Origin: Thioalkalivibrio sulfidiphilus HL-EbGr7
GTDB lineage: Bacteria > Pseudomonadota > Gammaproteobacteria > Ectothiorhodospirales > Ectothiorhodospiraceae
Assembly (NCBI RefSeq): GCF_000021985.1
Contig: NC_011901.1
Location: forward strand, 1,550,001 to 1,614,000
DNA: 64,000 bases
Direction of reading: 5' to 3'
Shown: positions 1 to 64,000 of the stretch, in pieces
Position numbering within the stretch: the first letter of the stretch is position 1
Layout: the number at the start of each line of letters is the position of its first letter
The notes under the pieces: generated by a model
Told to the model about the DNA's origin: nothing
What the model saw: only the letters and a program-made list of their open reading frames with translations
Database searches by the model: none
Translations under genes and position numbers: made by a program

Positions 1-127
<127 letters not shown>

Positions 128-139
<12 letters not shown>

Positions 140-559
140 AATCAGCCTCATCGCCAGCGCCTTTTCCTTTTTCACCACCAGTTCCGCGAGTGTCACCCGG
201 TCCAGGGTGGCCATGAAGGCATCCCGCGCATCGTTCAACACGCCCTTGAGTCTGCAGTCCGGCAGGATGATGCACATGGGCGCGCTGCAGTTGATGATCT
301 CGAGGTTTTCCTCCATGTCCCTGACCACGTCACCGATGCGGATCTCCGCAGGCGGACGGGCCAGGCGCATGCCGCCGTGCTTGCCCCGGTAGGTCAGGAT
401 GTGGCCGTGTCCGGCCAGTTCGTGGACCACCTTCACCAGGTGATGGCGTGAGATGTCGTAGGCCTCGGCGATATCCGTGATGCGGCTCAGGCGATCGGGA
501 TTGACCGCCAGGTAGATCAGGACGCGAAGGGCGTAGTCGGTGTGACGGGTCAGCTGCAT
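128..559 (-). CDS. nsrR: Rrf2-family nitric-oxide-sensing repressor NsrR
   Basis: This is a 143-residue Rrf2-family regulator with an N-terminal winged helix (about residues 1-75). Cysteines at 91, 96 and 102 match the spacing of the NsrR iron-sulfur ligands and differ slightly from IscR. In the family, the cluster-bound form represses genes for nitric oxide detoxification and NO destroys the cluster. The start is an ATG at 559. The last codons overlap a repeat arm. No obvious NO-detoxification gene is adjacent, so its targets probably lie outside the window. The name rests on the cysteine spacing and the family-typical N-terminus MQLTRHTDYALR. Confidence 0.85.
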
Positions 560-638
560 GAGGTTGCCTGCTCAGGCGATGGCCTCGGTCCGCTGCGGGA
601 CAAGGGCCGGGTGGCCGAAGGTATTCTCCCGAACATTA

Positions 639-697
639 GCACGAAGGGCGTGAAGGTCTCGGCAATGATTCCGCCGTGAACTTCACGCCCTTCGTGT
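639..697. repeat. Inverted repeat between nsrR and ettA
   Basis: The arm CACGAAGGGCGTGAAG (640-655) returns as its exact reverse complement at 681-696 with a 25-base loop. It lies upstream of nsrR and just past the 3' end of ettA, so it could end or stabilise the ettA transcript. There is no T-run on either side. The word GTGAAGG/GCGAAGG recurs in the inner element near 17.63-17.74 kb, placing it in the same repeat class. Confidence 0.6.
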
Positions 698-707
698 CTC
701 ACTGGTG

Positions 708-2375
<1,668 letters not shown>

Positions 2376-2522
2376 GGATACCTTGAGGAAATCGGGAACG
2401 TTTGTGAATTTACGGACTCGTAATGGGCGGGCATTATCCGGCAAAGCCCACGATGCTTTCCAGTCGGCGCCTTTTCAAGGGGCCGACGCACAATAAAAAC
2501 CCGATTCCAAAGGAGATTCACC

Positions 2523-3434
2523 GTGAATACCCAGATGATGCACAAATCCCTCATGTCCCTGGCCGGCCTGGCCCTGCTGGCCGCGGGTTCCGTCCAGGCC
2601 GCCGAACGGGTGGAGCTGGAGAAGGGCGGCCTGACCCACATCGCCCACCTGGAGATGGCCCCGGGCAAGTCCCTGGATGACGGGGTTATCCTGATGCTCC
2701 ACGGCACCATGGCCCATGGCCGCATGGAGATCATGGAGGCCCTGCAAAACCAGATGGCAGAGCGGGGCTACAGCAGCCTGTCCATCACCCTGAGCCTGGG
2801 AATGGATGCCCGGGAGGGCATGATGGACTGTGCTGATCCCCATGTGCACCGCCACGAGGATGCCCTCGCGGAGCTGGATGCCTGGATGGGCTGGCTGAAG
2901 GCGCAGGGTGCCGGCCAGGTGGCCCTGATGGCCCATTCCCGGGGAGCGGCCCAGATGGCCTGGTATGCCCTGGAACACAAGCCGGAAGGGGTGGAGAAGA
3001 TGGTGCTGGTGGCACCGGCCACTTCCGATCATGCCAAGACCGCACGTGAATACGAGTCCCGCTACGGCGTGCCCCTGGCCCAGGTCTACGAGCAGGCGGT
3101 GGAACTGCAACGCATGGGCCAGCCTGAGACCCTGATCGAGGGCATCGGCTTTCTGTACTGCGCCGACGCCAGCGCCAGTGCCGCCACCGTGGCCTCCTAC
3201 TATGCCGACAATCCCAAGTTCGACACCCCGACCCTGCTGCCCAAGCTGAGCCAGCAGGTGCTGGTGATCGCCGGCAGCGAGGACACCGCCGTGCCCGATC
3301 TGCCCGAGCGCATGGCGGCCCTGGAAGGCCAGGCGAACATCCACTTCGGCATGGTGGACGGCGCCGACCACTTCTTCCGGGATTTCTTCGCTGACGACGT
3401 GGCCGACAAGGCGGCCGAGTTCATCGGCTGGTGA
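2523..3434 (+). CDS. Exported alpha/beta-hydrolase-fold protein
   Basis: The protein has 303 residues and an N-terminal signal peptide (hydrophobic run about 10-25 ending VQAA), so it is probably periplasmic. It shows an alpha/beta hydrolase layout: an oxyanion-side HG motif (MLHGTM), a nucleophile elbow AHSRGAAQ, an acidic residue in GSEDTAVPD and a late His in GADHFF. These could make a Ser-Asp-His triad. The substrate is unknown. It resembles DUF3530-like exported hydrolases in general form only. The GTG start at 2523 follows AGGAGA at a good distance. It is a single gene divergent from ettA. Confidence 0.8.
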   Translation: MNTQMMHKSLMSLAGLALLAAGSVQAAERVELEKGGLTHIAHLEMAPGKSLDDGVILMLHGTMAHGRMEIMEALQNQMAERGYSSLSITLSLGMDAREGMMDCADPHVHRHEDALAELDAWMGWLKAQGAGQVALMAHSRGAAQMAWYALEHKPEGVEKMVLVAPATSDHAKTAREYESRYGVPLAQVYEQAVELQRMGQPETLIEGIGFLYCADASASAATVASYYADNPKFDTPTLLPKLSQQVLVIAGSEDTAVPDLPERMAALEGQANIHFGMVDGADHFFRDFFADDVADKAAEFIGW

Positions 3435-3445
3435 GGAAAGGCCTT

Positions 3446-3526
3446 GTCCGCAAATGAACGCAAAGAACGCAAATGATCCCTGTTGATCAGGTCTTGATTT
3501 GCGTTGATTCGCGTTCATTTGCGGAC
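3446..3526. repeat. Word-repeat inverted element upstream of tRNA-Val
   Basis: The left arm (3446-3478) repeats words such as AATGAACGCAAAG. The right arm (3496-3526) is its near reverse complement and ends in TTTGCGGAC. The same word set (AATGAACGCGAATCAACGC) forms the outer arms of the element at 17581-17778. It sits after the hydrolase gene, before tRNA-Val. The rest of 3435-3791 holds only the tRNA and the thrS leader. Confidence 0.7.
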
Positions 3527-3592
3527 CCCGGCCGTTTCGTTTGATGCGTTGTCGGGAACGGCGGGCGGTGGTATGATGCGCCCTTCCAACGC

Positions 3593-3669
3593 AGGCGCGT
3601 AGCTCAGCTGGTTAGAGCACCACCTTGACATGGTGGGGGTCGTTGGTTCGAGTCCAATCGCGCCTACCA
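3593..3669 (+). tRNA. tRNA-Val (anticodon GAC)
   Basis: The acceptor stem AGGCGCG pairs with CGCGCCT, followed by A and an encoded CCA. The D arm contains AGCTCAGCTGGTTAGAGC. The anticodon arm CCACC-TTGACAT-GGTGG gives anticodon GAC (valine, GUC/GUU codons). The T arm carries GGTTCGAGTCC. The cloverleaf is complete over 77 bases with no intron. Confidence 0.95.
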
Positions 3670-3791
3670 GATGCAGTGCCGGCTGCAAGTGACAGTCAAT
3701 CGGGACACCGTGACGGCTGATCCACTTGCAGTCTTTCTTGACCACGCAAACAGCGCACGACCCTTCGTACCGGCCGGCGCAGGAGAAGACC

Positions 3792-5723
3792 ATGCCCCTC
3801 ATTACCCTCCCTGATGGCAGCGAACGCCGTTTCGATGCCCCTGTCACCGTGCGCGACGTGGCCGCCGACATCGGCGCCGGTCTCGCCAAGGCCGCCCTGG
3901 CGGGCCGGGTCAACGGCAGGCTGGTGGACACCAGCCACCTGATCGAGGACGACGCGAGCCTCGCCATCATCACCGACCGTGACCCGGAAGGCCTGGAGGT
4001 CATCCGCCATTCCACTGCCCACCTGCTGGCCCAGGCGGTCAAGGACCTGTTCCCCTCCGCCCAGGTGACCATCGGCCCGGTGATCGACAACGGGTTCTAT
4101 TATGACTTCGCCTTCGAGCGGCCCTTCCATCCGGACGACCTGGAGAAGATCGAGGCCCGCATGAAGGAGCTGGCCAAGGCGGACCTGCCCGTGTCCCGCT
4201 CGGTCATGGACCGGGACGAGGCGGTGGATTTCTTCCGGGATCAGGGCGAGGAGTACAAGGCGCAGATCATCGCCGACATCCCGGCCGGCGAGACCATCTC
4301 CCTCTACAAGCAGGGCGAATTCATCGACCTGTGCCGCGGTCCCCATGTGCCCAGCACCGGCAAGCTCAAGGCCTTCAAGCTCACCAAGGTGGCCGGCGCC
4401 TACTGGCGGGGCGACTCCAGCAACGAGATGTTGCAGCGCATCTACGGCACGGCCTGGCCCAACAAGCAGCAGCTGGACGACTACCTGCACCGCCTGGCCG
4501 AGGCCGAGCGGCGGGATCACCGGCGTATCGGTACCGAGCTGAACCTGTTCTCCATCCAGGAGGACGCCGGCGGCGGCCTGGTGTTCTGGCACCCCAAGGG
4601 CGCCCGCATCCGCCGCGCCATCGAGCAGTTCTGGTTCGACATGCACGAGCGGGCCGGCTACCAGTTCCTGTACACCCCGCACATCGCCAACCTGGACCTG
4701 TGGAAGACCTCGGGGCACGCGGATTTCTACTCGGAATCCATGTACGAGCCCATGGAGGACGACAACCAGGCCTTCCAGCTCAAGCCCATGAACTGCCCGT
4801 TCCATGTGCTGGTGTACAAGGACCGGCTGCATTCCTACCGGGACCTGCCGCTGCGCTGGGCGGAGATGGGCACCGTGTACCGCCGGGAGATGTCCGGCGC
4901 CCTGCATGGCCTGATGCGGGTGCGCGGTTTCACCCAGGACGACGCCCACATCTTCTGCCGCGAAGACCAGATCGAGGCGGAGATCCTGCGTATTCTCGAT
5001 CTCACCCTGGAGGTCCTGCAGGCCTTCGGCTTCGACGACTTCGACGTGAACCTCTCCACCCGCCCGGACAAGGCGGTGGGCTCCGACCAGATCTGGGAGC
5101 ACGCCACGGCGGCCCTGAAGGCGGCGCTGGAGAAGAAGGGTCTGGACTACTCGGTGGACGAGGGTGGCGGTGCCTTCTACGGCCCCAAGATCGACATCAA
5201 GATCCGCGATGCCATCGGCCGGGAATGGCAGTGTTCCACGGTGCAGCTGGACTTCAACCTGCCCGAGCGCTTCGAGATGGAGTACGTGGCGGAGGACAAC
5301 AGCCGGCGGAGACCGATCATGATCCACCGGGCCCTGCTGGGCTCCGTGGAGCGCTTCTTCGGGGTGCTCATCGAGCACTACGCCGGGTCCTTCCCCCTGT
5401 GGCTGGCGCCGGTCCAGGTCCAGGTGCTCACCATCACCGATCGGCAGGACGATTATGCCCGGGAAGTTGCCGACAGGCTGCGAAACCGGGGCATCCGGGC
5501 CGACGCGGACTTGAGAAACGAGAAAATCGGCTTTAAAATCCGCGAGCATACGCTTCAACGCGTCCCTTATCTGCTGGTCCTGGGTGACCGGGAGATGGAG
5601 ACGAATACCGTGGCCGTGCGCACGCGCAGCGGCGAGGACCTTGGCAGCATGGATCTGAACCAGCTGTCCGAACGCCTCGCCGGTGAGATCGCGAGCCGCG
5701 GCCGCTCTCATTTGGAGGATTAA
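3792..5723 (+). CDS. thrS: Threonyl-tRNA synthetase
   Basis: This class II synthetase charges tRNA-Thr. It has 643 residues against 642 in E. coli. In order there are an N-terminal TGS domain ([14 protein letters not shown]), the editing domain with [10 protein letters not shown] near residue 72, the catalytic core with [11 protein letters not shown] (a zinc-ligand Cys) and the C-terminal anticodon-binding domain. The ATG at 3792 is preceded by GGAGAAG. A longer in-frame extension to 3726 lacks family similarity. It begins the run thrS-infC-rpmI-rplT-pheST-ihfA, the standard gammaproteobacterial order. Its stop codon lies 3 bases before the infC start. Confidence 0.97.
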
Positions 5724-5726
5724 AGT

Positions 5727-6242
5727 ATCAGCGCTGGAAAAGAGACTCGCCTCAACGAACAGATCGCCGTCCCCAAAGTCCGTCTGATCGACAAGGACGG
5801 GGAAAACGTGGGGATCGTGTCCATCGACGAGGCACTGCGTATCGCCGAGGAAGCCGAACTGGACCTGGTGGAAATCTCGCCCAATGCGGAGCCACCGGTC
5901 TGCCGTGTCATGGACTACGGCAAGTTCAAGTTCGAGCTGAGCAAGAAGGCCCAGCAGGCGAAGAAGAACCAGAAGCAGATACAAATCAAGGAAGTTAAGT
6001 TCCGGCCCGGAACCGACGAGGGTGATTATCAGGTCAAGCTCCGCAACCTGACCCGATTCATCAACGACGGCGACAAGGCCAAGGTCACCATCCGTTTCCG
6101 GGGTCGCGAAATGCGTCACCAGGAACTGGGCGGCAAGCTCCTGGACCGCATCGAGGCGGACCTGAGCGAAATCGCCACCGTCGAGCAGCGGCCCAAGATG
6201 GAAGGCCGTCAGATGGTGATGGTGTTTACGCCCAAGAAGTAG
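5727..6242 (+). CDS. infC: Translation initiation factor IF-3, ATC start
   Basis: IF-3 binds the 30S subunit and checks the start codon and initiator tRNA. The conserved N-terminal region ([20 protein letters not shown]) reads in frame only from 5727. An in-frame stop (TAA, 5721-5723) lies just upstream, and there is no ATG or TTG before the GTG at 5808, which would delete the conserved part. The start must therefore be the ATC at 5727, 7 bases after GGAGGA (5714-5719). This gives 171 residues. Rare AUU/AUC starts let IF-3 repress its own synthesis in other bacteria; the same is expected here. Confidence 0.93.
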
Positions 6243-6354
6243 GGCGCATCAGTCAGTATTACACAGCCCGCGATCGGCGCCAGGGCGGCCGACGGGGGAT
6301 TTCAGCGACCCAGGCGGGGCACGACCCCAGGCCTGTATTTTTAGGAGAGCAAAC
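6243..6354 (+). promoter_or_regulatory. infC-rpmI leader, possible L20 control region
   Basis: This 112-base gap separates infC from rpmI. It is GC-rich and can fold locally (for example GGCGCC and GGCCGAC pairings around 6275-6295 and CAGGCCT near 6330). In related bacteria ribosomal protein L20 binds this leader and represses rpmI-rplT. I see position and foldability only, not a confirmed L20 motif. AGGAGA at 6343-6348 is the rpmI ribosome binding site. Confidence 0.35.
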
Positions 6355-6552
6355 ATGCCCAAGATCAAGACCAACCGGGGCGCCGCCAAGCGGTTCAAGC
6401 CCACCGGTTCGGGCGGGTTCAAGCGAGCCCAGTCCCACCGGCGTCACATCCTGACCAAGAAGAGCACCAAGCGTAAGCGCCATCTTCGCTCCACCGGCAT
6501 GATTGCCGAGTGCGATAAGGCATCCGTACGCCAGATGCTGCCTCACGTTTAA
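6355..6552 (+). CDS. rpmI: 50S ribosomal protein L35
   Basis: This is a 65-residue, very basic protein starting [15 protein letters not shown], the L35 family signature. It contains [15 protein letters not shown] and ends near the usual length. It is a structural protein of the large ribosomal subunit. It lies 12 bases before rplT, and the pair is almost always co-transcribed with infC. Confidence 0.97.
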
Positions 6553-6564
6553 GGAGACGCCACC

Positions 6565-6924
6565 ATGCCACGAGTCAAGAGAGGCGTTACCGCCCACGCC
6601 CGCCACAAGAAGGTCCTGAAGAAGGCCAAGGGTTACTACGGCGCGCGCAAGAATGTCTACCGCGTTGCGGTCCAGGCCGTCACCAAGGCCGGCCAGTATG
6701 CCTACCGTGACCGCCGTCAGCGCAAGCGCCAGTTCCGCGCCCTGTGGATCGTGCGTATCAACGCCGCGGCCCGTCAGTTCGGTCTGTCCTACAGCCGCAT
6801 GATGGACGGTCTGAACAAGGCCAATGTGGAGATCGACCGCAAGGTGCTGGCCGACCTGGCCGTGCACGACATCACCGCTTTCGGGCAGATTGCCGAAAAG
6901 GCCAAGGCTGCCCTGGCGGCGTAA
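6565..6924 (+). CDS. rplT: 50S ribosomal protein L20
   Basis: This is a 119-residue basic protein starting [16 protein letters not shown], a clear L20. It binds 23S rRNA early in large-subunit assembly and in many bacteria represses its own operon through the leader RNA. AAGGAG precedes the ATG. Two hairpins follow it, at 6943-6968 and 6978-7012, separating it from pheS. Confidence 0.97.
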
Positions 6925-8055
<1,131 letters not shown>

Positions 8056-8067
8056 GGGCATAAAGAC

Positions 8068-8175
8068 CTTTTTGACAGGATTTACATGATGAACCAGATT
8101 ATTAAAAAAAATTTTCAATTGATTGTTTTTTATACTTAATCTTGTAAATCATGTTAATCCTGTCGATTTTGATTT
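8068..8175. repeat. AT-rich word-repeat inverted element between pheS and pheT
   Basis: The left arm (about 8068-8106) contains GACAGGATTTACATGAT. The right arm (about 8137-8175) contains its near inverse ATCATGTTAATCCTGTC. Both include further copies of an ATT-ending word of roughly 10 bases. It is unusually AT-rich against the GC-rich neighbours. It lies inside the pheST unit, so the transcript between the two cistrons should fold into a long hairpin. Confidence 0.65.
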
Positions 8176-8195
8176 CCCGGAACGAGCGATAAAGC

Positions 8196-10565
8196 ATGAG
8201 AATCAGCAATCAGTGGCTTCTGGAGTGGGTGGATCACGGCTTGAGCCCCGAGGAGCTGGGTCACCGGCTCACCATGGCCGGTCTTGAACTGGACGCCCTG
8301 GAAGCGGCGGCGGGCGAGTTTTCCGGTGTGGTGGTGGGCCATGTGCTCCAGGTGGAACCCCATCCGGACGCCGACAAGCTGCGGGTCTGCCAGGTGGAGG
8401 ACGGCTCCGGCTCTCCCGTGCAGGTGGTCTGTGGCGCCCCCAACGTGGTCGAGGGCATGAAGGTGCCCTTTGCCCGGGTCGGCGCCGTTCTGCCAGGCGA
8501 GTTCAAGATCAAGAAGGCCAAGCTGCGCGGCGTGGAGTCCTTCGGCATGCTCTGTTCCGCCAGGGAGCTGGGTCTGGCGGAAACCAGCGAGGGGCTCATG
8601 CCGCTGCCCTTGGATCTGGCCGCCGGGGCCGATGTGCGCGAGGCCCTGGGACTGGATGACACGATTCTGGAAGTGGATCTGACCCCCAACCGCGCGGACT
8701 GCCTGTGCATGGCCGGTATCGCCCGGGAAGTGGCGGCGTTGACCGGCAAGCCTCTGTGCATGCCCGAAATTTCGCCGGTGGGCGCCGACGTGGATGAGCG
8801 CTTCCCGGTGAGCATCGAGGCTGGTGCTGATTGCCCCGTGTATCACGGCCGCGTGGTGCGTGGCGTGAATCCGGGCGCGGAAACGCCGCTGTGGATGCGC
8901 GAGAAGCTGCGCAGGGCGGGTATCCGCAGCCTCGGCCCGCTGGTGGATGTGACCAACTACGTGATGCTGGAACTGGGTCAGCCCATGCATGCCTTCGACC
9001 TGGCGTGGCTGGAGGGCGGCATCGTGGTGCGCAGGGCCCGCAAAGGCGAGCGGCTCACCCTGCTCGACGGCCAGGAGATCAGGCTCTCGGAGGCGGACCT
9101 GGTGATCGCCGATCACGCCAAGGTGCTGGCCCTGGCCGGCATCATGGGCGGCGAGGCCAGTGGCGTGGGGGAGGAGACCCGGGACGTGTTCCTGGAAAGT
9201 GCCCATTTCGCCCCGATGGCCATCGCCGGCCGGGCACGGCACCATGGCCTGCACACCGATTCTTCCCACCGCTTCGAACGCGGCGTGGATCCGGCCCTGC
9301 CGAGCCGTGCCCTGCAGCGGGCCACGGCCCTGTTGTGCCAGATCGCCGGCGGTCAGCCGGGTCCGGTGGTGGAGGCCCTGGGTGCCCGTGTCGAGGAACC
9401 CGCACCGATTATGCTGCGGGCCTCGCGCATCGTTCGTGTGCTGGGCGCCCGGATCGATGAGTCCGAGGTGACCCGGTTGCTCAAGGCCCTGGGCTGCCAG
9501 GTGGAGCCCATGGCCGGTGCCTGGCGGGTCACGCCCCCCAGTTTCCGTTTCGACCTGTCCATCGAGGTGGACCTGATCGAGGAGGTGGCCCGGGTACACG
9601 GCTATGACCGGCTGCCCGCAGAGGTGCCGCCGCTGAGCCCGGAGCTCGGTGCGGTCGATGAGGCGCGCCTGCCCCTGTCCCGGATTCGCCACCTGATGGC
9701 CGACCTGGGCTATCAGGAGGCCATCACCTACAGCTTTGTGGATCCGCAGCTGGAGGCCCTGTTCTCCCCGGATTCCCGCCCCCTGGCCCTGGCCAACCCG
9801 ATCTCCTCGGAGCTGGCGGTGATGCGTTCCAGCCTCTGGCCTGGCCTGGTGAAGGCCCTCAAGTACAACCTCAACCGCCAGCAGGAGCGGGTGCGTTTGT
9901 TCGAGACCGGCCTGAGCTTTGTTTCCCAGGGTGATGATCTCAAACAGCATCCCATGATCGCCGCCGTGGCGACCGGGGCCCGCTGGCCGCTGCAGTGGGC
10001 CGAGCCTTCCAGGGCCATGGATTTCTTCGATCTCAAGGGTGACGTGGAGAGCCTGCTGAGCCTGGCGGGCGGTGACGTGAGTTTCGCGTCTGCCGTCCAT
10101 CCTGCCCTGCACCCCGGTCAGTCGGCCCGGGTCCTGTTGGGTGGCGTACCCTGTGGCTGGCTGGGCGCCCTGCATCCGTCCCTGATTTCCCGCCTGGATC
10201 TGGATCAGGATGTCTATGTCATGGAGCTCAGTCTGGATGGGATCAGGCAGGGCTCTGTGCCTAAGTTCACCGAACAGTCGCGATTTCCGGCGATCAGACG
10301 CGATCTCGCCGTGGTGGTGGATCGGGATTGTCCCGTGTCACGCATCGAGGCGGCGATCCGGGATCTGGGCATTTCTGCACTCAGGGAAGTGGTTGTATTT
10401 GACGTATATACAGGCAAAGGCGTACCCGATGGTCGAAAAAGTCTCGCTTTGGGATTGATTCTACAGGAGTTATCGCGCACTCTTACCGATCAGGAAGTGG
10501 ATGCCGTGATGCAGGGCATCGTGAAAAAACTCGAACAGGATGTCGGAGCTACACTAAGGGCTTAA
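8196..10565 (+). CDS. pheT: Phenylalanyl-tRNA synthetase beta subunit
   Basis: It has 789 residues (E. coli 795). The N-terminal EMAP-like tRNA-binding domain lies at about 40-150 ([15 protein letters not shown]). The B3/B4 editing region, the B5 domain and the C-terminal FDX-ACB anticodon-binding domain (last 95 residues, [15 protein letters not shown]) follow. It partners PheS to charge tRNA-Phe. The ATG at 8196 starts with [13 protein letters not shown], the family N-terminus. Four bases separate its stop from ihfA. Confidence 0.96.
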
Positions 10566-10569
10566 GCAC

Positions 10570-10869
10570 ATGGCGCTGACCAAAGCGGATATGTCGGAAC
10601 GTCTCTTCGAGGAACTCGGCCTCAACAAGCGCGAGGCCAAGGAACTGGTGGAGATGTTTTTCGAAGAAGTCAGGATGGCGCTGGAACGTGGGGAACAGGT
10701 GAAGCTGTCGGGTTTCGGCAACTTCACCCTGCGCGATAAGAATCAGCGGCCTGGCCGCAATCCGAAGACCGGTGAGGAAATCCCCATCTCGGCACGCCGA
10801 GTGGTGACCTTCCGTCCGGGACAAAAACTCAAGGCGCGGGTTGAAGCTTATGTTGGAAGCGGGGAATAA
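10570..10869 (+). CDS. ihfA: Integration host factor alpha subunit
   Basis: This is a 99-residue HU/IHF-family protein, exactly the length of E. coli IhfA. The conserved beta-arm segment [18 protein letters not shown] carries the intercalating proline region. It bends DNA as a heterodimer with IhfB. The start ATG at 10570 lies just after pheT, the usual arrangement in Gammaproteobacteria. The next gene overlaps its end. Confidence 0.96.
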
Positions 10870-11206
10870 CAGCGAATTACCAGTCATTCCTGGTAAGCGC
10901 TATTTCACCATCGGGGAGGTCAGCGAGCTGTGCGGGGTCAAGCCCCACGTGCTTCGCTATTGGGAACAGGAGTTTCCTTCGCTGCGCCCCGTCAAGCGCC
11001 GCGGCAACCGCCGCTATTACCAGCGCCATGACGTCATCCTGATCCGTCAGATCCGCAGCCTGCTCTATGAGCAGGGCTACACCATCGGCGGTGCCCGCCA
11101 GAAACTGGCCGGCCAGGATGCCCAGGAAGACACCTCCCAGAGCCAGCAGATCATTCGCCAGATGCGCCTGGAACTGGAAGAGATCCTCAAGCTCCTCAAG
11201 CGCTGA
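10850..11206 (+). CDS. MerR-family transcriptional regulator
   Basis: It has 118 residues from the ATG at 10850; a TTG at 10841 is an alternative. The winged helix-turn-helix is at about 18-85 ([29 protein letters not shown]), typical of MerR. The C-terminal part is a short coiled coil ([14 protein letters not shown]) without cysteines, so no metal-sensing site is visible. It overlaps the 3' end of ihfA by 20 bases and is probably translationally coupled to it. This ihfA-merR pair followed by tRNA-Pro is common in Pseudomonas and relatives. The target is unknown. Confidence 0.88.
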
Positions 11207-11322
11207 GAGCGCCCGAGCGGCGCCTGGATCTGCCGCTCAGTGATGCTTGTCCGCGTTCCCGCGTTCATATTCCGGAAACACGCTTTCCTTCTGCGAAGGG
11301 ATCGGCTATTCTTCGCAACCCT

Positions 11323-11401
<79 letters not shown>

Positions 11402-11421
11402 TTGATCTGATCAGTACCGAG

Positions 11422-11456
11422 CAAGGGGCTCCGCAACGCGGAGCCCCTTGTCGTTT
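11422..11456 (+). terminator. Terminator after tRNA-Pro
   Basis: CAAGGGGCTCCGC pairs with GCGGAGCCCCTTG across a short loop, followed by TCGTTTGT. The stem is strong and the T-run weak. Apart from this hairpin and the tRNA, the stretch 11207-11543 shows no gene. Confidence 0.75.
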
Positions 11457-11543
11457 GTGTGCGGGCAGGAATCGGGCGGTACAATGCCTCTCACCGCTGG
11501 GCCTCTCACTGCCGGCCGGCGCCCGACAACGGAGACACGATCC

Positions 11544-11990
11544 ATGCCCATGAGTTCGAGACGTGCTGGTCTCAGTTCCCTCAAACTGCTGGAGAACCTG
11601 GCCCTGGTGATCATCACCGTGGCCACCACCATCGCCATCTTCCAGGAGGTGATGGTGATGATCGAGCAGCGCGAAGTGCGTCTGGCGGATCTGCTCCTGT
11701 TGTTCATCTACCTGGAGGTGCTCGCGATGGTGGGCATCTACATCAAGTCCGGTCAGTTGCCGGTGCGCATGCCCATCTATATCGCGATCGTGGCCCTGGC
11801 CCGCTACCTGATCCTGGACATGAAGGAGATGGATTTCTGGCAGATCATGGGTGTGACACTGGGCGTGCTGCTGCTGGCCGCCGCGGTGCTGGTGATCCGC
11901 TACGGCCATGTGCGTTTCCCCTACGAGAGCTACGGTGCTGACGAGCCGGCCGCTTCGCCGTCCAAGTCCACGAAGCCTCCCGGCTCCTGA
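11544..11990 (+). CDS. PsiE-family membrane protein
   Basis: It has 148 residues with four predicted membrane segments (about 15-35, 50-68, 80-95 and 102-122). The motif region REVRLADLLLLFIYLEVLAM followed by PVRMPIYIAIVALARYLILD is characteristic of the PsiE (phosphate-starvation-inducible E) family, whose function is unknown. The ATG at 11544 follows CGGAGA. An upstream in-frame start at 11448 would run into the tRNA terminator. No Pho box is evident. Confidence 0.8.
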   Translation: MPMSSRRAGLSSLKLLENLALVIITVATTIAIFQEVMVMIEQREVRLADLLLLFIYLEVLAMVGIYIKSGQLPVRMPIYIAIVALARYLILDMKEMDFWQIMGVTLGVLLLAAAVLVIRYGHVRFPYESYGADEPAASPSKSTKPPGS

Positions 11991-12006
11991 CTCCCGCTGC
12001 TCTTGC

Positions 12007-13032
12007 ATGACACGTGATGCGTCGGTCCTGCATCTCCTGGTGCCCGGTCTGCTGGACCGGACAGGGGAGTGGCAGGCGAGCTACGGTGGTGTGGGCCGTT
12101 TCCCGGCACTGGAATGGCTGCTCGCCCGTTCCACGCGCCGTTCAGTCCCGTATGCGGGTCTCGGGGAGGTTCTCGCCGGGCTGTTCGCCATCGCCGGTCC
12201 CATGCCCGCAGGAGCCCTGACACGCCTGGCACTGACCGGGGAGCGGGATGCCCAGGTCTGGATGTGCATGGACCCGGTGCACCTGGAGGCCGGCATCACT
12301 GACCTGGTGCTCACAGGCCCGGATCAGCTGCGTCTCGGCCTGGACGAGGCCCGGGCCCTGGCTGCGCGCATCAACGCGCATCTGGCCGAAGACGGTTTGC
12401 ACATCGAGGTCAACGCGCCAGGGCACTGGCACCTGCGCCTGCCCGCCACCAGGGCCGTGCCCGAGACCCGCAGCCTGGGCGAGGTGCTGGGGCGCCCCAT
12501 CAATAGCCGTCTCCCCACCGGCCCGGAGGCGGCCTACTGGCATCGTCTCATCAACGAGCTGCAGATGGTCCTGTTCGATGCCCCGGAGAATCGTGCCCGG
12601 GAGGCCCGCGGCCTGCCGTCGGTCAACAGCGTCTGGCCCTGGGGCGGCGGCGTCCTGCCTTCAGGCCTGGCATCTCCGGTCTCCCGCCTGTGGGGTGACG
12701 ATCTGCTGCTGGCCGGGCTCGCCCGGTGTGCACAGGTGCCTACTGAGCCGCTGCCAGAGACCGCCGAGCCGGTGCTCGCGGCAGGTGGTGCGCGATGCGT
12801 GCTGCTCGACTCGCTCCATGCCGATGCCGCCCTGGATGACCTGGAGGCCTGGCAGGCGGGCATGGAGGGTCTGGAACGGGCCTGGTTCGAGCCCCTGCGC
12901 AAGGCGCTCGGCACGGCGTCCCTGAAGCGGCTCGTGATCCACAGCACCTGCGGCGACGTCTTCGAGGTGCCGGCCAGCGCCCGCTGGCGACTGTGGCGCC
13001 GCAGCGAGCCGCTGGGGAAATACGTCTCATGA
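12007..13032 (+). CDS. Phosphoglycerate-mutase-like protein (COG4255 type)
   Basis: It has 341 residues. It resembles the conserved hypothetical proteins encoded directly upstream of recJ in many Gammaproteobacteria, sometimes described as related to cofactor-independent phosphoglycerate mutase. Visible segments include LHLLVPGLLDRTGEW at the start and NSVWPWGGGVLPSG near residue 205. I cannot see a complete metal-binding set, so enzyme activity is uncertain. The ATG at 12007 starts 17 bases after the PsiE-like gene. Its TGA overlaps the recJ ATG by four bases, which suggests translational coupling. Confidence 0.75.
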   Translation: MTRDASVLHLLVPGLLDRTGEWQASYGGVGRFPALEWLLARSTRRSVPYAGLGEVLAGLFAIAGPMPAGALTRLALTGERDAQVWMCMDPVHLEAGITDLVLTGPDQLRLGLDEARALAARINAHLAEDGLHIEVNAPGHWHLRLPATRAVPETRSLGEVLGRPINSRLPTGPEAAYWHRLINELQMVLFDAPENRAREARGLPSVNSVWPWGGGVLPSGLASPVSRLWGDDLLLAGLARCAQVPTEPLPETAEPVLAAGGARCVLLDSLHADAALDDLEAWQAGMEGLERAWFEPLRKALGTASLKRLVIHSTCGDVFEVPASARWRLWRRSEPLGKYVS

Positions 13033-14753
13033 AGGCCCTGCGCACCATCAGACGCCGGCAGCCACCCACGGGCGTGGCCCTGCCCCGGGGCGATGTCCTG
13101 GCACGCGTGCTGGCCCTGCGGGGCGTGCTCGATCCGGCCCAGTGTGATTATGGTCTGAAGGGGCTTGCCGCCCCGCATCTGCTCTCTGGCATCGAGCCGG
13201 CCGTGGAGCGGCTCGAGCGTGCCCTGCGCAGTGATGAGCGCATCGTGGTGGTCGGGGACTTCGATGCGGACGGCGCCACCAGCACCGCCGTGGCCCTGCG
13301 GGCGCTCTCCGCACTGGGTGCGCGGGATGTGCATTTTCGGGTGCCCAACCGCTTTGAGTACGGCTACGGGCTGACGCCCGAGATCGTCTCGGTGCTGCGT
13401 CCTCTGGACGCCGGTCTGCTCATCACCGTGGACAACGGCGTCTCGAGCCTGGACGGTGTGGCCGCCGCGCGCCATGCGGGCATGTCGGTGCTGGTGACCG
13501 ACCATCACCTGCCCGGGACATCGCTGCCCGAGGCCGACGCCCTCGTCAACCCGAATCTTCCCGGCGACCCCTTTCCCAGTAAGCACCTGGCCGGGGTGGG
13601 CGTGATCTTCTACGTGATGCTCGCCCTGCGCGCACGCCTGCGGGACAGCGGCTGGTTCGACACCCGCGGCATCGACGAACCCAACCTGGCGGAATTGCTG
13701 GATCTGGTGGCCCTGGGGACCGTGGCCGATGTGGTGCCGCTGGACCAGAACAACCGCATCCTGGTGGAGCAGGGCCTGCGACGCATCCGCGCCGGCGCGG
13801 CGATCCCCGGCATCGGTGCACTCCTGGAGGTGGCGAGGCGAAGCCCGGAGCGCAGCGTCGCCACGGATCTGGGCTTTGCCGTCGGTCCGCGCCTCAATGC
13901 CGCCGGCCGTCTGGACGACATGGCCCTGGGCATTCGCTGTCTGCTCACCGATGACCCGGTCGAGGCCCGTGCCCTGGCGGCCGCCCTGGACGATCTCAAT
14001 GCGGATCGTCGCGACATCGAGGCGCAGATGCAGGCGGAGGCCCTGGCAGGCCTCGAGGCCCTGCCGGTGGACTCCTGGGGGGATCGCTACGGGGTGTGCC
14101 TCTACGAACCCCAGTGGCACCAGGGGGTCATCGGCATCCTGGCCGCGCGCATCCGCGAGCGCATCCACCGCCCGGTGATCGCCTTCGCCGATGCCGGTGA
14201 TGGCCAGATCAAGGGTTCCGCACGCTCCATCCCGGGGCTCCATATCCGCGATGCGCTGGATGACGTGGCCGCGCGCCATCCCGGCCTGATCAGCAAGTTC
14301 GGCGGTCATGCCATGGCGGCAGGCCTGAGCCTGCCGCTGGAAAATCTCCAGGCCTTCAGCGAGGCCTTCGATCACACCGTCGCCGCGCGCGTCTCACCCG
14401 AGGACCTGGAAGGTGTCGTGCACAGCGACGGCGAACTTACACCGGGCGAGATCAGCCTGGACACCGCCACGCGCCTGCGGGATGCCGGTCCCTGGGGTCA
14501 GGGCTTCCCGCCCCCGGTGTTCGACGGGGAATTCGAGATCCTGGATCGACGGGTGCTCAAGGAACGCCACCTGCGCCTGCAACTGCGCCCTGCTCCGGGT
14601 GCACCGCCCATCACCGGCATTGCCTTCAACGTGGACTGGGACGACTGGCCGGAGGCACTGGACCGGGTACGCCTGGCCTACCGGCTGGAGGTCAACGAAT
14701 ACCAGGGCCTGGTCAGCCCCCAGCTGATGATCGAGCACGTGGAGAGGTGCTGA
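13029..14753 (+). CDS. recJ: Single-stranded-DNA-specific exonuclease RecJ
   Basis: This 5'-3' exonuclease acts in recombination and mismatch repair. It has 574 residues (E. coli 577). DHH-family motifs are visible: VVVGDFDADGATST near residue 75, VTDHHLPG near 157 and DHHA1-type GRLDDMALGI and SGSARSI-like segments (KGSARSIPGLH) further on. The ATG at 13029 overlaps the upstream stop. A repeat element immediately follows its stop codon. Confidence 0.96.
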   Translation: MKALRTIRRRQPPTGVALPRGDVLARVLALRGVLDPAQCDYGLKGLAAPHLLSGIEPAVERLERALRSDERIVVVGDFDADGATSTAVALRALSALGARDVHFRVPNRFEYGYGLTPEIVSVLRPLDAGLLITVDNGVSSLDGVAAARHAGMSVLVTDHHLPGTSLPEADALVNPNLPGDPFPSKHLAGVGVIFYVMLALRARLRDSGWFDTRGIDEPNLAELLDLVALGTVADVVPLDQNNRILVEQGLRRIRAGAAIPGIGALLEVARRSPERSVATDLGFAVGPRLNAAGRLDDMALGIRCLLTDDPVEARALAAALDDLNADRRDIEAQMQAEALAGLEALPVDSWGDRYGVCLYEPQWHQGVIGILAARIRERIHRPVIAFADAGDGQIKGSARSIPGLHIRDALDDVAARHPGLISKFGGHAMAAGLSLPLENLQAFSEAFDHTVAARVSPEDLEGVVHSDGELTPGEISLDTATRLRDAGPWGQGFPPPVFDGEFEILDRRVLKERHLRLQLRPAPGAPPITGIAFNVDWDDWPEALDRVRLAYRLEVNEYQGLVSPQLMIEHVERC

Positions 14754-14836
14754 ATTCAATATTCAAAATTCAAAATTCAAACTGTAGAGGCCATGCGAAG
14801 CATCCTTTTTGAATGTTGAACTTTGAATCTTGAATT
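14752..14836. repeat. Word-repeat inverted element (TTCAAAA type) between recJ and prfB
   Basis: The left arm (14752-14781) is built from an 8-base word close to ATTCAAAA. The right arm (14806-14836) repeats TTTGAAT-type words, the inverse. The same words form the element at 38238-38357. It is strongly AT-rich and separates recJ from the prfB ribosome-binding region. Confidence 0.75.
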
Positions 14837-14908
14837 GCCTCCCGCCCTTAATCGCGGGAGGCACTTTCGTGTACAATTGCGCGCTTTTCCGACCCGGACA
14901 GACCATCC

Positions 14909-16004
14909 ATGGAACTCAATCCGCTTTACACCCAGATCGACGATCTGCAAGGCCGCGTGGACGCCTTGAGGGGGTATCTTTGACTACGATGCCAAGCGTG
15001 AACGCCTGGAGGAAGTGAGTCGGGAACTGGAAGACCCCAACGTCTGGAACAACCCCGAGAAGGCCCAGGAACTGGGCCGCGAGCGCTCCCGCCTGGAGGA
15101 GGTGGTGCTGCTCATCTCCCGCATGGACAAGGCCCTGGGCGATACCCGGGACCTGCTGGACATGGCCGCGGAGGAAGACGATGCCGAGACCGTGAGCGCG
15201 GTGGAGGCGGATCTCGCGAACTACGAGAACGACGTGGCGCAGCTGGAATTCCGGCGCATGTTCTCCGGCGAGATGGACGAGAACAACGCCTACATGGACA
15301 TCCAGGCCGGCTCCGGCGGTACCGAGGCCCAGGACTGGGCCAACATGCTGTTGCGCATGTACCTGCGCTGGGGTGAGCGGCGCGGCTTCAAGACCGAACT
15401 GATGGAGGTCTCCGAGGGCGAGGTGGCCGGCATCAAGAGCGCGACCATCAAGTTCGAGGGCCCCTATGCCTACGGCTGGCTGCGCACCGAGACCGGCGTG
15501 CACCGCCTGGTGCGCAAGTCCCCCTTCGATTCCGGCAACCGGCGCCACACCTCGTTCGCCGCCGTGTTCGTCTCTCCCGAGGTGGACGACAGCATCGAGA
15601 TCGAGATCAACCCGGCAGACCTGCGGGTGGACACCTACCGGGCCAGCGGCGCGGGCGGTCAGCACGTGAACCGGACCGAGTCCGCCATCCGCATCACCCA
15701 CATGCCCAGCGGCGTGGTGGTGGCCTGCCAGGCGGACCGTTCCCAGCACAAGAACCGGGACACGGCCATGAAGCAGCTCAAGGCCAAGCTCTACGAGCTG
15801 GAGCTGCAGAAGCAGAACGCCGCCAAGCAGGCCCTGGAGGACACCAAGTCCGACATCGGCTGGGGGAGCCAGATCCGCTCCTACGTGCTGGACCAGTCGC
15901 GCATCAAGGACCTGCGTACCGGCGTGGAAGTGGGTAATACACAGGCGGTGCTGGATGGCGACCTGGATCAGTTCATCGAGGCCTCGCTGAAGAGCGGACT
16001 TTGA
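14909..16004 (+). CDS. prfB: Peptide chain release factor 2 with programmed +1 frameshift
   Basis: RF2 releases peptides at UGA and UAA. The first 24 codons (14909-14980) end in AGG GGG TAT CTT and then TGA (14981-14983). Translation continues in the +1 frame from GAC at 14982. The slippery CTT-TGA-C and the upstream AGGGGG internal Shine-Dalgarno match the classic RF2 autoregulatory site. The joined product is 364 residues (E. coli 365), with the SPF codon-recognition tripeptide (KSPFDSGN) and the GGQ motif ([12 protein letters not shown]). An unspliced reading would wrongly start at 15015. Confidence 0.97.
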
Positions 16005-16008
16005 TGAA

Positions 16009-16062
16009 GTGGGAAGGGTGAATCGGGAAGTGGGAATGAAGGGCGAAAGGCGAAAGGCGGAA
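16009..16062. repeat. Single-arm word repeat between prfB and lysS
   Basis: It holds purine-rich words of the form GTGGGAA and GGCGAAA, each repeated two to three times. No inverted copy follows, so this looks like half of one of the window's inverted elements. Its words resemble the arm at 61847-61880. Confidence 0.55.
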
Positions 16063-16067
16063 CACCA

Positions 16068-17567
16068 ATGACTGATCAAGAACAGGGCCAGGAAGAACAC
16101 AAGCTGATCGCGCAGCGCCGGGAGAAGCTCACGAAACTGCGCGAGCGCGGCGTGGCGTTTCCCAACGACTTCCGCCGCAATGTCATGTCCGGCGAGCTGC
16201 ACGCGGAGTACGACGCCAAGCCCGCCGAGTTCTTCGAGCAGAACGCCATCCGGGTGTCGGTGGCCGGGCGCATGATGGCCAAGCGCATCATGGGCAAGGC
16301 GAGCTTCACCCAGATCCTGGACATGTCCGGCCGCATCCAGCTGTTCATCCAGAGGGACAGCCTGCCGGACGGCGCCTATTCCGACTTCAAGACTTGGGAC
16401 GTGGGCGACATCCTGGGCGCCGAGGGCACCCTGTTCAAGACCAAGACCGGCGAACTCACCGTCAACGTGGACAGCCTGCGCCTGCTCACCAAGTCCCTGC
16501 GCCCGCTGCCGGAGAAATTCCACGGTCTCTCCGATACCGAGACCCGTTACCGGCAGCGTTACGTGGATCTGATCATGAACGAGCCGGTGCGTGAGACCTT
16601 CCGCACCCGCACCCGGGTGATCCAGTTCATCCGCCAGTTCCTGGATCAGCGTGGCTTCCTGGAGGTGGAGACCCCCATGATGCAGGCCATTCCCGGCGGC
16701 GCCACCGCGCGTCCTTTCGCCACCCATCATCACGCCCTGGACATGCAGCTGTTCCTGCGCATCGCGCCGGAACTGTATCTGAAGCGCCTGGTGGTGGGCG
16801 GCTTCGAGCGGGTCTACGAGATCAACCGCAATTTCAGGAACGAGGGCCTCTCCACCCGGCACAACCCCGAGTTCACCATGGTGGAGTTCTACGAGGCCTA
16901 CGCCAACTACCACGACCTGATGGATCTGACCGAGGACCTGTTGCGGGATCTGACCCTGGAAGTCCTTGGCAGCACCCAGGTCCACTACCAGGGCGAGACT
17001 TATGACTTCGAGCGACCCTTCACGCGCATGACCGTGAAGGAATCGATCCTGCAGCACAACCCGGACGTGAGCGAGGCGGAGCTGGCGGACCTGGAACGGG
17101 CCCGGGCCGTGGCCCAGAGGCTGGGAATCCCGCTCAAGGACAGCTATGGCCTCGGCAAGGTGTGGATCGAGATCTTCGAGAAGACCGTGGAGGGCAATCT
17201 GAAGGATCCCACCTTCATCACCGCCTATCCCACCGAGGTCTCGCCGCTGGCCCGGCGCAACGATGAAGACCCCTTCGTCACCGACCGTTTCGAGTTCTTC
17301 GTGGGCGGGCGCGAGATCGCCAACGGCTTCTCGGAGCTAAACGACTACGAGGACCAGGCGGAGCGTTTCCGCAAGCAGGTGCAGGAGAAGGAGGCGGGCG
17401 ACGACGAGGCCATGCACTTCGACGCCGACTACCTGCGCGCCCTGGAACACGGCATGCCCCCCACCGCCGGCGAGGGCATCGGCATCGACCGCCTGGTCAT
17501 GCTGCTCACCGACAGCCCGTCCATCCGCGACGTGCTGCTGTTCCCGCACATGCGACCGGAATCCTGA
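16068..17567 (+). CDS. lysS: Lysyl-tRNA synthetase (class II)
   Basis: It has 499 residues (E. coli 505). The N-terminal OB-fold anticodon domain (about 55-150, [15 protein letters not shown]) is followed by the class II core with motif 2 ([18 protein letters not shown]) and motif 3 ([12 protein letters not shown]). It charges tRNA-Lys. The prfB-lysS pairing is conserved in E. coli and relatives. The start ATG at 16068 is close behind a repeat arm, so the ribosome binding site (GGCGGA) is weak. Confidence 0.96.
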
Positions 17568-17580
17568 AGGGCGTTGGGGA

Positions 17581-17778
17581 TCCGCGAATGAACGCGAATC
17601 AACGCTAATCAGATGATCTGGAGAAAAAGCGGACCGCGAAGGACGCGAAGGTCTGCGCAGAGGTCGCTAAGGCTTTTGTTGAAAAAGCATTTACCTTGCG
17701 CCCTTTGAGCATACCTTCGCGTCCTTTGCGGTCCCGCTCTTGAACTTGCATTTGCGTTAATTCGCGTTCATTCGCGGA
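17581..17778. repeat. Nested pair of word-repeat inverted elements after lysS
   Basis: The outer arms are 17581-17610 (words like AATGAACGCGAATCAACGC) and the inverse at 17751-17778. Inside, a second inverted pair with different words (CGCGAAGGACGCGAAGGT) lies at 17629-17652 with its inverse at 17712-17736. The outer arms share words with the element at 3446-3526. The inner pair resembles 640-696. The nesting suggests one element entered or grew inside another. Nothing else is visible between lysS and the small gene at 17786. Confidence 0.75.
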
Positions 17779-17785
17779 CCGCCTT

Positions 17786-17941
17786 TCAGACCAGCCGCAG
17801 GTACCCCGCGATCACCAGCACCGTCATCACCGCGCCGACGATGTAGAGGATGTTGGACAGGCGCTTGTTGTTGGGGCGGCTGAAGAATGCCGCCCAGAAG
17901 GCCAGCAGGATCAGGACGACCAGGAAGAACAGGAAGCGCAT
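17786..17941 (-). CDS. Small single- or double-pass membrane protein (51 residues)
   Basis: Translating the minus strand from the ATG at 17941 gives 51 residues beginning MRFLFFLVVLILLAFWAAFF. A short basic loop (SRPNNKRLSN) and a second hydrophobic stretch (ILYIVGAVMTVLVIAGYLRLV) follow. Its ATG shares one base with the ygfZ stop (TGATG), a classic coupling arrangement. It is too short for common gene thresholds. It may be a conserved small inner-membrane protein; I do not recognise a family. Function unknown. Confidence 0.7.
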   Translation of the reverse strand: MRFLFFLVVLILLAFWAAFFSRPNNKRLSNILYIVGAVMTVLVIAGYLRLV

Positions 17942-19005
17942 CAGGAGGCCGCCGCCATTTCGAAGGAGTAGGGCAGGGTTTCCAGACTCACCGCCGGATG
18001 CTTCTCACCAGCCAGGTGCAGACCGCCGGCCTCGGCGGCGGCGATCTGCAGGACCGCGAGGGCCATGACCTTGCCGTCCGGGTGCAGCTGGGCGTCCACG
18101 ATCCGGCCCGCGGCCTGATCCTCTTCGGTCTCGCCGCCACCGGCGCCCAGGATCTCGGTGCCCGGGGCCGGGGGTTGGTCGGTGTCGATGGTGACCCGAT
18201 ACATGCGCCGCTTGAGCTTGCCCAGGTAGTGCATGCGTGCCACCACCTCCTGACCCGGGTAGCAGCCCTTCTTGAAGCTCACCCCGCCGATCAGCTGCAT
18301 GTTGGCCATCTGGGGCACGAAGGCCTCGCTGGTGGCCGGCGTGACGTTGGGAATGCCCGCCAGGATATCCAGCAGGGCCCAGGGTCCGGCACCCACCGGG
18401 GCGCAGCGCACGTTGAGCTTGTTCCAGAGCTGCTTCATGGCCTCCAACTCCCCGTAGAGTTCGAAACGTGGGTGGGGGCCGGGCACCCGGATGGCGGTGA
18501 TGTCGTTGTGATGGAGCACGTCGTTGACGGCCGAGGGCACGTCGCCCAGGGCGGTTTGGAGTTCCTCCACGGCCCGGGGTCCGGACAGGCCGATGCGTAC
18601 CAGGGCGTCGTCGGCATCCTCCAGGGTCACCTTGGATCGGAGCACGAACATGCGCAGGCGCTTCAGGACAGACTCCACCATGGCCCGCGGCATGCGCAGG
18701 TAGTAGCTCTCGCCCCGACGGAAGACCCGGAAGTTCGCCAGCATGCGGCCCTTGGGGGTGCAGTAGCTGTTCAGATGGCTATGGGCGGAGGCCAGACCCA
18801 GCACGTCGTTGCTGAATTGCCCCTGGAGGAAACTGCCCGCCTCTTCGCCGTAGGCGACGATCAGGCCCTGGTGGGACAGGTCGCAGATGACATCCCCGCT
18901 CACCACCACCCGGCGTTCACGTTCGGCGTTGCCGAAGTCCGCCACCGAGCCGTTGTCGAATTCGGCGCCCGCATCCACGAGGAAGTCTTTCCACTCGGGT
19001 TTCAT
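17941..19005 (-). CDS. ygfZ: Folate-binding protein YgfZ (iron-sulfur protein maturation or repair)
   Basis: It has 354 residues. The signature KKGCYPGQEVVARMHYLG near residue 250 marks YgfZ/IBA57-type proteins of the GcvT fold. These need folate and a reactive Cys and help make or repair certain iron-sulfur enzymes. The start ATG at 19005 is divergent from sdhCDA, whose SdhB partner is an iron-sulfur protein; co-location is suggestive only. It is followed by the small membrane protein gene with a one-base overlap. Confidence 0.9.
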   Translation of the reverse strand: MKPEWKDFLVDAGAEFDNGSVADFGNAERERRVVVSGDVICDLSHQGLIVAYGEEAGSFLQGQFSNDVLGLASAHSHLNSYCTPKGRMLANFRVFRRGESYYLRMPRAMVESVLKRLRMFVLRSKVTLEDADDALVRIGLSGPRAVEELQTALGDVPSAVNDVLHHNDITAIRVPGPHPRFELYGELEAMKQLWNKLNVRCAPVGAGPWALLDILAGIPNVTPATSEAFVPQMANMQLIGGVSFKKGCYPGQEVVARMHYLGKLKRRMYRVTIDTDQPPAPGTEILGAGGGETEEDQAAGRIVDAQLHPDGKVMALAVLQIAAAEAGGLHLAGEKHPAVSLETLPYSFEMAAAS

Positions 19006-19060
19006 GGTTTCTCCAGGGTGATTGAACTAAGCTCGGCCATATTAGACCAAACCCAAAAAT

Positions 19061-19108
19061 GCTGTCAGCAGGCTGACAGCATGCAAAAATACAGCTAATC
19101 TAGATGAC
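19061..19108 (+). promoter_or_regulatory. sdhC promoter with overlapping palindrome
   Basis: CTGACA (19073-19078), a 17-base spacer and TAATCT (19096-19101) form a good sigma-70 promoter about 90 bases before sdhC. A perfect inverted repeat, GCTGTCAGC-AG-GCTGACAGC (19061-19080), covers the -35 box and looks like an operator. It also lies in the ygfZ upstream region. The downstream sequence ATCTAGATGAC (19098-19108) recurs before the TRAP operon at 24083-24093. Confidence 0.6.
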
Positions 19109-19193
19109 TGGTGCGTTGCACCATCGTGCCCTGACACGCCGATTGGTTGACCACCAGACAAGAATAAAATTCATCGTCCAGAGGAGTCTCCGC

Positions 19194-19574
19194 ATGCGCC
19201 GTGAAGGTCGGCCTGTGTTCCTGAATCTGCTCAAGATTCGGCTCCCTGTCCCGGGCGTGGCCTCCATCGCCCACCGCATCAGCGGCGTGCTGCTGTTCCT
19301 GGCCATCCCCCTGTTCCTGTTCATCTTCCAGCGATCCCTGCAGGGCGAGGCGGGCTATGCCGAGGCCCTGGCCCTCCTCAGACACCCGCTGGTGATGCTC
19401 ATCAGCCTGGTGCTGCTGTGGAGCCTGCTGCACCACTGGCTGGCCGGGATCCGCTACCTGCTGATCGACGTGGACGTGGGCGTGGAACGCACCGCGGCAC
19501 GCAAGAGTGCCTGGACGGTGCTGATACTGGCACCGGTGCTCACGGTCATCATCCTGGGAGTGCTCTGGCTATGA
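19194..19574 (+). CDS. sdhC: Succinate dehydrogenase cytochrome b556 subunit
   Basis: This is a 126-residue membrane anchor with three hydrophobic helices. The family motif HRISGVLLF near residue 28 and the haem-ligand region LHHWLAGIRYLLID near 83 are present. With SdhD it binds haem b and ubiquinone. The ATG at 19194 follows GAGGAG. Its TGA overlaps the sdhD ATG (ATGA). Confidence 0.93.
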   Translation: MRREGRPVFLNLLKIRLPVPGVASIAHRISGVLLFLAIPLFLFIFQRSLQGEAGYAEALALLRHPLVMLISLVLLWSLLHHWLAGIRYLLIDVDVGVERTAARKSAWTVLILAPVLTVIILGVLWL

Positions 19575-19918
19575 GGGGTGGCATGAGTGGCATGGGGGCA
19601 TGGTTGTGGCAGCGCCTGACGGCCCTGTACCTGGGCGTCTACATCCTGGTGCTGCTGCTGGCACTGGTACTCAGCGGCGGACCTTCCGCCGGGGCATGGC
19701 AGGGCTGGATGACCCATCCCGGGGCGCTGCTGGCCTCGGCCCTGTTCCTGGGCGCCTGGCTCATGCACGCCTGGATCGGCCTGCGTGACGTGGTGGTCGA
19801 TTACGTGCATCCCTTCGGCGCCCGGGTCACGGTCCTGGTGGCGGTGGCACTGTTCCTCCTGAGCTGCGGGATCTGGGGCACCTTCATACTCATTCAGGCG
19901 GCATCCTCATGGGCGTAA
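19571..19918 (+). CDS. sdhD: Succinate dehydrogenase hydrophobic anchor subunit
   Basis: It has 115 residues and three predicted membrane helices. The segment [14 protein letters not shown] near residue 70 contains the conserved His that can ligate haem b. The ATG at 19571 overlaps sdhC by four bases. A second ATG at 19583 is possible. It overlaps sdhA by 10 bases. Confidence 0.9.
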
Positions 19919-21672
19919 CGGTTCGCAAGTTCGACGCACTCATCATCGGCGCCGGCGGCGCCGGCCTGCGCGCGGCCCTGCAGCTGGCCAACGCCGAGGC
20001 CAGCGTGGCGGTGGTCTCCAAGGTCTTTCCCACCCGCTCCCACACCGTGGCGGCCCAGGGGGGCGTGAATGCCGCCCTGGCCAACGTGCTGCCGGACAGC
20101 TGGCACTGGCACATGTACGACACGGTCAAGGGCAGCGACTGGCTGGGCGACCAGGACGCCATCGAGTACATGTGCCGGGCGGCACCCAAGGTGGTCTACG
20201 AGCTGGAGCACTTCGGCGTGCCGTTCTCGCGCCTGGACAACGGCAACATCTACCAGCGGGCCTTCGGCGGCCAGAGCCAGCACTTCGGAAAGGAGCAGGC
20301 GGCACGCACCTGCGCGGCTGCGGACCGCACCGGCCACGCCATCCTGCACAGCCTCTACCAGCAGAATATCCGCGCCAAGACCCATTTTTTCGACGAATAC
20401 TTTGCCGTGGACCTGCTCAAGGACGAGGAGGGCTATGTGCTCGGCGCGCTGGCCTTCGAGATCCTCACCGGCGAGCCCATCGTCATCGAGGCCAAGACCA
20501 CGCTGCTGGCCACCGGCGGCGTGGGCCAGCTGTTCCGCACCTGCACCAACGCCCTGATCAACACCGGCGATGGCATGAGCATGGCCCTGCGCGCGGGCAT
20601 CCCGCTGCAGGACATGGAGTTCTTCCAGTTCCACCCCACGGGCATCGCCGGGCGCGGCATGCTGATCACCGAGGGCGCCCGGGGTGAGGGCGGCTATCTG
20701 CTCAACGCCGATGGCGAGCGCTTCATGGAGCGCTACGCGCCCAACGCCAAGGACCTGGCCAGCCGCGACGTGGTGAGCCGCGCGATCTACACGGAGGTGA
20801 AGGAGGGCAGGGGTTGCGGACCGGAGAAGGACTATGTGCTGCTGCAGCTGACCCACCTGGGCCGGGACAAGATCATGCAGCGACTGCCGGGCATCCGGGA
20901 AACCTGCATCACCTTCCTGGGACTCGATCCCATCGATCACCCCATCCCCATCTACCCGACCGCCCACTACACCATGGGTGGCATCCCCACCAACCGTTTC
21001 GGGCAGGTGGTGGTGCCGGTCAAGGACACGCCGGAGGATCCGGTGCCGGGGCTGTATGCGGCGGGTGAGGCGGCCTGTGTCTCGGTCCACGGCGCAAACC
21101 GCCTGGGCGGGAATTCCCTGCTGGACATCCTGGTGTTCGGCCGCGCCGCGGCCAATCACATCATCGACGTGCTCGAGCACAACCGTTATCACCGTCCCCT
21201 GCATCAACCCGCCGTGGATGCGGCCCTGGAGCGCTTCCACCGCTGGGACCGCAAGGGCGACGGCGAGCACGTGGACCAGCTGCGACAGGAACTGCGCAAG
21301 GTCATGGAGGCCCACTGCGGTGTGTTCCGGACCGAAGAGGTCATGGCCGAGGGCGTGGCCAAGGTCAAGGCCATCGCCGAGCGGGTCAAGGACGCGGTGC
21401 TGCGGGATCACAGCAAGGTCTTCAACACCGCCCGTGTGGAGGCCATGGAGCTGGAAAACCTGGTGGACTGCGCGCTGGCCACGGTGCAATCGGCCCTCGG
21501 GCGCAAGGAAAGCCGCGGCGCCCACTCGCGCATCGACTATCCCGATCGCGACGACACCCACTGGCTCAAGCACACCCTGTACTTCAAGCACAGCGACAGC
21601 CTGGATTACAAACCGGTGCGCACCAAGCCCATGACCGTCGAGAGCTTCCCGCCCAAGGTTCGGGTGTACTGA
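19909..21672 (+). CDS. sdhA: Succinate dehydrogenase flavoprotein subunit
   Basis: It has 587 residues (E. coli 588). The FAD dinucleotide-binding site is at the N-terminus ([14 protein letters not shown]). The His for covalent FAD attachment lies in [15 protein letters not shown]. Catalytic regions include [20 protein letters not shown] and the C-terminal RSRGAHSR-like segment ([11 protein letters not shown]). It oxidises succinate to fumarate on the cytoplasmic face of the membrane. sdhB does not follow; it lies at 36383. Confidence 0.96.
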
Positions 21673-21687
21673 TTCATCATGGGTGAC

Positions 21688-21717
21688 CGGGTTCCTGTTC
21701 GAACAGGGACCCGGTCT
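21688..21717 (+). terminator. Hairpin after sdhA
   Basis: CCGGGTTCCTGTTCGAACAG and its complement (GGGACCCGG) can form a stem just after sdhA, with only a weak T-rich tail (TCTGTCTC). It supports the sdhCDA transcript ending here without sdhB. The rest of the gap to 21953 shows no gene. Confidence 0.5.
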
Positions 21718-21953
21718 GTCTCAAGCGATTCTGTAAAATATTCCGTCGTTTCATCCCGTTGAATTGCCTGTGCATTTTTGATCTGACTCAATGGCATTGT
21801 TGAGTCATTGATCTATGCTTTGAGTAGTCATGCAAGGATTGAACATCTGTGTCTCTGTCGTGTCACAGGCAGGGCAGGTGATGTGCACGGAAAGACTCGA
21901 TGCCCATGTCATCGCACACCCGCAACGAACACCCATCCCGCAAGGAGACAACA

Positions 21954-22637
21954 ATGAAGAAGAAACTCATACAAGTGACTGCAGGTCTGGGCTGCATGCT
22001 TGCAGCCGGTCTGCTGGTCCAGGCCCATGCCCATTCGGGTCGTGAAGACATCCAGGGCACGGCCGGCTATGTGGTCGATGCCCGAGGCCACGTGGTGCGC
22101 AACGCCGCCGGTGATTGCTGGCGCACCATCCACTGGACCAAGGAACTGGCCGTCAAGGGCTGCGACCCGCACCTGTTCCCCGAGCGCGCTGAAGCACCGC
22201 CTCCGCCCCCGCCCGCCGCACCGGCCCCGGCTCCGGCTCCGCCGCCCCCGCCGCCCCGCCAGGTGGAAGAGACCCGTACCCTGGGTGCGGCCGCCCTGTT
22301 CGCCATCAACAGTGCGGCCATCAGTCCCCAGGGCAGGGCGGAGCTGGATCAGCTGGTGAGCGATCTTGCCCGCCTGGATAACGTCCAGAACATCCATGTG
22401 GTGGGCCACACCGACAACACCGGCGCTGCCGACTACAACATGGACTTGTCCAAGCGTCGTGCCGAGAGTGTGAAGGCCTACCTGGTGGAGAAGGGCATCC
22501 GTGCCGACCTGATCACCACCGAGGGCCGGGGCATCACCCAGCCGGTGGCCAGCAACGCCACCACGGAAGGTCGTGCCCAGAACCGTCGCGTGGAGATCAC
22601 CATCCGCGGCACCGAGACCGTCACCGTGCCACGCTGA
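21954..22637 (+). CDS. OmpA-family outer-membrane / peptidoglycan-binding protein
   Basis: It has 227 residues. A signal peptide (about 1-24) is followed by a short N-terminal region with two cysteines (GDCWRTIHW and GCDPHLF), a proline/alanine-rich linker near 80-105 and a C-terminal OmpA domain. The domain includes VVGHTDNTGAADYN and the late NRRVEI motif, which bind peptidoglycan. No beta-barrel is present, so it is a periplasmic wall-binding protein rather than a full porin. The ATG at 21954 follows AAGGAG. A strong terminator follows. Confidence 0.88.
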   Translation: MKKKLIQVTAGLGCMLAAGLLVQAHAHSGREDIQGTAGYVVDARGHVVRNAAGDCWRTIHWTKELAVKGCDPHLFPERAEAPPPPPPAAPAPAPAPPPPPPRQVEETRTLGAAALFAINSAAISPQGRAELDQLVSDLARLDNVQNIHVVGHTDNTGAADYNMDLSKRRAESVKAYLVEKGIRADLITTEGRGITQPVASNATTEGRAQNRRVEITIRGTETVTVPR

Positions 22638-22666
22638 GGGATCTGCCAGGCACTTTGCCAGGCCTG

Positions 22667-22712
22667 AAGGCCGCTGCCGGAGAAATCATCCTCCGGCAGC
22701 GGCCTTCTTCAG
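22667..22712 (+). terminator. Terminator after the OmpA-like gene
   Basis: AAGGCCGCTGCCGGAG pairs with CTCCGGCAGCGGCCTT around a 7-10-base loop, followed by CTTCTT. The long perfect stem at the right distance from the stop makes it convincing despite the poor T-run. The rest of the gap to 22923 shows no gene. Confidence 0.8.
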
Positions 22713-22923
22713 TTCCGGCTGCTGTATTCATCGGCCCCCTGCGGCATCTGCAACAGGATTACGGTCCCACGCGCTGTGCCCAGGGCTGGCATCCGCGGCA
22801 CGAGGCTCAGTAAGATGCCAGCCACTGCGTTGTTACGCCGCGCCTGATCACAACTGGCCGCCTGCGGGTGGAACGGCGCGACCTCAATGCCCGGAATGCC
22901 GGGCCCTTTCCCCGGAGCGCGTC

Positions 22924-24057
22924 TTGCCCCTCGGACAACTGCTGATCATCCAGTACTGTACCCTCCTGGTCTTTTCCGCCCTGTACACCCCTCAGCCCCT
23001 GCTGCCTGTACTGGCGGAGCATTTCGGCGTGGGCGAGGCACGGGCCTCGCTGCTGATCACCGTGACCCTGCTGCCCCTGGCCGTGGCTCCCATCGCCTAC
23101 GGTTTCCTGCTACAGAAGATGGCGGCCCGTCGGCTGCTGCTGGTCTCCATCTGGCTGCTGGCCGCCTCCCAGGTGGTCGTTTATTTCGTGGATCGCTTCG
23201 ATGTGCTGCTGGGCCTGCGCCTGCTGCAGGGTATGGTGATCCCGGCCATGCTCACCGGCCTCATGACCTACCTGGGTGCCAGTGCAGGACCCGGTCGCAT
23301 CGCCCAGGTGATGGCTGCCTACGTGGCATCCACGGTGATGGGTGGTTTTCTGGGGCGCGCCCTGTCGGGCGTGATCGCGGCCAACTTCGGCTGGCGCTGG
23401 TCCTTCCTGCTGCTGGGCCTGGCCACAGTGCTCGCGGCCCTGCTGCTCAGCCGCCTGAAGTCCGATCCGCCGGTGAGCTTTCAGCGATTGCGCCTGTCCG
23501 CCGTGATCGAGATCCTGCGTCAGCCCAGTTTCCTCAGGATCTATGGGGTTGTGTTCTGCGCCTTCGGGGCCTTCGCGTCCCTGCTCAATTTCCTGCCCTT
23601 CCGCCTGGTGGAACTGGGCACGGGCATGAGCGAGAGTGGTATCGGCCTGATGTACTCCGGCTACCTCATGGGGGTGGTGGTCTCGCTCGTCTCCCTGCGC
23701 CTGGCCTCGCGGATCGGGGGCACGGTCAATGCCATGCTGGTGGGCACCCTGATCCTGGTCACGGCCCTGCTGTTCTTCGCTGCGAGCCCGGTGTGGGTGA
23801 TGTTCCTGGGCATGTTCGTGCTGTGTTCAGGCATGTTCATGATCCATTCCCTGGCCCCCGGCGTGCTGAACCAGCAATCCGGAGAGCATCGGGGGGTGGT
23901 GAACGGCCTGTACATCGCCTTCTACTACGCCGGTGGTGCCACCGGCTCCTTCCTGCCGGGTTTCCTGTACCACGGTTTCGGCTGGTATGTGTATCTGGGC
24001 TCACTGGCCCTGGTTGTGGGACTGGCGGGCAGCCTGCTTTGGGGACTCAGGCGGTAA
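22924..24057 (+). CDS. MFS transporter
   Basis: It has 377 residues from a TTG at 22924, with about twelve hydrophobic segments. It begins LPLGQLLIIQYCTLLVF and includes the loop GFLLQKMAARRLLLVS, in the position of the MFS motif A. It resembles AraJ/YnfM-type sugar or drug exporters; the substrate is not evident. The open frame extends much further upstream (to 22573) but that part overlaps the OmpA-like gene and its terminator, so I reject it. A run CCCCGGAGC precedes the chosen start. Confidence 0.8.
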   Translation: MPLGQLLIIQYCTLLVFSALYTPQPLLPVLAEHFGVGEARASLLITVTLLPLAVAPIAYGFLLQKMAARRLLLVSIWLLAASQVVVYFVDRFDVLLGLRLLQGMVIPAMLTGLMTYLGASAGPGRIAQVMAAYVASTVMGGFLGRALSGVIAANFGWRWSFLLLGLATVLAALLLSRLKSDPPVSFQRLRLSAVIEILRQPSFLRIYGVVFCAFGAFASLLNFLPFRLVELGTGMSESGIGLMYSGYLMGVVVSLVSLRLASRIGGTVNAMLVGTLILVTALLFFAASPVWVMFLGMFVLCSGMFMIHSLAPGVLNQQSGEHRGVVNGLYIAFYYAGGATGSFLPGFLYHGFGWYVYLGSLALVVGLAGSLLWGLRR

Positions 24058-24274
24058 CAATCCCGATTTCCTGTGTATACTTATCTAGATGACATATCTG
24101 TGACGCCGAACCATCGGCCAGCAGTCATGTCATTCATTGTGGTCAGGGAGCTGCAACAGCAAGGGACGCAAGCCGTTCACGCCGCCAGCCGGACCAAGAT
24201 GCCTCGCAGGGTGCCCGGGTCCGGATCGGTGATTATTCAAACTGATCCATAAAATAAGATAGCGGAGGGGTATC
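24058..24274 (+). promoter_or_regulatory. Upstream region of the TAXI-TRAP operon
   Basis: A TATACT -10-like box is at 24076-24081 with no clear -35. Overlapping it is ATCTAGATGAC (24083-24093), an 11-base match to the site at the sdhC promoter. CTAG is rare in enterobacterial and related genomes, which makes the match more notable. GGAGGG precedes the gene start. No gene is seen here. Confidence 0.4.
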
Positions 24275-25315
24275 ATGATTTTCTCCAAGACCCGTTTCCT
24301 CAGTACCCTGGTGGCCATCGGTGCCACCTTTGCCCTGTCGCTGGCGGCCATCCAGCCCGCCGAGGCCCAGCGTCAGACCATCCGTTTCGCCACATCCAAC
24401 GTCGGTTCCTACGGCTATGCCGTGGGTAACGTGATCTCCGAGATCCTGCAGCAGAACCTGGGCCGCGGTTATGCCGTGGTGGTGCAGCCCTATCCCTCCA
24501 CCTCCGGCGCCATGCGCTCGGTGATGGATGGCGACGGCGAGTTCGGCTACACCGCTGACGTGGGCATGCGCGGCCTGTATGACGGCGAGCGTCCCTACGA
24601 CAACTACACCCCCCGCCGCGGCATGCTGGTGCACACCCTGTACGTGTATCCCATGGAGACCTTCATGCTGGTGGCCGACCGCCGCAAGGGTGAGTTCAAC
24701 TCCTACAAGGACTTCGACGGTGCCCCGGGCTACTACACCCCTGCCGGCTTCATGAACTGGCTCAACATGCGTCGCGTGTTCGCCGCTCTGGGCTATGAGT
24801 TCAACCACGTGGAGATCGACAACACCACCGTGGCGGATGCCTTCGAGGCCAACACCATCGCCGGTTCCGCGGGGTATACCACCGCCGGTGTCTCCCTGCC
24901 CACCTACTGGCGTGAGGCCGAGCTGCGCGCCAACCTGGCCGCGGTGAACCCCTCCGAGGAGGAGATGGAGAAGCTGCGTGCCGCGGGCCTGAACCCGGTG
25001 CCTGTGGATCCCTCCAAGGCCTTCAGCCAGGAACTGGGTGTGGACACGATCTACGCAGTGCCCATCTACTTCGCCTACAACGTGCGCGCGGATATGGATG
25101 CTGACCTGATCAAGAACATCCTGGACATCCTGTACAAGAACAAGGACAAGCTGGTGGAAGGTGATGCAGGCTTCGGTCCTCTGGCTGCCGACTTCGTGGG
25201 CACCCAGGCCGCCGGCGTGGCTGCCAACCCGGATATCCCGGTGCATCCCGGCCTGGCCGCGTTCCTGAAGGAACACGGCGCCTGGAATGACAGCTGGACC
25301 ATCGCGGGCCAGTAA
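24275..25315 (+). CDS. TAXI-family TRAP transporter substrate-binding protein
   Basis: It has 346 residues with a signal peptide (about 1-31, ending PAEAQ), so it is periplasmic. The mature start (TIRFATSNVGSYGYAVGN) followed by ISEIL is typical of the TAXI type of TRAP binding proteins. These deliver organic acids or amino acids such as glutamate to a sodium-driven permease. It is followed 87 bases later by the fused permease, so the pair forms one system. The substrate is unknown; downstream enzymes hint at an organic acid. Confidence 0.9.
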   Translation: MIFSKTRFLSTLVAIGATFALSLAAIQPAEAQRQTIRFATSNVGSYGYAVGNVISEILQQNLGRGYAVVVQPYPSTSGAMRSVMDGDGEFGYTADVGMRGLYDGERPYDNYTPRRGMLVHTLYVYPMETFMLVADRRKGEFNSYKDFDGAPGYYTPAGFMNWLNMRRVFAALGYEFNHVEIDNTTVADAFEANTIAGSAGYTTAGVSLPTYWREAELRANLAAVNPSEEEMEKLRAAGLNPVPVDPSKAFSQELGVDTIYAVPIYFAYNVRADMDADLIKNILDILYKNKDKLVEGDAGFGPLAADFVGTQAAGVAANPDIPVHPGLAAFLKEHGAWNDSWTIAGQ

Positions 25316-25402
25316 GTCCTCAGCAAACCAAACCACAGGGCGGGTAACGCAAGCAACGTTCCCGCCCTGTTTTGTTGTGACACTGGAAAGCGGGGGCCGA
25401 CT

Positions 25403-27712
25403 GTGTCCTTACTCAAGAAGACGCTCACCTCGGAAGTGGCGTATGTCCTCATGGGCGCGGCTTTTCTTGTCGCCCTGTATCAATACCTGTTCAGCGGTGA
25501 GACGGCCTACCTCTGGCTGGTAGCGCCGGCGCTTGCGCTGCAGATCGTGCATCTGCAACTGCACGGACGCTTCTATCCGGGACTTTCTGCCGCCGCGCGA
25601 CAGACACTCACGCTGGTCTACCTGGGCGTCTGTCTTTACGCCCTCTATCACCTGTGGCCGGGCATCCATGACATCGGTACCTGGCGCCAGATCGCCCACA
25701 CCGATGTGACATTGTATGTCGGCCTGGCGCTGCTATTACTGGCTGCGGAGATGCTGCGCCAGGGCGGCGTGCTCACACTGCGCAACCTCACCTTCATCCT
25801 GGGCGCCGTGCTGTTCGTCTCGCTGATGCATTATTTCCTCACCGGTGCCGGCGGACAGCGTTACCTGGCCGTGCGCCTGGTGCCCCTGGCGATGATCATC
25901 CAGATTCTGTACCTGTATCAGAATCAGTACCTCTACTCCCGTCTGCCCGCGCTGATCAATCACACGGCGGTGATCGTTTATATCGGTATCTGCCTGTATA
26001 CGACCTACTACCTGACGGCCAATTTCGAAGACATCGCCATCTGGCGCCAGGCGGCCTACACCACCCATGACTTCGTGGTCGGTGTGCTGATCTTCCTGGT
26101 GGTGATGGAGCTCTCGCGCCTCATCCACCCGGTGCTGTTTTGGGTGAACGTGGTGCTGGTGTTCTATGCCCTCTGGGGCCATCTCAGCCCCATCGATTTC
26201 TTCTGGCATCCCAGCGTCAACCTGGACCGGATCATCACCTCCAGCACGGTGGAATTCTCCACCGGCGTCTACGGGCGCTATTCGCAGCTGTCCCTGACCC
26301 TGATCGCCGCGTTCCTGCTGCTGGCGGCGGTGGCCAGTGGTTTCGGCGCACAGCGCGCCCTGGTGGACGTGATGCGAAGGCTCGCCGGTCGCTCGCGCCA
26401 TACCATTCCCCAGACCGCGGTGCTGGCCTCGGTGTCCGTGGGCATGGTGAGCGGCTCCGGCTCCGCCAACACGGCGGTGACCGGCAGTTTCACCATCCCG
26501 CTGATGAAGCGTTATGGCGTGCCCGGCACCTTCGCCGGGGCGGTGGAGACGGCCGCCTCCATGGGCGGTCTCATCATGCCGCCGCTGATGGCGGTGGCCG
26601 GCTTCCTCATGGCCGAGTTCCTGGGCGTGCCCTACTGGGACGTGGTGGTGCGCGGTTTCGCCGTGGCATTCGTCTACTTCGTGTCCCTGATCCTCGCCGT
26701 CTACCTGCTCAGTGTGAGGCTTCTGCCCAGCACGCCGATCCAGGTACCGACGGTGCCGCTCTATGACTGGATGCGCACCACCATCTTCTTCTCGGGGATC
26801 ATCTTCCTGATCCTGCTGATGAGCACCTTCGGCTATGGCGCCCTGCGCGCCGCGCTGTACACGGCCGGCGCGATCCTGGCGATGCTGCTGCTCACCTGGC
26901 TGTACTTCAAGTACGTGCTCAAGGATCCCAAGCTCCAGGGAGAAACGCTGCTGGGCAACCTGCGCACGGTGATCGAGACCCACGCGGAGATGACCGCCTA
27001 CCTGACCCTGCTCATGGCCACCCTCGGCATCATGATCGGGCTGTTCACGGTCACCGGCTTCATCACCCGCATGGGTTCCCTGCTGCTGCAGCTGGGTGAT
27101 TTCCACATCGTCGCCATGATCCTGATGGCCTGGATCTTCGGCTGGTTGGTGGGCACCGGTCTGCCGCCCACGGCCACCTACATCATCGTCGCGGTCATCA
27201 TCGTGCCGCCCCTGCGCCAGATGGGCGTCGATCCCTGGGTGGCGCATTTCTTCGCCTTCCTGCTGGCCATCTGGGGCGAGCTCTCGCCACCCACGTCACT
27301 GACCGCGGCGGTGGCGGCCAAGATCGCCGAGGCCTCGTTCATGAAGACCATGTGGGAGGCGCTCAAGATCTGTCTGCCCATCACCATCATGTCCTTCGCA
27401 ATTTTCGTGCGCTCTGACATGGTGGTGAACCCGGGCTGGGCCCAGATCACGGATACCCTGCTGGTGGCGGCGGGCACGGCGGGCGTGACCTTCGCGACTT
27501 TCGGGCGCTTCTTCGTCACTCGACTCAACAACTGGGGCATGCGCATTTTCATGCTGGCCCTGTCCCTGGTGGTGGTGTTCTACCCGCATGACGGCGTGGC
27601 CACCGTGGCTGCTGTCATCGTGGTGCCGCTGATCATCCTCGGTGTGATCCGGCACCGCACGCTGGCGGCGCCGCCGGAGGTTCCTTCCGCCAGCGCCGCC
27701 ACGGGGAAATAG
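25403..27712 (+). CDS. TRAP transporter fused permease (TAXI type)
   Basis: It has 769 residues and many membrane segments. The N-terminal region corresponds to the small DctQ-like part; the rest is DctM-like, with SGSGSANTAVTGSFTIPLMK near residue 350 and TGLPPTATYIIVAVI near 580. It couples ion gradients to uptake of a substrate captured by the neighbouring binding protein. The GTG start at 25403 gives MSLLKKTL. The next gene starts three bases after its stop. Confidence 0.92.
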   Translation: MSLLKKTLTSEVAYVLMGAAFLVALYQYLFSGETAYLWLVAPALALQIVHLQLHGRFYPGLSAAARQTLTLVYLGVCLYALYHLWPGIHDIGTWRQIAHTDVTLYVGLALLLLAAEMLRQGGVLTLRNLTFILGAVLFVSLMHYFLTGAGGQRYLAVRLVPLAMIIQILYLYQNQYLYSRLPALINHTAVIVYIGICLYTTYYLTANFEDIAIWRQAAYTTHDFVVGVLIFLVVMELSRLIHPVLFWVNVVLVFYALWGHLSPIDFFWHPSVNLDRIITSSTVEFSTGVYGRYSQLSLTLIAAFLLLAAVASGFGAQRALVDVMRRLAGRSRHTIPQTAVLASVSVGMVSGSGSANTAVTGSFTIPLMKRYGVPGTFAGAVETAASMGGLIMPPLMAVAGFLMAEFLGVPYWDVVVRGFAVAFVYFVSLILAVYLLSVRLLPSTPIQVPTVPLYDWMRTTIFFSGIIFLILLMSTFGYGALRAALYTAGAILAMLLLTWLYFKYVLKDPKLQGETLLGNLRTVIETHAEMTAYLTLLMATLGIMIGLFTVTGFITRMGSLLLQLGDFHIVAMILMAWIFGWLVGTGLPPTATYIIVAVIIVPPLRQMGVDPWVAHFFAFLLAIWGELSPPTSLTAAVAAKIAEASFMKTMWEALKICLPITIMSFAIFVRSDMVVNPGWAQITDTLLVAAGTAGVTFATFGRFFVTRLNNWGMRIFMLALSLVVVFYPHDGVATVAAVIVVPLIILGVIRHRTLAAPPEVPSASAATGK

Positions 27713-27715
27713 CCC

Positions 27716-28678
27716 ATGCATATCGTGATCCCTGACGATTACCAGGACTGCGTGCGTGAGCTTGCCTGCTTCCAGAGGCTCAAGGGTCACCAGGTCACCG
27801 TGTACAACGACACGGTGCGCGATCTGGACACCCTGGTGGAACGCTTCAGTGACGCCGAGGCCCTGGTGCTGATCCGGGAGCGCACGCCCATCACCGAGGC
27901 CCTGCTGGAGCGTCTGCCGAAGCTTCGGCTCATCAGCCAGACCGGCAAGGGCATCGCGCACGTGGACCTGGATGCCTGTACCCGTCGCGGCGTGGCCGTG
28001 GCCACCGGCATCGGTGCCCCGTACGCGGCGGCCGAACTGACCTGGGGCCTGGTGCTCGCCGCCATGCGCCACATCCCCGACCAGGTGGCCGCCATGCGGG
28101 CGGGACGCTGGCAGACCCGGCTCGGCACGGGCCTGCGCGGTCGCACCCTGGGCGTCTTCGGCTACGGCAAGATCGGTGCACTGGTGGCCGGTTATGGCCG
28201 CGCCTTCGGCATGAATGTGCTGGCGTGGGGCCGGGAAGGCAGCCTGGAGCGGGCTGCGGCCGCGGGCATCGACACCGCCGAGAGCCAGGAGGACCTGTTC
28301 GCCCGCGCCGATGTGCTGTGCCTGCACCTGGGGCTGAATCCGGGCACCCGGGGCATCGTCAGGGCAGAGCACCTGGCCCTCATGAAGCCCACGGCCCTGC
28401 TGGTGAATACCGCGCGCGCCGAGCTGATCGAGGCCGATGCCCTGGTGAACGCGCTCAGGGCGGGACGACCCGGCATGGCCGCCGTGGATGTCTACGAGGA
28501 CGAACCGGTGCGCGATCACCCGCTGCTGCATCTGGACAACGCCCTGTGCACCCCCCACCTGGGCTACGTGGAGCGGGACGGCTATGAACTCTACTTCGGG
28601 GCGGCCTTCGACAACGTGCTGGCCTTCGCCGAGGGTTCACCGCGCAATCTGTCCAATCCAGAAGTGATGCAGGCCTGA
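27716..28678 (+). CDS. D-2-hydroxyacid dehydrogenase family protein
   Basis: It has 320 residues. The Rossmann glycine motif is GYGKIG near residue 145. The catalytic Arg (NTARAELIEADAL), Glu (EDEPVRDHP) and His (TPHLGYV) are all present. Such enzymes interconvert 2-hydroxy and 2-oxo acids using NAD(P)H. The residue after the second strand is in AWGRE rather than a clear Asp, so cofactor preference is open. Position directly after a TRAP transporter suggests it acts on the imported acid. That is inference. Confidence 0.88.
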   Translation: MHIVIPDDYQDCVRELACFQRLKGHQVTVYNDTVRDLDTLVERFSDAEALVLIRERTPITEALLERLPKLRLISQTGKGIAHVDLDACTRRGVAVATGIGAPYAAAELTWGLVLAAMRHIPDQVAAMRAGRWQTRLGTGLRGRTLGVFGYGKIGALVAGYGRAFGMNVLAWGREGSLERAAAAGIDTAESQEDLFARADVLCLHLGLNPGTRGIVRAEHLALMKPTALLVNTARAELIEADALVNALRAGRPGMAAVDVYEDEPVRDHPLLHLDNALCTPHLGYVERDGYELYFGAAFDNVLAFAEGSPRNLSNPEVMQA

Positions 28679-28703
28679 GACCTGCATCCCTGTCGAGTCG
28701 CAC

Positions 28704-29518
<815 letters not shown>

Positions 29519-29595
29519 GATAAAAAACCGTTGCGGGCCTGCGCCCGGCGGCGACAGTCAAGCGATGCGTGTCATCAGGACACAAGGAAGACGTC

Positions 29596-30498
29596 ATGGA
29601 AGTCCCATCCCAGCCCCTCATGAAACCGGAGCAGGTCCCTGCGCCGGGATCTTCCCGACCGGCAGATGCGCTCAGACCGCGTCTGCGTGCGGTGCCTGCC
29701 TCCACGCAGCCGGTGGTGCTGGTTGCCCAGCACAACCGCATCAGTCAGCGCCTGCTGGTGAGTCTGCTTTCCCGCCGTGGTTATGATCCCTGCCTGAGCA
29801 TGGGGCCTCATCAGGCCTTCGAGATGATCCAGCGTCATCCCGGACGCTTCGTCATGGCCATCCTCGACTTGCGTGATCCCCTGGCGGGCGAGCTCGATGA
29901 GTTGCGCGCCTGCAAGATCCGGATGGGTGAGGCCTGCCCGCCACTGATCGTGCTGGGTAATAATCCGAGCTCCGACGCGCGTGCCGCCTGCCGTGACGCC
30001 GGCGCCGACTTCTACCTCACGGACGGCCTGCGCGATGGCCTGCTGAGTCGTGCCGTGGATTTCATTGCCCATTCGCGCCTGCCCATGGGATTCCGCCTGC
30101 CGCAGAGCAGCGAGCCAGCCCCATCCTTGCTGGATGACGCCACCGTGGAGCGCCTGCTGTCCATGGGCGAGGGCGGCGGTTTCCTGGAGGAGGTCTTCAG
30201 GGATCTGCGCGATGACGTGCGAGAACACCTCTGGGTCATGGACCGTGCCCTGAAACGCCAGGACTACGCCCTCTGGCGCAGCGGTCTGCACGCGCTGAAG
30301 GGGGCGGCGCTCAGTGCCGGTGCCGCACTGCTCACCGAACTGTGCATCGAGGGTGAAGCCCTGTGCCAGCAGGCCCTGCAGGCAGGTCTGTGCCTGGGAC
30401 ATCTGGCGCGCATCCGCAGGGCCTGGGAAGAGACCCAGACGGCGCTGCAGCAGATCATCGAGGATGCCCGCGCTCAGCGGGTCTCTGGCGCCGGCTGA
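29596..30498 (+). CDS. Degenerate receiver plus Hpt domain protein
   Basis: It has 300 residues from the ATG at 29596; GTG at 29569 is possible. The first part (about 40-150) looks like a response-regulator receiver. It keeps an Asp in AILDLRDP, but the usual acidic pair is replaced (VVLVAQHN) and the conserved Lys region reads YLTDGL, so phosphorylation may be lost. The C-terminal part (about 180-290) is an Hpt domain with the His in LHALKGAALSAG, as in RpfC-type sensors. It looks like the RpfC tail without the kinase. Its 3' end overlaps the convergent gene by 25 bases. Confidence 0.7.
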   Translation: MEVPSQPLMKPEQVPAPGSSRPADALRPRLRAVPASTQPVVLVAQHNRISQRLLVSLLSRRGYDPCLSMGPHQAFEMIQRHPGRFVMAILDLRDPLAGELDELRACKIRMGEACPPLIVLGNNPSSDARAACRDAGADFYLTDGLRDGLLSRAVDFIAHSRLPMGFRLPQSSEPAPSLLDDATVERLLSMGEGGGFLEEVFRDLRDDVREHLWVMDRALKRQDYALWRSGLHALKGAALSAGAALLTELCIEGEALCQQALQAGLCLGHLARIRRAWEETQTALQQIIEDARAQRVSGAG

Positions 30499-31004
30499 TC
30501 GAACTCCAGCGGATCCTGCTCCTGTTCGCGTCCGGCACCCGGCGGACGCAGGCGAATCACCTCGTAACCCAGGGCGCGGAAATCGTTGATGCGTGCCGGG
30601 GCGGATTCCGCCACCTGCACGAAGTCCGGAAAGTCTTCCAGTTCCACATTGCGCCAGCCCGCATAGGTGGCACACACCGCAACCTCCACGTGCTGTTCCC
30701 GCACCAGGGATTCCATCCGGGCGTGCAGTTCCCCGCGGGCGTCCCGTTGGCCGCGGGTGAGGCTGAACTGCTCATTGCCGTGGGTTACCACGGCGATACC
30801 CATTTGCGGATAGCGAGCGCGGAGGCGCGAGATGTGATCAAGGATCTCGGGCAACAGGGTCTGCAGGGCCTCGTGATCATTTTCCACCACTTCCAGCACC
30901 ACGCCGGGTGGTGCCTGCTCCTGCGCCAGCAGGTCCTCGACGGTCATGCCGGCCTGCGCGGGCAGGCCGAGACACAAGGCCAGGGTCAGCAGCCAGCGCA
31001 TCAT
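30474..31004 (-). CDS. Exported DsrE-like protein
   Basis: It has 176 residues with a signal peptide (about 1-18, ending AQA). The arrangement VVLEVVENDHEALQTLLPEI, then IAVVTHGNEQFSLTRG, then VEVAVCATY resembles DsrE/DsrF-like sulfur-relay folds; Cys is in the usual VAVC position. Its role is unknown. It is the last gene of the ABC export operon on the minus strand, and its ATG overlaps the stop of the membrane-fusion gene (ATGA). Confidence 0.6.
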   Translation of the reverse strand: MMRWLLTLALCLGLPAQAGMTVEDLLAQEQAPPGVVLEVVENDHEALQTLLPEILDHISRLRARYPQMGIAVVTHGNEQFSLTRGQRDARGELHARMESLVREQHVEVAVCATYAGWRNVELEDFPDFVQVAESAPARINDFRALGYEVIRLRPPGAGREQEQDPLEFDQPAPETR

Positions 31005-32191
31005 TCAGCCCTCAGGCGCAGGCGTACGCCGTCGCTGATGTCTCGGTCCGGGTGCACCACCACCCGTTCGCCCGCCTCAAGACCGGCGCCGGCCTCGCTG
31101 TGGATAGCGCCACGGCGCCCGATACCGACCGTGCGCAGCCTGGCCCGGCCATCCTCCAGGACGAACACGGCCCAGTCTCCCTGATGGCGGAACAGCGCGC
31201 TGGTGGGCACGCGCAGGACGTCGTCAGACTCCCAGAGCACGAAGCGGGCATTGACCCGGTAGCCGTCGCCCAGCCTCGCCCAGTCCTCGTGCGCCGAGGT
31301 GATGTCGGCGATGACCCAGACCCGTTGTTCCTCCACCCCCAGGGCGGAAATCTTGGTAAACCCGGTGGGTTCGACGCGACGCACCCGGCCCTCAAGCGCC
31401 CGGGTCTCGCCCCAGCGCTCGAAGATCACCCGCATGCCCGGCTCGATGCGCACCGCATCGGCGGAGAGCACATCCACGGCCACCTCCAGACGACCGGGGT
31501 CACCGATCTCCAGGATCGGCTCGCCGGGTTGCACCACCCGGGCGCTCTCGAAATGGCGGCGCAGCACGAGTCCGTTCACCGGGGATCTCAGTTCCAGGAC
31601 GGCGAAGGCATCGGGGTCCTGGCCGTTGCTGTGGGCGAGGACAGCCTGGGCGGCGTCCCGCTGGGCGATGGCGGTCTGCACGCGAAAGCGTGCGGAGCGG
31701 GTCAGGGCCTCGGCCTGATCAAGTTCGGTGGCGGCCCGGTCCAGGGCGCTGCGGGAGATGAGCTGCTGTTCGGCCAGGCCCTTGAGGCGTTCAAATTCCT
31801 CCCGGGCGAACAGGGCCTGGGCCGCCAGGGCGCGCACTTCCGCCCGGGCGGTTTCCAGGGCGGCCTCCGCCGCGGCCAGGCGCGCACGGGCCTCCTGCAG
31901 GGTGCGTGCATCGAGTGCAGGCGAGGCCGGGGCGTCCAGGGTGACCAGTACATCGTCCAGTCGCACCGCGTCACCCACCTGCAGGTGGATACGCCGGGCC
32001 TGGGCAGTCAGGGGCGCCGAGACCTCGTAGCGGTCGATCACCCGGGTGCGGCCTTCCTCCTCGACGGTGATGGCCAGATGCCCCGGGGTCACGGTCTCCA
32101 CGTCCACCAGCACCGGCGTGGGCCTGAAGCCCAGCGCGATGAGCCCGGCAACGATCAGCGCCACAACAACGATGAGAATCTTTTTGATCAT
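31001..32191 (-). CDS. Periplasmic adaptor (membrane fusion protein) of an ABC efflux system
   Basis: It has 396 residues. An N-terminal membrane anchor (about 1-24) is followed by a lipoyl-like half (VSAPLTAQARRIHLQVGD), a long coiled coil (about 85-180) and beta-barrel domains (LRSPVNGLVLRRH). HlyD/MacA-like adaptors link inner-membrane transporters to an outer-membrane channel. The ATG at 32191 is preferred to a TTG at 32221 (reading MGFELDLDRW). A tandem heptamer array separates it from the permease gene. Confidence 0.85.
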   Translation of the reverse strand: MIKKILIVVVALIVAGLIALGFRPTPVLVDVETVTPGHLAITVEEEGRTRVIDRYEVSAPLTAQARRIHLQVGDAVRLDDVLVTLDAPASPALDARTLQEARARLAAAEAALETARAEVRALAAQALFAREEFERLKGLAEQQLISRSALDRAATELDQAEALTRSARFRVQTAIAQRDAAQAVLAHSNGQDPDAFAVLELRSPVNGLVLRRHFESARVVQPGEPILEIGDPGRLEVAVDVLSADAVRIEPGMRVIFERWGETRALEGRVRRVEPTGFTKISALGVEEQRVWVIADITSAHEDWARLGDGYRVNARFVLWESDDVLRVPTSALFRHQGDWAVFVLEDGRARLRTVGIGRRGAIHSEAGAGLEAGERVVVHPDRDISDGVRLRLRAE

Positions 32192-32268
32192 CCAACGATC
32201 CAGGTCCAGTTCAAAACCCAACGATACAAGAAAAGCCCCTTGCGCATCCCTGTCAGCAATTCACACTG

Positions 32269-32320
32269 ACTTGCCACTTGCCACTTGCCACTTGCCACTT
32301 GCCACTTGCCACTTGCCACT
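32269..32320. repeat. Tandem heptamer array (ACTTGCC)
   Basis: The 7-base unit ACTTGCC repeats about seven times with almost no variation between the FtsX-like permease gene and the adaptor gene. No inverted arm is present. The unit length equals that of the CTAGCCA array at the start of the window. The number of copies could vary between strains by slippage. Confidence 0.8.
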
Positions 32321-32321
32321 T

Positions 32322-34685
32322 CTACTCCCTGCTCTTGAGCACTTCCACCAGATCCAGCCGGTTCAGGCGGCGAAGCACCACCAGTGCCGACAGCACAGTG
32401 GCGACCAGGATCACCGCGGCGGCGAAGGCGTAGGCATCGGGGGTGATGACCAGGGGTACCCGGTAGAGATCGGAATCCATGGTGCCCACCAGCAGGTAGA
32501 CCAGGGCCTTGCCGATCAGGAAGCCCGGCAGGATGGCCGCCAGGGCGATGAGAAACAGTTCGCCCAGCAGGATATAGCTGATCTCGCCCCGGGTGAGTCC
32601 CAGCACCCGCAGGCTGGCCAGCTCGCGGGCACGTTCCGTGAGCGCGATGCGCGCGCTGTTGTAGACCACGCCGAAGGCGATGCTGCCGGCCAGCAGGGTG
32701 CTGAAGAACGCGAAGGTCAGCACGATCTCGGCCATGGAGTCCATGAAGTTCTGGATGGCCTTCAGCCGGTCGGTGACACCGGCCACCCGGGGAACATCCT
32801 TGAGGACGTCGACGATCTCGTCGCGGTGCTCATGATCCACCGCGAGCCAGACTCCGGAGATGGCCGTGCCTTCGCGCATGATCCGGTTCAGGGCATCCAG
32901 GTCCATGTAGGCGGAGGCGCCGGTGAATTCCCGGATCACGTCGGTGACCGGTACCGGCAGCTGTTCACGACGCCCCTCCAGGAATTCGACCCACACCGTG
33001 TCCCCTGGCCGGGCATCCAGGTGATCGGCCAGGAAGTCGTTCAGCACCAGGCCTTCCGGGGGAAGAGTGACCACCTGAAGCCGGTCATCCAGGATGCGGT
33101 GCAGGCGGCTGTCCGGCTCTACCCCGCGGATGGCGGTGCGGTAGACGGCCTGTCCCTTGCTCAAGCGCACGGCGGCGCTTCGAAACGGTTCCACGTGATC
33201 CACGCCGGACAGGGCGGCGAGTTCGTACATGGCGCGCCGGGAGGTGGGTTCCGTGAACACCACGGTCAGGTCGTCCCGCTGGGCCTGCCCGTACTGGACC
33301 TTGATCAGATAGGTGATGGCGCCTTCCTGGTAGCCGCCCAGTACCAGGATGCCGCAGGCGAAGGCGATGCCGGTGACGGACAGCAGGGCCTTGAACGGGC
33401 GGCGCTCAATGTTGCGCAGGATCATGCGGCTGGGCTGGGAGAACAGGCGCTGCAGGCCCAGGCGTTCCACGAGCGTCGCGCGAAACACCGGCGCGGGTTC
33501 CGGGCGCATGGCCTCGGCCGGCGGGATGCGCACCGCCCGCACCAGGGCCATGGCGGTGCCCAGCAGACCCGCGGCCAGGGTCACCAGGGTGCCCAGGGCC
33601 ACGCTGCGGGCCTGCAGCTGCAGTTCCAGGTAGGGGAAGCGGAAGAAGTCCTGGTACAGGGCCGCCATCATCGAACCGAGCCACAGCCCCACCGCCGTGC
33701 CCAGCATCAGGCCGATGACCAGGATCACCAGCACCATCTGGGCGTAGTGCAGGCCCACGTTGAGATTGCTGTAGCCGAAGGCCTTGAGGATGCCCAGCTG
33801 GTCACGCTGGGTGTTGATCAGCCGAGTCAGCACCACGTTGAGCAGGAAGGCCGCCACCGCCAGGAAGATGGCGGGGAACACCGTTGCCATGGTGCGCAGC
33901 TGCCCCAGCTCCACGTCCAGATAGCGGTGGGAAAGCTGATCCTCACGGCCCACAGCACCCTGGCCGCCGTAGGGGGCGAGCAGGGCATCCAGTCGGTCGA
34001 TCACATCGCCGCTGCGTGCGTCCCGGGTCAGGGTGAGCACCAGGTCGTTGAAGGCACCGTCCATGTCGAAGGCAGCGGCCAGCTGGCTGCGGTTCATCCA
34101 TAGGATCCCTAAGCGGGCGAAATCCGGGAACAGTTCGCCGGGGGCCACGTGGTAGATGTATTCCGGCGAGAGCACGATGCCCACGATCTCGATGTGCTGC
34201 AGGCGGCCGTTGATGATCGCGCCGATGCGGTCACCGGGCACGAAGCCATGGGCCTGGGCAAAGGCCTCGTTGACCACCGCCTCGCCCGAGCGTCCTGCCT
34301 CCGGCAGCCGGCCCGTGCGCAGGAACAGGCGATTGAGTTCCGAGTTGCGGCCGTCGGGCAGGGAGATGAGGATGCCGGTGGCGGGATCCACGAAACCGGG
34401 GATGTCCAGGTTCGCTCCGGAGACCACCCGCGTCTCCACCTGCTGAACCCCGGGGATGTTCTCCACCGCCTCGCGCAGGGATTCGGGGGCTCGTTTAATC
34501 GTGACGAAGATGTCCGCGAATCGGTAGTCCCGGTAGTAGGCGTCCCGGGTGAGGGACAGGGCATCCAGGGAGGTGAGCGACATGACCAGGGTGGCCATGC
34601 CGCCGGCGATCACGACGGCGATGGCGAGCACCTGGCCGCGCAGGTGCCAGAGCTCGCGGGCGAGCTTGCGGTACAGGGCGTTCAC
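32322..34685 (-). CDS. FtsX-family ABC transporter permease
   Basis: It has 787 residues. The layout is one N-terminal helix, a large periplasmic domain, a helix group near 270-380, a second periplasmic domain and a final helix group, as in two-repeat FtsX/MacB-like permeases (compare LolE-type). FtsX cores [15 protein letters not shown] and [23 protein letters not shown] are clear. With the ATPase and adaptor it probably exports a compound or lipid. The ATG at 34685 overlaps the ATPase stop by four bases. Confidence 0.85.
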
Positions 34686-35404
34686 CAGCTCAGTTCCCGG
34701 GGTGCCTTGCGCTGTGCGGGCCTGTCGATGCGCTCGATGTGGCCGTCCATGAAATGGATCACCCGGTCGGCCATGTCGGCGATGCCGGCATTGTGGGTGA
34801 TCACCGCGGTGGTGGTGCCCAGTTCCCGGTTGATGCGCTCCAGGACCTCGAGCACCACGATGCCGGTCTTGGAGTCCAGGGCGCCGGTGGGCTCGTCGCA
34901 GAGCAGCACCGCCGGGCGCTTGGCGACCGCCCGGGCGATGGCCACCCGCTGCTGTTCGCCGCCGGAGAGTTGCGCGGGAAAGTGGTCCATGCGTTCACCG
35001 AGGCCCACCATCTCCAGGGCCTCTTCCGGTGACATGGGGTTTCGGGCGATCTCGGTGACGATGGCCACATTTTCACGGGCCGTGAGACTGGGGATGAGGT
35101 TGTAGAACTGAAACACGAAACCCACGAAGTGGCGCCGGAATTCGGTCAGTTCCCGGTCGCCGGCCTTGACCAGGTTCCGTCCCTGGCAGATGACCTCGCC
35201 GCCGCTCGGGCTGTCCAGGCCTCCGAGGATGTTGAGCAGGGTCGACTTGCCACTCCCCGAAGGGCCGAGGAGGACGACGAATTCGCCTTTGTAGAGGTCC
35301 AGGTCCACGCCTCGCAGGGCATGGACCTCGACCTCGCCCATGCGGTAGACCTTGGTCAGGCCCCGGGCGCGGAATACCACCTCCTTGTCCGACGCCGCCT
35401 TCAT
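34682..35404 (-). CDS. ABC transporter ATP-binding protein (MacB/LolD type)
   Basis: It has 240 residues. Walker A is GPSGSGKST near residue 50, the signature [14 protein letters not shown] near 147 and Walker [12 protein letters not shown] near 167, all typical of LolD/MacB-type ATPases. It powers the FtsX-like permease encoded immediately downstream. The transcript order is ATPase, permease, adaptor, DsrE-like protein. Confidence 0.9.
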
Positions 35405-35430
35405 GGCCCCGTGATCATGGTCCCGGTGCT

Positions 35431-36045
35431 TCAGCCACGTGCCCGAATGCTGTCCTCTCTGGACACGCCGGTATCGGGTTCAGAACTCCCCTCGGTGGGC
35501 CGGTCGGCGTCTTCGGTTCCGGTGGCGGCGTGCTCGTCGCGCCGGGCGGTCACCGGACGCTCAGGTGTCTCCTCCAGCTCCACATGCTCGGGGATGTGGG
35601 GTGCATCGCCCATCATGTGCTCGTCGTCGTCGAGCACGCGCTTGGTGCCTGCGGCGGTTTCCTGCTGCTTGTCCTCCTCCTCGGAGGCACCGCTGGCGGC
35701 TTCCGGGGGCACCGGGCGGGAGCGTCCTTCCAGCAGGGCGCCGGGGTGATCCGGCAGCAGGCGTTGCGCCGGGGCATCGGCCAGGCGGCTGTAGCTCTCG
35801 GAGAGGTGGTCGTAGAGATCCCGGTAGGAACCGGCCATGGAGGTGAACAGGGTGGCGGTCTTCTCGAAGTGCTGGTTCACCGACTGACGGTAGTCGGCCA
35901 TCTCCTGGCGTTGTTTTTCCAGCTCGGCCTTGAGAGCCTGCGCTTCCTGGCGTCCATGGGAGGTCTGACGGCCGAGGAGGAAGCCCGCGACAGCGGCTGC
36001 GATCAGGCCCAGGAGGATGAGGATCCAGGTGGTGGTGGCAGTCAT
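35431..36045 (-). CDS. zapG: YhcB/ZapG-like cell envelope protein (DUF1043)
   Basis: It has 204 residues. A single N-terminal membrane helix (about 6-25, [18 protein letters not shown]) is followed by a coiled coil (about 35-75) and the conserved [23 protein letters not shown], the YhcB signature. The family links cell division and envelope growth. The acidic C-terminal tail is low-complexity. The ATG at 36045 lies at the end of the 337-base divergent region shared with sdhB. Confidence 0.85.
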
Positions 36046-36382
36046 GGGGGCTCCGGAGGATTTTTTTAGATCGTTTGATCAGTTTGAACCACCCCTTCGA
36101 CCCGACTCAAGCGCATATGTTGCGCGGCGTGCTACTAAACTGACAGATATCAATTCCCATGCAGACGGCCGAGGCTGATCATGTTGGCTGGGTGCGGGGG
36201 CCGTGGCCGGCATGATGTGGCGTGCTTCGGGACCACGGCGCGTGCGTGTCACGGGGCGGAGGCGGGTGTATTGAACCTGACTGTATTCTGGTTGCTCTAA
36301 GGTGCATAATGCCAGTCATATAGATGACCTGAGAGACTGCGGGTCAAGAACAATAACCCCACCAGCGCCGAGGAGTCATCCG
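36046..36382. promoter_or_regulatory. Divergent region between zapG and sdhB
   Basis: I see no gene in this 337-base stretch. A possible -35 TTGAAC is at 36271-36276. TAGATGAC (36321-36328) repeats the eight-base core found at the sdhC promoter and the TRAP operon. Close to zapG is a T-run and GATCGTTTGATC-like inverted sequence near 36072. GAGGAG (36370-36375) precedes sdhB. Confidence 0.4.
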
Positions 36383-37084
36383 ATGCGTTTCTCCATCTAC
36401 CGCTTCAACCCGGAAACCGACGCCGAACCCTACATGCAGGATTTCGAACTCCCGGACGCCCAGGTGGAACCGGGCATGATGCTGCTGGAGGCGCTGCTTC
36501 GGCTCAAACGCCAGGACGAGACCCTGAGTTTCCGGCGCTCCTGTGGGGAGGGCGTGTGCGGCTCCGATGGCATGAACATCAACGGCACCAACGGACTGGC
36601 CTGCGTCACACCCCTGGCAAGCCTCAAGCAACCCATCACCCTGCGACCCTTCCCGGGCATGCCGGTGATCCGCGACCTGATCGTGGACATGGGCAACTTC
36701 TACAACCAGTACCGCAAGGCCAAGCCCTACCTGGTGATCAACGATCCGGTGCCGGAGGTGGAGCGCAAGCAGTCGCCGCAGGATCGCGAGAAGCTGGACG
36801 GCCTGTATGAATGCATCCTGTGCGGCTGCTGTTCCGCCTCCTGTCCCTCATACTGGTGGAACCCGGACAAGTTCCTGGGTCCGGCCGCGCTGCTGCAGTC
36901 GGCCCGGTTCATCCTGGACTCCCGGGACCAGGCCACCCCCGAACGACTGGAACAGCTGGACGATGCCTACAAGCTCTACCGCTGTCACACCATCATGAAC
37001 TGCGTACAGGTCTGCCCGAAGGGCCTCAATCCCACCAAGGCCATCGGCGAGATCAAGAAGCAGATGCTCAAGCGCTCCCTGTGA
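36383..37084 (+). CDS. sdhB: Succinate dehydrogenase iron-sulfur subunit
   Basis: It has 233 residues. The [2Fe-2S] ligands are in SCGEGVCGSDGMN with a later Cys (NGLAC). The two C-terminal cluster sets are CILCGCCSASCPSYWW and CHTIMNCVQVCPKGLNP for [4Fe-4S] and [3Fe-4S]. It passes electrons from SdhA to quinone at SdhCD. It is about 15 kb from sdhCDA, an unusual split for this group. Start MRFSIYRF at ATG 36383. Its TGA overlaps sdhE (GTGA). Confidence 0.95.
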   Translation: MRFSIYRFNPETDAEPYMQDFELPDAQVEPGMMLLEALLRLKRQDETLSFRRSCGEGVCGSDGMNINGTNGLACVTPLASLKQPITLRPFPGMPVIRDLIVDMGNFYNQYRKAKPYLVINDPVPEVERKQSPQDREKLDGLYECILCGCCSASCPSYWWNPDKFLGPAALLQSARFILDSRDQATPERLEQLDDAYKLYRCHTIMNCVQVCPKGLNPTKAIGEIKKQMLKRSL

Positions 37085-37362
37085 CCACGGACGAACAGCT
37101 CGCCAGCACCGACGTGGAGGCCCTGCGTCGCCTGCGCTGGAGTTGCCGGCGCGGCATGCTGGAACTGGACCTGCTGCTGGATGCCTTCCTCAAGCACGGT
37201 TTTGTGAAACTGGACGCCCGGGGTCGGGAGACCTTCGAGCGTCTGCTGGACTATCCCGATACCACCCTGCTGCAGCTGCTCATGGGGCAGATGCAGTCCA
37301 GCGACAGGGACGTCGCCCATGTGGTCGAATTCATCCGCCAGACCGCTCGTCATCCATCCTGA
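37081..37362 (+). CDS. sdhE: SdhE, FAD assembly factor for SdhA
   Basis: It has 93 residues from the GTG at 37081. The segment RLRWSCRRGMLELDLLL carries the RGxxE motif of SdhE (YgfY), which helps attach FAD covalently to SdhA. The overlap with sdhB indicates co-translation. The gene is short and the start is non-ATG, so it is easily missed. Confidence 0.9.
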   Translation: MTTDEQLASTDVEALRRLRWSCRRGMLELDLLLDAFLKHGFVKLDARGRETFERLLDYPDTTLLQLLMGQMQSSDRDVAHVVEFIRQTARHPS

Positions 37363-38236
37363 GCCATCCCGCTGCCTGGCTGCGTGGCTGGTGCTCGTGC
37401 ACGGCCTGGCCGGGGCAGGGCTGATCGCCGCCGCGATGCCCCTGGTCGCTGCCGTCGGCGTTGGTGTCCTGCTGTTTTCTTTGAACATTCATCTGATGCG
37501 CCTCGGATTCCTTGCCGGGCGTCCCGTGATCCAGGGCCTGCGCCTGGAGGTGGATGGCCGGTCTCGCGTGCAAACCGCCGACGGGCACTGGCGCCCGGCG
37601 GTCATCCTGCCCGGCAGTTTCTGCGCCCCGTGGCTGTGCGTGCTGCAACTGCGGGTGGAGGGGCGCTGGCAGAGCCTCAGCCTGGCGCCGGACAGCCTGC
37701 CAGCGGATCAGCTGCGGCGGCTGCGCATGGGCCTGCTGGCCCTGCGCCCGAATTCGCCTGAGTACGCCCGGGGTATTCGGGCCGGCCTGGTGCGCCTTGG
37801 TATACTGCGCGGCAAACACCCTGTGGAGATATTGCCCATGCCCACCGATCAGGAGCGGCTGGAAGCCCTGCTCAGTGACGATCCGGACCATGTCTACAGC
37901 GACGAGGAACTGGACGCTATCGAGGCCATCGATCCCGAGATGGCCCTGCGCATCGACCGCGTGCAGACCCAGGCCCGTCGCCAGGGCGGAAACGTGGTGG
38001 TCGAGGGCCCCATCGACGAGGCCGTGGTGCGGGAGGCGGTGGAAGAGGCGCGCAAGATCCTCATGCAGGACGGCGGCGACATCGAGTTCGTCGCCATCGA
38101 GGACCGCACCGTGCGCGTGCGCCTCAAGGGCGCCTGCGTGGGCTGCCCCCGTTCCACCCTCGATCTGCGGAACGTGGTGGAGCGCCTGGTGCGCTCCAGG
38201 GCGCCGGGGGTGGCACGGGTGGTGAATGAATTTTGA
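37319..38236 (+). CDS. YgfX-like membrane region joined in frame to a NifU-type iron-sulfur domain
   Basis: This single 305-residue frame joins two parts. The first (about 1-155) has two membrane segments and a YgfX/CptA-like region (RLEVDGRSRVQTADGHWRPA), the usual neighbour of sdhE. The second (about 235-305) is a NifU C-terminal-like domain with the ligand pair CVGCP and LMQDGGDIEFVAIEDRTV. There is no stop between them. An ATG at 37838, eight bases after GGAGA, with TATACT at 37801, could start a separate 132-residue NifU protein. I cannot decide between fusion and two overlapping products. Confidence 0.7.
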   Translation: MWSNSSARPLVIHPEPSRCLAAWLVLVHGLAGAGLIAAAMPLVAAVGVGVLLFSLNIHLMRLGFLAGRPVIQGLRLEVDGRSRVQTADGHWRPAVILPGSFCAPWLCVLQLRVEGRWQSLSLAPDSLPADQLRRLRMGLLALRPNSPEYARGIRAGLVRLGILRGKHPVEILPMPTDQERLEALLSDDPDHVYSDEELDAIEAIDPEMALRIDRVQTQARRQGGNVVVEGPIDEAVVREAVEEARKILMQDGGDIEFVAIEDRTVRVRLKGACVGCPRSTLDLRNVVERLVRSRAPGVARVVNEF

Positions 38237-38237
38237 G

Positions 38238-38357
38238 GTGAATTCAAAATTCAAGATTCAAAATTCAAGATTCAAAGGTGCATGCCTCGATCTGATGCAT
38301 CTTGATTTGACGGGAGCATGTCCCCTTTGAATTTTGAATCTTAAATTTTGAATTCAC
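38238..38357. repeat. Word-repeat inverted element (TTCAAAA type) between convergent genes
   Basis: The left arm (38238-38277) repeats ATTCAAAATTCAAG. The right arm (38334-38357) is the inverse (TTTGAATTTTGAATC). The words match the recJ-prfB element at 14752-14836. It lies between two convergent genes and could act as a bidirectional transcript end. The intervening 56 bases hold no gene. Confidence 0.75.
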
Positions 38358-38359
38358 CA

Positions 38360-40033
<1,674 letters not shown>

Positions 40034-40068
40034 TTAGCAAAGACGGCGTCTGATGTCGCTGTGCTACC

Positions 40069-40578
40069 ATGCCTCTCATGTTGATCCAGGACATTAAACC
40101 CGCTTATCTCGAGCCGGTGCCGCAGAGCTTCGCGGCGCTCATGGATCTCTATGAAGCCAACTACATCAGGCTGCGCCAGCTGTGTCCGGAACTGGGTGAT
40201 CTGCAGGGTGAGTACGTATCCCGGGTCGCCGGGGCCATGGACCTGCACCTGGAGGTCCTGGAACACACCCCCTACACCAGCACTGCCCGCCTGACCTATC
40301 TGTTCGAGGAGCCGGACGGCACCCGCCGCAGCCCCGATCTTCTGGTGCGTATGTTCCACGATGCCCGTCAGGTGGAGGTGCTCGGCCGCCACTGCCGGCC
40401 CCTGGATGTGAACATCACCGTGGAAGACCTGCCCCGGCAGCGCTCGCTGGCCTGCAAGTGGCGCCTCAACCGCTTCCTGTTCAAGTGGCTGGGTTACAGC
40501 CTGCGCCAGGGCCATCGCTTTCATCTGCCCGAGACCGATACCCCCGCCGCCGGTCTGCCTTTGGAAATCGCCCCCTGA
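40069..40578 (+). CDS. DUF1249 family protein (YqiB-like)
   Basis: It has 169 residues from ATG at 40069; 40078 also fits. The segment YEANYIRLRQLCPEL near 30 and the later QRSLACKWRLNRFLFKWLGYSL near 125 characterise the DUF1249/YqiB family. Its function is unknown. The stop codon sits in the loop of a GC hairpin (GCCCCC-TGA-GGGGGC, 40570-40584). It is followed by the isc operon promoter region. Confidence 0.85.
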   Translation: MPLMLIQDIKPAYLEPVPQSFAALMDLYEANYIRLRQLCPELGDLQGEYVSRVAGAMDLHLEVLEHTPYTSTARLTYLFEEPDGTRRSPDLLVRMFHDARQVEVLGRHCRPLDVNITVEDLPRQRSLACKWRLNRFLFKWLGYSLRQGHRFHLPETDTPAAGLPLEIAP

Positions 40579-40641
40579 GGGGGCATCTCCCGCCTGGAAT
40601 CCCCGATTACCGACAGAACCACTCGGATTTTTTGTGGTCGT

Positions 40642-40674
40642 ATTGTTGACTGTGTCGGTCAACTATTGTATCAA
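40642..40674 (+). promoter_or_regulatory. IscR type 1 operator overlapping the iscR promoter
   Basis: Positions 40642-40666 fit the IscR type 1 site well. The inverted core TTGACT...GGTCAA is flanked by AT at the left edge and CTAT at the right. The same TTGACT (40646-40651) serves as -35, with a 17-base spacer and TATCAA (40669-40674) as -10. Cluster-loaded IscR would block the promoter, as in E. coli. Confidence 0.75.
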
Positions 40675-40743
40675 TACACCAATTCCTGACCATCCAGGTC
40701 GGAAATGCACATTCTGCCAACCCAACCTGAAAGGGGTGGATTT

Positions 40744-41220
40744 ATGAAACTCTCAACCAAAGGTCGCTACGCCGTCACCGCCATGATGGATCTCGCCATC
40801 CACGACCGGATCGGTCCGGTGACCCTCGCCGACATCTCCCAGTGCCAGGGCATCTCCCTGTCCTACCTGGAACAGCTGTTTGCCAAGCTGCGCAAGCACG
40901 GCCTGGTGGAAGGCGTGCGCGGACCCGGCGGTGGTTACCGTCTGGCCAAGCCCGCAGACCGCATCACCGTGGCCAACATCATCACCGCCGTGGATGAGAA
41001 TGTGGACGTGACCCGCTGCCAGGGCAATGAGGACTGCCAGCAGGGAGACCGCTGCCTGACCCACGAACTGTGGAAGGATCTGAGTCAGCAGCTCTACGGC
41101 TTCCTGGACGGCATCACCCTGGCCCAGTTCGCCAACCGTCCCGAGGTCCAGGCCGTGGCCCGCCGTCAGGATCGCGAGATCAACCGTCACCACTTCATCT
41201 TCCGCCGTAGCGCGGCTTAA
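40744..41220 (+). CDS. iscR: Iron-sulfur cluster regulator IscR
   Basis: It has 158 residues. The Rrf2 winged helix begins [18 protein letters not shown]. Cys at 92, 98 and 104 with His 107 match the [2Fe-2S] ligands of E. coli IscR. It senses cluster supply and represses the isc operon. The operator lies about 80 bases upstream. The start is 40744 after AAGGGG. Confidence 0.96.
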
Positions 41221-41234
41221 GGGAGGTGGTCGTC

Positions 41235-42455
41235 ATGGCCGACAAGACCCCCATCTACCTGGACTATTCCGCGACCACGCCGGTGGACGAGCGCGTGGCC
41301 GAGGAGATGGCCAAGTACCTGACCCGCGGCGGCATCTTCGGCAACCCGGCGTCGCGTTCCCACGTGTTCGGCTGGGACGCGGAGAAGGCGGTGGAGCGCG
41401 CCCGTGAGCAGGTGGCCGAGCTGGTGGGAGCCGACCCCCGGGAGATCGTCTGGACCAGCGGCGCCACCGAGGCCAACAACCTGGCCATCAAGGGCGCGGC
41501 GCACTTCTACCAGAAGAAGGGCCGTCACCTGATCACCGTCAAGACCGAGCACAAGGCGGTACTGGACACCTGCCGGCAGCTGGAGCGGGAGGGTTTCGAG
41601 GTCACCTACCTGGACGTGCAGTCCAACGGCCTGGTGGACCTGGAGGTGCTGAAAGCCGCCCTGCGCGAGGACACGGTGCTGGTGTCGGTGATGCACGTGA
41701 ACAACGAGATCGGCGTGATCCAGGACATCGAGGCGATCGGCAACCTGACCCGGGAGCGTGGCGTACTGCTGCACGTGGACGCGGCGCAGTCCACCGGCAA
41801 GGTGGCCATCGACCTGTCGAGGCTGCCGGTGGACCTGATGAGCTTCTCGGCCCACAAGACCTACGGCCCCAAGGGCATCGGCGCGCTGTACGTGCGCAGG
41901 AAGCCGCGGGTGCGCATCGAGGCGCAGATGCACGGCGGCGGTCACGAGCGCGGCATGCGTTCCGGGACCCTGGCCCCGCACCAGATCGTGGGCATGGGCG
42001 AGGCGTTTCGCATCGCCCGCGAGGAGATGGGTGCCGAGGTGGAGCGCATCCGCATGCTGCGCGACCGCCTGTGGACGGGCCTCTCGGACATGGACGAGGT
42101 GTACCTGAACGGCGACCTGGAGCGGCGCGTGGCGCACAACCTCAACGTCTCGTTCAACTTCGTGGAGGGCGAGAGCCTGATCATGGCGCTCAAGGACATC
42201 GCGGTGAGTTCGGGTTCGGCCTGCACCAGCGCGAGCCTGGAACCCAGCTACGTGCTGCGTGCCCTGGGCCGGGATGACGAGCTGGCGCACAGCTCGATCC
42301 GCTTCTCCATGGGCCGCTACACCACGAGTGAGGAGGTGGACTACACCATCGACCTGGTGAAGAACGCGGTGGCGAAGCTGCGCGAGCTCTCGCCCCTGTG
42401 GGAGATGTACCAGGAAGGGGTGGACCTGAAGAGTGTGCAGTGGGTGGCGCATTAG
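41235..42455 (+). CDS. iscS: Cysteine desulfurase IscS
   Basis: It has 406 residues. The PLP lysine is in [12 protein letters not shown] near 205 and the active-site Cys in [14 protein letters not shown] near 330. It removes sulfur from cysteine and passes it to IscU. The ATG at 41235 follows GGGAGG. A hairpin covers the stop codon and a repeat element follows. Confidence 0.96.
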
Positions 42456-42463
42456 GCGCCACC
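42440..42463 (+). promoter_or_regulatory. Hairpin over the iscS stop codon
   Basis: GGGTGGCGC and GCGCCACCC form a perfect 9-bp stem around a five-base loop (ATTAG) carrying the TAG stop. No T-run follows. It could slow or stabilise the transcript end between iscS and iscU. Confidence 0.5.
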
Positions 42464-42466
42464 CAT

Positions 42467-42540
42467 AGAGACAAGAGACAAGAGGCAAGAGACAAGTAAC
42501 CCCGTTTTTTCTGGCCTCTTGGATCTAGGAACTTGTCTCT
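42467..42540. repeat. Word-repeat element between iscS and iscU
   Basis: The left part (42467-42497) repeats GAGACAA-type words, about 8 bases each, three to four times. The right part (42513-42540) has the inverse CTTGTCTCT with extra changes. The two halves pair poorly compared with other elements. It lies inside the isc operon. Confidence 0.6.
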
Positions 42541-42608
42541 GCTGACTGATGCTTGTTCGTCCTCCCCAAGGTGCGGAGAGGACGCAAAGACAAACCTGGA
42601 GGTGACGT

Positions 42609-43013
42609 ATGGCTTACAGCGACAAAGTGCTGGATCACTATGAGAATCCCCGCAACGTGGGTTCCCTGGACAAGGCGGACCCGAGCGTGGGCACGGGCAT
42701 GGTGGGTGCGCCGGCCTGTGGCGACGTGATGAAGCTGCAGATCAAGGTCAACGCCGAGGGCGTGATCGAGGACGCCAAGTTCAAGACCTACGGCTGCGGT
42801 TCGGCGATTGCCAGTTCGAGCCTGCTGACCGAGTGGGTGAAGGGCAAGACGCTGGATGAGGCGGCTGCGATCAAGAACACGCAGATAGCCGAGGAGCTGG
42901 CGCTGCCGCCGGTGAAGATTCACTGCTCGGTGCTGGCCGAGGATGCCATCAAGGCGGCCATTGCCGACTTCAAGCAGAAGTCCGGCGCTGAGGACGAACG
43001 CAAGATCGCCTGA
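42609..43013 (+). CDS. iscU: Iron-sulfur cluster assembly scaffold IscU
   Basis: It has 134 residues. The cluster ligands are Cys in GAPACGDVMK and YGCGSAIASSS and Cys in KIHCSVLAED; the chaperone-recognition motif LPPVKIHCS is intact. It builds [2Fe-2S] clusters with IscS. The operon ends here: no iscA, hscB, hscA or fdx follows. Confidence 0.95.
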   Translation: MAYSDKVLDHYENPRNVGSLDKADPSVGTGMVGAPACGDVMKLQIKVNAEGVIEDAKFKTYGCGSAIASSSLLTEWVKGKTLDEAAAIKNTQIAEELALPPVKIHCSVLAEDAIKAAIADFKQKSGAEDERKIA

Positions 43014-43082
43014 AGATTTTCACAGAGCCCATGCAGTGCGGCACGGACGCCGCGATTTCTCTCGCCCAAGCAGAGACAGAAA

Positions 43083-43111
43083 GACCCGCCCATGCCGGCG
43101 GGTTTTTTTGT
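43083..43111 (+). terminator. Rho-independent terminator after iscU
   Basis: ACCCGCC and GGCGGGT pair around a short loop (CATGCC), followed by seven T. It is 70 bases after the iscU stop and supports the operon ending there. Confidence 0.85.
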
Positions 43112-43141
43112 AGTTCGGTTTGATGGGTTGGGGCGAAGATC

Positions 43142-43266
43142 GAAAGCCTTCAACGCAAAGACGCGAAGACGCAAAGGGGCGCAAAAGACTTTTTTGTTTT
43201 ATTCAAAACGCTTTTCTTCGCGTTCTTTGCGTCTTCGCGTCTTTGCGTTGAAGGTCTTTGACTTTC
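43142..43266. repeat. Word-repeat inverted element (ACGCAAAG type)
   Basis: The left arm (43142-43189) repeats words such as ACGCAAAGACGCGAAG. The right arm (43216-43266) is a close inverse (CTTCGCGTCTTTGCGTTGAAGG). It is one of the longest elements in the window, with arms of about 50 bases. It lies between the convergent iscU and transglutaminase genes. Confidence 0.8.
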
Positions 43267-43277
43267 ATTCCAGACAA

Positions 43278-45266
43278 TCAGGACAACCCGCGCAGTGCCT
43301 GGCGCAGGGTACTGAACTGGTCCGGGTCGGGGTCCGAGCCGTAGCGCAGGGCTTCGTAGGTGCGTGTGAATGCCGCCACTGCCTCGTGCAGTTCCGGGCG
43401 TTCCCGTGCGACACGGCGGGTGAAATCCCGCGGGCCTTCGTGGGGCAGGGGCGGGATGCCGAGCCGGGTCATGCGCTGTGCGAAACGCTGGTAGAGGCGG
43501 GCCAGGGGGTCTTTCTGGGGGCGGCGGTTGCGCCACAGGAAGGCCAGGGTGAACACGCCGGCGGTGAAGGCCAGCAGGGCCACCATGAGGGCGGTGATGC
43601 CGCGCCAGTCGAGCCAGCCGAGGCCCAGGTGCTCGAGGAGCTCACGCTGTTTCTCCGGACCGAAGCCGAGCACCCAGCCGTTCCAGTAGTAATCGGCCAG
43701 GTCGCGCCAGTATTCCAGCTGAAACCGCAGCGCCATCAGCCCCAGGCCCATGCCTTCCCGTTGCCGGAGGAAATCGGGCAGATCCGCCTCGGCGCTCAGG
43801 GCGGCGCGGATGCCAAGTTCGATGCGTTCCGGGGCCACGGCTGCGGTGGGATCCACCCGCACCCAGCCCCGGTCCTCCAGCCAGACCTCGGCCCAGGCAT
43901 GGGCGTCGGACTGGCGCACCAGCAGGTAATCGCCGGTGCGGATCCACTCACCGCCCTGGTAGCCGGTCACCACGCGAGCGGGGATGCCTGCCGCGCGCAT
44001 CAGGAACACGAAGCTGCCCGCGTAGTGTTCGCAGAATCCCGCGCGGGTATCGAACAGGAATTCATCCACCGGGTCCCGTGGCAGGCGGGGTGGCGAGAGG
44101 GTGTAACGGAACGGCTCCTGGTTGAAGTGCTGAAGGGCCCTTTGCACGATCGCCTCGGGGTGTTCCTCCTCCGTGCGCCACTGTTCCGCGAGGGCCCGGG
44201 CCCGGGCGCCCGGTGCATCACCGGGCAGCTGCAGGGCCTGGCGCCTTCGCGCCGGGATGAGTTCCGTCTCCATGGCGTGTCCTGTGGCGGCGCGCAGCTG
44301 GTAGGTCTCGACGCGCAGCACCGGGCGGGTGCTGGAGAGCACGTAGTCCGGGGTGAGCCGCGCGCCGGAAGGGGCCTCCACCGGGGTCTCCAGGGCGATC
44401 AGCCAGCGCTGGTTGTGGGGTTCGAGCATGATCGAGTAGCTGCGCAGCTCGCTGGTGTCCGCAGGCGTGGGATCGGGCGTGTCCAGGGGCGGGAAGGAAC
44501 CGCGCCAGGTGCGTCCGTCGTAGGTGTTGAACACCAGGGCGCGCCAGTAGCGCTGATTCGGAGGCGGCGGCGTGTTGTCGGGGAAGGTGACCCGGAAGGC
44601 CGTGGCGTTGGATTGCAGCAGGTCGCTGATGGAGCCCGGCGACATGGAGTCGGAGAGCCCGGTGCTGGCGCTGCTGGATTCCTGGGGCATGCCCCACAGG
44701 GGTCCGGGCAAGCGCGGGAACAGCAGGAACAGGATGAGCATCACCGGCAGGGCCTGGAGCAGCATCAGACCCGCCAGGCCCAGCTGCTCGCGCAGGGTCG
44801 GCGGCGTGTCGGCGGCGTTGAGGCGGATCAGGGCCATGGTGGTGACCAGCATGGCGACGATCAGGTAGGCCACCACGGGCATTTCCTGGCTGTAGAAGAA
44901 GTGGGTGATCACCACGAAGTAGCCCAGGAATATGCTGAGCATGGCATCCCGGTGGGTCCGGGTCTCCAGCATCTTGAGGCCGGTCATGATGATCAGCAGC
45001 GATACACCGGCATCCCGGCCGAACAGGGTGCCCTGGCTGAACAGCACGCCCGCGGTGGCGGCAATGGCCATGAGCACCAACAGCCATCGACCCGGCAGGG
45101 GCAGGCGGCCCCGGGCCCCTGCATGGCGCCAGGCCACCGCCAGCAGCGCCAGGCCCACCACCCAGGCCGGCTGGTTGAGCAGGTGCGGCAGCAGCACCAC
45201 CGCGAGGGCGAGGCTCACCCAGGCCAGTGCGCCCTGAGAGGGTGGCGCGTGGGACAGGCGGCTCAT
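43278..45266 (-). CDS. TgpA-like membrane transglutaminase (DUF3488)
   Basis: It has 662 residues. An N-terminal membrane domain (five or six helices up to about residue 200) is followed by a transglutaminase core with Cys (RAGFCEHYAGSFVFLMRAAG), His (SDAHAWAEVWLED) and Asp (WVRVDPTAA). A further membrane helix lies near 550, then a short cytoplasmic tail. It resembles P. aeruginosa TgpA, which is essential there. The start is the ATG at 45266, overlapping the upstream DUF58 gene by four bases; the longer frame to 45479 is rejected. Confidence 0.88.
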   Translation of the reverse strand: MSRLSHAPPSQGALAWVSLALAVVLLPHLLNQPAWVVGLALLAVAWRHAGARGRLPLPGRWLLVLMAIAATAGVLFSQGTLFGRDAGVSLLIIMTGLKMLETRTHRDAMLSIFLGYFVVITHFFYSQEMPVVAYLIVAMLVTTMALIRLNAADTPPTLREQLGLAGLMLLQALPVMLILFLLFPRLPGPLWGMPQESSSASTGLSDSMSPGSISDLLQSNATAFRVTFPDNTPPPPNQRYWRALVFNTYDGRTWRGSFPPLDTPDPTPADTSELRSYSIMLEPHNQRWLIALETPVEAPSGARLTPDYVLSSTRPVLRVETYQLRAATGHAMETELIPARRRQALQLPGDAPGARARALAEQWRTEEEHPEAIVQRALQHFNQEPFRYTLSPPRLPRDPVDEFLFDTRAGFCEHYAGSFVFLMRAAGIPARVVTGYQGGEWIRTGDYLLVRQSDAHAWAEVWLEDRGWVRVDPTAAVAPERIELGIRAALSAEADLPDFLRQREGMGLGLMALRFQLEYWRDLADYYWNGWVLGFGPEKQRELLEHLGLGWLDWRGITALMVALLAFTAGVFTLAFLWRNRRPQKDPLARLYQRFAQRMTRLGIPPLPHEGPRDFTRRVARERPELHEAVAAFTRTYEALRYGSDPDPDQFSTLRQALRGLS

Positions 45267-46243
45267 GATACCGGACTGCCTTGAGCCGGCTGACCGTAAT
45301 GGGCCAGGGCCGAGAGGCAGCGGTGCCGGTGGTCCGCACCCTGGTCGGGCTCCAGTTCCAGGCCGGACAGGCGCAGCCCGTAACGGATCCCCTGCTGGTG
45401 GGCCAGCAGCACCTGGTGACAGAGCATCGACAGCCGGGTCTCGGTGTCCGTGGCGGGCAGGGCATGCCAGTCGATCCACAGCTCGCCACCCCGGGGGGAT
45501 TCGAAGTTGCGGGTATAGAGATCGCCGGTGCGGGCCAGGGCCTTCCAGTCCACCCGCCGCGGGGAGTCGCCGGGCTGGTATTCGCGCAGGCCGGAGAAGT
45601 CCTCGCCCAGTCCCGGATCGGGCCGGCCTTCGCCCTCGCTGCTGCCCGCATCGGTGAAGCGCTCGTCCACGGCGAGGGGGTGCGGGTAGACCGTCAGGGC
45701 CTCGTCGAACTGGATCCAGGACCAGGCCCGGAACAGGCCCAAGGGATAGGTGGTCGACAGGCTGAAACGCCCCGGGCGCAGACTGCCGCGGCGGGTGGTG
45801 ACGATGGGCAGCTCTGCCACGGCCTCCGCCCGGGCCTGTGCCGCGATGGCGGCACCCTGGACATCCCGGCGATGCAGCACCAGGCCGCGACGGGGGACGT
45901 GGCTCGGGTTCTCGATGCGGTAGCGGCAGTAGGCGGTTTCGCCGGCGAACACCGGCTCCAGGGGCAGGCGCGTGATGCGCAGTCCCAGCAGGTTGCGGTG
46001 GGTATGCCAGATACCATTGGCGCCCAGGCCTGCCAGCAGGAAGGTGAGCAGGAAGGCCATGCTGTTGCTGTAATTGATGGCGCCCAGCAGCATCACCACC
46101 AGCATCAGGCCGAACACCAGGCCCTGGCGGGTGGGCAGGATGTAGATGCGCCGGCGGTGCAGGGTGATTTCGCGGCCGGCGGGATGTTCGCGACGCATCA
46201 GCCAGGTGACGGCCGGCTCAAGGATCTGGGCGGCAAGCTTCAT
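45263..46243 (-). CDS. DUF58 family protein
   Basis: It has 326 residues. Two N-terminal membrane segments are followed by a cytoplasmic part with VWA-like DUF58 motifs: REYQPGDSPRRVDWKALAR near 225 and LWIDWHALPATDTETRLSML. Members are encoded with MoxR ATPases and TgpA, probably as one membrane-linked machine of unknown role. Overlap ATGA with the transglutaminase gene suggests coupling. Confidence 0.88.
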   Translation of the reverse strand: MKLAAQILEPAVTWLMRREHPAGREITLHRRRIYILPTRQGLVFGLMLVVMLLGAINYSNSMAFLLTFLLAGLGANGIWHTHRNLLGLRITRLPLEPVFAGETAYCRYRIENPSHVPRRGLVLHRRDVQGAAIAAQARAEAVAELPIVTTRRGSLRPGRFSLSTTYPLGLFRAWSWIQFDEALTVYPHPLAVDERFTDAGSSEGEGRPDPGLGEDFSGLREYQPGDSPRRVDWKALARTGDLYTRNFESPRGGELWIDWHALPATDTETRLSMLCHQVLLAHQQGIRYGLRLSGLELEPDQGADHRHRCLSALAHYGQPAQGSPVS

Positions 46244-46277
46244 GGCATGGGCGGGCGCGGGCCTTCACGCAGATGCA

Positions 46278-47225
46278 TCACGGGATGGCCACGTGCTCGA
46301 TGAGTTCGCGGGTCAGCTGCTCGGGCCGCTGGCTGCCGCCGCCGGCGGCGAACAGGCGATGCCCGGCCACCGGCGGCAGCACGGTCTGGATGTCCTCGGG
46401 GATGACGTGGTCGCGCCCGTCCAGCCAGGCCCAGGCGCGGGCGGCGGCCAACAGGCCCAGGGCGGCCCGGGGGGAGAGGCCGTGGGCGTAGTGCTGGGGA
46501 TTGCGGGTGTGGGCGATGAGCCGCTGCACGTAGTCGATGAGGGCCTCGGAGACGTGCAGCTGGGTGATCTGCTGCTGCAGTCGCAGCAGGGACTCGGCAT
46601 CCAGCAGGGCGGGCAACTCGGCGATCAGGGCGCGACGGTCACGTCCCTGCAGCAGGGCACGCTCGGCGGCGGGATCCGGGTAGCCGAGGTGGATGCGCAT
46701 CAGGAAACGGTCCAGCTGGGATTCCGGCAGCGGGAAGGTGCCCGCCTGTTCCCGGGGATTCTGGGTGGCGATGACGAAGAACGGCTCGGGCAGGGTACGG
46801 GTGACCCCTTCGATGGTGACCTGCTGTTCTTCCATGGCCTCCAGCAGGGCGCTCTGGGACTTGGGCGGGGCGCGGTTGATCTCGTCGGCCAGCAGCATCT
46901 GGGTGAACACCGGGCCCGGGTGGAACTCGAAGCCCTTGCCCTGACCGCCGTAGACGGACACGCCCAGGATATCCGCGGGCAGCAGGTCGCTGGTGAACTG
47001 GATGCGCTGGAACTGCAGGCCCAGGGTCCTGGCCAGGGCGTGGGCCAGGGTGGTCTTGCCGACGCCGGGCTGGTCTTCCATGAGCAGATGCCCCCGGGCC
47101 AGCAGGCAGGCAAGCGCGAGGCGGATGGGCTGGGGTTTGCCCAGGATCACACTGCCTACCTGGTCGAGCACCTGATGGAGCAGCGCGGCGCTTTGCCGGG
47201 GCTGGGGCATGGGGCTGATGGACAT
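46278..47225 (-). CDS. MoxR-family AAA+ ATPase
   Basis: It has 315 residues. Walker A is DQPGVGKTT near 55, Walker B LLADEINRAP near 115 and sensor 1 FFVIATQNPREQAGTFPLPE. MoxR proteins act as chaperone-like ATPases for neighbouring VWA/DUF58 proteins. The ATG at 47225 (MSISPMPQ) is preferred to one 27 bases upstream. Thirty-four bases separate it from the DUF58 gene. Confidence 0.92.
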   Translation of the reverse strand: MSISPMPQPRQSAALLHQVLDQVGSVILGKPQPIRLALACLLARGHLLMEDQPGVGKTTLAHALARTLGLQFQRIQFTSDLLPADILGVSVYGGQGKGFEFHPGPVFTQMLLADEINRAPPKSQSALLEAMEEQQVTIEGVTRTLPEPFFVIATQNPREQAGTFPLPESQLDRFLMRIHLGYPDPAAERALLQGRDRRALIAELPALLDAESLLRLQQQITQLHVSEALIDYVQRLIAHTRNPQHYAHGLSPRAALGLLAAARAWAWLDGRDHVIPEDIQTVLPPVAGHRLFAAGGGSQRPEQLTRELIEHVAIP

Positions 47226-47324
47226 GGGTCTTGTTCCCTGACGTGTTCTCAAGCGATGTCACGACAATAGCATCCGCGTGGCGGGCGGTACCAACCTCAG
47301 GGCGCTGTACAGAAAGTTTGTCCC

Positions 47325-47346
47325 CGGGAACCGTGACGGGTTCCCG
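47325..47346 (-). promoter_or_regulatory. Hairpin downstream of the nitrilase gene
   Basis: CGGGAACC and GGTTCCCG form an 8-bp stem seven bases after the stop of the minus-strand nitrilase gene. No clear T-run follows, so it is a weak terminator candidate. The rest of 47226-47352 is the MoxR upstream region. Confidence 0.4.
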
Positions 47347-47352
47347 CTGGCA

Positions 47353-48270
47353 TCAGAGCACGACCTGCTCGATGGGGAGGTCAGCGGCCTCGCGGTGCCG
47401 TGCCCAGTCCCGGTGGTTGAACACCTGCCCCTTGCGACGCACCCGGGTGATGGCCCGGGGGTCAAGATCAGCAAACACCCAGCCGGCCTCGTCCGTCCGC
47501 CCTTGCGCGAGGATGCCGTTGTCGGGGAAGCCGATGTCCACCGGGGTGTAGACGGCCCCGAGTCCCACGTTGCTGTCGATGGACTCCGACCAGGGGGCCT
47601 CGCCCACGGTGGGGGACTGCACCACGTAGACCTGGTTTTCCAGGGCCCGGGCCTGACAGCCGATGCGCACCCGCTGGTAGCCCGCCTCCCGGTCGGTACA
47701 GCTGGGCACCAGCAGCAGCCAGGCGCCGGCCTCCACCTGCCTGCGCACCGCCTGGGGGAATTCCACGTCATAGCAGGTGGCCACGGCCAGGGCGCCGATG
47801 TGCGTGTCGAACACCTTCACTTCGTGGCCGGGACTGATATGCCAGTGTTCCTGCTCGAAGCGGGTCATGTGCAGCTTGTCCTGGAACCCCTCGCTGCCCT
47901 CGGGTGAGTAGAGATAAGCGCGATTGCGATAGCTGCCGTCGGCCTCGCGCACGGGGAAACTGCCCGCCAGCAGGTAGAGGCCATGTTCCATGGCGAGCGC
48001 GCGGTGCAGCGCCCGGTAATCGGGCAGCAGCGCCTGAACCGCCTCCAGCTGGCGCTGCAGGTCACCGTAGACCTCCGGCCCGAACAGGGAGGCCAGTTCC
48101 ATGGAGGCATATTCCGGGAACACGACGAGCCGGGTGCCCTGGTTCGCCGCCTCGCTCACCAGGCCGCGCAGTTTGGCCTCGAAGTGCGACCAGTCGCCCA
48201 GGAACTCCACCGGATACTGGCAGGCGGCCACCCGCACCGGCGCATCGGGCAGGCGGGCCTCAGGGAACAA
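47353..48270 (-). CDS. Carbon-nitrogen hydrolase (nitrilase superfamily)
   Basis: It has 305 residues. The catalytic Glu (LVVFPEYAS), Lys (FQDKLHMTRFE) and Cys (ATCYDVEFPQ) are all present. The family hydrolyses amides or nitriles; the substrate is unknown. A TTG at 48270 is the best start, overlapping the GNAT gene by 11 bases. In other bacteria a GNAT domain and this hydrolase occur as one bifunctional protein; here they are separate overlapping genes. Confidence 0.88.
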   Translation of the reverse strand: MFPEARLPDAPVRVAACQYPVEFLGDWSHFEAKLRGLVSEAANQGTRLVVFPEYASMELASLFGPEVYGDLQRQLEAVQALLPDYRALHRALAMEHGLYLLAGSFPVREADGSYRNRAYLYSPEGSEGFQDKLHMTRFEQEHWHISPGHEVKVFDTHIGALAVATCYDVEFPQAVRRQVEAGAWLLLVPSCTDREAGYQRVRIGCQARALENQVYVVQSPTVGEAPWSESIDSNVGLGAVYTPVDIGFPDNGILAQGRTDEAGWVFADLDPRAITRVRRKGQVFNHRDWARHREAADLPIEQVVL

Positions 48271-48862
48271 GGCGCTTCATCCAGAAGGTCATGGCCTTGG
48301 GGGATTCCCCGGACTCGTCCAGGTCGCGCCAGCTGAAGCTGGCCTTGAGATCGGGCTGGATCTGGTAGCCGCGTTTTTCCCAGAAGCGGTTCAGGGGCAG
48401 GTAATCCGGCGGGCGCCGGGGATGGTCCACGGGACGATCCACGGCGCAGAAACAGCTGGTATGAAACCGCCCCAGGCCGCGCGCGTGCGCCTCCCGTTCC
48501 TCGAAGAAGCGCACCCCGAGCCCCCGTCCCCGGTATTCGGGCAGCAGCACCGATTCGCCGAAGTAGAAGATGCCGTCCACGTCCAGGCCCTGTTGCCGGA
48601 AGGGGGCGATTACGTTGTCGGTCTCATCGACCAGGGGCAGGGCCGTGGAGGCGCCGACGATGCGTGCGCCGTCCATCACCAGCACCACCACGCTGTCCGC
48701 GGAGTCGGTGTAGGTCTTGAGGTAGCGTTCCTCGTAGGCGGTGTCGCCGTCGTAGAGGTAGGGAAACTCCCGGAACACGGTGATGCGCAGGCGGGCCAGT
48801 TCGGGCACATGATCGGCCAGTTCCCGGCCGATACAGCGTTTGACTTGCAGGGACTGGGTCAT
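48260..48862 (-). CDS. GNAT-family N-acetyltransferase
   Basis: It has 200 residues from the ATG at 48862 (MTQSLQVKRCIGRELADHV). The acetyl-CoA loop is LPEYRGRGLGVRFFEEREAH near 125-145. The N-terminal ELARLRITVFREFPYLYDGD also fits the partner GNAT of nitrilase-family enzymes. The acceptor is unknown. The longer upstream frame to 49135 overlaps the divergent mla operon and is rejected. Confidence 0.85.
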   Translation of the reverse strand: MTQSLQVKRCIGRELADHVPELARLRITVFREFPYLYDGDTAYEERYLKTYTDSADSVVVLVMDGARIVGASTALPLVDETDNVIAPFRQQGLDVDGIFYFGESVLLPEYRGRGLGVRFFEEREAHARGLGRFHTSCFCAVDRPVDHPRRPPDYLPLNRFWEKRGYQIQPDLKASFSWRDLDESGESPKAMTFWMKRLVP

Positions 48863-48977
48863 GATGCGGGAGACGGCCTCGGGCTCGGGATGAAAAGCGC
48901 GGGCAAGTGTGGCAAGTTTGCCCGATGGGTTCAAATGGACCCTGCGACCAGGTTGTGGTTCCCGTGAGAGATCTAAG

Positions 48978-50105
48978 TTGAAGTCAGTGCAAGCGTATCT
49001 TGCCTGGGATGAGTCCCCCAAGGGCGTCGTGCTGCGCCTGGCGGGACGGCTGGACGTGCACACGGTATCCACTGTCTGGGGCGAGGCCCTGGCAGGCCTC
49101 AAGGTCAGGTCAGGGCGTCCGGTGCGCGTGGACACCAGCGGCGTGGACTACTGCGACGGTGCCGGCGTGGCCCTGGTCGTGGATCTGCTGCGCCAGCCCC
49201 GGGACCCGGGCGCCGAGGTGGGCCTCGGCGAGACGCCGGAGGAGGTGCGACGCATGCTCGTGCCCTTCGATGTGCGTGACTTCAGCGGCGAGGCGGTGCC
49301 GCCCCAACGGGGGCCGGGTCTCAAGCAGCACCTGGCCAACGGCATGCATGACCTGGGTCGCTATCTCTATCTGCAGGTGGCCTTCGTCGGCGAGGCCACG
49401 GCGGCGATGTTTCACGCCGCCCGCCATCCCCGCCAGGTGCGCTGGCGCGATGCCCTGAATCTGGCCCAGGAGGCGGGCGCAAACGCCCTGCCCATCGTTA
49501 TGCTCATCGCCTTCCTGATGGGTGTGATCCTGGCCTTCCAGTCCGCCGTGGCCATGCGCCAGTTCGGTGCCGAGATCTTCGTGGCCAATCTGGTGGCCCT
49601 GTCCCTGCTGCGGGAACTGGCGCCGCTGATGACCGCCATCCTCCTGGCGGGACGTTCCGGCGCCGCCTTCGCCGCCGAGATCGGCACCATGAAGGTGAAC
49701 GAGGAGATCAATGCCCTGACCACCATGGGCCTGGATCCGGTGCGTTTCCTGGTGGTAACCCGGGTGCTGGCGGCGGTGGCGGTGATGCCCCTGCTGACCC
49801 TGGTGGCCAACCTGGTGGGGCTGGTGGGCGGTGCGGTGGTGATGAAGGGTTTCGACATCCCCTTCGTCACTTACTTCAACCAGGTGACCAGCGCCGTGAC
49901 CCTCTCGGACCTGCTGGGTGGCCTGTTCAAGGCCACGGTGTTCGGCCTGCTGGTCGCCGGGGTGGGTTGCCTGCGCGGCCTGGAGACGCGCAGCGGTGCG
50001 GCGGCGGTGGGCATCTCCACGACCCGCGCGGTGGTCAGTGCTATCATTCTGATCGTCGTGGCGGACGGCGTGTTCGCCGTGGTCTTCTACCATCTGGACA
50101 TCTGA
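48978..50105 (+). CDS. STAS-MlaE fusion permease of a lipid-transport ABC system
   Basis: It has 375 residues. The first 95 or so form a STAS (MlaB-like) domain (RVDTSGVDYCDGAGVALV); the rest is MlaE-like with LLAGRSGAAFAAEIGTMKVN and several membrane helices. Mla systems move phospholipids between membranes. In E. coli MlaB is a separate gene; here it is fused. A TTG at 48978 is the likely start, after GAGAG; a GTG at 48987 also fits. Confidence 0.85.
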   Translation: MKSVQAYLAWDESPKGVVLRLAGRLDVHTVSTVWGEALAGLKVRSGRPVRVDTSGVDYCDGAGVALVVDLLRQPRDPGAEVGLGETPEEVRRMLVPFDVRDFSGEAVPPQRGPGLKQHLANGMHDLGRYLYLQVAFVGEATAAMFHAARHPRQVRWRDALNLAQEAGANALPIVMLIAFLMGVILAFQSAVAMRQFGAEIFVANLVALSLLRELAPLMTAILLAGRSGAAFAAEIGTMKVNEEINALTTMGLDPVRFLVVTRVLAAVAVMPLLTLVANLVGLVGGAVVMKGFDIPFVTYFNQVTSAVTLSDLLGGLFKATVFGLLVAGVGCLRGLETRSGAAAVGISTTRAVVSAIILIVVADGVFAVVFYHLDI

Positions 50106-50908
50106 TGACCGAAGTCGCATCCGACAAGCAGACTTCCTCATCCGGCGATGCCTCCCGGGCGCTCATTCAGGTGAGTGATCTCACCCTGGGATTCGACGGG
50201 GTCGCGCTGCTGGAAAACCTGAATTTCCAGGTCAACCGAGGGGAGGTGTTCGTGATCCTCGGGGGTTCCGGATCCGGCAAGAGCACCCTGCTCAAGCACA
50301 TGATCGGCCTCTACGCCCCCATGTCCGGGCAGATCCTGATCGACGGGCAGGACATTGCCCACGCCGAGGGCGAGGCGCGCATGGCCCTGCTGCGCAAGAT
50401 CGGTGTGGCCTTCCAGTCCGGGGCGCTGTTTGGCTCCATGACCCTGCTGGAAAACGTCTGTCTGCCCCTGGAATCCCATACCGGGCTGGATCGCAGCGCG
50501 CGCGAGCTGGTGGCGCGCATGAAGCTGCGCCTGGTGGGCCTGACCGGCTCTGAACACCTGCTGCCTTCAGCACTCTCCGGCGGCATGCAGAAGCGCGCCG
50601 CCATCGCCCGCGCCATGGCGCTCGACCCCATGATCCTGTTCCTGGACGAACCTTCCGCGGGTCTCGATCCGATCACTGCCGCGGATCTGGACCAGCTGAT
50701 CCTGCGCCTGGCTTCGACCCTGGGCATGACCTTCGTGGTGGTGACCCATGAGCTGGCGAGCATCGATACCATCGCCGACCGGGTGATCATGCTGGACCGG
50801 GAAAGCCGCGGCATCATCGCCGAAGGCGCACCCGCCACGCTGCGCGCCCAGTCAGAGCATCCCTGGGTGCGGCGCTTCTTCAACCGTGAGGCCACGGAGG
50901 CCGCGTGA
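50105..50908 (+). CDS. Mla-like ABC transporter ATP-binding protein
   Basis: It has 267 residues. Walker A is GGSGSGKST near 57, the signature LSGGMQKRAAIARAMA near 158 and Walker B ILFLDEPSAGLD near 180; the Met in SGGMQKR is typical of MlaF. The ATG at 50105 shares a base with the MlaE stop (TGATG). It energises the lipid transport system. Confidence 0.93.
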   Translation: MTEVASDKQTSSSGDASRALIQVSDLTLGFDGVALLENLNFQVNRGEVFVILGGSGSGKSTLLKHMIGLYAPMSGQILIDGQDIAHAEGEARMALLRKIGVAFQSGALFGSMTLLENVCLPLESHTGLDRSARELVARMKLRLVGLTGSEHLLPSALSGGMQKRAAIARAMALDPMILFLDEPSAGLDPITAADLDQLILRLASTLGMTFVVVTHELASIDTIADRVIMLDRESRGIIAEGAPATLRAQSEHPWVRRFFNREATEAA

Positions 50909-50936
50909 CCATGTTGCCACAGGATCACTCGCACCG

Positions 50937-51944
50937 ATGAACAGCCGCGCCAGTTATTTCCGTCTGGGTCTGTTCATCACGGCTGCCGTCGGCGCCGGCA
51001 TCGTCATACTGGTGGTGCTGGGGATAGGTAACCTGTTCCGGCCCAAGGTACTGCTCGAGACCTATTTCGATGGCTCCGTGCAGGGGCTGGATGTGGGGGC
51101 CGCGGTGAAACTGCGGGGTGTGACCATCGGGGAGGTGAGCTACATCGGTTTCACCCGGGGTCGCTACGAGCAGGATGTCATGCCCATGGATCAGCGCCAG
51201 TACGTGCTGGTGGAGGCCGTCATCCGTCCTGACCGGCTTAGTCCCAGCGGCCGCATACCCACGCCGGAGATGGTCCAGACCATGGTTGACCGCGGTCTGC
51301 GGGTGCGCATGACCGCCTTCGGCGTCACGGGGATCAATTTCCTGGAACTGGATTTCATGGATCCGGCGGAATTCCCACCGATCCCCATCGACTGGACACC
51401 GGAGAACCTCTACGTGCCTTCGGCGCCCGGCGCGGTGACCCAGTTTATCCAGTATGCAGACAACATCGCCCGACGCCTGGACAGAATGGATGTGGAGTCA
51501 ATCGTGGACAACATGAACCGTCTGCTGGTCAACCTCGATACCACGGTTTCGGCAGTGGATGCGCCACGCATCAATGCACAGATGATCCAGTTGCTGGATG
51601 CGCTCGCCACCTCCCTGGAACGTCTCAACCGGGTCATCGCCTCGCCGGCCTTCGACGATATCCCCACCGATCTCGGCGTGGCCGCCGCCAACCTGAGGGC
51701 CCTGTCGGAGAGCCCGCGCTTCGACGAAACCATGAACGCCCTGGAAATGACGATCAAGCGCCTGGAAGGCACGGTGGTGGATGTGGAGTCCATGGTCTCC
51801 GGCTACGAACACGACCTGACCCTCTCTTTGGACAACCTGCGTGCCCTGAGTGATTCTCTACGCGCCTTGAGCGAGGAGGCCGGGCATCACCCTGGCCTCA
51901 TCTGGACCCGTCCCCCTGAACCCGTCGAGATCCCGCAGCCATGA
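50937..51944 (+). CDS. MCE-domain protein (MlaD-like)
   Basis: It has 335 residues. A single N-terminal membrane helix (about 8-28) is followed by the MCE domain (YFDGSVQGLDVGAAVKLRGV near 45-120) and long alpha-helical heptad-like C-terminal segments. MCE proteins form the periplasmic ring of lipid transporters. The C-terminal part is longer than E. coli MlaD and closer to PqiB/YebT-like single-MCE forms. The ATG at 50937 is 29 bases after the ATPase gene. Confidence 0.88.
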   Translation: MNSRASYFRLGLFITAAVGAGIVILVVLGIGNLFRPKVLLETYFDGSVQGLDVGAAVKLRGVTIGEVSYIGFTRGRYEQDVMPMDQRQYVLVEAVIRPDRLSPSGRIPTPEMVQTMVDRGLRVRMTAFGVTGINFLELDFMDPAEFPPIPIDWTPENLYVPSAPGAVTQFIQYADNIARRLDRMDVESIVDNMNRLLVNLDTTVSAVDAPRINAQMIQLLDALATSLERLNRVIASPAFDDIPTDLGVAAANLRALSESPRFDETMNALEMTIKRLEGTVVDVESMVSGYEHDLTLSLDNLRALSDSLRALSEEAGHHPGLIWTRPPEPVEIPQP

Positions 51945-52597
51945 ACCACCGTTCTCTGCTGACCCGTCTCGTTCAGACGATGCTGACGATGGCCCTGCTG
52001 GCAGGTCTGAGCGCGTGCAGTGTCGGGGTCGATCTGCAGCGGCCCGCGCCCGTCAAGCAGACCTTCCTGATCGAATTGCAGCGCGACAACATCCTTGCTC
52101 CCGCCACCGCCCCGAGCCTGGTCATCGCGCCGGTGCGAATGGCCAGCGCCTACGAGGGCAGGGCGCTGGTCTACCGCATGCAGGACGACCGCTTCGAGTC
52201 CGACTACTACAACCAGTGGTTCACCGCACCGCGGGATCAACTGGGCGAGGCGGTGGCCTACTGGATGAGGCGCGGCAGCGTGTTCGCTGACGTGCTGCCA
52301 CCGACCCTGGCCGGGGAGGCAGACTATCGTCTGGACCTGGTGGTCACGGATTTCTACGTGGATATGCGAGATGCCGCCGATCACCGCGCACGGGTCACAC
52401 TGCAGGCCTATCTCAGCGCGCGTGAAACGGCTGGCCGGCGGCTGATCGCGCGTGTGGAAGTGGCAGCGGACGCCGCGGTGGTTCCGGCAGAAGGCGAGTC
52501 CGTGGGAAATGCCCAGTCACGGGTCACCGCCCTGGCCGATGCCCTGGGCAAGGCACTGGTGAAGCTTGAAACAAGCCTGGCACAGGCTTTGAACTGA
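51941..52597 (+). CDS. ABC-type transport auxiliary lipoprotein (PqiC-like)
   Basis: It has 218 residues. A lipoprotein signal peptide ends LLAGLSAC, with the Cys at residue 25 as the acylation site. The following region (KQTFLIELQR) resembles the PqiC/DUF330 outer-membrane partner of MCE transporters. It takes the place of MlaC, which is absent. Its ATG overlaps the MCE gene's stop by four bases. A repeat follows. Confidence 0.8.
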   Translation: MNHRSLLTRLVQTMLTMALLAGLSACSVGVDLQRPAPVKQTFLIELQRDNILAPATAPSLVIAPVRMASAYEGRALVYRMQDDRFESDYYNQWFTAPRDQLGEAVAYWMRRGSVFADVLPPTLAGEADYRLDLVVTDFYVDMRDAADHRARVTLQAYLSARETAGRRLIARVEVAADAAVVPAEGESVGNAQSRVTALADALGKALVKLETSLAQALN

Positions 52598-52631
52598 AGT
52601 CGCGTCCGGCTTCGCTGCACCTCGCAAGTGC

Positions 52632-52703
52632 GTAGGTCGGGCTTCAGCCCGACAGCCATCGCTTCGACACGCACCACTGTTCGGGCTGAAGCCCGACCTT
52701 CCC
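52632..52703. repeat. REP-like inverted repeat after the mla operon
   Basis: AGGTCGGGCTTCAGCCCGACA (about 52633-52653) recurs inverted as TGTTCGGGCTGAAGCCCGACCT (about 52678-52700). Each arm is itself palindromic (GTCGGGCTTCAGCCCGAC). This is the classic look of REP/BIME elements in gammaproteobacteria and differs from the word-repeat class. It lies between convergent genes. Confidence 0.8.
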
Positions 52704-52765
52704 ATTTGAAAGCGCGATGCTCCTGGTGGCAGGACGCCTGGTTGTGCACCTGCCTGTGAAACAGC

Positions 52766-53620
52766 TCAATGCCTGGATGGAACCGCTGGACGCGTCAGTT
52801 TCAGGCGCAGGGTGTGTGCGGCCTCGTGGCCCTCGTGACTCGGATGCAGGGCCTTGTGCATGACCCAGCCGCCGTCCCGACGTACATTCACGAACCGCGG
52901 CCCCAGACTCAGGACCACCTCCTGCGTGTCCCCATGTTCCCTTGCATGGGCCAGGGCACGGTCCGCGATCTCCCTGAGTTCCTCGGGGGTGATGTCCACG
53001 ATGACGTTGAGATCTGCCATGGCGTGCAAGAGGTCTTGCTCGCTGACCTCCGTCAGCACTGAGCAGCTGCGGTATCTCCTGTCCATCAGGGACACGGGAT
53101 AACGGCGCCAGCGGAACGGGTAATTGGCCACGACCGCCACGAGGAACAGGATCAGCACGTTGAGCATCACCGGCGCGATGACGAAGCCGTAGCCCAATCC
53201 ATAGACCGTGCTGCCCCCCAGTGCCGCGCTCAGGGCCGTGGCGCCTCCCGGCGGATGGATGCAGCGCAACAGATGCATGAGACCCACGGCCAGGCCCACG
53301 GCCAGGGCCGCGGCCAGCACGGTGGATGGCACCCACAGGGCCATGGTGACGCCGGCCAGTGCCGAGACCAGGTGACCACCGAACAGCGGCCAGGGCTGCG
53401 ACAGACTGCCATGGGGGACGGCAAACAGCAGCACGGCGGAGGCGCCCATGGAGGCCACCATCAGCAGGGCGGCCTGGGCCTCCAGGATCCAGGCGCTCAG
53501 GGCATACACCATCAGTATCGCCAGGAGTGCGGTGGCCGCGGAGACCAGCATCTCGGTCCAGTGCACGGGATTGGTCAGGCTGGCCGAGACCCCGGCTTGT
53601 CTGGTGTTCTGAGGACCCAT
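52766..53620 (-). CDS. HPP family membrane protein
   Basis: It has 284 residues. About four membrane helices lie in the first 170 residues. The HPP motif is in CIHPPGGATALSAALGG near 130. HPP proteins may transport nitrite or a related small ion; function is not settled. The soluble C-terminal 110 residues are an extra domain. An AT-rich palindrome lies 87 bases upstream. Confidence 0.8.
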   Translation of the reverse strand: MGPQNTRQAGVSASLTNPVHWTEMLVSAATALLAILMVYALSAWILEAQAALLMVASMGASAVLLFAVPHGSLSQPWPLFGGHLVSALAGVTMALWVPSTVLAAALAVGLAVGLMHLLRCIHPPGGATALSAALGGSTVYGLGYGFVIAPVMLNVLILFLVAVVANYPFRWRRYPVSLMDRRYRSCSVLTEVSEQDLLHAMADLNVIVDITPEELREIADRALAHAREHGDTQEVVLSLGPRFVNVRRDGGWVMHKALHPSHEGHEAAHTLRLKLTRPAVPSRH

Positions 53621-53706
53621 TCAGTTTTCCTCGGTACTGTGTGCCGTGTGTCCCTGCTGGCGTATCCGGAACCTTTCCGGAGATGCCTTCACGGGATTCG
53701 GTCTGA

Positions 53707-53742
53707 CCATTAATAGATGTATTAATAATACATTAATAATGG
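53707..53742. promoter_or_regulatory. AT-rich palindrome upstream of the HPP gene
   Basis: CCATTAATAGATGTATTAATA runs to 53727; the rest of the 36-base site mirrors it almost exactly (ATACATTAATAATGG). It contrasts with the GC-rich surroundings and sits upstream of the HPP gene's start. It is a good candidate operator. The binding protein is not evident. Confidence 0.6.
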
Positions 53743-53791
53743 CGAAGACATACCCCTTGCGGGGTGGCGGGGATCAATCAGGCAGGAGTCT

Positions 53792-56356
53792 TCAACTGAT
53801 GGCCTGCAGGCCCGGGGTCAGGTGGGCAGGTACGCCACCAGAGTAACGCTCCAGCCATGCCTGGATTTCATCGAAGGCAACCGGCCGGCACAGGTGGTAA
53901 CCCTGGGCATAATCGCAGCCCAGGGCGGCCAGCAGGGTCATCACCTCGCCGGTCTCCACGCCCTCGGCCACCACCTTGTAGCCCAGGTTGTGTGCGAGGT
54001 CGATGGTGGAGCGCACGATGATGGCATCGTTCTCATCTTCGAGCATTTCCATCACGAAGGAGCGGTCGATCTTCAGGGTATCCACGGGCAGCAGCTTCAG
54101 GTAGCTCAGGGAGGAGAAACCGGTGCCGTAGTCATCGATGGACAGCGCCACGCCCATATCACTGAGCACATTGAGGAGTTCACGGGCGTGCACCGGATCG
54201 TTCATCATGGCGCTCTCGGTGATTTCCAGGCACAGCGAGAACGCCGGTAGTTCACACTGCCGCAAGGCATCGCTCACCACCTCCGGCAGGTGGGGATCCT
54301 GAAGATTCCAGGCGGATAGATTGACGGAGAGTGTCAGGTCAGGATGCTGCTTGAGCAGCTGACGGAACTGGCACAGGGCGGTCACCAGGACCCAGCGGGT
54401 CAGCGGTCCGATCAATCCCGTGTGTTCCGCCATGCGGATGATCTCGTCCGGCGGGATGGGGCCATGCACCGGATGCTGCCAGCGCAGCAGCGCCTCCATG
54501 CCGGCGGCATTGCCGGACGGCAGGGCCGCCAGGGGCTGATAGTGGATGCAGAGATTGCGTGGATTCTGCAGTTCCTGGTGCAGTTCACCCACCAGGGACA
54601 GGCGGTCCGCACGGTTCTCGTCCTGTTCCGGACTGTAGATGCAGCTCCCCAGGCCCTGATGCTTGGCCGCGTACATGGCGATGTCGGCGCGGCGCATGAG
54701 GCTGCTGGCGTCGTTGCCGTGCTCCGGATACAGCGCGATGCCGATGCTGGTGCCTACATACACGTTCTGGTGTTCGATGGTGAAAACGCCGCTGATCGCC
54801 TGGTGGATCTTGCCGGCAAACTCCAGGGCACTGGCGCCATCGGTATTGAGCGCCAGGATGGCGAATTCGTCACCACCCAGACGCGCGACGGTATCCGATC
54901 CGCGCAGGCTGGTGCGCAGCCTCCGGGCAACCTGCTGCAGCAGCTTGTCTCCCACGGGATGCCCCAGGGCATCGTTGACCTCCTTGAATCGATCCAGGTC
55001 CAGCAGCAGCACGGCCAGCTGGCCCCCGTTGCGCTCCATCAGCTGGATGGCCTGTTCCAGGCGGTCGTTGAGCAGGACCCGGTTGGGCAGGCGGGTGAGC
55101 GCGTCATGCAGGGCCTGGTGCTCCAGCGCCTTCTGACGATGATGGATCTGGCGCTGCATGGCCTTGAAGGCGCGGACCAACTGCTGGATCTCCTGGCTGC
55201 TGTGGTTGGCTGTGCCGGGCAACTGGTGACCGCCATCCTCGGTCAAAGAACGGGCAATGCCGTGAATGGGGGTCAGCACGGAGCGGTCCAGCATCAGATA
55301 GACCAGCAGCAGGAACAGCAGGCTGAGCCCGGTGAGGGCCCAGAGCTGGTAGGCGGTCTGGTGGGCTGCCGTTTCCAGGGAGGTGGTATTGTAGGCCGAC
55401 CAGTCCAGGATGGCGCTTTCCACCGCCGAGAGCATGTCGAAGACCTCCTGCTGGGCGGGGCGCACGGCCACCTTCAGGTACTCGGTATCGGCCCGCCAGA
55501 TCTCGGACCGGCGGATCTCACGGGCGGTCTCCCAGCTTTCCATCCACTCCTGTGCCGCCGTGCGCATGACCTCCACGGCGTGCTCGGACTCGAGGCCCAG
55601 TTCACCGCGGCTGCGCCGGGACTCCAGGCGCGCGATGCGTTCCATGATCACCGGATAGAGAATCTCGATGTTCTGTTCCTGTTCCTCGATGCTGGTCTCG
55701 CTGAGACCCGCGTAACGGATCATGCCGGCGCGGAAGTTGAGAATCATGCGCCGCCACAGGTCACGCACCTCATCGAATTCGCCAAACAGTTCAGATGCGT
55801 AGCTCCTGCCATCGATCTCGGCAATCTCCAGCAGTGCCAGATCGGCCGCGGATTCGAAATTGATGTTGGGGATTAGGAGTCTTTCGGTGAGGAAGGGCAG
55901 CAGGGGGTAGACCCAGTCAGGGTCTCGGCGCTGTTCGATCAGGTGCAGGACCTCGATGTTGAGATCGGACAGCCGGACATGAAGCGCATCGATATGCGCG
56001 GAGAGTTCGGGTTCCTGGATCTCCGGGTCGCGCCTCAGGAGGTCCAGGCTGTCCCGTGCCTTGAGCATTTGCCCGGTGATCTCCTCCTCATGCTCGGGCA
56101 TGGGTGTGATCAGCATGGCGTTGAGGGTGTTGTCCGCGATCCACACGGCGTTGCGGATCTCATCCAGTGATGCCCTGGCGCGGTTGCTCAGCTCCAGGGC
56201 GTCGGTGTTGTCCTGGATGGCCGCGCGGGTGTACCAGCCGGCCAGCAGTGCGCCGCTGACCAGGACAGTCGCCACCAGCGCGGAAAGCAGCGCATACCGG
56301 CTGCGCAGGCTGGGCAGCCGGGTAGCCTTGTGAGTGGATCTTGCGCCTTGTTTCAT
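53792..56356 (-). CDS. Membrane GGDEF-EAL c-di-GMP protein
   Basis: It has 854 residues. An N-terminal signal anchor (about 20-45) and a second helix near 340 frame a periplasmic sensor of about 290 residues. A HAMP-like linker leads to a GGDEF domain with intact RLGGDEFAIL and to an EAL domain with GMEALLRWQ, CLEITESAM, IDDYGTGFSSLSYLK and VAEGVET, all canonical. Both cyclase and phosphodiesterase activity are possible from sequence. No ligand is suggested. It stands alone on the minus strand. Confidence 0.9.
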   Translation of the reverse strand: MKQGARSTHKATRLPSLRSRYALLSALVATVLVSGALLAGWYTRAAIQDNTDALELSNRARASLDEIRNAVWIADNTLNAMLITPMPEHEEEITGQMLKARDSLDLLRRDPEIQEPELSAHIDALHVRLSDLNIEVLHLIEQRRDPDWVYPLLPFLTERLLIPNINFESAADLALLEIAEIDGRSYASELFGEFDEVRDLWRRMILNFRAGMIRYAGLSETSIEEQEQNIEILYPVIMERIARLESRRSRGELGLESEHAVEVMRTAAQEWMESWETAREIRRSEIWRADTEYLKVAVRPAQQEVFDMLSAVESAILDWSAYNTTSLETAAHQTAYQLWALTGLSLLFLLLVYLMLDRSVLTPIHGIARSLTEDGGHQLPGTANHSSQEIQQLVRAFKAMQRQIHHRQKALEHQALHDALTRLPNRVLLNDRLEQAIQLMERNGGQLAVLLLDLDRFKEVNDALGHPVGDKLLQQVARRLRTSLRGSDTVARLGGDEFAILALNTDGASALEFAGKIHQAISGVFTIEHQNVYVGTSIGIALYPEHGNDASSLMRRADIAMYAAKHQGLGSCIYSPEQDENRADRLSLVGELHQELQNPRNLCIHYQPLAALPSGNAAGMEALLRWQHPVHGPIPPDEIIRMAEHTGLIGPLTRWVLVTALCQFRQLLKQHPDLTLSVNLSAWNLQDPHLPEVVSDALRQCELPAFSLCLEITESAMMNDPVHARELLNVLSDMGVALSIDDYGTGFSSLSYLKLLPVDTLKIDRSFVMEMLEDENDAIIVRSTIDLAHNLGYKVVAEGVETGEVMTLLAALGCDYAQGYHLCRPVAFDEIQAWLERYSGGVPAHLTPGLQAIS

Positions 56357-56673
56357 CCGCTATCCATGTCTGCACTGGACGGTCTTATTGTTGTCTGTGG
56401 CGTCGCTGGCCTGGACATCCAGGCAGTCAACACGCCGCGGATACTTCTTGCTGTATCGGCAGATGCGGGCAAACCCTTGAGTATTCCCTCAACACTACTC
56501 GGGTATGCCAACACTGGAGTATCAGCCTTGGCTTAAAGACCGGCATGAGGCGCAGGACAGCAGGAGGGTTTTTCCCGATAAGTGGATGGCTGGTGCGATT
56601 CGATGGGAGGGCCAGGCAAAGGAAAAGGCCCTTACCGATGCTGGCAGGTCGTGCACTGACAGCTGAGGTTCGA
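56357..56673. other. Intergenic stretch between the endonuclease gene and the GGDEF-EAL gene
   Basis: This 317-base gap lies between two minus-strand genes. I see no convincing gene, terminator or repeat. Short open frames across it lack family similarity. It may hold the promoter of the GGDEF-EAL gene at its low-coordinate end and the 3' tail of the endonuclease transcript. Confidence 0.4.
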
Positions 56674-57117
56674 TCAAGAGTTGGAGAGTGGTTTGATATC
56701 GAGCACAGTCTTTTCAAAATGCTGTCTCGCCTGCTGCAGTTTCTTTGTGTATTTGCCGTTTCGTGGCGTCAGAGCCAGGTAGTGTCGAAGTATCAGATCC
56801 GTTCGCGCGGCCTTGTACCCCCGCAGGTACGGTCGTACCTGTTCAAGCAGCCGGAGCGCCTGTCTGTTGTAGACGGCGTAGGTGTAGCTGGGTGAGTGGT
56901 GGGTCTGTGCAACCCGTTTTCGTGTGATCTTGCCGACCCCGAGGGTTTCTTTGACGAAGTCCAGCAGATTCCGCTCGGTGCTGCTGATGGTCACCGCGAG
57001 CTGGCGGTTTTCGTTGCGGTGTTTCCGGGTGAGGGTGACCGTGCCTTCTCCGTCAATCAGTCCAGCGATGTAGGCGGCGTCCACCTCGGGCAGCTTTTCC
57101 AGACTCATCCCTGTCAC
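56674..57117 (-). CDS. LAGLIDADG homing endonuclease
   Basis: It has 147 residues from GTG at 57117; ATG at 57108 is an alternative. One LAGLIDADG motif (AYIAGLIDGEGTVTL near 18) predicts a homodimer. The later basic segment RKHRNENRQLAV and a C-terminal positively charged tail are typical. It lies just beyond the tmRNA terminator, on the same strand, outside the group I intron. It may cleave the intronless ssrA gene and so spread the intron. That is inference from position. Confidence 0.85.
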   Translation of the reverse strand: MTGMSLEKLPEVDAAYIAGLIDGEGTVTLTRKHRNENRQLAVTISSTERNLLDFVKETLGVGKITRKRVAQTHHSPSYTYAVYNRQALRLLEQVRPYLRGYKAARTDLILRHYLALTPRNGKYTKKLQQARQHFEKTVLDIKPLSNS

Positions 57118-57156
57118 TCATGCGTCCGTGGCTGGCTGGCCTGAGTATAGCCCCAA

Positions 57157-57193
57157 GAAAAAAGCCCTGACCGTTACCGGTCAGGGCTTTTAG
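57157..57193 (-). terminator. tmRNA terminator
   Basis: On the minus strand AAAGCCCTGACCGGTAACGG and its complement form an 11-bp stem followed by a run of T (CTTTTTT). It starts four bases after the encoded CCA end of tmRNA. Confidence 0.9.
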
Positions 57194-57213
57194 TGATGGT
57201 GGAGGCGGCGGGA

Positions 57214-57486
57214 CAGTCATCCATATCTTTCGATATGGGCTGGACTATACCTTCATCCTGTTGCCAGGATGCGGGGCGTGTTATCCACGGTATGGTTTTC
57301 CGTGAATCCTAGTGCCGGCTCTGTTCCCATGAACTCAGCCGGTCTATGAGTCTCTACAGGGCAGGCCTGAGGTTAGCCCTCTTCCTACCCCTCGGTGTTG
57401 CCGTAGCAGGTTGCCCTGCCGTAGGGTCCACCGATGTGAGCCCCGTTTTCACTCTACCCTTACGGGTAGAGGCGACCATTGTGTTA
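57214..57486 (-). mobile_element. Group I intron inserted in the tmRNA T-loop
   Basis: The 273-nt insert follows a 5' exon U (57487) and ends in G (57214), as group I introns do. A candidate guide GUCG pairs with exon CGAU, giving a U-G pair at the splice site. A P2-like stem TCTACCC-GTAA-GGGTAGA is at 57470-57453. The S-box AAGGTATAGTCC (57253-57242) matches the P7 strand of group I introns. A P9-like stem CCATATC-GAAA-GATATGG is at 57238-57221. It contains no ORF, so it is a minimal intron; the nearby LAGLIDADG gene may act in trans. Confidence 0.88.
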
Positions 57487-57700
57487 ATCGAACCCGCGTC
57501 CGCAGGACCTACATCCTTGGATACTACATGCTTAGTGCCGTCATTTGATTTTACGTCTGAGTCTCCGACGGACAGGATACCCAGACGCGATCCCGATTGG
57601 ATTTAACGGTTAAGACCCGGGCGAGTCCGCTCCGCGAGCTTGTGTGCGATGACCTTCAAGTAGGACCCACAAGCAAGTCCAGTCGAAGGTCTAGCTGGTT

Positions 57701-57733
57701 TTACGCAGCCAGAGCGTAGTTGTCGTCGTTGGC
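57701..57733 (-). other. tmRNA tag-peptide reading frame
   Basis: Codons GCC AAC GAC GAC AAC TAC GCT CTG GCT GCG TAA read ANDDNYALAA, the usual gammaproteobacterial tmRNA tag. It marks truncated proteins for ClpXP and related proteases. The frame is uninterrupted and lies outside the intron. Confidence 0.95.
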
Positions 57734-57825
57734 AACTATAGCGTAACAGCTGGTTTTACGAGGGAAGCTGTCTCCTCGGCATGCACCTCGGGTTTCGCGA
57801 ACCACGTCGAAGCCAGGTCGCCCCC

Positions 57826-57960
57826 ATTTTTGGTACTGAACAATAAGACACACATTATCCGCGGAAGTTCCCCCTTCGGCATCGCTTCCGACGGTGCCGC
57901 GGACAGGCCTTTACAGTATCATAGTCGGCCTTCCTTCACAGCACTTTACCGGGGTCTGCG
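57826..57960. promoter_or_regulatory. Divergent region between ssrA and purL
   Basis: It contains the upstream regions of both genes. TACCAA at about -10 from the tmRNA end and TTGTTC upstream are weak box candidates; RNase P processing makes the 5' end of the transcript uncertain. On the plus strand TTTACA and TATCAT (about 57910-57922) may serve purL, but the spacing is poor. No gene is visible. Confidence 0.3.
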
Positions 57961-60900
57961 ATGCTGTTTCTGCCTGGGGCGCCCGCCCTGTCCGATTTCC
58001 GTCTGGAGCGCCTGCTGGGTCAGCTCCGGGAGACCGAACCCACGATCCAGGGTCTGGACGCCCGGTTCGTCTATTTCGTGGATCTCGAGCGGGCCCTGAC
58101 CACGGCGGAGCAGGCGGTTCTCGAGGCCCTGCTGGAGACGGCGGGCACAGCCCCTGCGGAGACGGCGGACTTCCTGGTGGTGCCACGCCTGGGCACTGTC
58201 TCCCCCTGGTCCAGCAAGGCCACCGACATCGCCCACCATTGCGGCCTGGACGGCGCAGTGCGGCGCATCGAGCGGGGCATCAGCTACCGCCTCAAGTCCG
58301 GCAAGGCGCTGGACATCCCCGGCAGGCGGCGCCTGGCCGGTCTGCTGCACGACCGCATGACCGAGACCGTGCTCCTGGATCCGGCCGACGCGGAGCGGCT
58401 GTTCGTGCATCACGAGCCGGCCCCGGTGACGGTGATCGAGCTGGGCGACGACGCCCGGGGCGCCCTCGAGCGGGCCAACGCCGAGATGGGGCTGGCCCTG
58501 TCCGGGGAGGAGATCGACTACCTGGCGGAGGCCTACGGCGCCCTGGGGCGGGCACCCACGGATGTGGAACTGATGATGTTCGCCCAGGCCAACTCCGAGC
58601 ACTGCCGGCACAAGATCTTCAACGCCGACTGGGTGATCGACGGCGAGGCGAAGGAAAAATCCCTGTTCGCCATGATCCGCAACACCTACCACCACGCGCC
58701 CCAGGGCATCCTGTCCGCCTACCGGGACAATGCCGCCGCCATGGAAGGGGCCCGGGGCCGGCGTTTCATGCCGGATCCGGAGTCGGGCGAGTACCGGGCG
58801 GAGGAGATGGACCTGCCCATCATCATGAAGGTGGAGACTCATAACCATCCCACGGCCATCTCGCCCTTCCCGGGGGCCGCCACCGGCGCCGGCGGCGAGA
58901 TCCGCGACGAGGGGGCCACGGGACGGGGCTCCAAGCCCAAGGCGGGGCTCACGGGCTTCTCGGTCTCCAACCTGCGCATCCCGGGTTTCGAGCAGCCCTG
59001 GGAGACGGACCACGGCAAGCCCGGGCGCATCGAGAGCGCCCTGCGCATCATGCTGGACGGACCCATCGGCGCGGCGGCCTTCAACAACGAGTTCGGCCGT
59101 CCAGCCCTGGCCGGCTATTTCCGCACCTTCGAGGAGCGGGTGCCGGGACCCGGTGGTGAACAGCTGCGGGGCTATCACAAGCCCATCATGATCGCCGGCG
59201 GCCTGGGCAGCATGCGCCCTGAACACGTGGAGAAGCTTGGGCTGCCCGAGGGCACGCCGGTGGTGGTGCTGGGCGGTCCGGCCATGCTCATCGGCCTGGG
59301 CGGTGGCGCGGCCTCGTCGGTGGCCAGCGGCGAGAGCGCCGAGGACCTGGACTTCGCCTCGGTGCAGAGGGGCAACCCGGAGATGGAACGCCGCTGCCAG
59401 GAGGTGATCGATCGCTGCACCGCCATGGGCGAGGCCAACCCCATCCTGTCCATTCACGACGTGGGTGCGGGCGGCCTGTCCAACGCCGTGCCTGAGATCC
59501 TGAACGACGCCGGCCGCGGCGGTGCCATCGAACTGCGTACCGTCCCCTCGGACGAACCGGGCATGTCGCCCATGGAGATCTGGTGCAACGAGGCCCAGGA
59601 ACGCTACGTGCTGGCCATCGATCCGGATCGCCTGGAGGTGTTCTCCGCCCTGTGCGAGCGGGAGCGGGCACCGTTTGCCGTGATCGGCACCGCCAGCGCG
59701 GAGCAGCGCCTGCTGGTGGGCGACGGGCTGTTTCACAACGAGCCCGTGGACCTGCCCATGGAGGTGCTCCTGGGCAAGCCGCCCAAGATGCTGCGCGAGG
59801 TGCATCACCAGACCTTCCACAAGCCCGAGTTCGACACCTCGAACGTGGATCTCGCCGACGCGGTACAGCGTGTGCTGCGTCTGCCCTCGGTGGCCTCCAA
59901 GTCCTTCCTCATCACCATCGGTGACCGGACCATCACCGGCCTGGTGACCCGGGACCAGATGGTGGGTCCCTGGCAGGTGCCGGTGGCGGACGTGGCGGTC
60001 ACCGCCACGGACCTGTACGGCCACACCGGCGAGGCCATGGCCATGGGCGAACGCGCCCCCATCGCCCTGGTGCACCCCGCCGCTTCCGGGCGCATGGCCA
60101 TCGGCGAGACCGTGACCAACCTGATGGCGGCCGACATCGGCACCATCGGCAACATCCGCCTGTCCGCCAACTGGATGGCCGCCGCAGGCTTCCCCGGCGA
60201 GGATGCGGCCCTGTTCGACACGGTGAAAGCGGTGGGCGAGGAACTGTGTCCGCGCCTCGGCCTCGCCATCCCCGTGGGCAAGGACTCGCTGTCCATGAAG
60301 ACCGTGTGGAAGGACGCGGGCGGCGAGCAGGTGATGACCGCGCCGGTGTCACTGATCGTCACCGGCTTCGCCCCGGTGGAGGACATCCGTCGCACCCGCA
60401 CGCCCCAGTTGCGCACCGATCTGGGGGATACCGACCTGATCCTCATCGACCTGGGCAAGGGCCACAACCGCCTGGCGGGTTCGGCGCTCGCCCAGGTGTA
60501 CAAACAGGTGGGTCACCACGCCCCGGACCTGGACGACCCGGACATGCTCAAGCGCTGCTTCGCGGCGGTGCAGGAACTCAATCGTGAGGGCAGGGTGCTG
60601 GCCCTGCACGACCGCTCCGACGGCGGCCTCATGGCCACGGTCTGCGAAATGGCCTTCGCCGGACACACCGGCGTGACCGTGCACCTGGACGACCTGGGCG
60701 CCGACCCGGTGGCGGCCCTGTTCAGCGAGGAGCTGGGCATTCTCCTGCAGGTGCGCCACGAAGACACCGAGGAGGTGCTCTCGGCCCTGCGGGAGGCGGA
60801 GCTGGGTCATCACAGCCACGTGATCGGCAACCTCAACGGCGAGGATCGCATCGAGTTCTGCCGCGGACGCCAGGTGCTGTACGGCGCCGCGCGTGCCGAG

Positions 60901-61836
60901 CTGCAGGCGGTCTGGTCCGAGACCAGCTACCGGATGCAGGCGCTGCGTGACAACCCGGACTGCGCCCGGGAGGAGTTCGAGCGCATCAGCGACGCCACCG
61001 ACCCGGGCCTGTCCCCGGTGCTGGGCTTCGATCCGGAGGAGGACGTGGCCGCGCCCTTCATCAACACGGGCAGCCGCCCCCGGGTGGCCATCCTGCGCGA
61101 GCAAGGGGTGAACGGCCAGATCGAGATGGCCGCCGCCTTCGACCGGGCCGGTTTCGCCAGCGTCGACGTGCACATGACCGACATCCTGTCCGGCCGCCTG
61201 GACCTGTCCGGCTTCCGGGGCCTGGCCGCCTGCGGCGGCTTCTCCTACGGCGACGTGCTGGGTGCGGGCGGCGGCTGGGCGCGCTCCATCCTGTTCAACC
61301 CCCGTGCCCGGGAGGTGTTCCAGGCCTTCTTCGAGCGGGATGACAGCTTCAGCCTGGGTGTCTGCAACGGCTGCCAGATGCTCTCCCAGCTCAAGGACCT
61401 GATCCCCGGCGCCGCCCACTGGCCGCGCTTCCTGCGCAACCGCTCCGAACAGTTCGAGGCGCGCCTCTCCCTGGTGGAGGTGAGCGAGAGCCCGTCCATT
61501 CTGCTGGAGGGCATGGCGGGTTCAAGGTTGCCGGTGGCCGTGGCCCACGGCGAGGGCAGGGTGGTGTTCGAGAGCGGAGATCCTGCGGATGCGCCGGGCG
61601 TTGCGCTGCGTTACGTGGACAACCGCGGACAAGTCACCGAGCACTACCCCGAGAACCCCAACGGTTCCCCCCAGGGCATCACCGGCCTGACCACCCGGGA
61701 CGGGCGTGTGACCATCATGATGCCGCATCCAGAACGGGTGTTCCGCACCGTGCAGCATTCCTGGCATCCGCCCCAGTGGGGCGAGACCGGGCCGTGGCTG
61801 CGGCTGTTCAGGAATGCCCGGAAATGGGTGTCCTGA
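57961..61836 (+). CDS. purL: Phosphoribosylformylglycinamidine synthase
   Basis: It has 1291 residues, the large fused form used by Gammaproteobacteria. The N-terminal linker region, two ATP-grasp-like FGAM synthase repeats ([14 protein letters not shown] near 210 and the later [18 protein letters not shown] region) and a C-terminal glutaminase ([21 protein letters not shown]) are present. It makes FGAM from FGAR with glutamine as nitrogen donor in purine synthesis. The ATG at 57961 follows GGGG-rich leader sequence. Confidence 0.96.
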
Positions 61837-61846
61837 AGTCGCGTTC

Positions 61847-61947
61847 TGAAGTCGGAAGTGGGAATTGGGAAGTGCGAAGTTACAAAAAAAGCGGGCCCAA
61901 CGGCCCGCTTTTTTGATCCAACTTCCGGATTCGGACTTCCGACTTCT
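61847..61947. repeat. Word-repeat inverted element around a terminator
   Basis: The left arm (61847-61880) repeats GAAGTCGGAAGTGGGAA-type words. The right arm (61920-61947) holds the inverse (ACTTCCGACTTCTTAG). A terminator hairpin lies in the loop. This differs from the other elements, whose loops show no strong hairpin. Confidence 0.65.
61884..61914. terminator. Bidirectional terminator between purL and the small gene
   Basis: GCGGGCC-CAAC-GGCCCGC has seven A before and six T after, so it works for both strands. It separates the purL transcript from the convergent small gene. Confidence 0.85.
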
Positions 61948-62141
61948 TAGAAGTCCAGCTCGGTGGGTCCGTAGCTGTCCTCGCCGAAGGCGTCTTCCAG
62001 TTGCCGGCGCAGGGCGCGGCGTTCCAGGTAAAGCTCCAGGGAGCGTCGTGCGCCCGGGCGGTTTTTGGCGGTCTGATCCTGCTTCCATTCAGGACTGTCC
62101 ATCTCTTCGTCCAGAGTCAGGATGTCTTCGGCCCGTGCCAT
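61947..62141 (-). CDS. Small hydrophilic protein (64 residues, possible PA3496 family)
   Basis: It starts at ATG 62141. It is charged and has no membrane segment. The C-terminal segment SLELYLERRALRRQLEDAFG resembles the short conserved proteins called the PA3496 family in Pseudomonas. I give that name with reserve. The stop codon touches the repeat arm at 61920-61947. Function unknown. Confidence 0.6.
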   Translation of the reverse strand: MARAEDILTLDEEMDSPEWKQDQTAKNRPGARRSLELYLERRALRRQLEDAFGEDSYGPTELDF

Positions 62142-62347
62142 GTGCGGAGGTCTCCAGGTTGGGGCGCCAATGTTTCATTGAGGTTTCACGACGCCCTTAT
62201 ACCGCTGTGCAAAAAATCTGCAACAAGATTTTTTTTATGGATCCTCCAAAGTTCCACTGATGGATTTGCCATGAGGAAACCAAACGACACCAGCGGTATC
62301 CAAGCACAGACGAGCGGTCATTTTGCCCAGTCAATCCGGAGCCTGCC

Positions 62348-63298
62348 ATGCTGATTCGAGTGCCTTCGCGCAACACCCCGCGCCCCTCCGAAATCACACC
62401 GCCGGAGGTCTATCGTGACCGGCGCAGGTTTCTGCAGATGGGTCTTGCCGCAGGCCTTGGCCTGAGTATCGGCGCGTTGCACGGACCTGCGCGGGCGAGC
62501 ACGACGCCCCCCCTGGCATTCACGACCGGTTCCTTCGGTACCGACGAGCCACTGACACCGCGCCAGGACGTGACCACTTACAACAACTTCTACGAACTGG
62601 GCACCGGCAAGTCGGACCCTTCACGCAACGCCGAGCGACTGGTCACCGAACCCTGGACCGTCACCGTGGACGGCCACTGCCTGAACCCGGGTCGTTACCA
62701 GTTGGAGGACTTCCTCAAGCCCCACGCCCTGGAGGAGCGCATCTATCGCATGCGCTGTGTGGAGGGCTGGTCCATGGTGATCCCCTGGGTGGGCTTCGAG
62801 CTGAACCGCATCATCGAACAGGCGGAACCCACCAGCCGGGCGAAGTACGTGGCCTTCACCACCATTCTAGACCCGGAGAATCTGCCCGGTCAGCGTCTGC
62901 GGGTGCTGGACTGGCCCTACGTGGAAGGCCTGCGTCTGGACGAGGCCATGCATCCACTGACCATCCTGGCCGTGGGCCTCTACGGCGAGACCCTGCCCAA
63001 CCAGAACGGTGCGCCCCTGCGCCTGGTGGTGCCCTGGAAGTACGGTTTCAAGAGCATCAAGTCCATCGTGCACATCCGTTTCACCGAGCAGGAACCACCC
63101 ACCAGCTGGAACAAGGCCACGCCCCGGGAATACGGTTTCTACTCCAACGTGAACCCGGATGTGGCCCATCCCCGCTGGAGCCAGCGCACCGAGCGTCGTA
63201 TCGGTGAGTTGCGCCGGCGGCCGACGCTCATGTTCAACGGCTACGCCGAAGAGGTGGGCCCGCTGTATGCCGGGATGGACCTGAGGAAGTACTTCTGA
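62348..63298 (+). CDS. msrP: Protein-methionine-sulfoxide reductase catalytic subunit MsrP
   Basis: It has 316 residues. A Tat signal (RRRFLQMG near residue 26) marks export of a folded cofactor protein. The molybdenum-pterin Cys is in [15 protein letters not shown]. MsrP reduces oxidised methionine in periplasmic proteins using electrons from MsrQ. Start MLIRVPSRN at ATG 62348. Its stop overlaps msrQ. Confidence 0.93.
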
Positions 63299-63918
63299 AT
63301 CCGGCCAGGCTTCAGGGCCTGAAGGCCGCGGTCTTTGTCCTGTGCCTGCTGCCCCTGGTAGCGCTCATGGTGCAGGCCCTGGGCGGTCTGGGCGGGCTTG
63401 GCACCAACCCCATCGAGTACCTTACCCACGAGACCGGCATCTGGGCCCTGCGCCTGTTGTGTCTGACCCTGCTCATGACACCGCTGCGACGCATGACCGG
63501 CTGGTCATGGCCCATGCGGTTGAGGCGCATGCTGGGTCTGTTTGCCTTCTTCTACGCCTGCCTGCACCTGTCCATCTGGATCGGCCTGGACCTGTTCTTC
63601 GACTGGACGCTGATCTGGGACGATGTGCTGAACCGCCCCTACATCACCCTGGGCTTTACCGCCTGGCTGCTGCTCCTGCCGCTGGCCGTCACCTCCACGG
63701 ATGCCATGATGCGCAGGCTCAAGCGTCGCTGGGTTCAGTTGCACCGGCTGGTCTACCCGGCGGCGATCCTGGCCGTGCTGCACTTCTGGTGGCTGACCCG
63801 GGCGGACTACCGGGAGCCGATGCTCTATGGGGTCATCCTGGCGGTTCTGCTCGGCTGGCGGGTGATCCAGCGCTGGCCGTGGAAGGCGTGGTCAGGGTCG
63901 GCCCGCAGGTTGGGGTGA
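63295..63918 (+). CDS. msrQ: MsrQ haem-binding membrane subunit, CTG start
   Basis: The frame from 63295 gives 207 residues starting [17 protein letters not shown], the expected MsrQ N-terminus. No ATG, GTG or TTG lies in frame upstream. The CTG at 63295 overlaps the msrP TGA as CTGA and follows GAGGAAG at a good spacing. The first in-frame ATG at 63367 would delete the first helix. Six membrane helices and His residues in [10 protein letters not shown] and [10 protein letters not shown]-like positions for haem are visible. It feeds electrons to MsrP. Confidence 0.85.
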
Positions 63919-63997
63919 GCGCAGCGAAGCCCAACGCAGCGGTATTGAACGGATCGGCATGTTGGGGTTCGCTGCGCTCACCCCAAGCTACGTGTGT
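63911..63997. repeat. REP-like inverted repeat at the window end
   Basis: TTGGGGTGAGCGCAGCGAAG with CCCAAC (63911-63936) returns inverted as GTTGGGGTTCGCTGCGCTC with ACCCCAA (63963-63989). This is a common gammaproteobacterial REP-like pattern. It lies downstream of msrQ and may continue beyond the window. It is distinct from the REP-like element at 52632. Confidence 0.75.
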
Positions 63998-64000
63998 GTA

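Follow-up and report, generated by a model that had tools for sequence, protein, structure and literature searches.

A free-standing LAGLIDADG endonuclease gene beside an intron-split tmRNA gene in Thioalkalivibrio sulfidiphilus: a candidate for collaborative homing

The window analyzed here is a stretch of 64,000 nucleotides from Thioalkalivibrio sulfidiphilus HL-EbGr7 (NC_011901.1, positions 1,550,001 to 1,614,000), the genome of which is a single contig of 3.46 Mb. Within the window, the ssrA gene for tmRNA is divided by a predicted group I intron and is followed by a gene for a putative homing endonuclease. The features, all on the minus strand, are as follows.

57825-57197, minus strand: the whole ssrA (tmRNA) gene (RF00023, 178.8 bits; the CCA end was read from the sequence).
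57487-57825, minus strand: 5' exon of ssrA (RF00023, 178.8 bits; the 3' border was taken from the T-arm).
57214-57486, minus strand: predicted group I intron of 273 nt, free of open reading frames, at T-loop position 7 of ssrA (RF00028).
57197-57213, minus strand: 3' exon of ssrA (TCCCGCCGCCTCCACCA), from the sequence.
57487-57500 and 57200-57213, minus strand: the two halves of the presumed target (the T-arm), with the intron between them.
57158-57191, minus strand: terminator-like hairpin with a T tail in the gap between ssrA and the endonuclease gene, seen in the sequence.
56674-57117, minus strand: free-standing LAGLIDADG endonuclease gene encoding 147 amino acids (open reading frame call, Pfam and structural model).

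The original prediction placed the endonuclease gene 80 bases past the 3' end of the tmRNA and outside an intron that lacks a reading frame, and these points of anatomy were confirmed. The CCA end of ssrA is at 57197 and the GTG start codon is at 57117, with 79 bases between them; an in-frame ATG at 57108 would give a protein of 144 amino acids. Both the start and the end of the gene lie beyond 57214-57486, and no sense-strand open reading frame of at least 50 amino acids was found within this interval. The hairpin at 57158-57191 was absent from the output of a terminator scan. The possibility of a chance reading frame is untenable because the gene is conserved next to ssrA across many genomes. 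The closest named relative, judged by the endonuclease protein, is that of T. sulfidiphilus ALJ17 (95% identity).

The 147-residue protein was matched by Pfam families PF14528 (4.7e-9) and PF00961 (6.1e-6), both above the curated cut-off. It contains a single LAGLIDADG motif, IAGLIDGEG, whose D, G, E, and G residues are invariant across 23 intact proteins. Residue E24 of the protein is presumed to be the catalytic acid. Relatives of solved structure that were detected by sequence include I-MsoI and I-HjeMI. An AlphaFold2 model, calculated with a 23-sequence alignment from which locus L061 was omitted because its matched stretch crosses its own stop near the end, has a pLDDT of 92 and matches the solved folds of I-MsoI, I-CvuI, and I-CreI (Foldseek E 2.7e-8; Z 14.2-15.2). 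The label "HNH endonuclease", obtained from PHROGs (phrog_5046, 1.6e-26), is contradicted by the Pfam and fold results. From the model we are confident in assigning the product of 56674-57117 as a single-motif LAGLIDADG protein with an I-CreI-like fold. The likeness to I-CreI, I-MsoI, and I-CvuI extends over nearly the whole chain, but the identity is 18-23%, and those enzymes are encoded within introns of rRNA genes whereas the gene in the window is free-standing.

The intron matched RF00028 with a score of 33.7 bits, below the gathering score of 50; the E value was 9.3e-7 for a search of 801 bases. The fold of 57486-57214 has a z of -7.0, and a consensus fold of 23 related introns contains 73 pairs, 42 of which have changes on both sides. 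The borders follow the usual rules, with T at position -1 and G as the last base. When the exons are joined, the junction reads GCGGG-TTCGATT-CCCGC and the T-arm is restored; the resulting sequence, GGACGCGGGTTCGATTCCCGCCGCC, is identical to the T-arm in 32 genomes of the same family that have no intron. The interval 57214-57486 is predicted to be a self-splicing group I intron at the T-loop subsite, and T-loop position 7 is also the position of the tmRNA introns described in the available portion of PMC11915505. The symmetry of the joined T-arm is partial: of 30 centres tried, the best was that of the T-arm, with 6 of 11 pairs. No weight was placed on this symmetry, most of which is the T-stem itself. 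ARAGORN missed the intron-split ssrA in the window, and the RF00023 match draws its last ssrA segment from inside the intron. Split ssrA genes of this kind are therefore easily mis-annotated.

The family sample consisted of 47 genomes (the order comprises the same 47), which were searched for the protein, the intron DNA, and tmRNA. The protein was found in seven genomes and the intron DNA in the identical seven. All seven carriers have the anatomy of a collaborative homing pair, an intron without a reading frame in the ssrA gene that adjoins a free-standing endonuclease gene, although in genome G043 the contig includes no more than the 3' part of ssrA. In 32 of the 47, ssrA is complete and intronless with the T-loop TTCGATT, and there is no endonuclease gene; eight genomes without a complete ssrA match were excluded from this count. 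Part of the endonuclease gene has been lost in G045 and G043, and the intron is kept in both. On a tree of the 5' part of ssrA (38 family sequences, G043 left out), there are three changes of state, with intron and gene changing together each time; three paired changes are too few for significance.

Two further observations were made within the family. The chromosomal ssrA of G045 carries the intron and is accompanied by a broken endonuclease gene; this genome has a further ssrA, without an intron, on a contig of 302 kb (L039, G045:C2:111000-116000), where the T-loop is TTCGACT instead of TTCGATT. In G042 and G043 (loci L041 and L045), two small open reading frames downstream of the gene resemble, by eye, an antitoxin/RelE-type toxin pair.

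The class sample consisted of 369 genomes from about 182 families. The gene was found in 18 genomes and the P1 pattern of the intron in 20; G239, in which the 3' end of the intron lies at a contig edge, adds one. The co-occurrence of intron and gene that had been anticipated among relatives was thus observed beyond the seven family carriers: the intron is present in 16 of the 18 gene carriers and in five of the 351 noncarriers (Fisher p 7e-22, kinship not corrected). An intronless T-arm of the form GGACNCGGGTTCGAYTCCCG was identified in 164 of the 369; the remaining class genomes have other T-arms or no match, so that absence of the intron is to be understood as a lack of match to the P1 pattern. 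In G060 and G126 the gene is broken, there is no intron, and the TTCGATT T-arm is uninterrupted. Relatives that carry the intron without the adjoining gene were named in the original prediction as grounds for refuting it, and to some extent they exist: the gene is present in 16 of the 21 intron-bearing class genomes, and a full gene beside ssrA is lacking in the other five. A scrap is retained in two of these (G205, E 3e-4; G348, seen by eye, with no tblastn match), and G078, G128, and G137 gave no tblastn match to the gene in the flank examined. The decay that is usual for homing genes would explain these intron-only genomes.

A single contig scan of named genomes with a five-row alignment yielded 22 loci, including three that belong to the family of the window. 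In 21 of the 22, ssrA lies immediately before the gene, its CCA being 52-253 bases away from the matched stretch, and the intron is present in 19. Loci L072 (Seongchinamella unica) and L074 have no intron and carry the T-loop TTCGAGA. Locus L069 (Pseudohalioglobus sediminis) starts at a contig edge; the single tmRNA match above the cut-off in that genome is intronless, has TTCGAGA, and lies on a contig that ends 163 bases further. The same order of ssrA, intron, and gene was also observed in L067 (JALOOE010000471.1), a metagenome-assembled contig labelled Anaerolineae that is possibly misbinned.

The state of the T-loop was then compared with the integrity of the gene in 40 distinct loci, pooled from seven of the window's family, 19 other named loci, 13 other class loci, and L187, with duplicates counted once. 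A gene was scored as intact if it has no stop or shift over nearly its full length, which gave 28 intact genes (L070 among them, by coverage and stops) and 12 broken ones. The intron is present in 34 of the 40. Among the intact genes, 24 are accompanied by the intron and four are not (G412, G413, G414, and G420), and the T-loop of all four is TTCGAGA or TTCGAAA. Ten of the 12 broken genes have the intron, and two lie beside an open TTCGATT. An intact gene next to an open TTCGATT was found in none of the 40 loci, so that every assessed genome with an intact gene has either an interrupted or an altered target. The comparison of open targets by gene state (0 of 28 intact vs 2 of 12 broken, p 0.085) is not significant alone.

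The altered loop was examined in 117 relatives of S. unica, 62 of which match the intronless T-arm pattern. Their loops are mostly TTCAACT or TTCAATT, with TTCGAGA in four and TTCGAAA in one; the T-arm GGACGCSGGTTCGAGACCSGC, with the TTCGAGA loop, was found in none of the 369 class genomes. At least 700 bases are available behind ssrA in 23 of the 30 loci from S. unica relatives, and these were scored for the gene, which is present in three of the four loci with TTCGAGA or TTCGAAA vs none of the 19 with other loops. In G419, which has TTCGAGA, there is no gene within 1.5 kb, and the linkage of gene and ssrA in G412 was inferred across an end that resembles an insertion sequence. Three of the intronless carriers form one clade on the gene tree, and L187, which is outside the tree, is 83% identical to L072. 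Being close kin, the four intronless carriers may represent one event.

Relatives of the protein are also encoded by phages. A search with a 23-row alignment identified 69 viral contigs, and the phage proteins are 33-43% identical. ARAGORN found eight tmRNA genes in the 69 viral loci (402 kb), three standard and five permuted, and each of the eight either overlaps the endonuclease match or is no more than 100 bases from it; the gene and its 150-base flanks on both sides account for about 12% of this DNA. A ninth case was found in phage Lacusarx, one of three of 42 INPHARED matches examined in the record (the others being Caulobacter phage RBC11 and Gordonia phage WilliamBoone). Here, the gene is likewise stand-alone and homologous (33% protein identity), and it overlaps an annotated permuted tmRNA gene in which no intron was seen, whereas the ssrA of the window has one. 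In all nine cases the endonuclease gene is located at the T-arm/CCA end, which is the 3' side of standard and the 5' side of permuted tmRNA genes. No intron was seen in any of the nine phage tmRNA genes, and viral contigs gave no match to an intron of the window type in a search whose pattern covers a single intron start; the plasmids searched gave no match. No tmRNA was found in the other 61 viral loci, some of which are near tRNA genes, and no RNA gene is annotated in the stretch from RBC11. The paper on Lacusarx reports the tmRNA, and the word "endonuclease" was not found in the text available (PMC5648845). On a quick tree, the bacterial proteins fall on one side of a starred branch, and many of the phage branches are long. 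The phage neighbours suggest that the tie of the enzyme to tmRNA genes came first and that the intron joined later.

The homologue in phage WilliamBoone (L264, 3994-8362) is annotated as an HNH endonuclease and lies in a tRNA cluster, where it overlaps a tRNA-Ser gene. The T-arms of several phage tmRNA genes beside the endonuclease gene (L196, L199, and L262) are without the usual GGTTC motif, which might be another escape from the enzyme.

These results are probably best explained if the protein forms an I-CreI-like homodimer and acts as a homing endonuclease on the tmRNA T-arm, and if the intron provides the immunity and is also the passenger, as in collaborative homing. The proposed target would be the T-arm of intronless ssrA DNA, approximately GGACGCGGGTTCGAT/TCCCGCCGCC. 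A minimal group I intron lies within this target, and splicing would restore the tmRNA. With the target interrupted in this way, the resident ssrA gene would be expected to escape cutting. An encounter between this locus and an intronless ssrA would lead to a break that is repaired from the intron-bearing copy, and the intron would spread; the endonuclease gene would be transferred with it if the copied tract extends far enough. Dimerization, cleavage, and the cleavage site are inferred, as are gene conversion and the protective role of the intron. The idea is now better supported than inspection of the sequence alone would have allowed. Targeting of the T-arm and protection by the intron are favored by the co-occurrence, by the absence of intact genes beside an open TTCGATT, and by the position of the phage genes; the further proposal, joint copying of the intron and the gene as a block, fared less well, because the two lineages are largely shuffled. 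A point against the preferred explanation is that the 3' ends of ssrA attract other insertions too.

The closest known system is that of F-CphI and the psbA intron in cyanophage S-PM2, for which the accessible parts of PMC6083498 describe collaborative homing and demonstrate cleavage; collaborative homing is also covered in the available parts of PMC3984707 and PMC2988022. In both systems, a free-standing gene adjoins an intron-bearing gene, and a group I intron without a reading frame lies in the presumed target, where it is thought to block self-cleavage. S-PM2, however, is a phage, with a protein-coding host gene and an enzyme of the Endo VII motif, whereas the present case involves bacterial chromosomes, tmRNA, a putative LAGLIDADG enzyme, and many taxa. 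SegB of phage T4, as described in the same available part of PMC2988022, is also a stand-alone endonuclease gene in the neighborhood of RNA genes, but is of the GIY-YIG type. No endonuclease gene beside ssrA was reported in the titles and abstracts of the open-licence literature, among the matches listed.

A different possibility is that the intron, the 3' exon of ssrA, the terminator, and the gene insert into the T-loop as a unit, with the old 3' end displaced to a position downstream of the gene. No downstream homology would be needed, because the displaced 3' end of the donor can pair with the 3' exon of the recipient. In 37 loci, a stretch of 250 bases past the gene was compared with the T-arm and 3' end of ssrA, using 3019 control windows (99% point, 12; maximum, 13.5). 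A second ssrA 3' end was found behind the gene in six of the 37. Four copies are clear (L085 and L093, 26 of 26 bases; L072, 21.5, with the same terminator; L067, 15), and two are borderline and do not exceed the controls singly (L087, 13.5; L063, 12). L063 and L073 have a common terminator behind a decayed copy. Five of the six copies begin 18-34 bases past the matched end of the gene, and that of L093, which has a shortened gene, begins at 203. In L072, the loop of the displaced copy is TTCAACT, as in its relatives, whereas the working ssrA has TTCGAGA. These scars fit block insertion at the T-arm, but the integration of an island at ssrA would leave the identical mark, and att-like repeats were seen by eye behind the copy in G091. 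No displaced 3' exon was found in the window, where the score of 7.5 was matched by 41 of 77 locus control windows, nor, L073 aside, in 30 others of the 37. A blastn comparison (E 1e-3) of the regions downstream of ssrA revealed nothing in common between the 32 intronless family loci and the carriers; an intronless congener was sought among the relatives of G091 and G113 and not found, and no empty flank was found with which to map the right border.

Insertion as a unit is also opposed by the histories of the two partners. The introns are of two types, with mean differences of 0.18 within and 0.44 between types, and the gene distances are similar within and between them (0.387 vs 0.390). Mantel tests of gene against intron gave r 0.07 (p 0.11, n = 23), or -0.03 (p 0.69) when ssrA distance was allowed for; with full-length genes (n = 24), r was 0.13 (p 0.025). 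Intron type changes eight times on the gene tree, compared with a shuffled mean of 7.8 (212 of 300 shuffles were as low), and seven times when unassigned types were kept apart. G091 and G231 have a common genus, flank, and displaced 3' end, and their intron types differ; L072 has no intron at all. The Mantel and tree tests weaken block transfer as the sole mode, and the comparison of lineages speaks for a partnership that is renewed by exchange rather than one locked element. We regard insertion as a unit as possible, at odds of a distinctly minor order.

It is also conceivable, but improbable, that the gene and the intron are merely brought together by mobile islands, for which the 3' ends of ssrA are integration hot spots. 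In L145 (G060:C29:148500-161500), a direct repeat of 680 bases (98.8%), with an ssrA 3' end at its start and a remnant of the endonuclease gene, is found again 8.4 kb downstream, a pattern that would fit integration of an island at ssrA. Three loci from Seongchinamella relatives (L185, L186, and L187) have extra ssrA 3' ends at a distance of about 150-170 bases past ssrA; in L187 the endonuclease gene follows, and in L185 and L186 there is no such gene. The downstream regions vary within the family. Nevertheless, the gene is held at the short distance from ssrA given above in 21 of the 22 named loci instead of being scattered in long islands, the association is with the intron and the sequence of the T-loop, and permuted phage tmRNAs have the gene upstream, yet at the T-arm. 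No integrase was found near the ssrA of the window among the eight open reading frames scanned, a part of the total. Some LAGLIDADG proteins are maturases, and it is more doubtful still that the protein aids the splicing of the neighboring intron: this would account for the co-occurrence, and the model also resembles the bI3 maturase (Z 12.0) and I-AniI (Z 10.6), but ten loci retain the intron with a broken gene, five class genomes contain the intron but no full gene, four loci have an intact gene and no intron, and the phage relatives lie beside intronless tmRNAs.

A survey that bears on the preferred reading, a T-arm endonuclease with a protective intron, is PMC11915505, the available parts of which report tmRNA introns from 21 phyla, with an internal LAGLIDADG gene in 36 of 883 introns (4.1%; in P7.1 or after P9). 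Those introns share with the window the T-loop position and a LAGLIDADG partner, but their genes are within the intron, whereas that of the window is outside it, behind the 3' end of ssrA. The survey counts genes inside introns, and neighboring genes are not mentioned in the parts available. With an internal endonuclease gene in only 4.1%, the mobility of tmRNA introns is without an evident engine, and a neighboring helper is a candidate for this role. We judge the chances to be about even that a LAGLIDADG lineage has specialized on the tmRNA T-arm in phages and bacteria, in both standard and permuted genes. Immunity would come either from freely exchanged introns of at least two types or from a replacement 3' end with a changed T-loop that is not cut, and helpers next door would explain the low share of internal genes (36 of 883), at least in Gammaproteobacteria. 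If this is confirmed, collaborative homing, so far described in phages, acts in bacterial chromosomes as well. The tmRNA gene is present in nearly all bacteria; upon confirmation, one endonuclease family would link the tmRNA genes of phages and bacteria, and natural enzymes that recognize the conserved T-arm would be expected.
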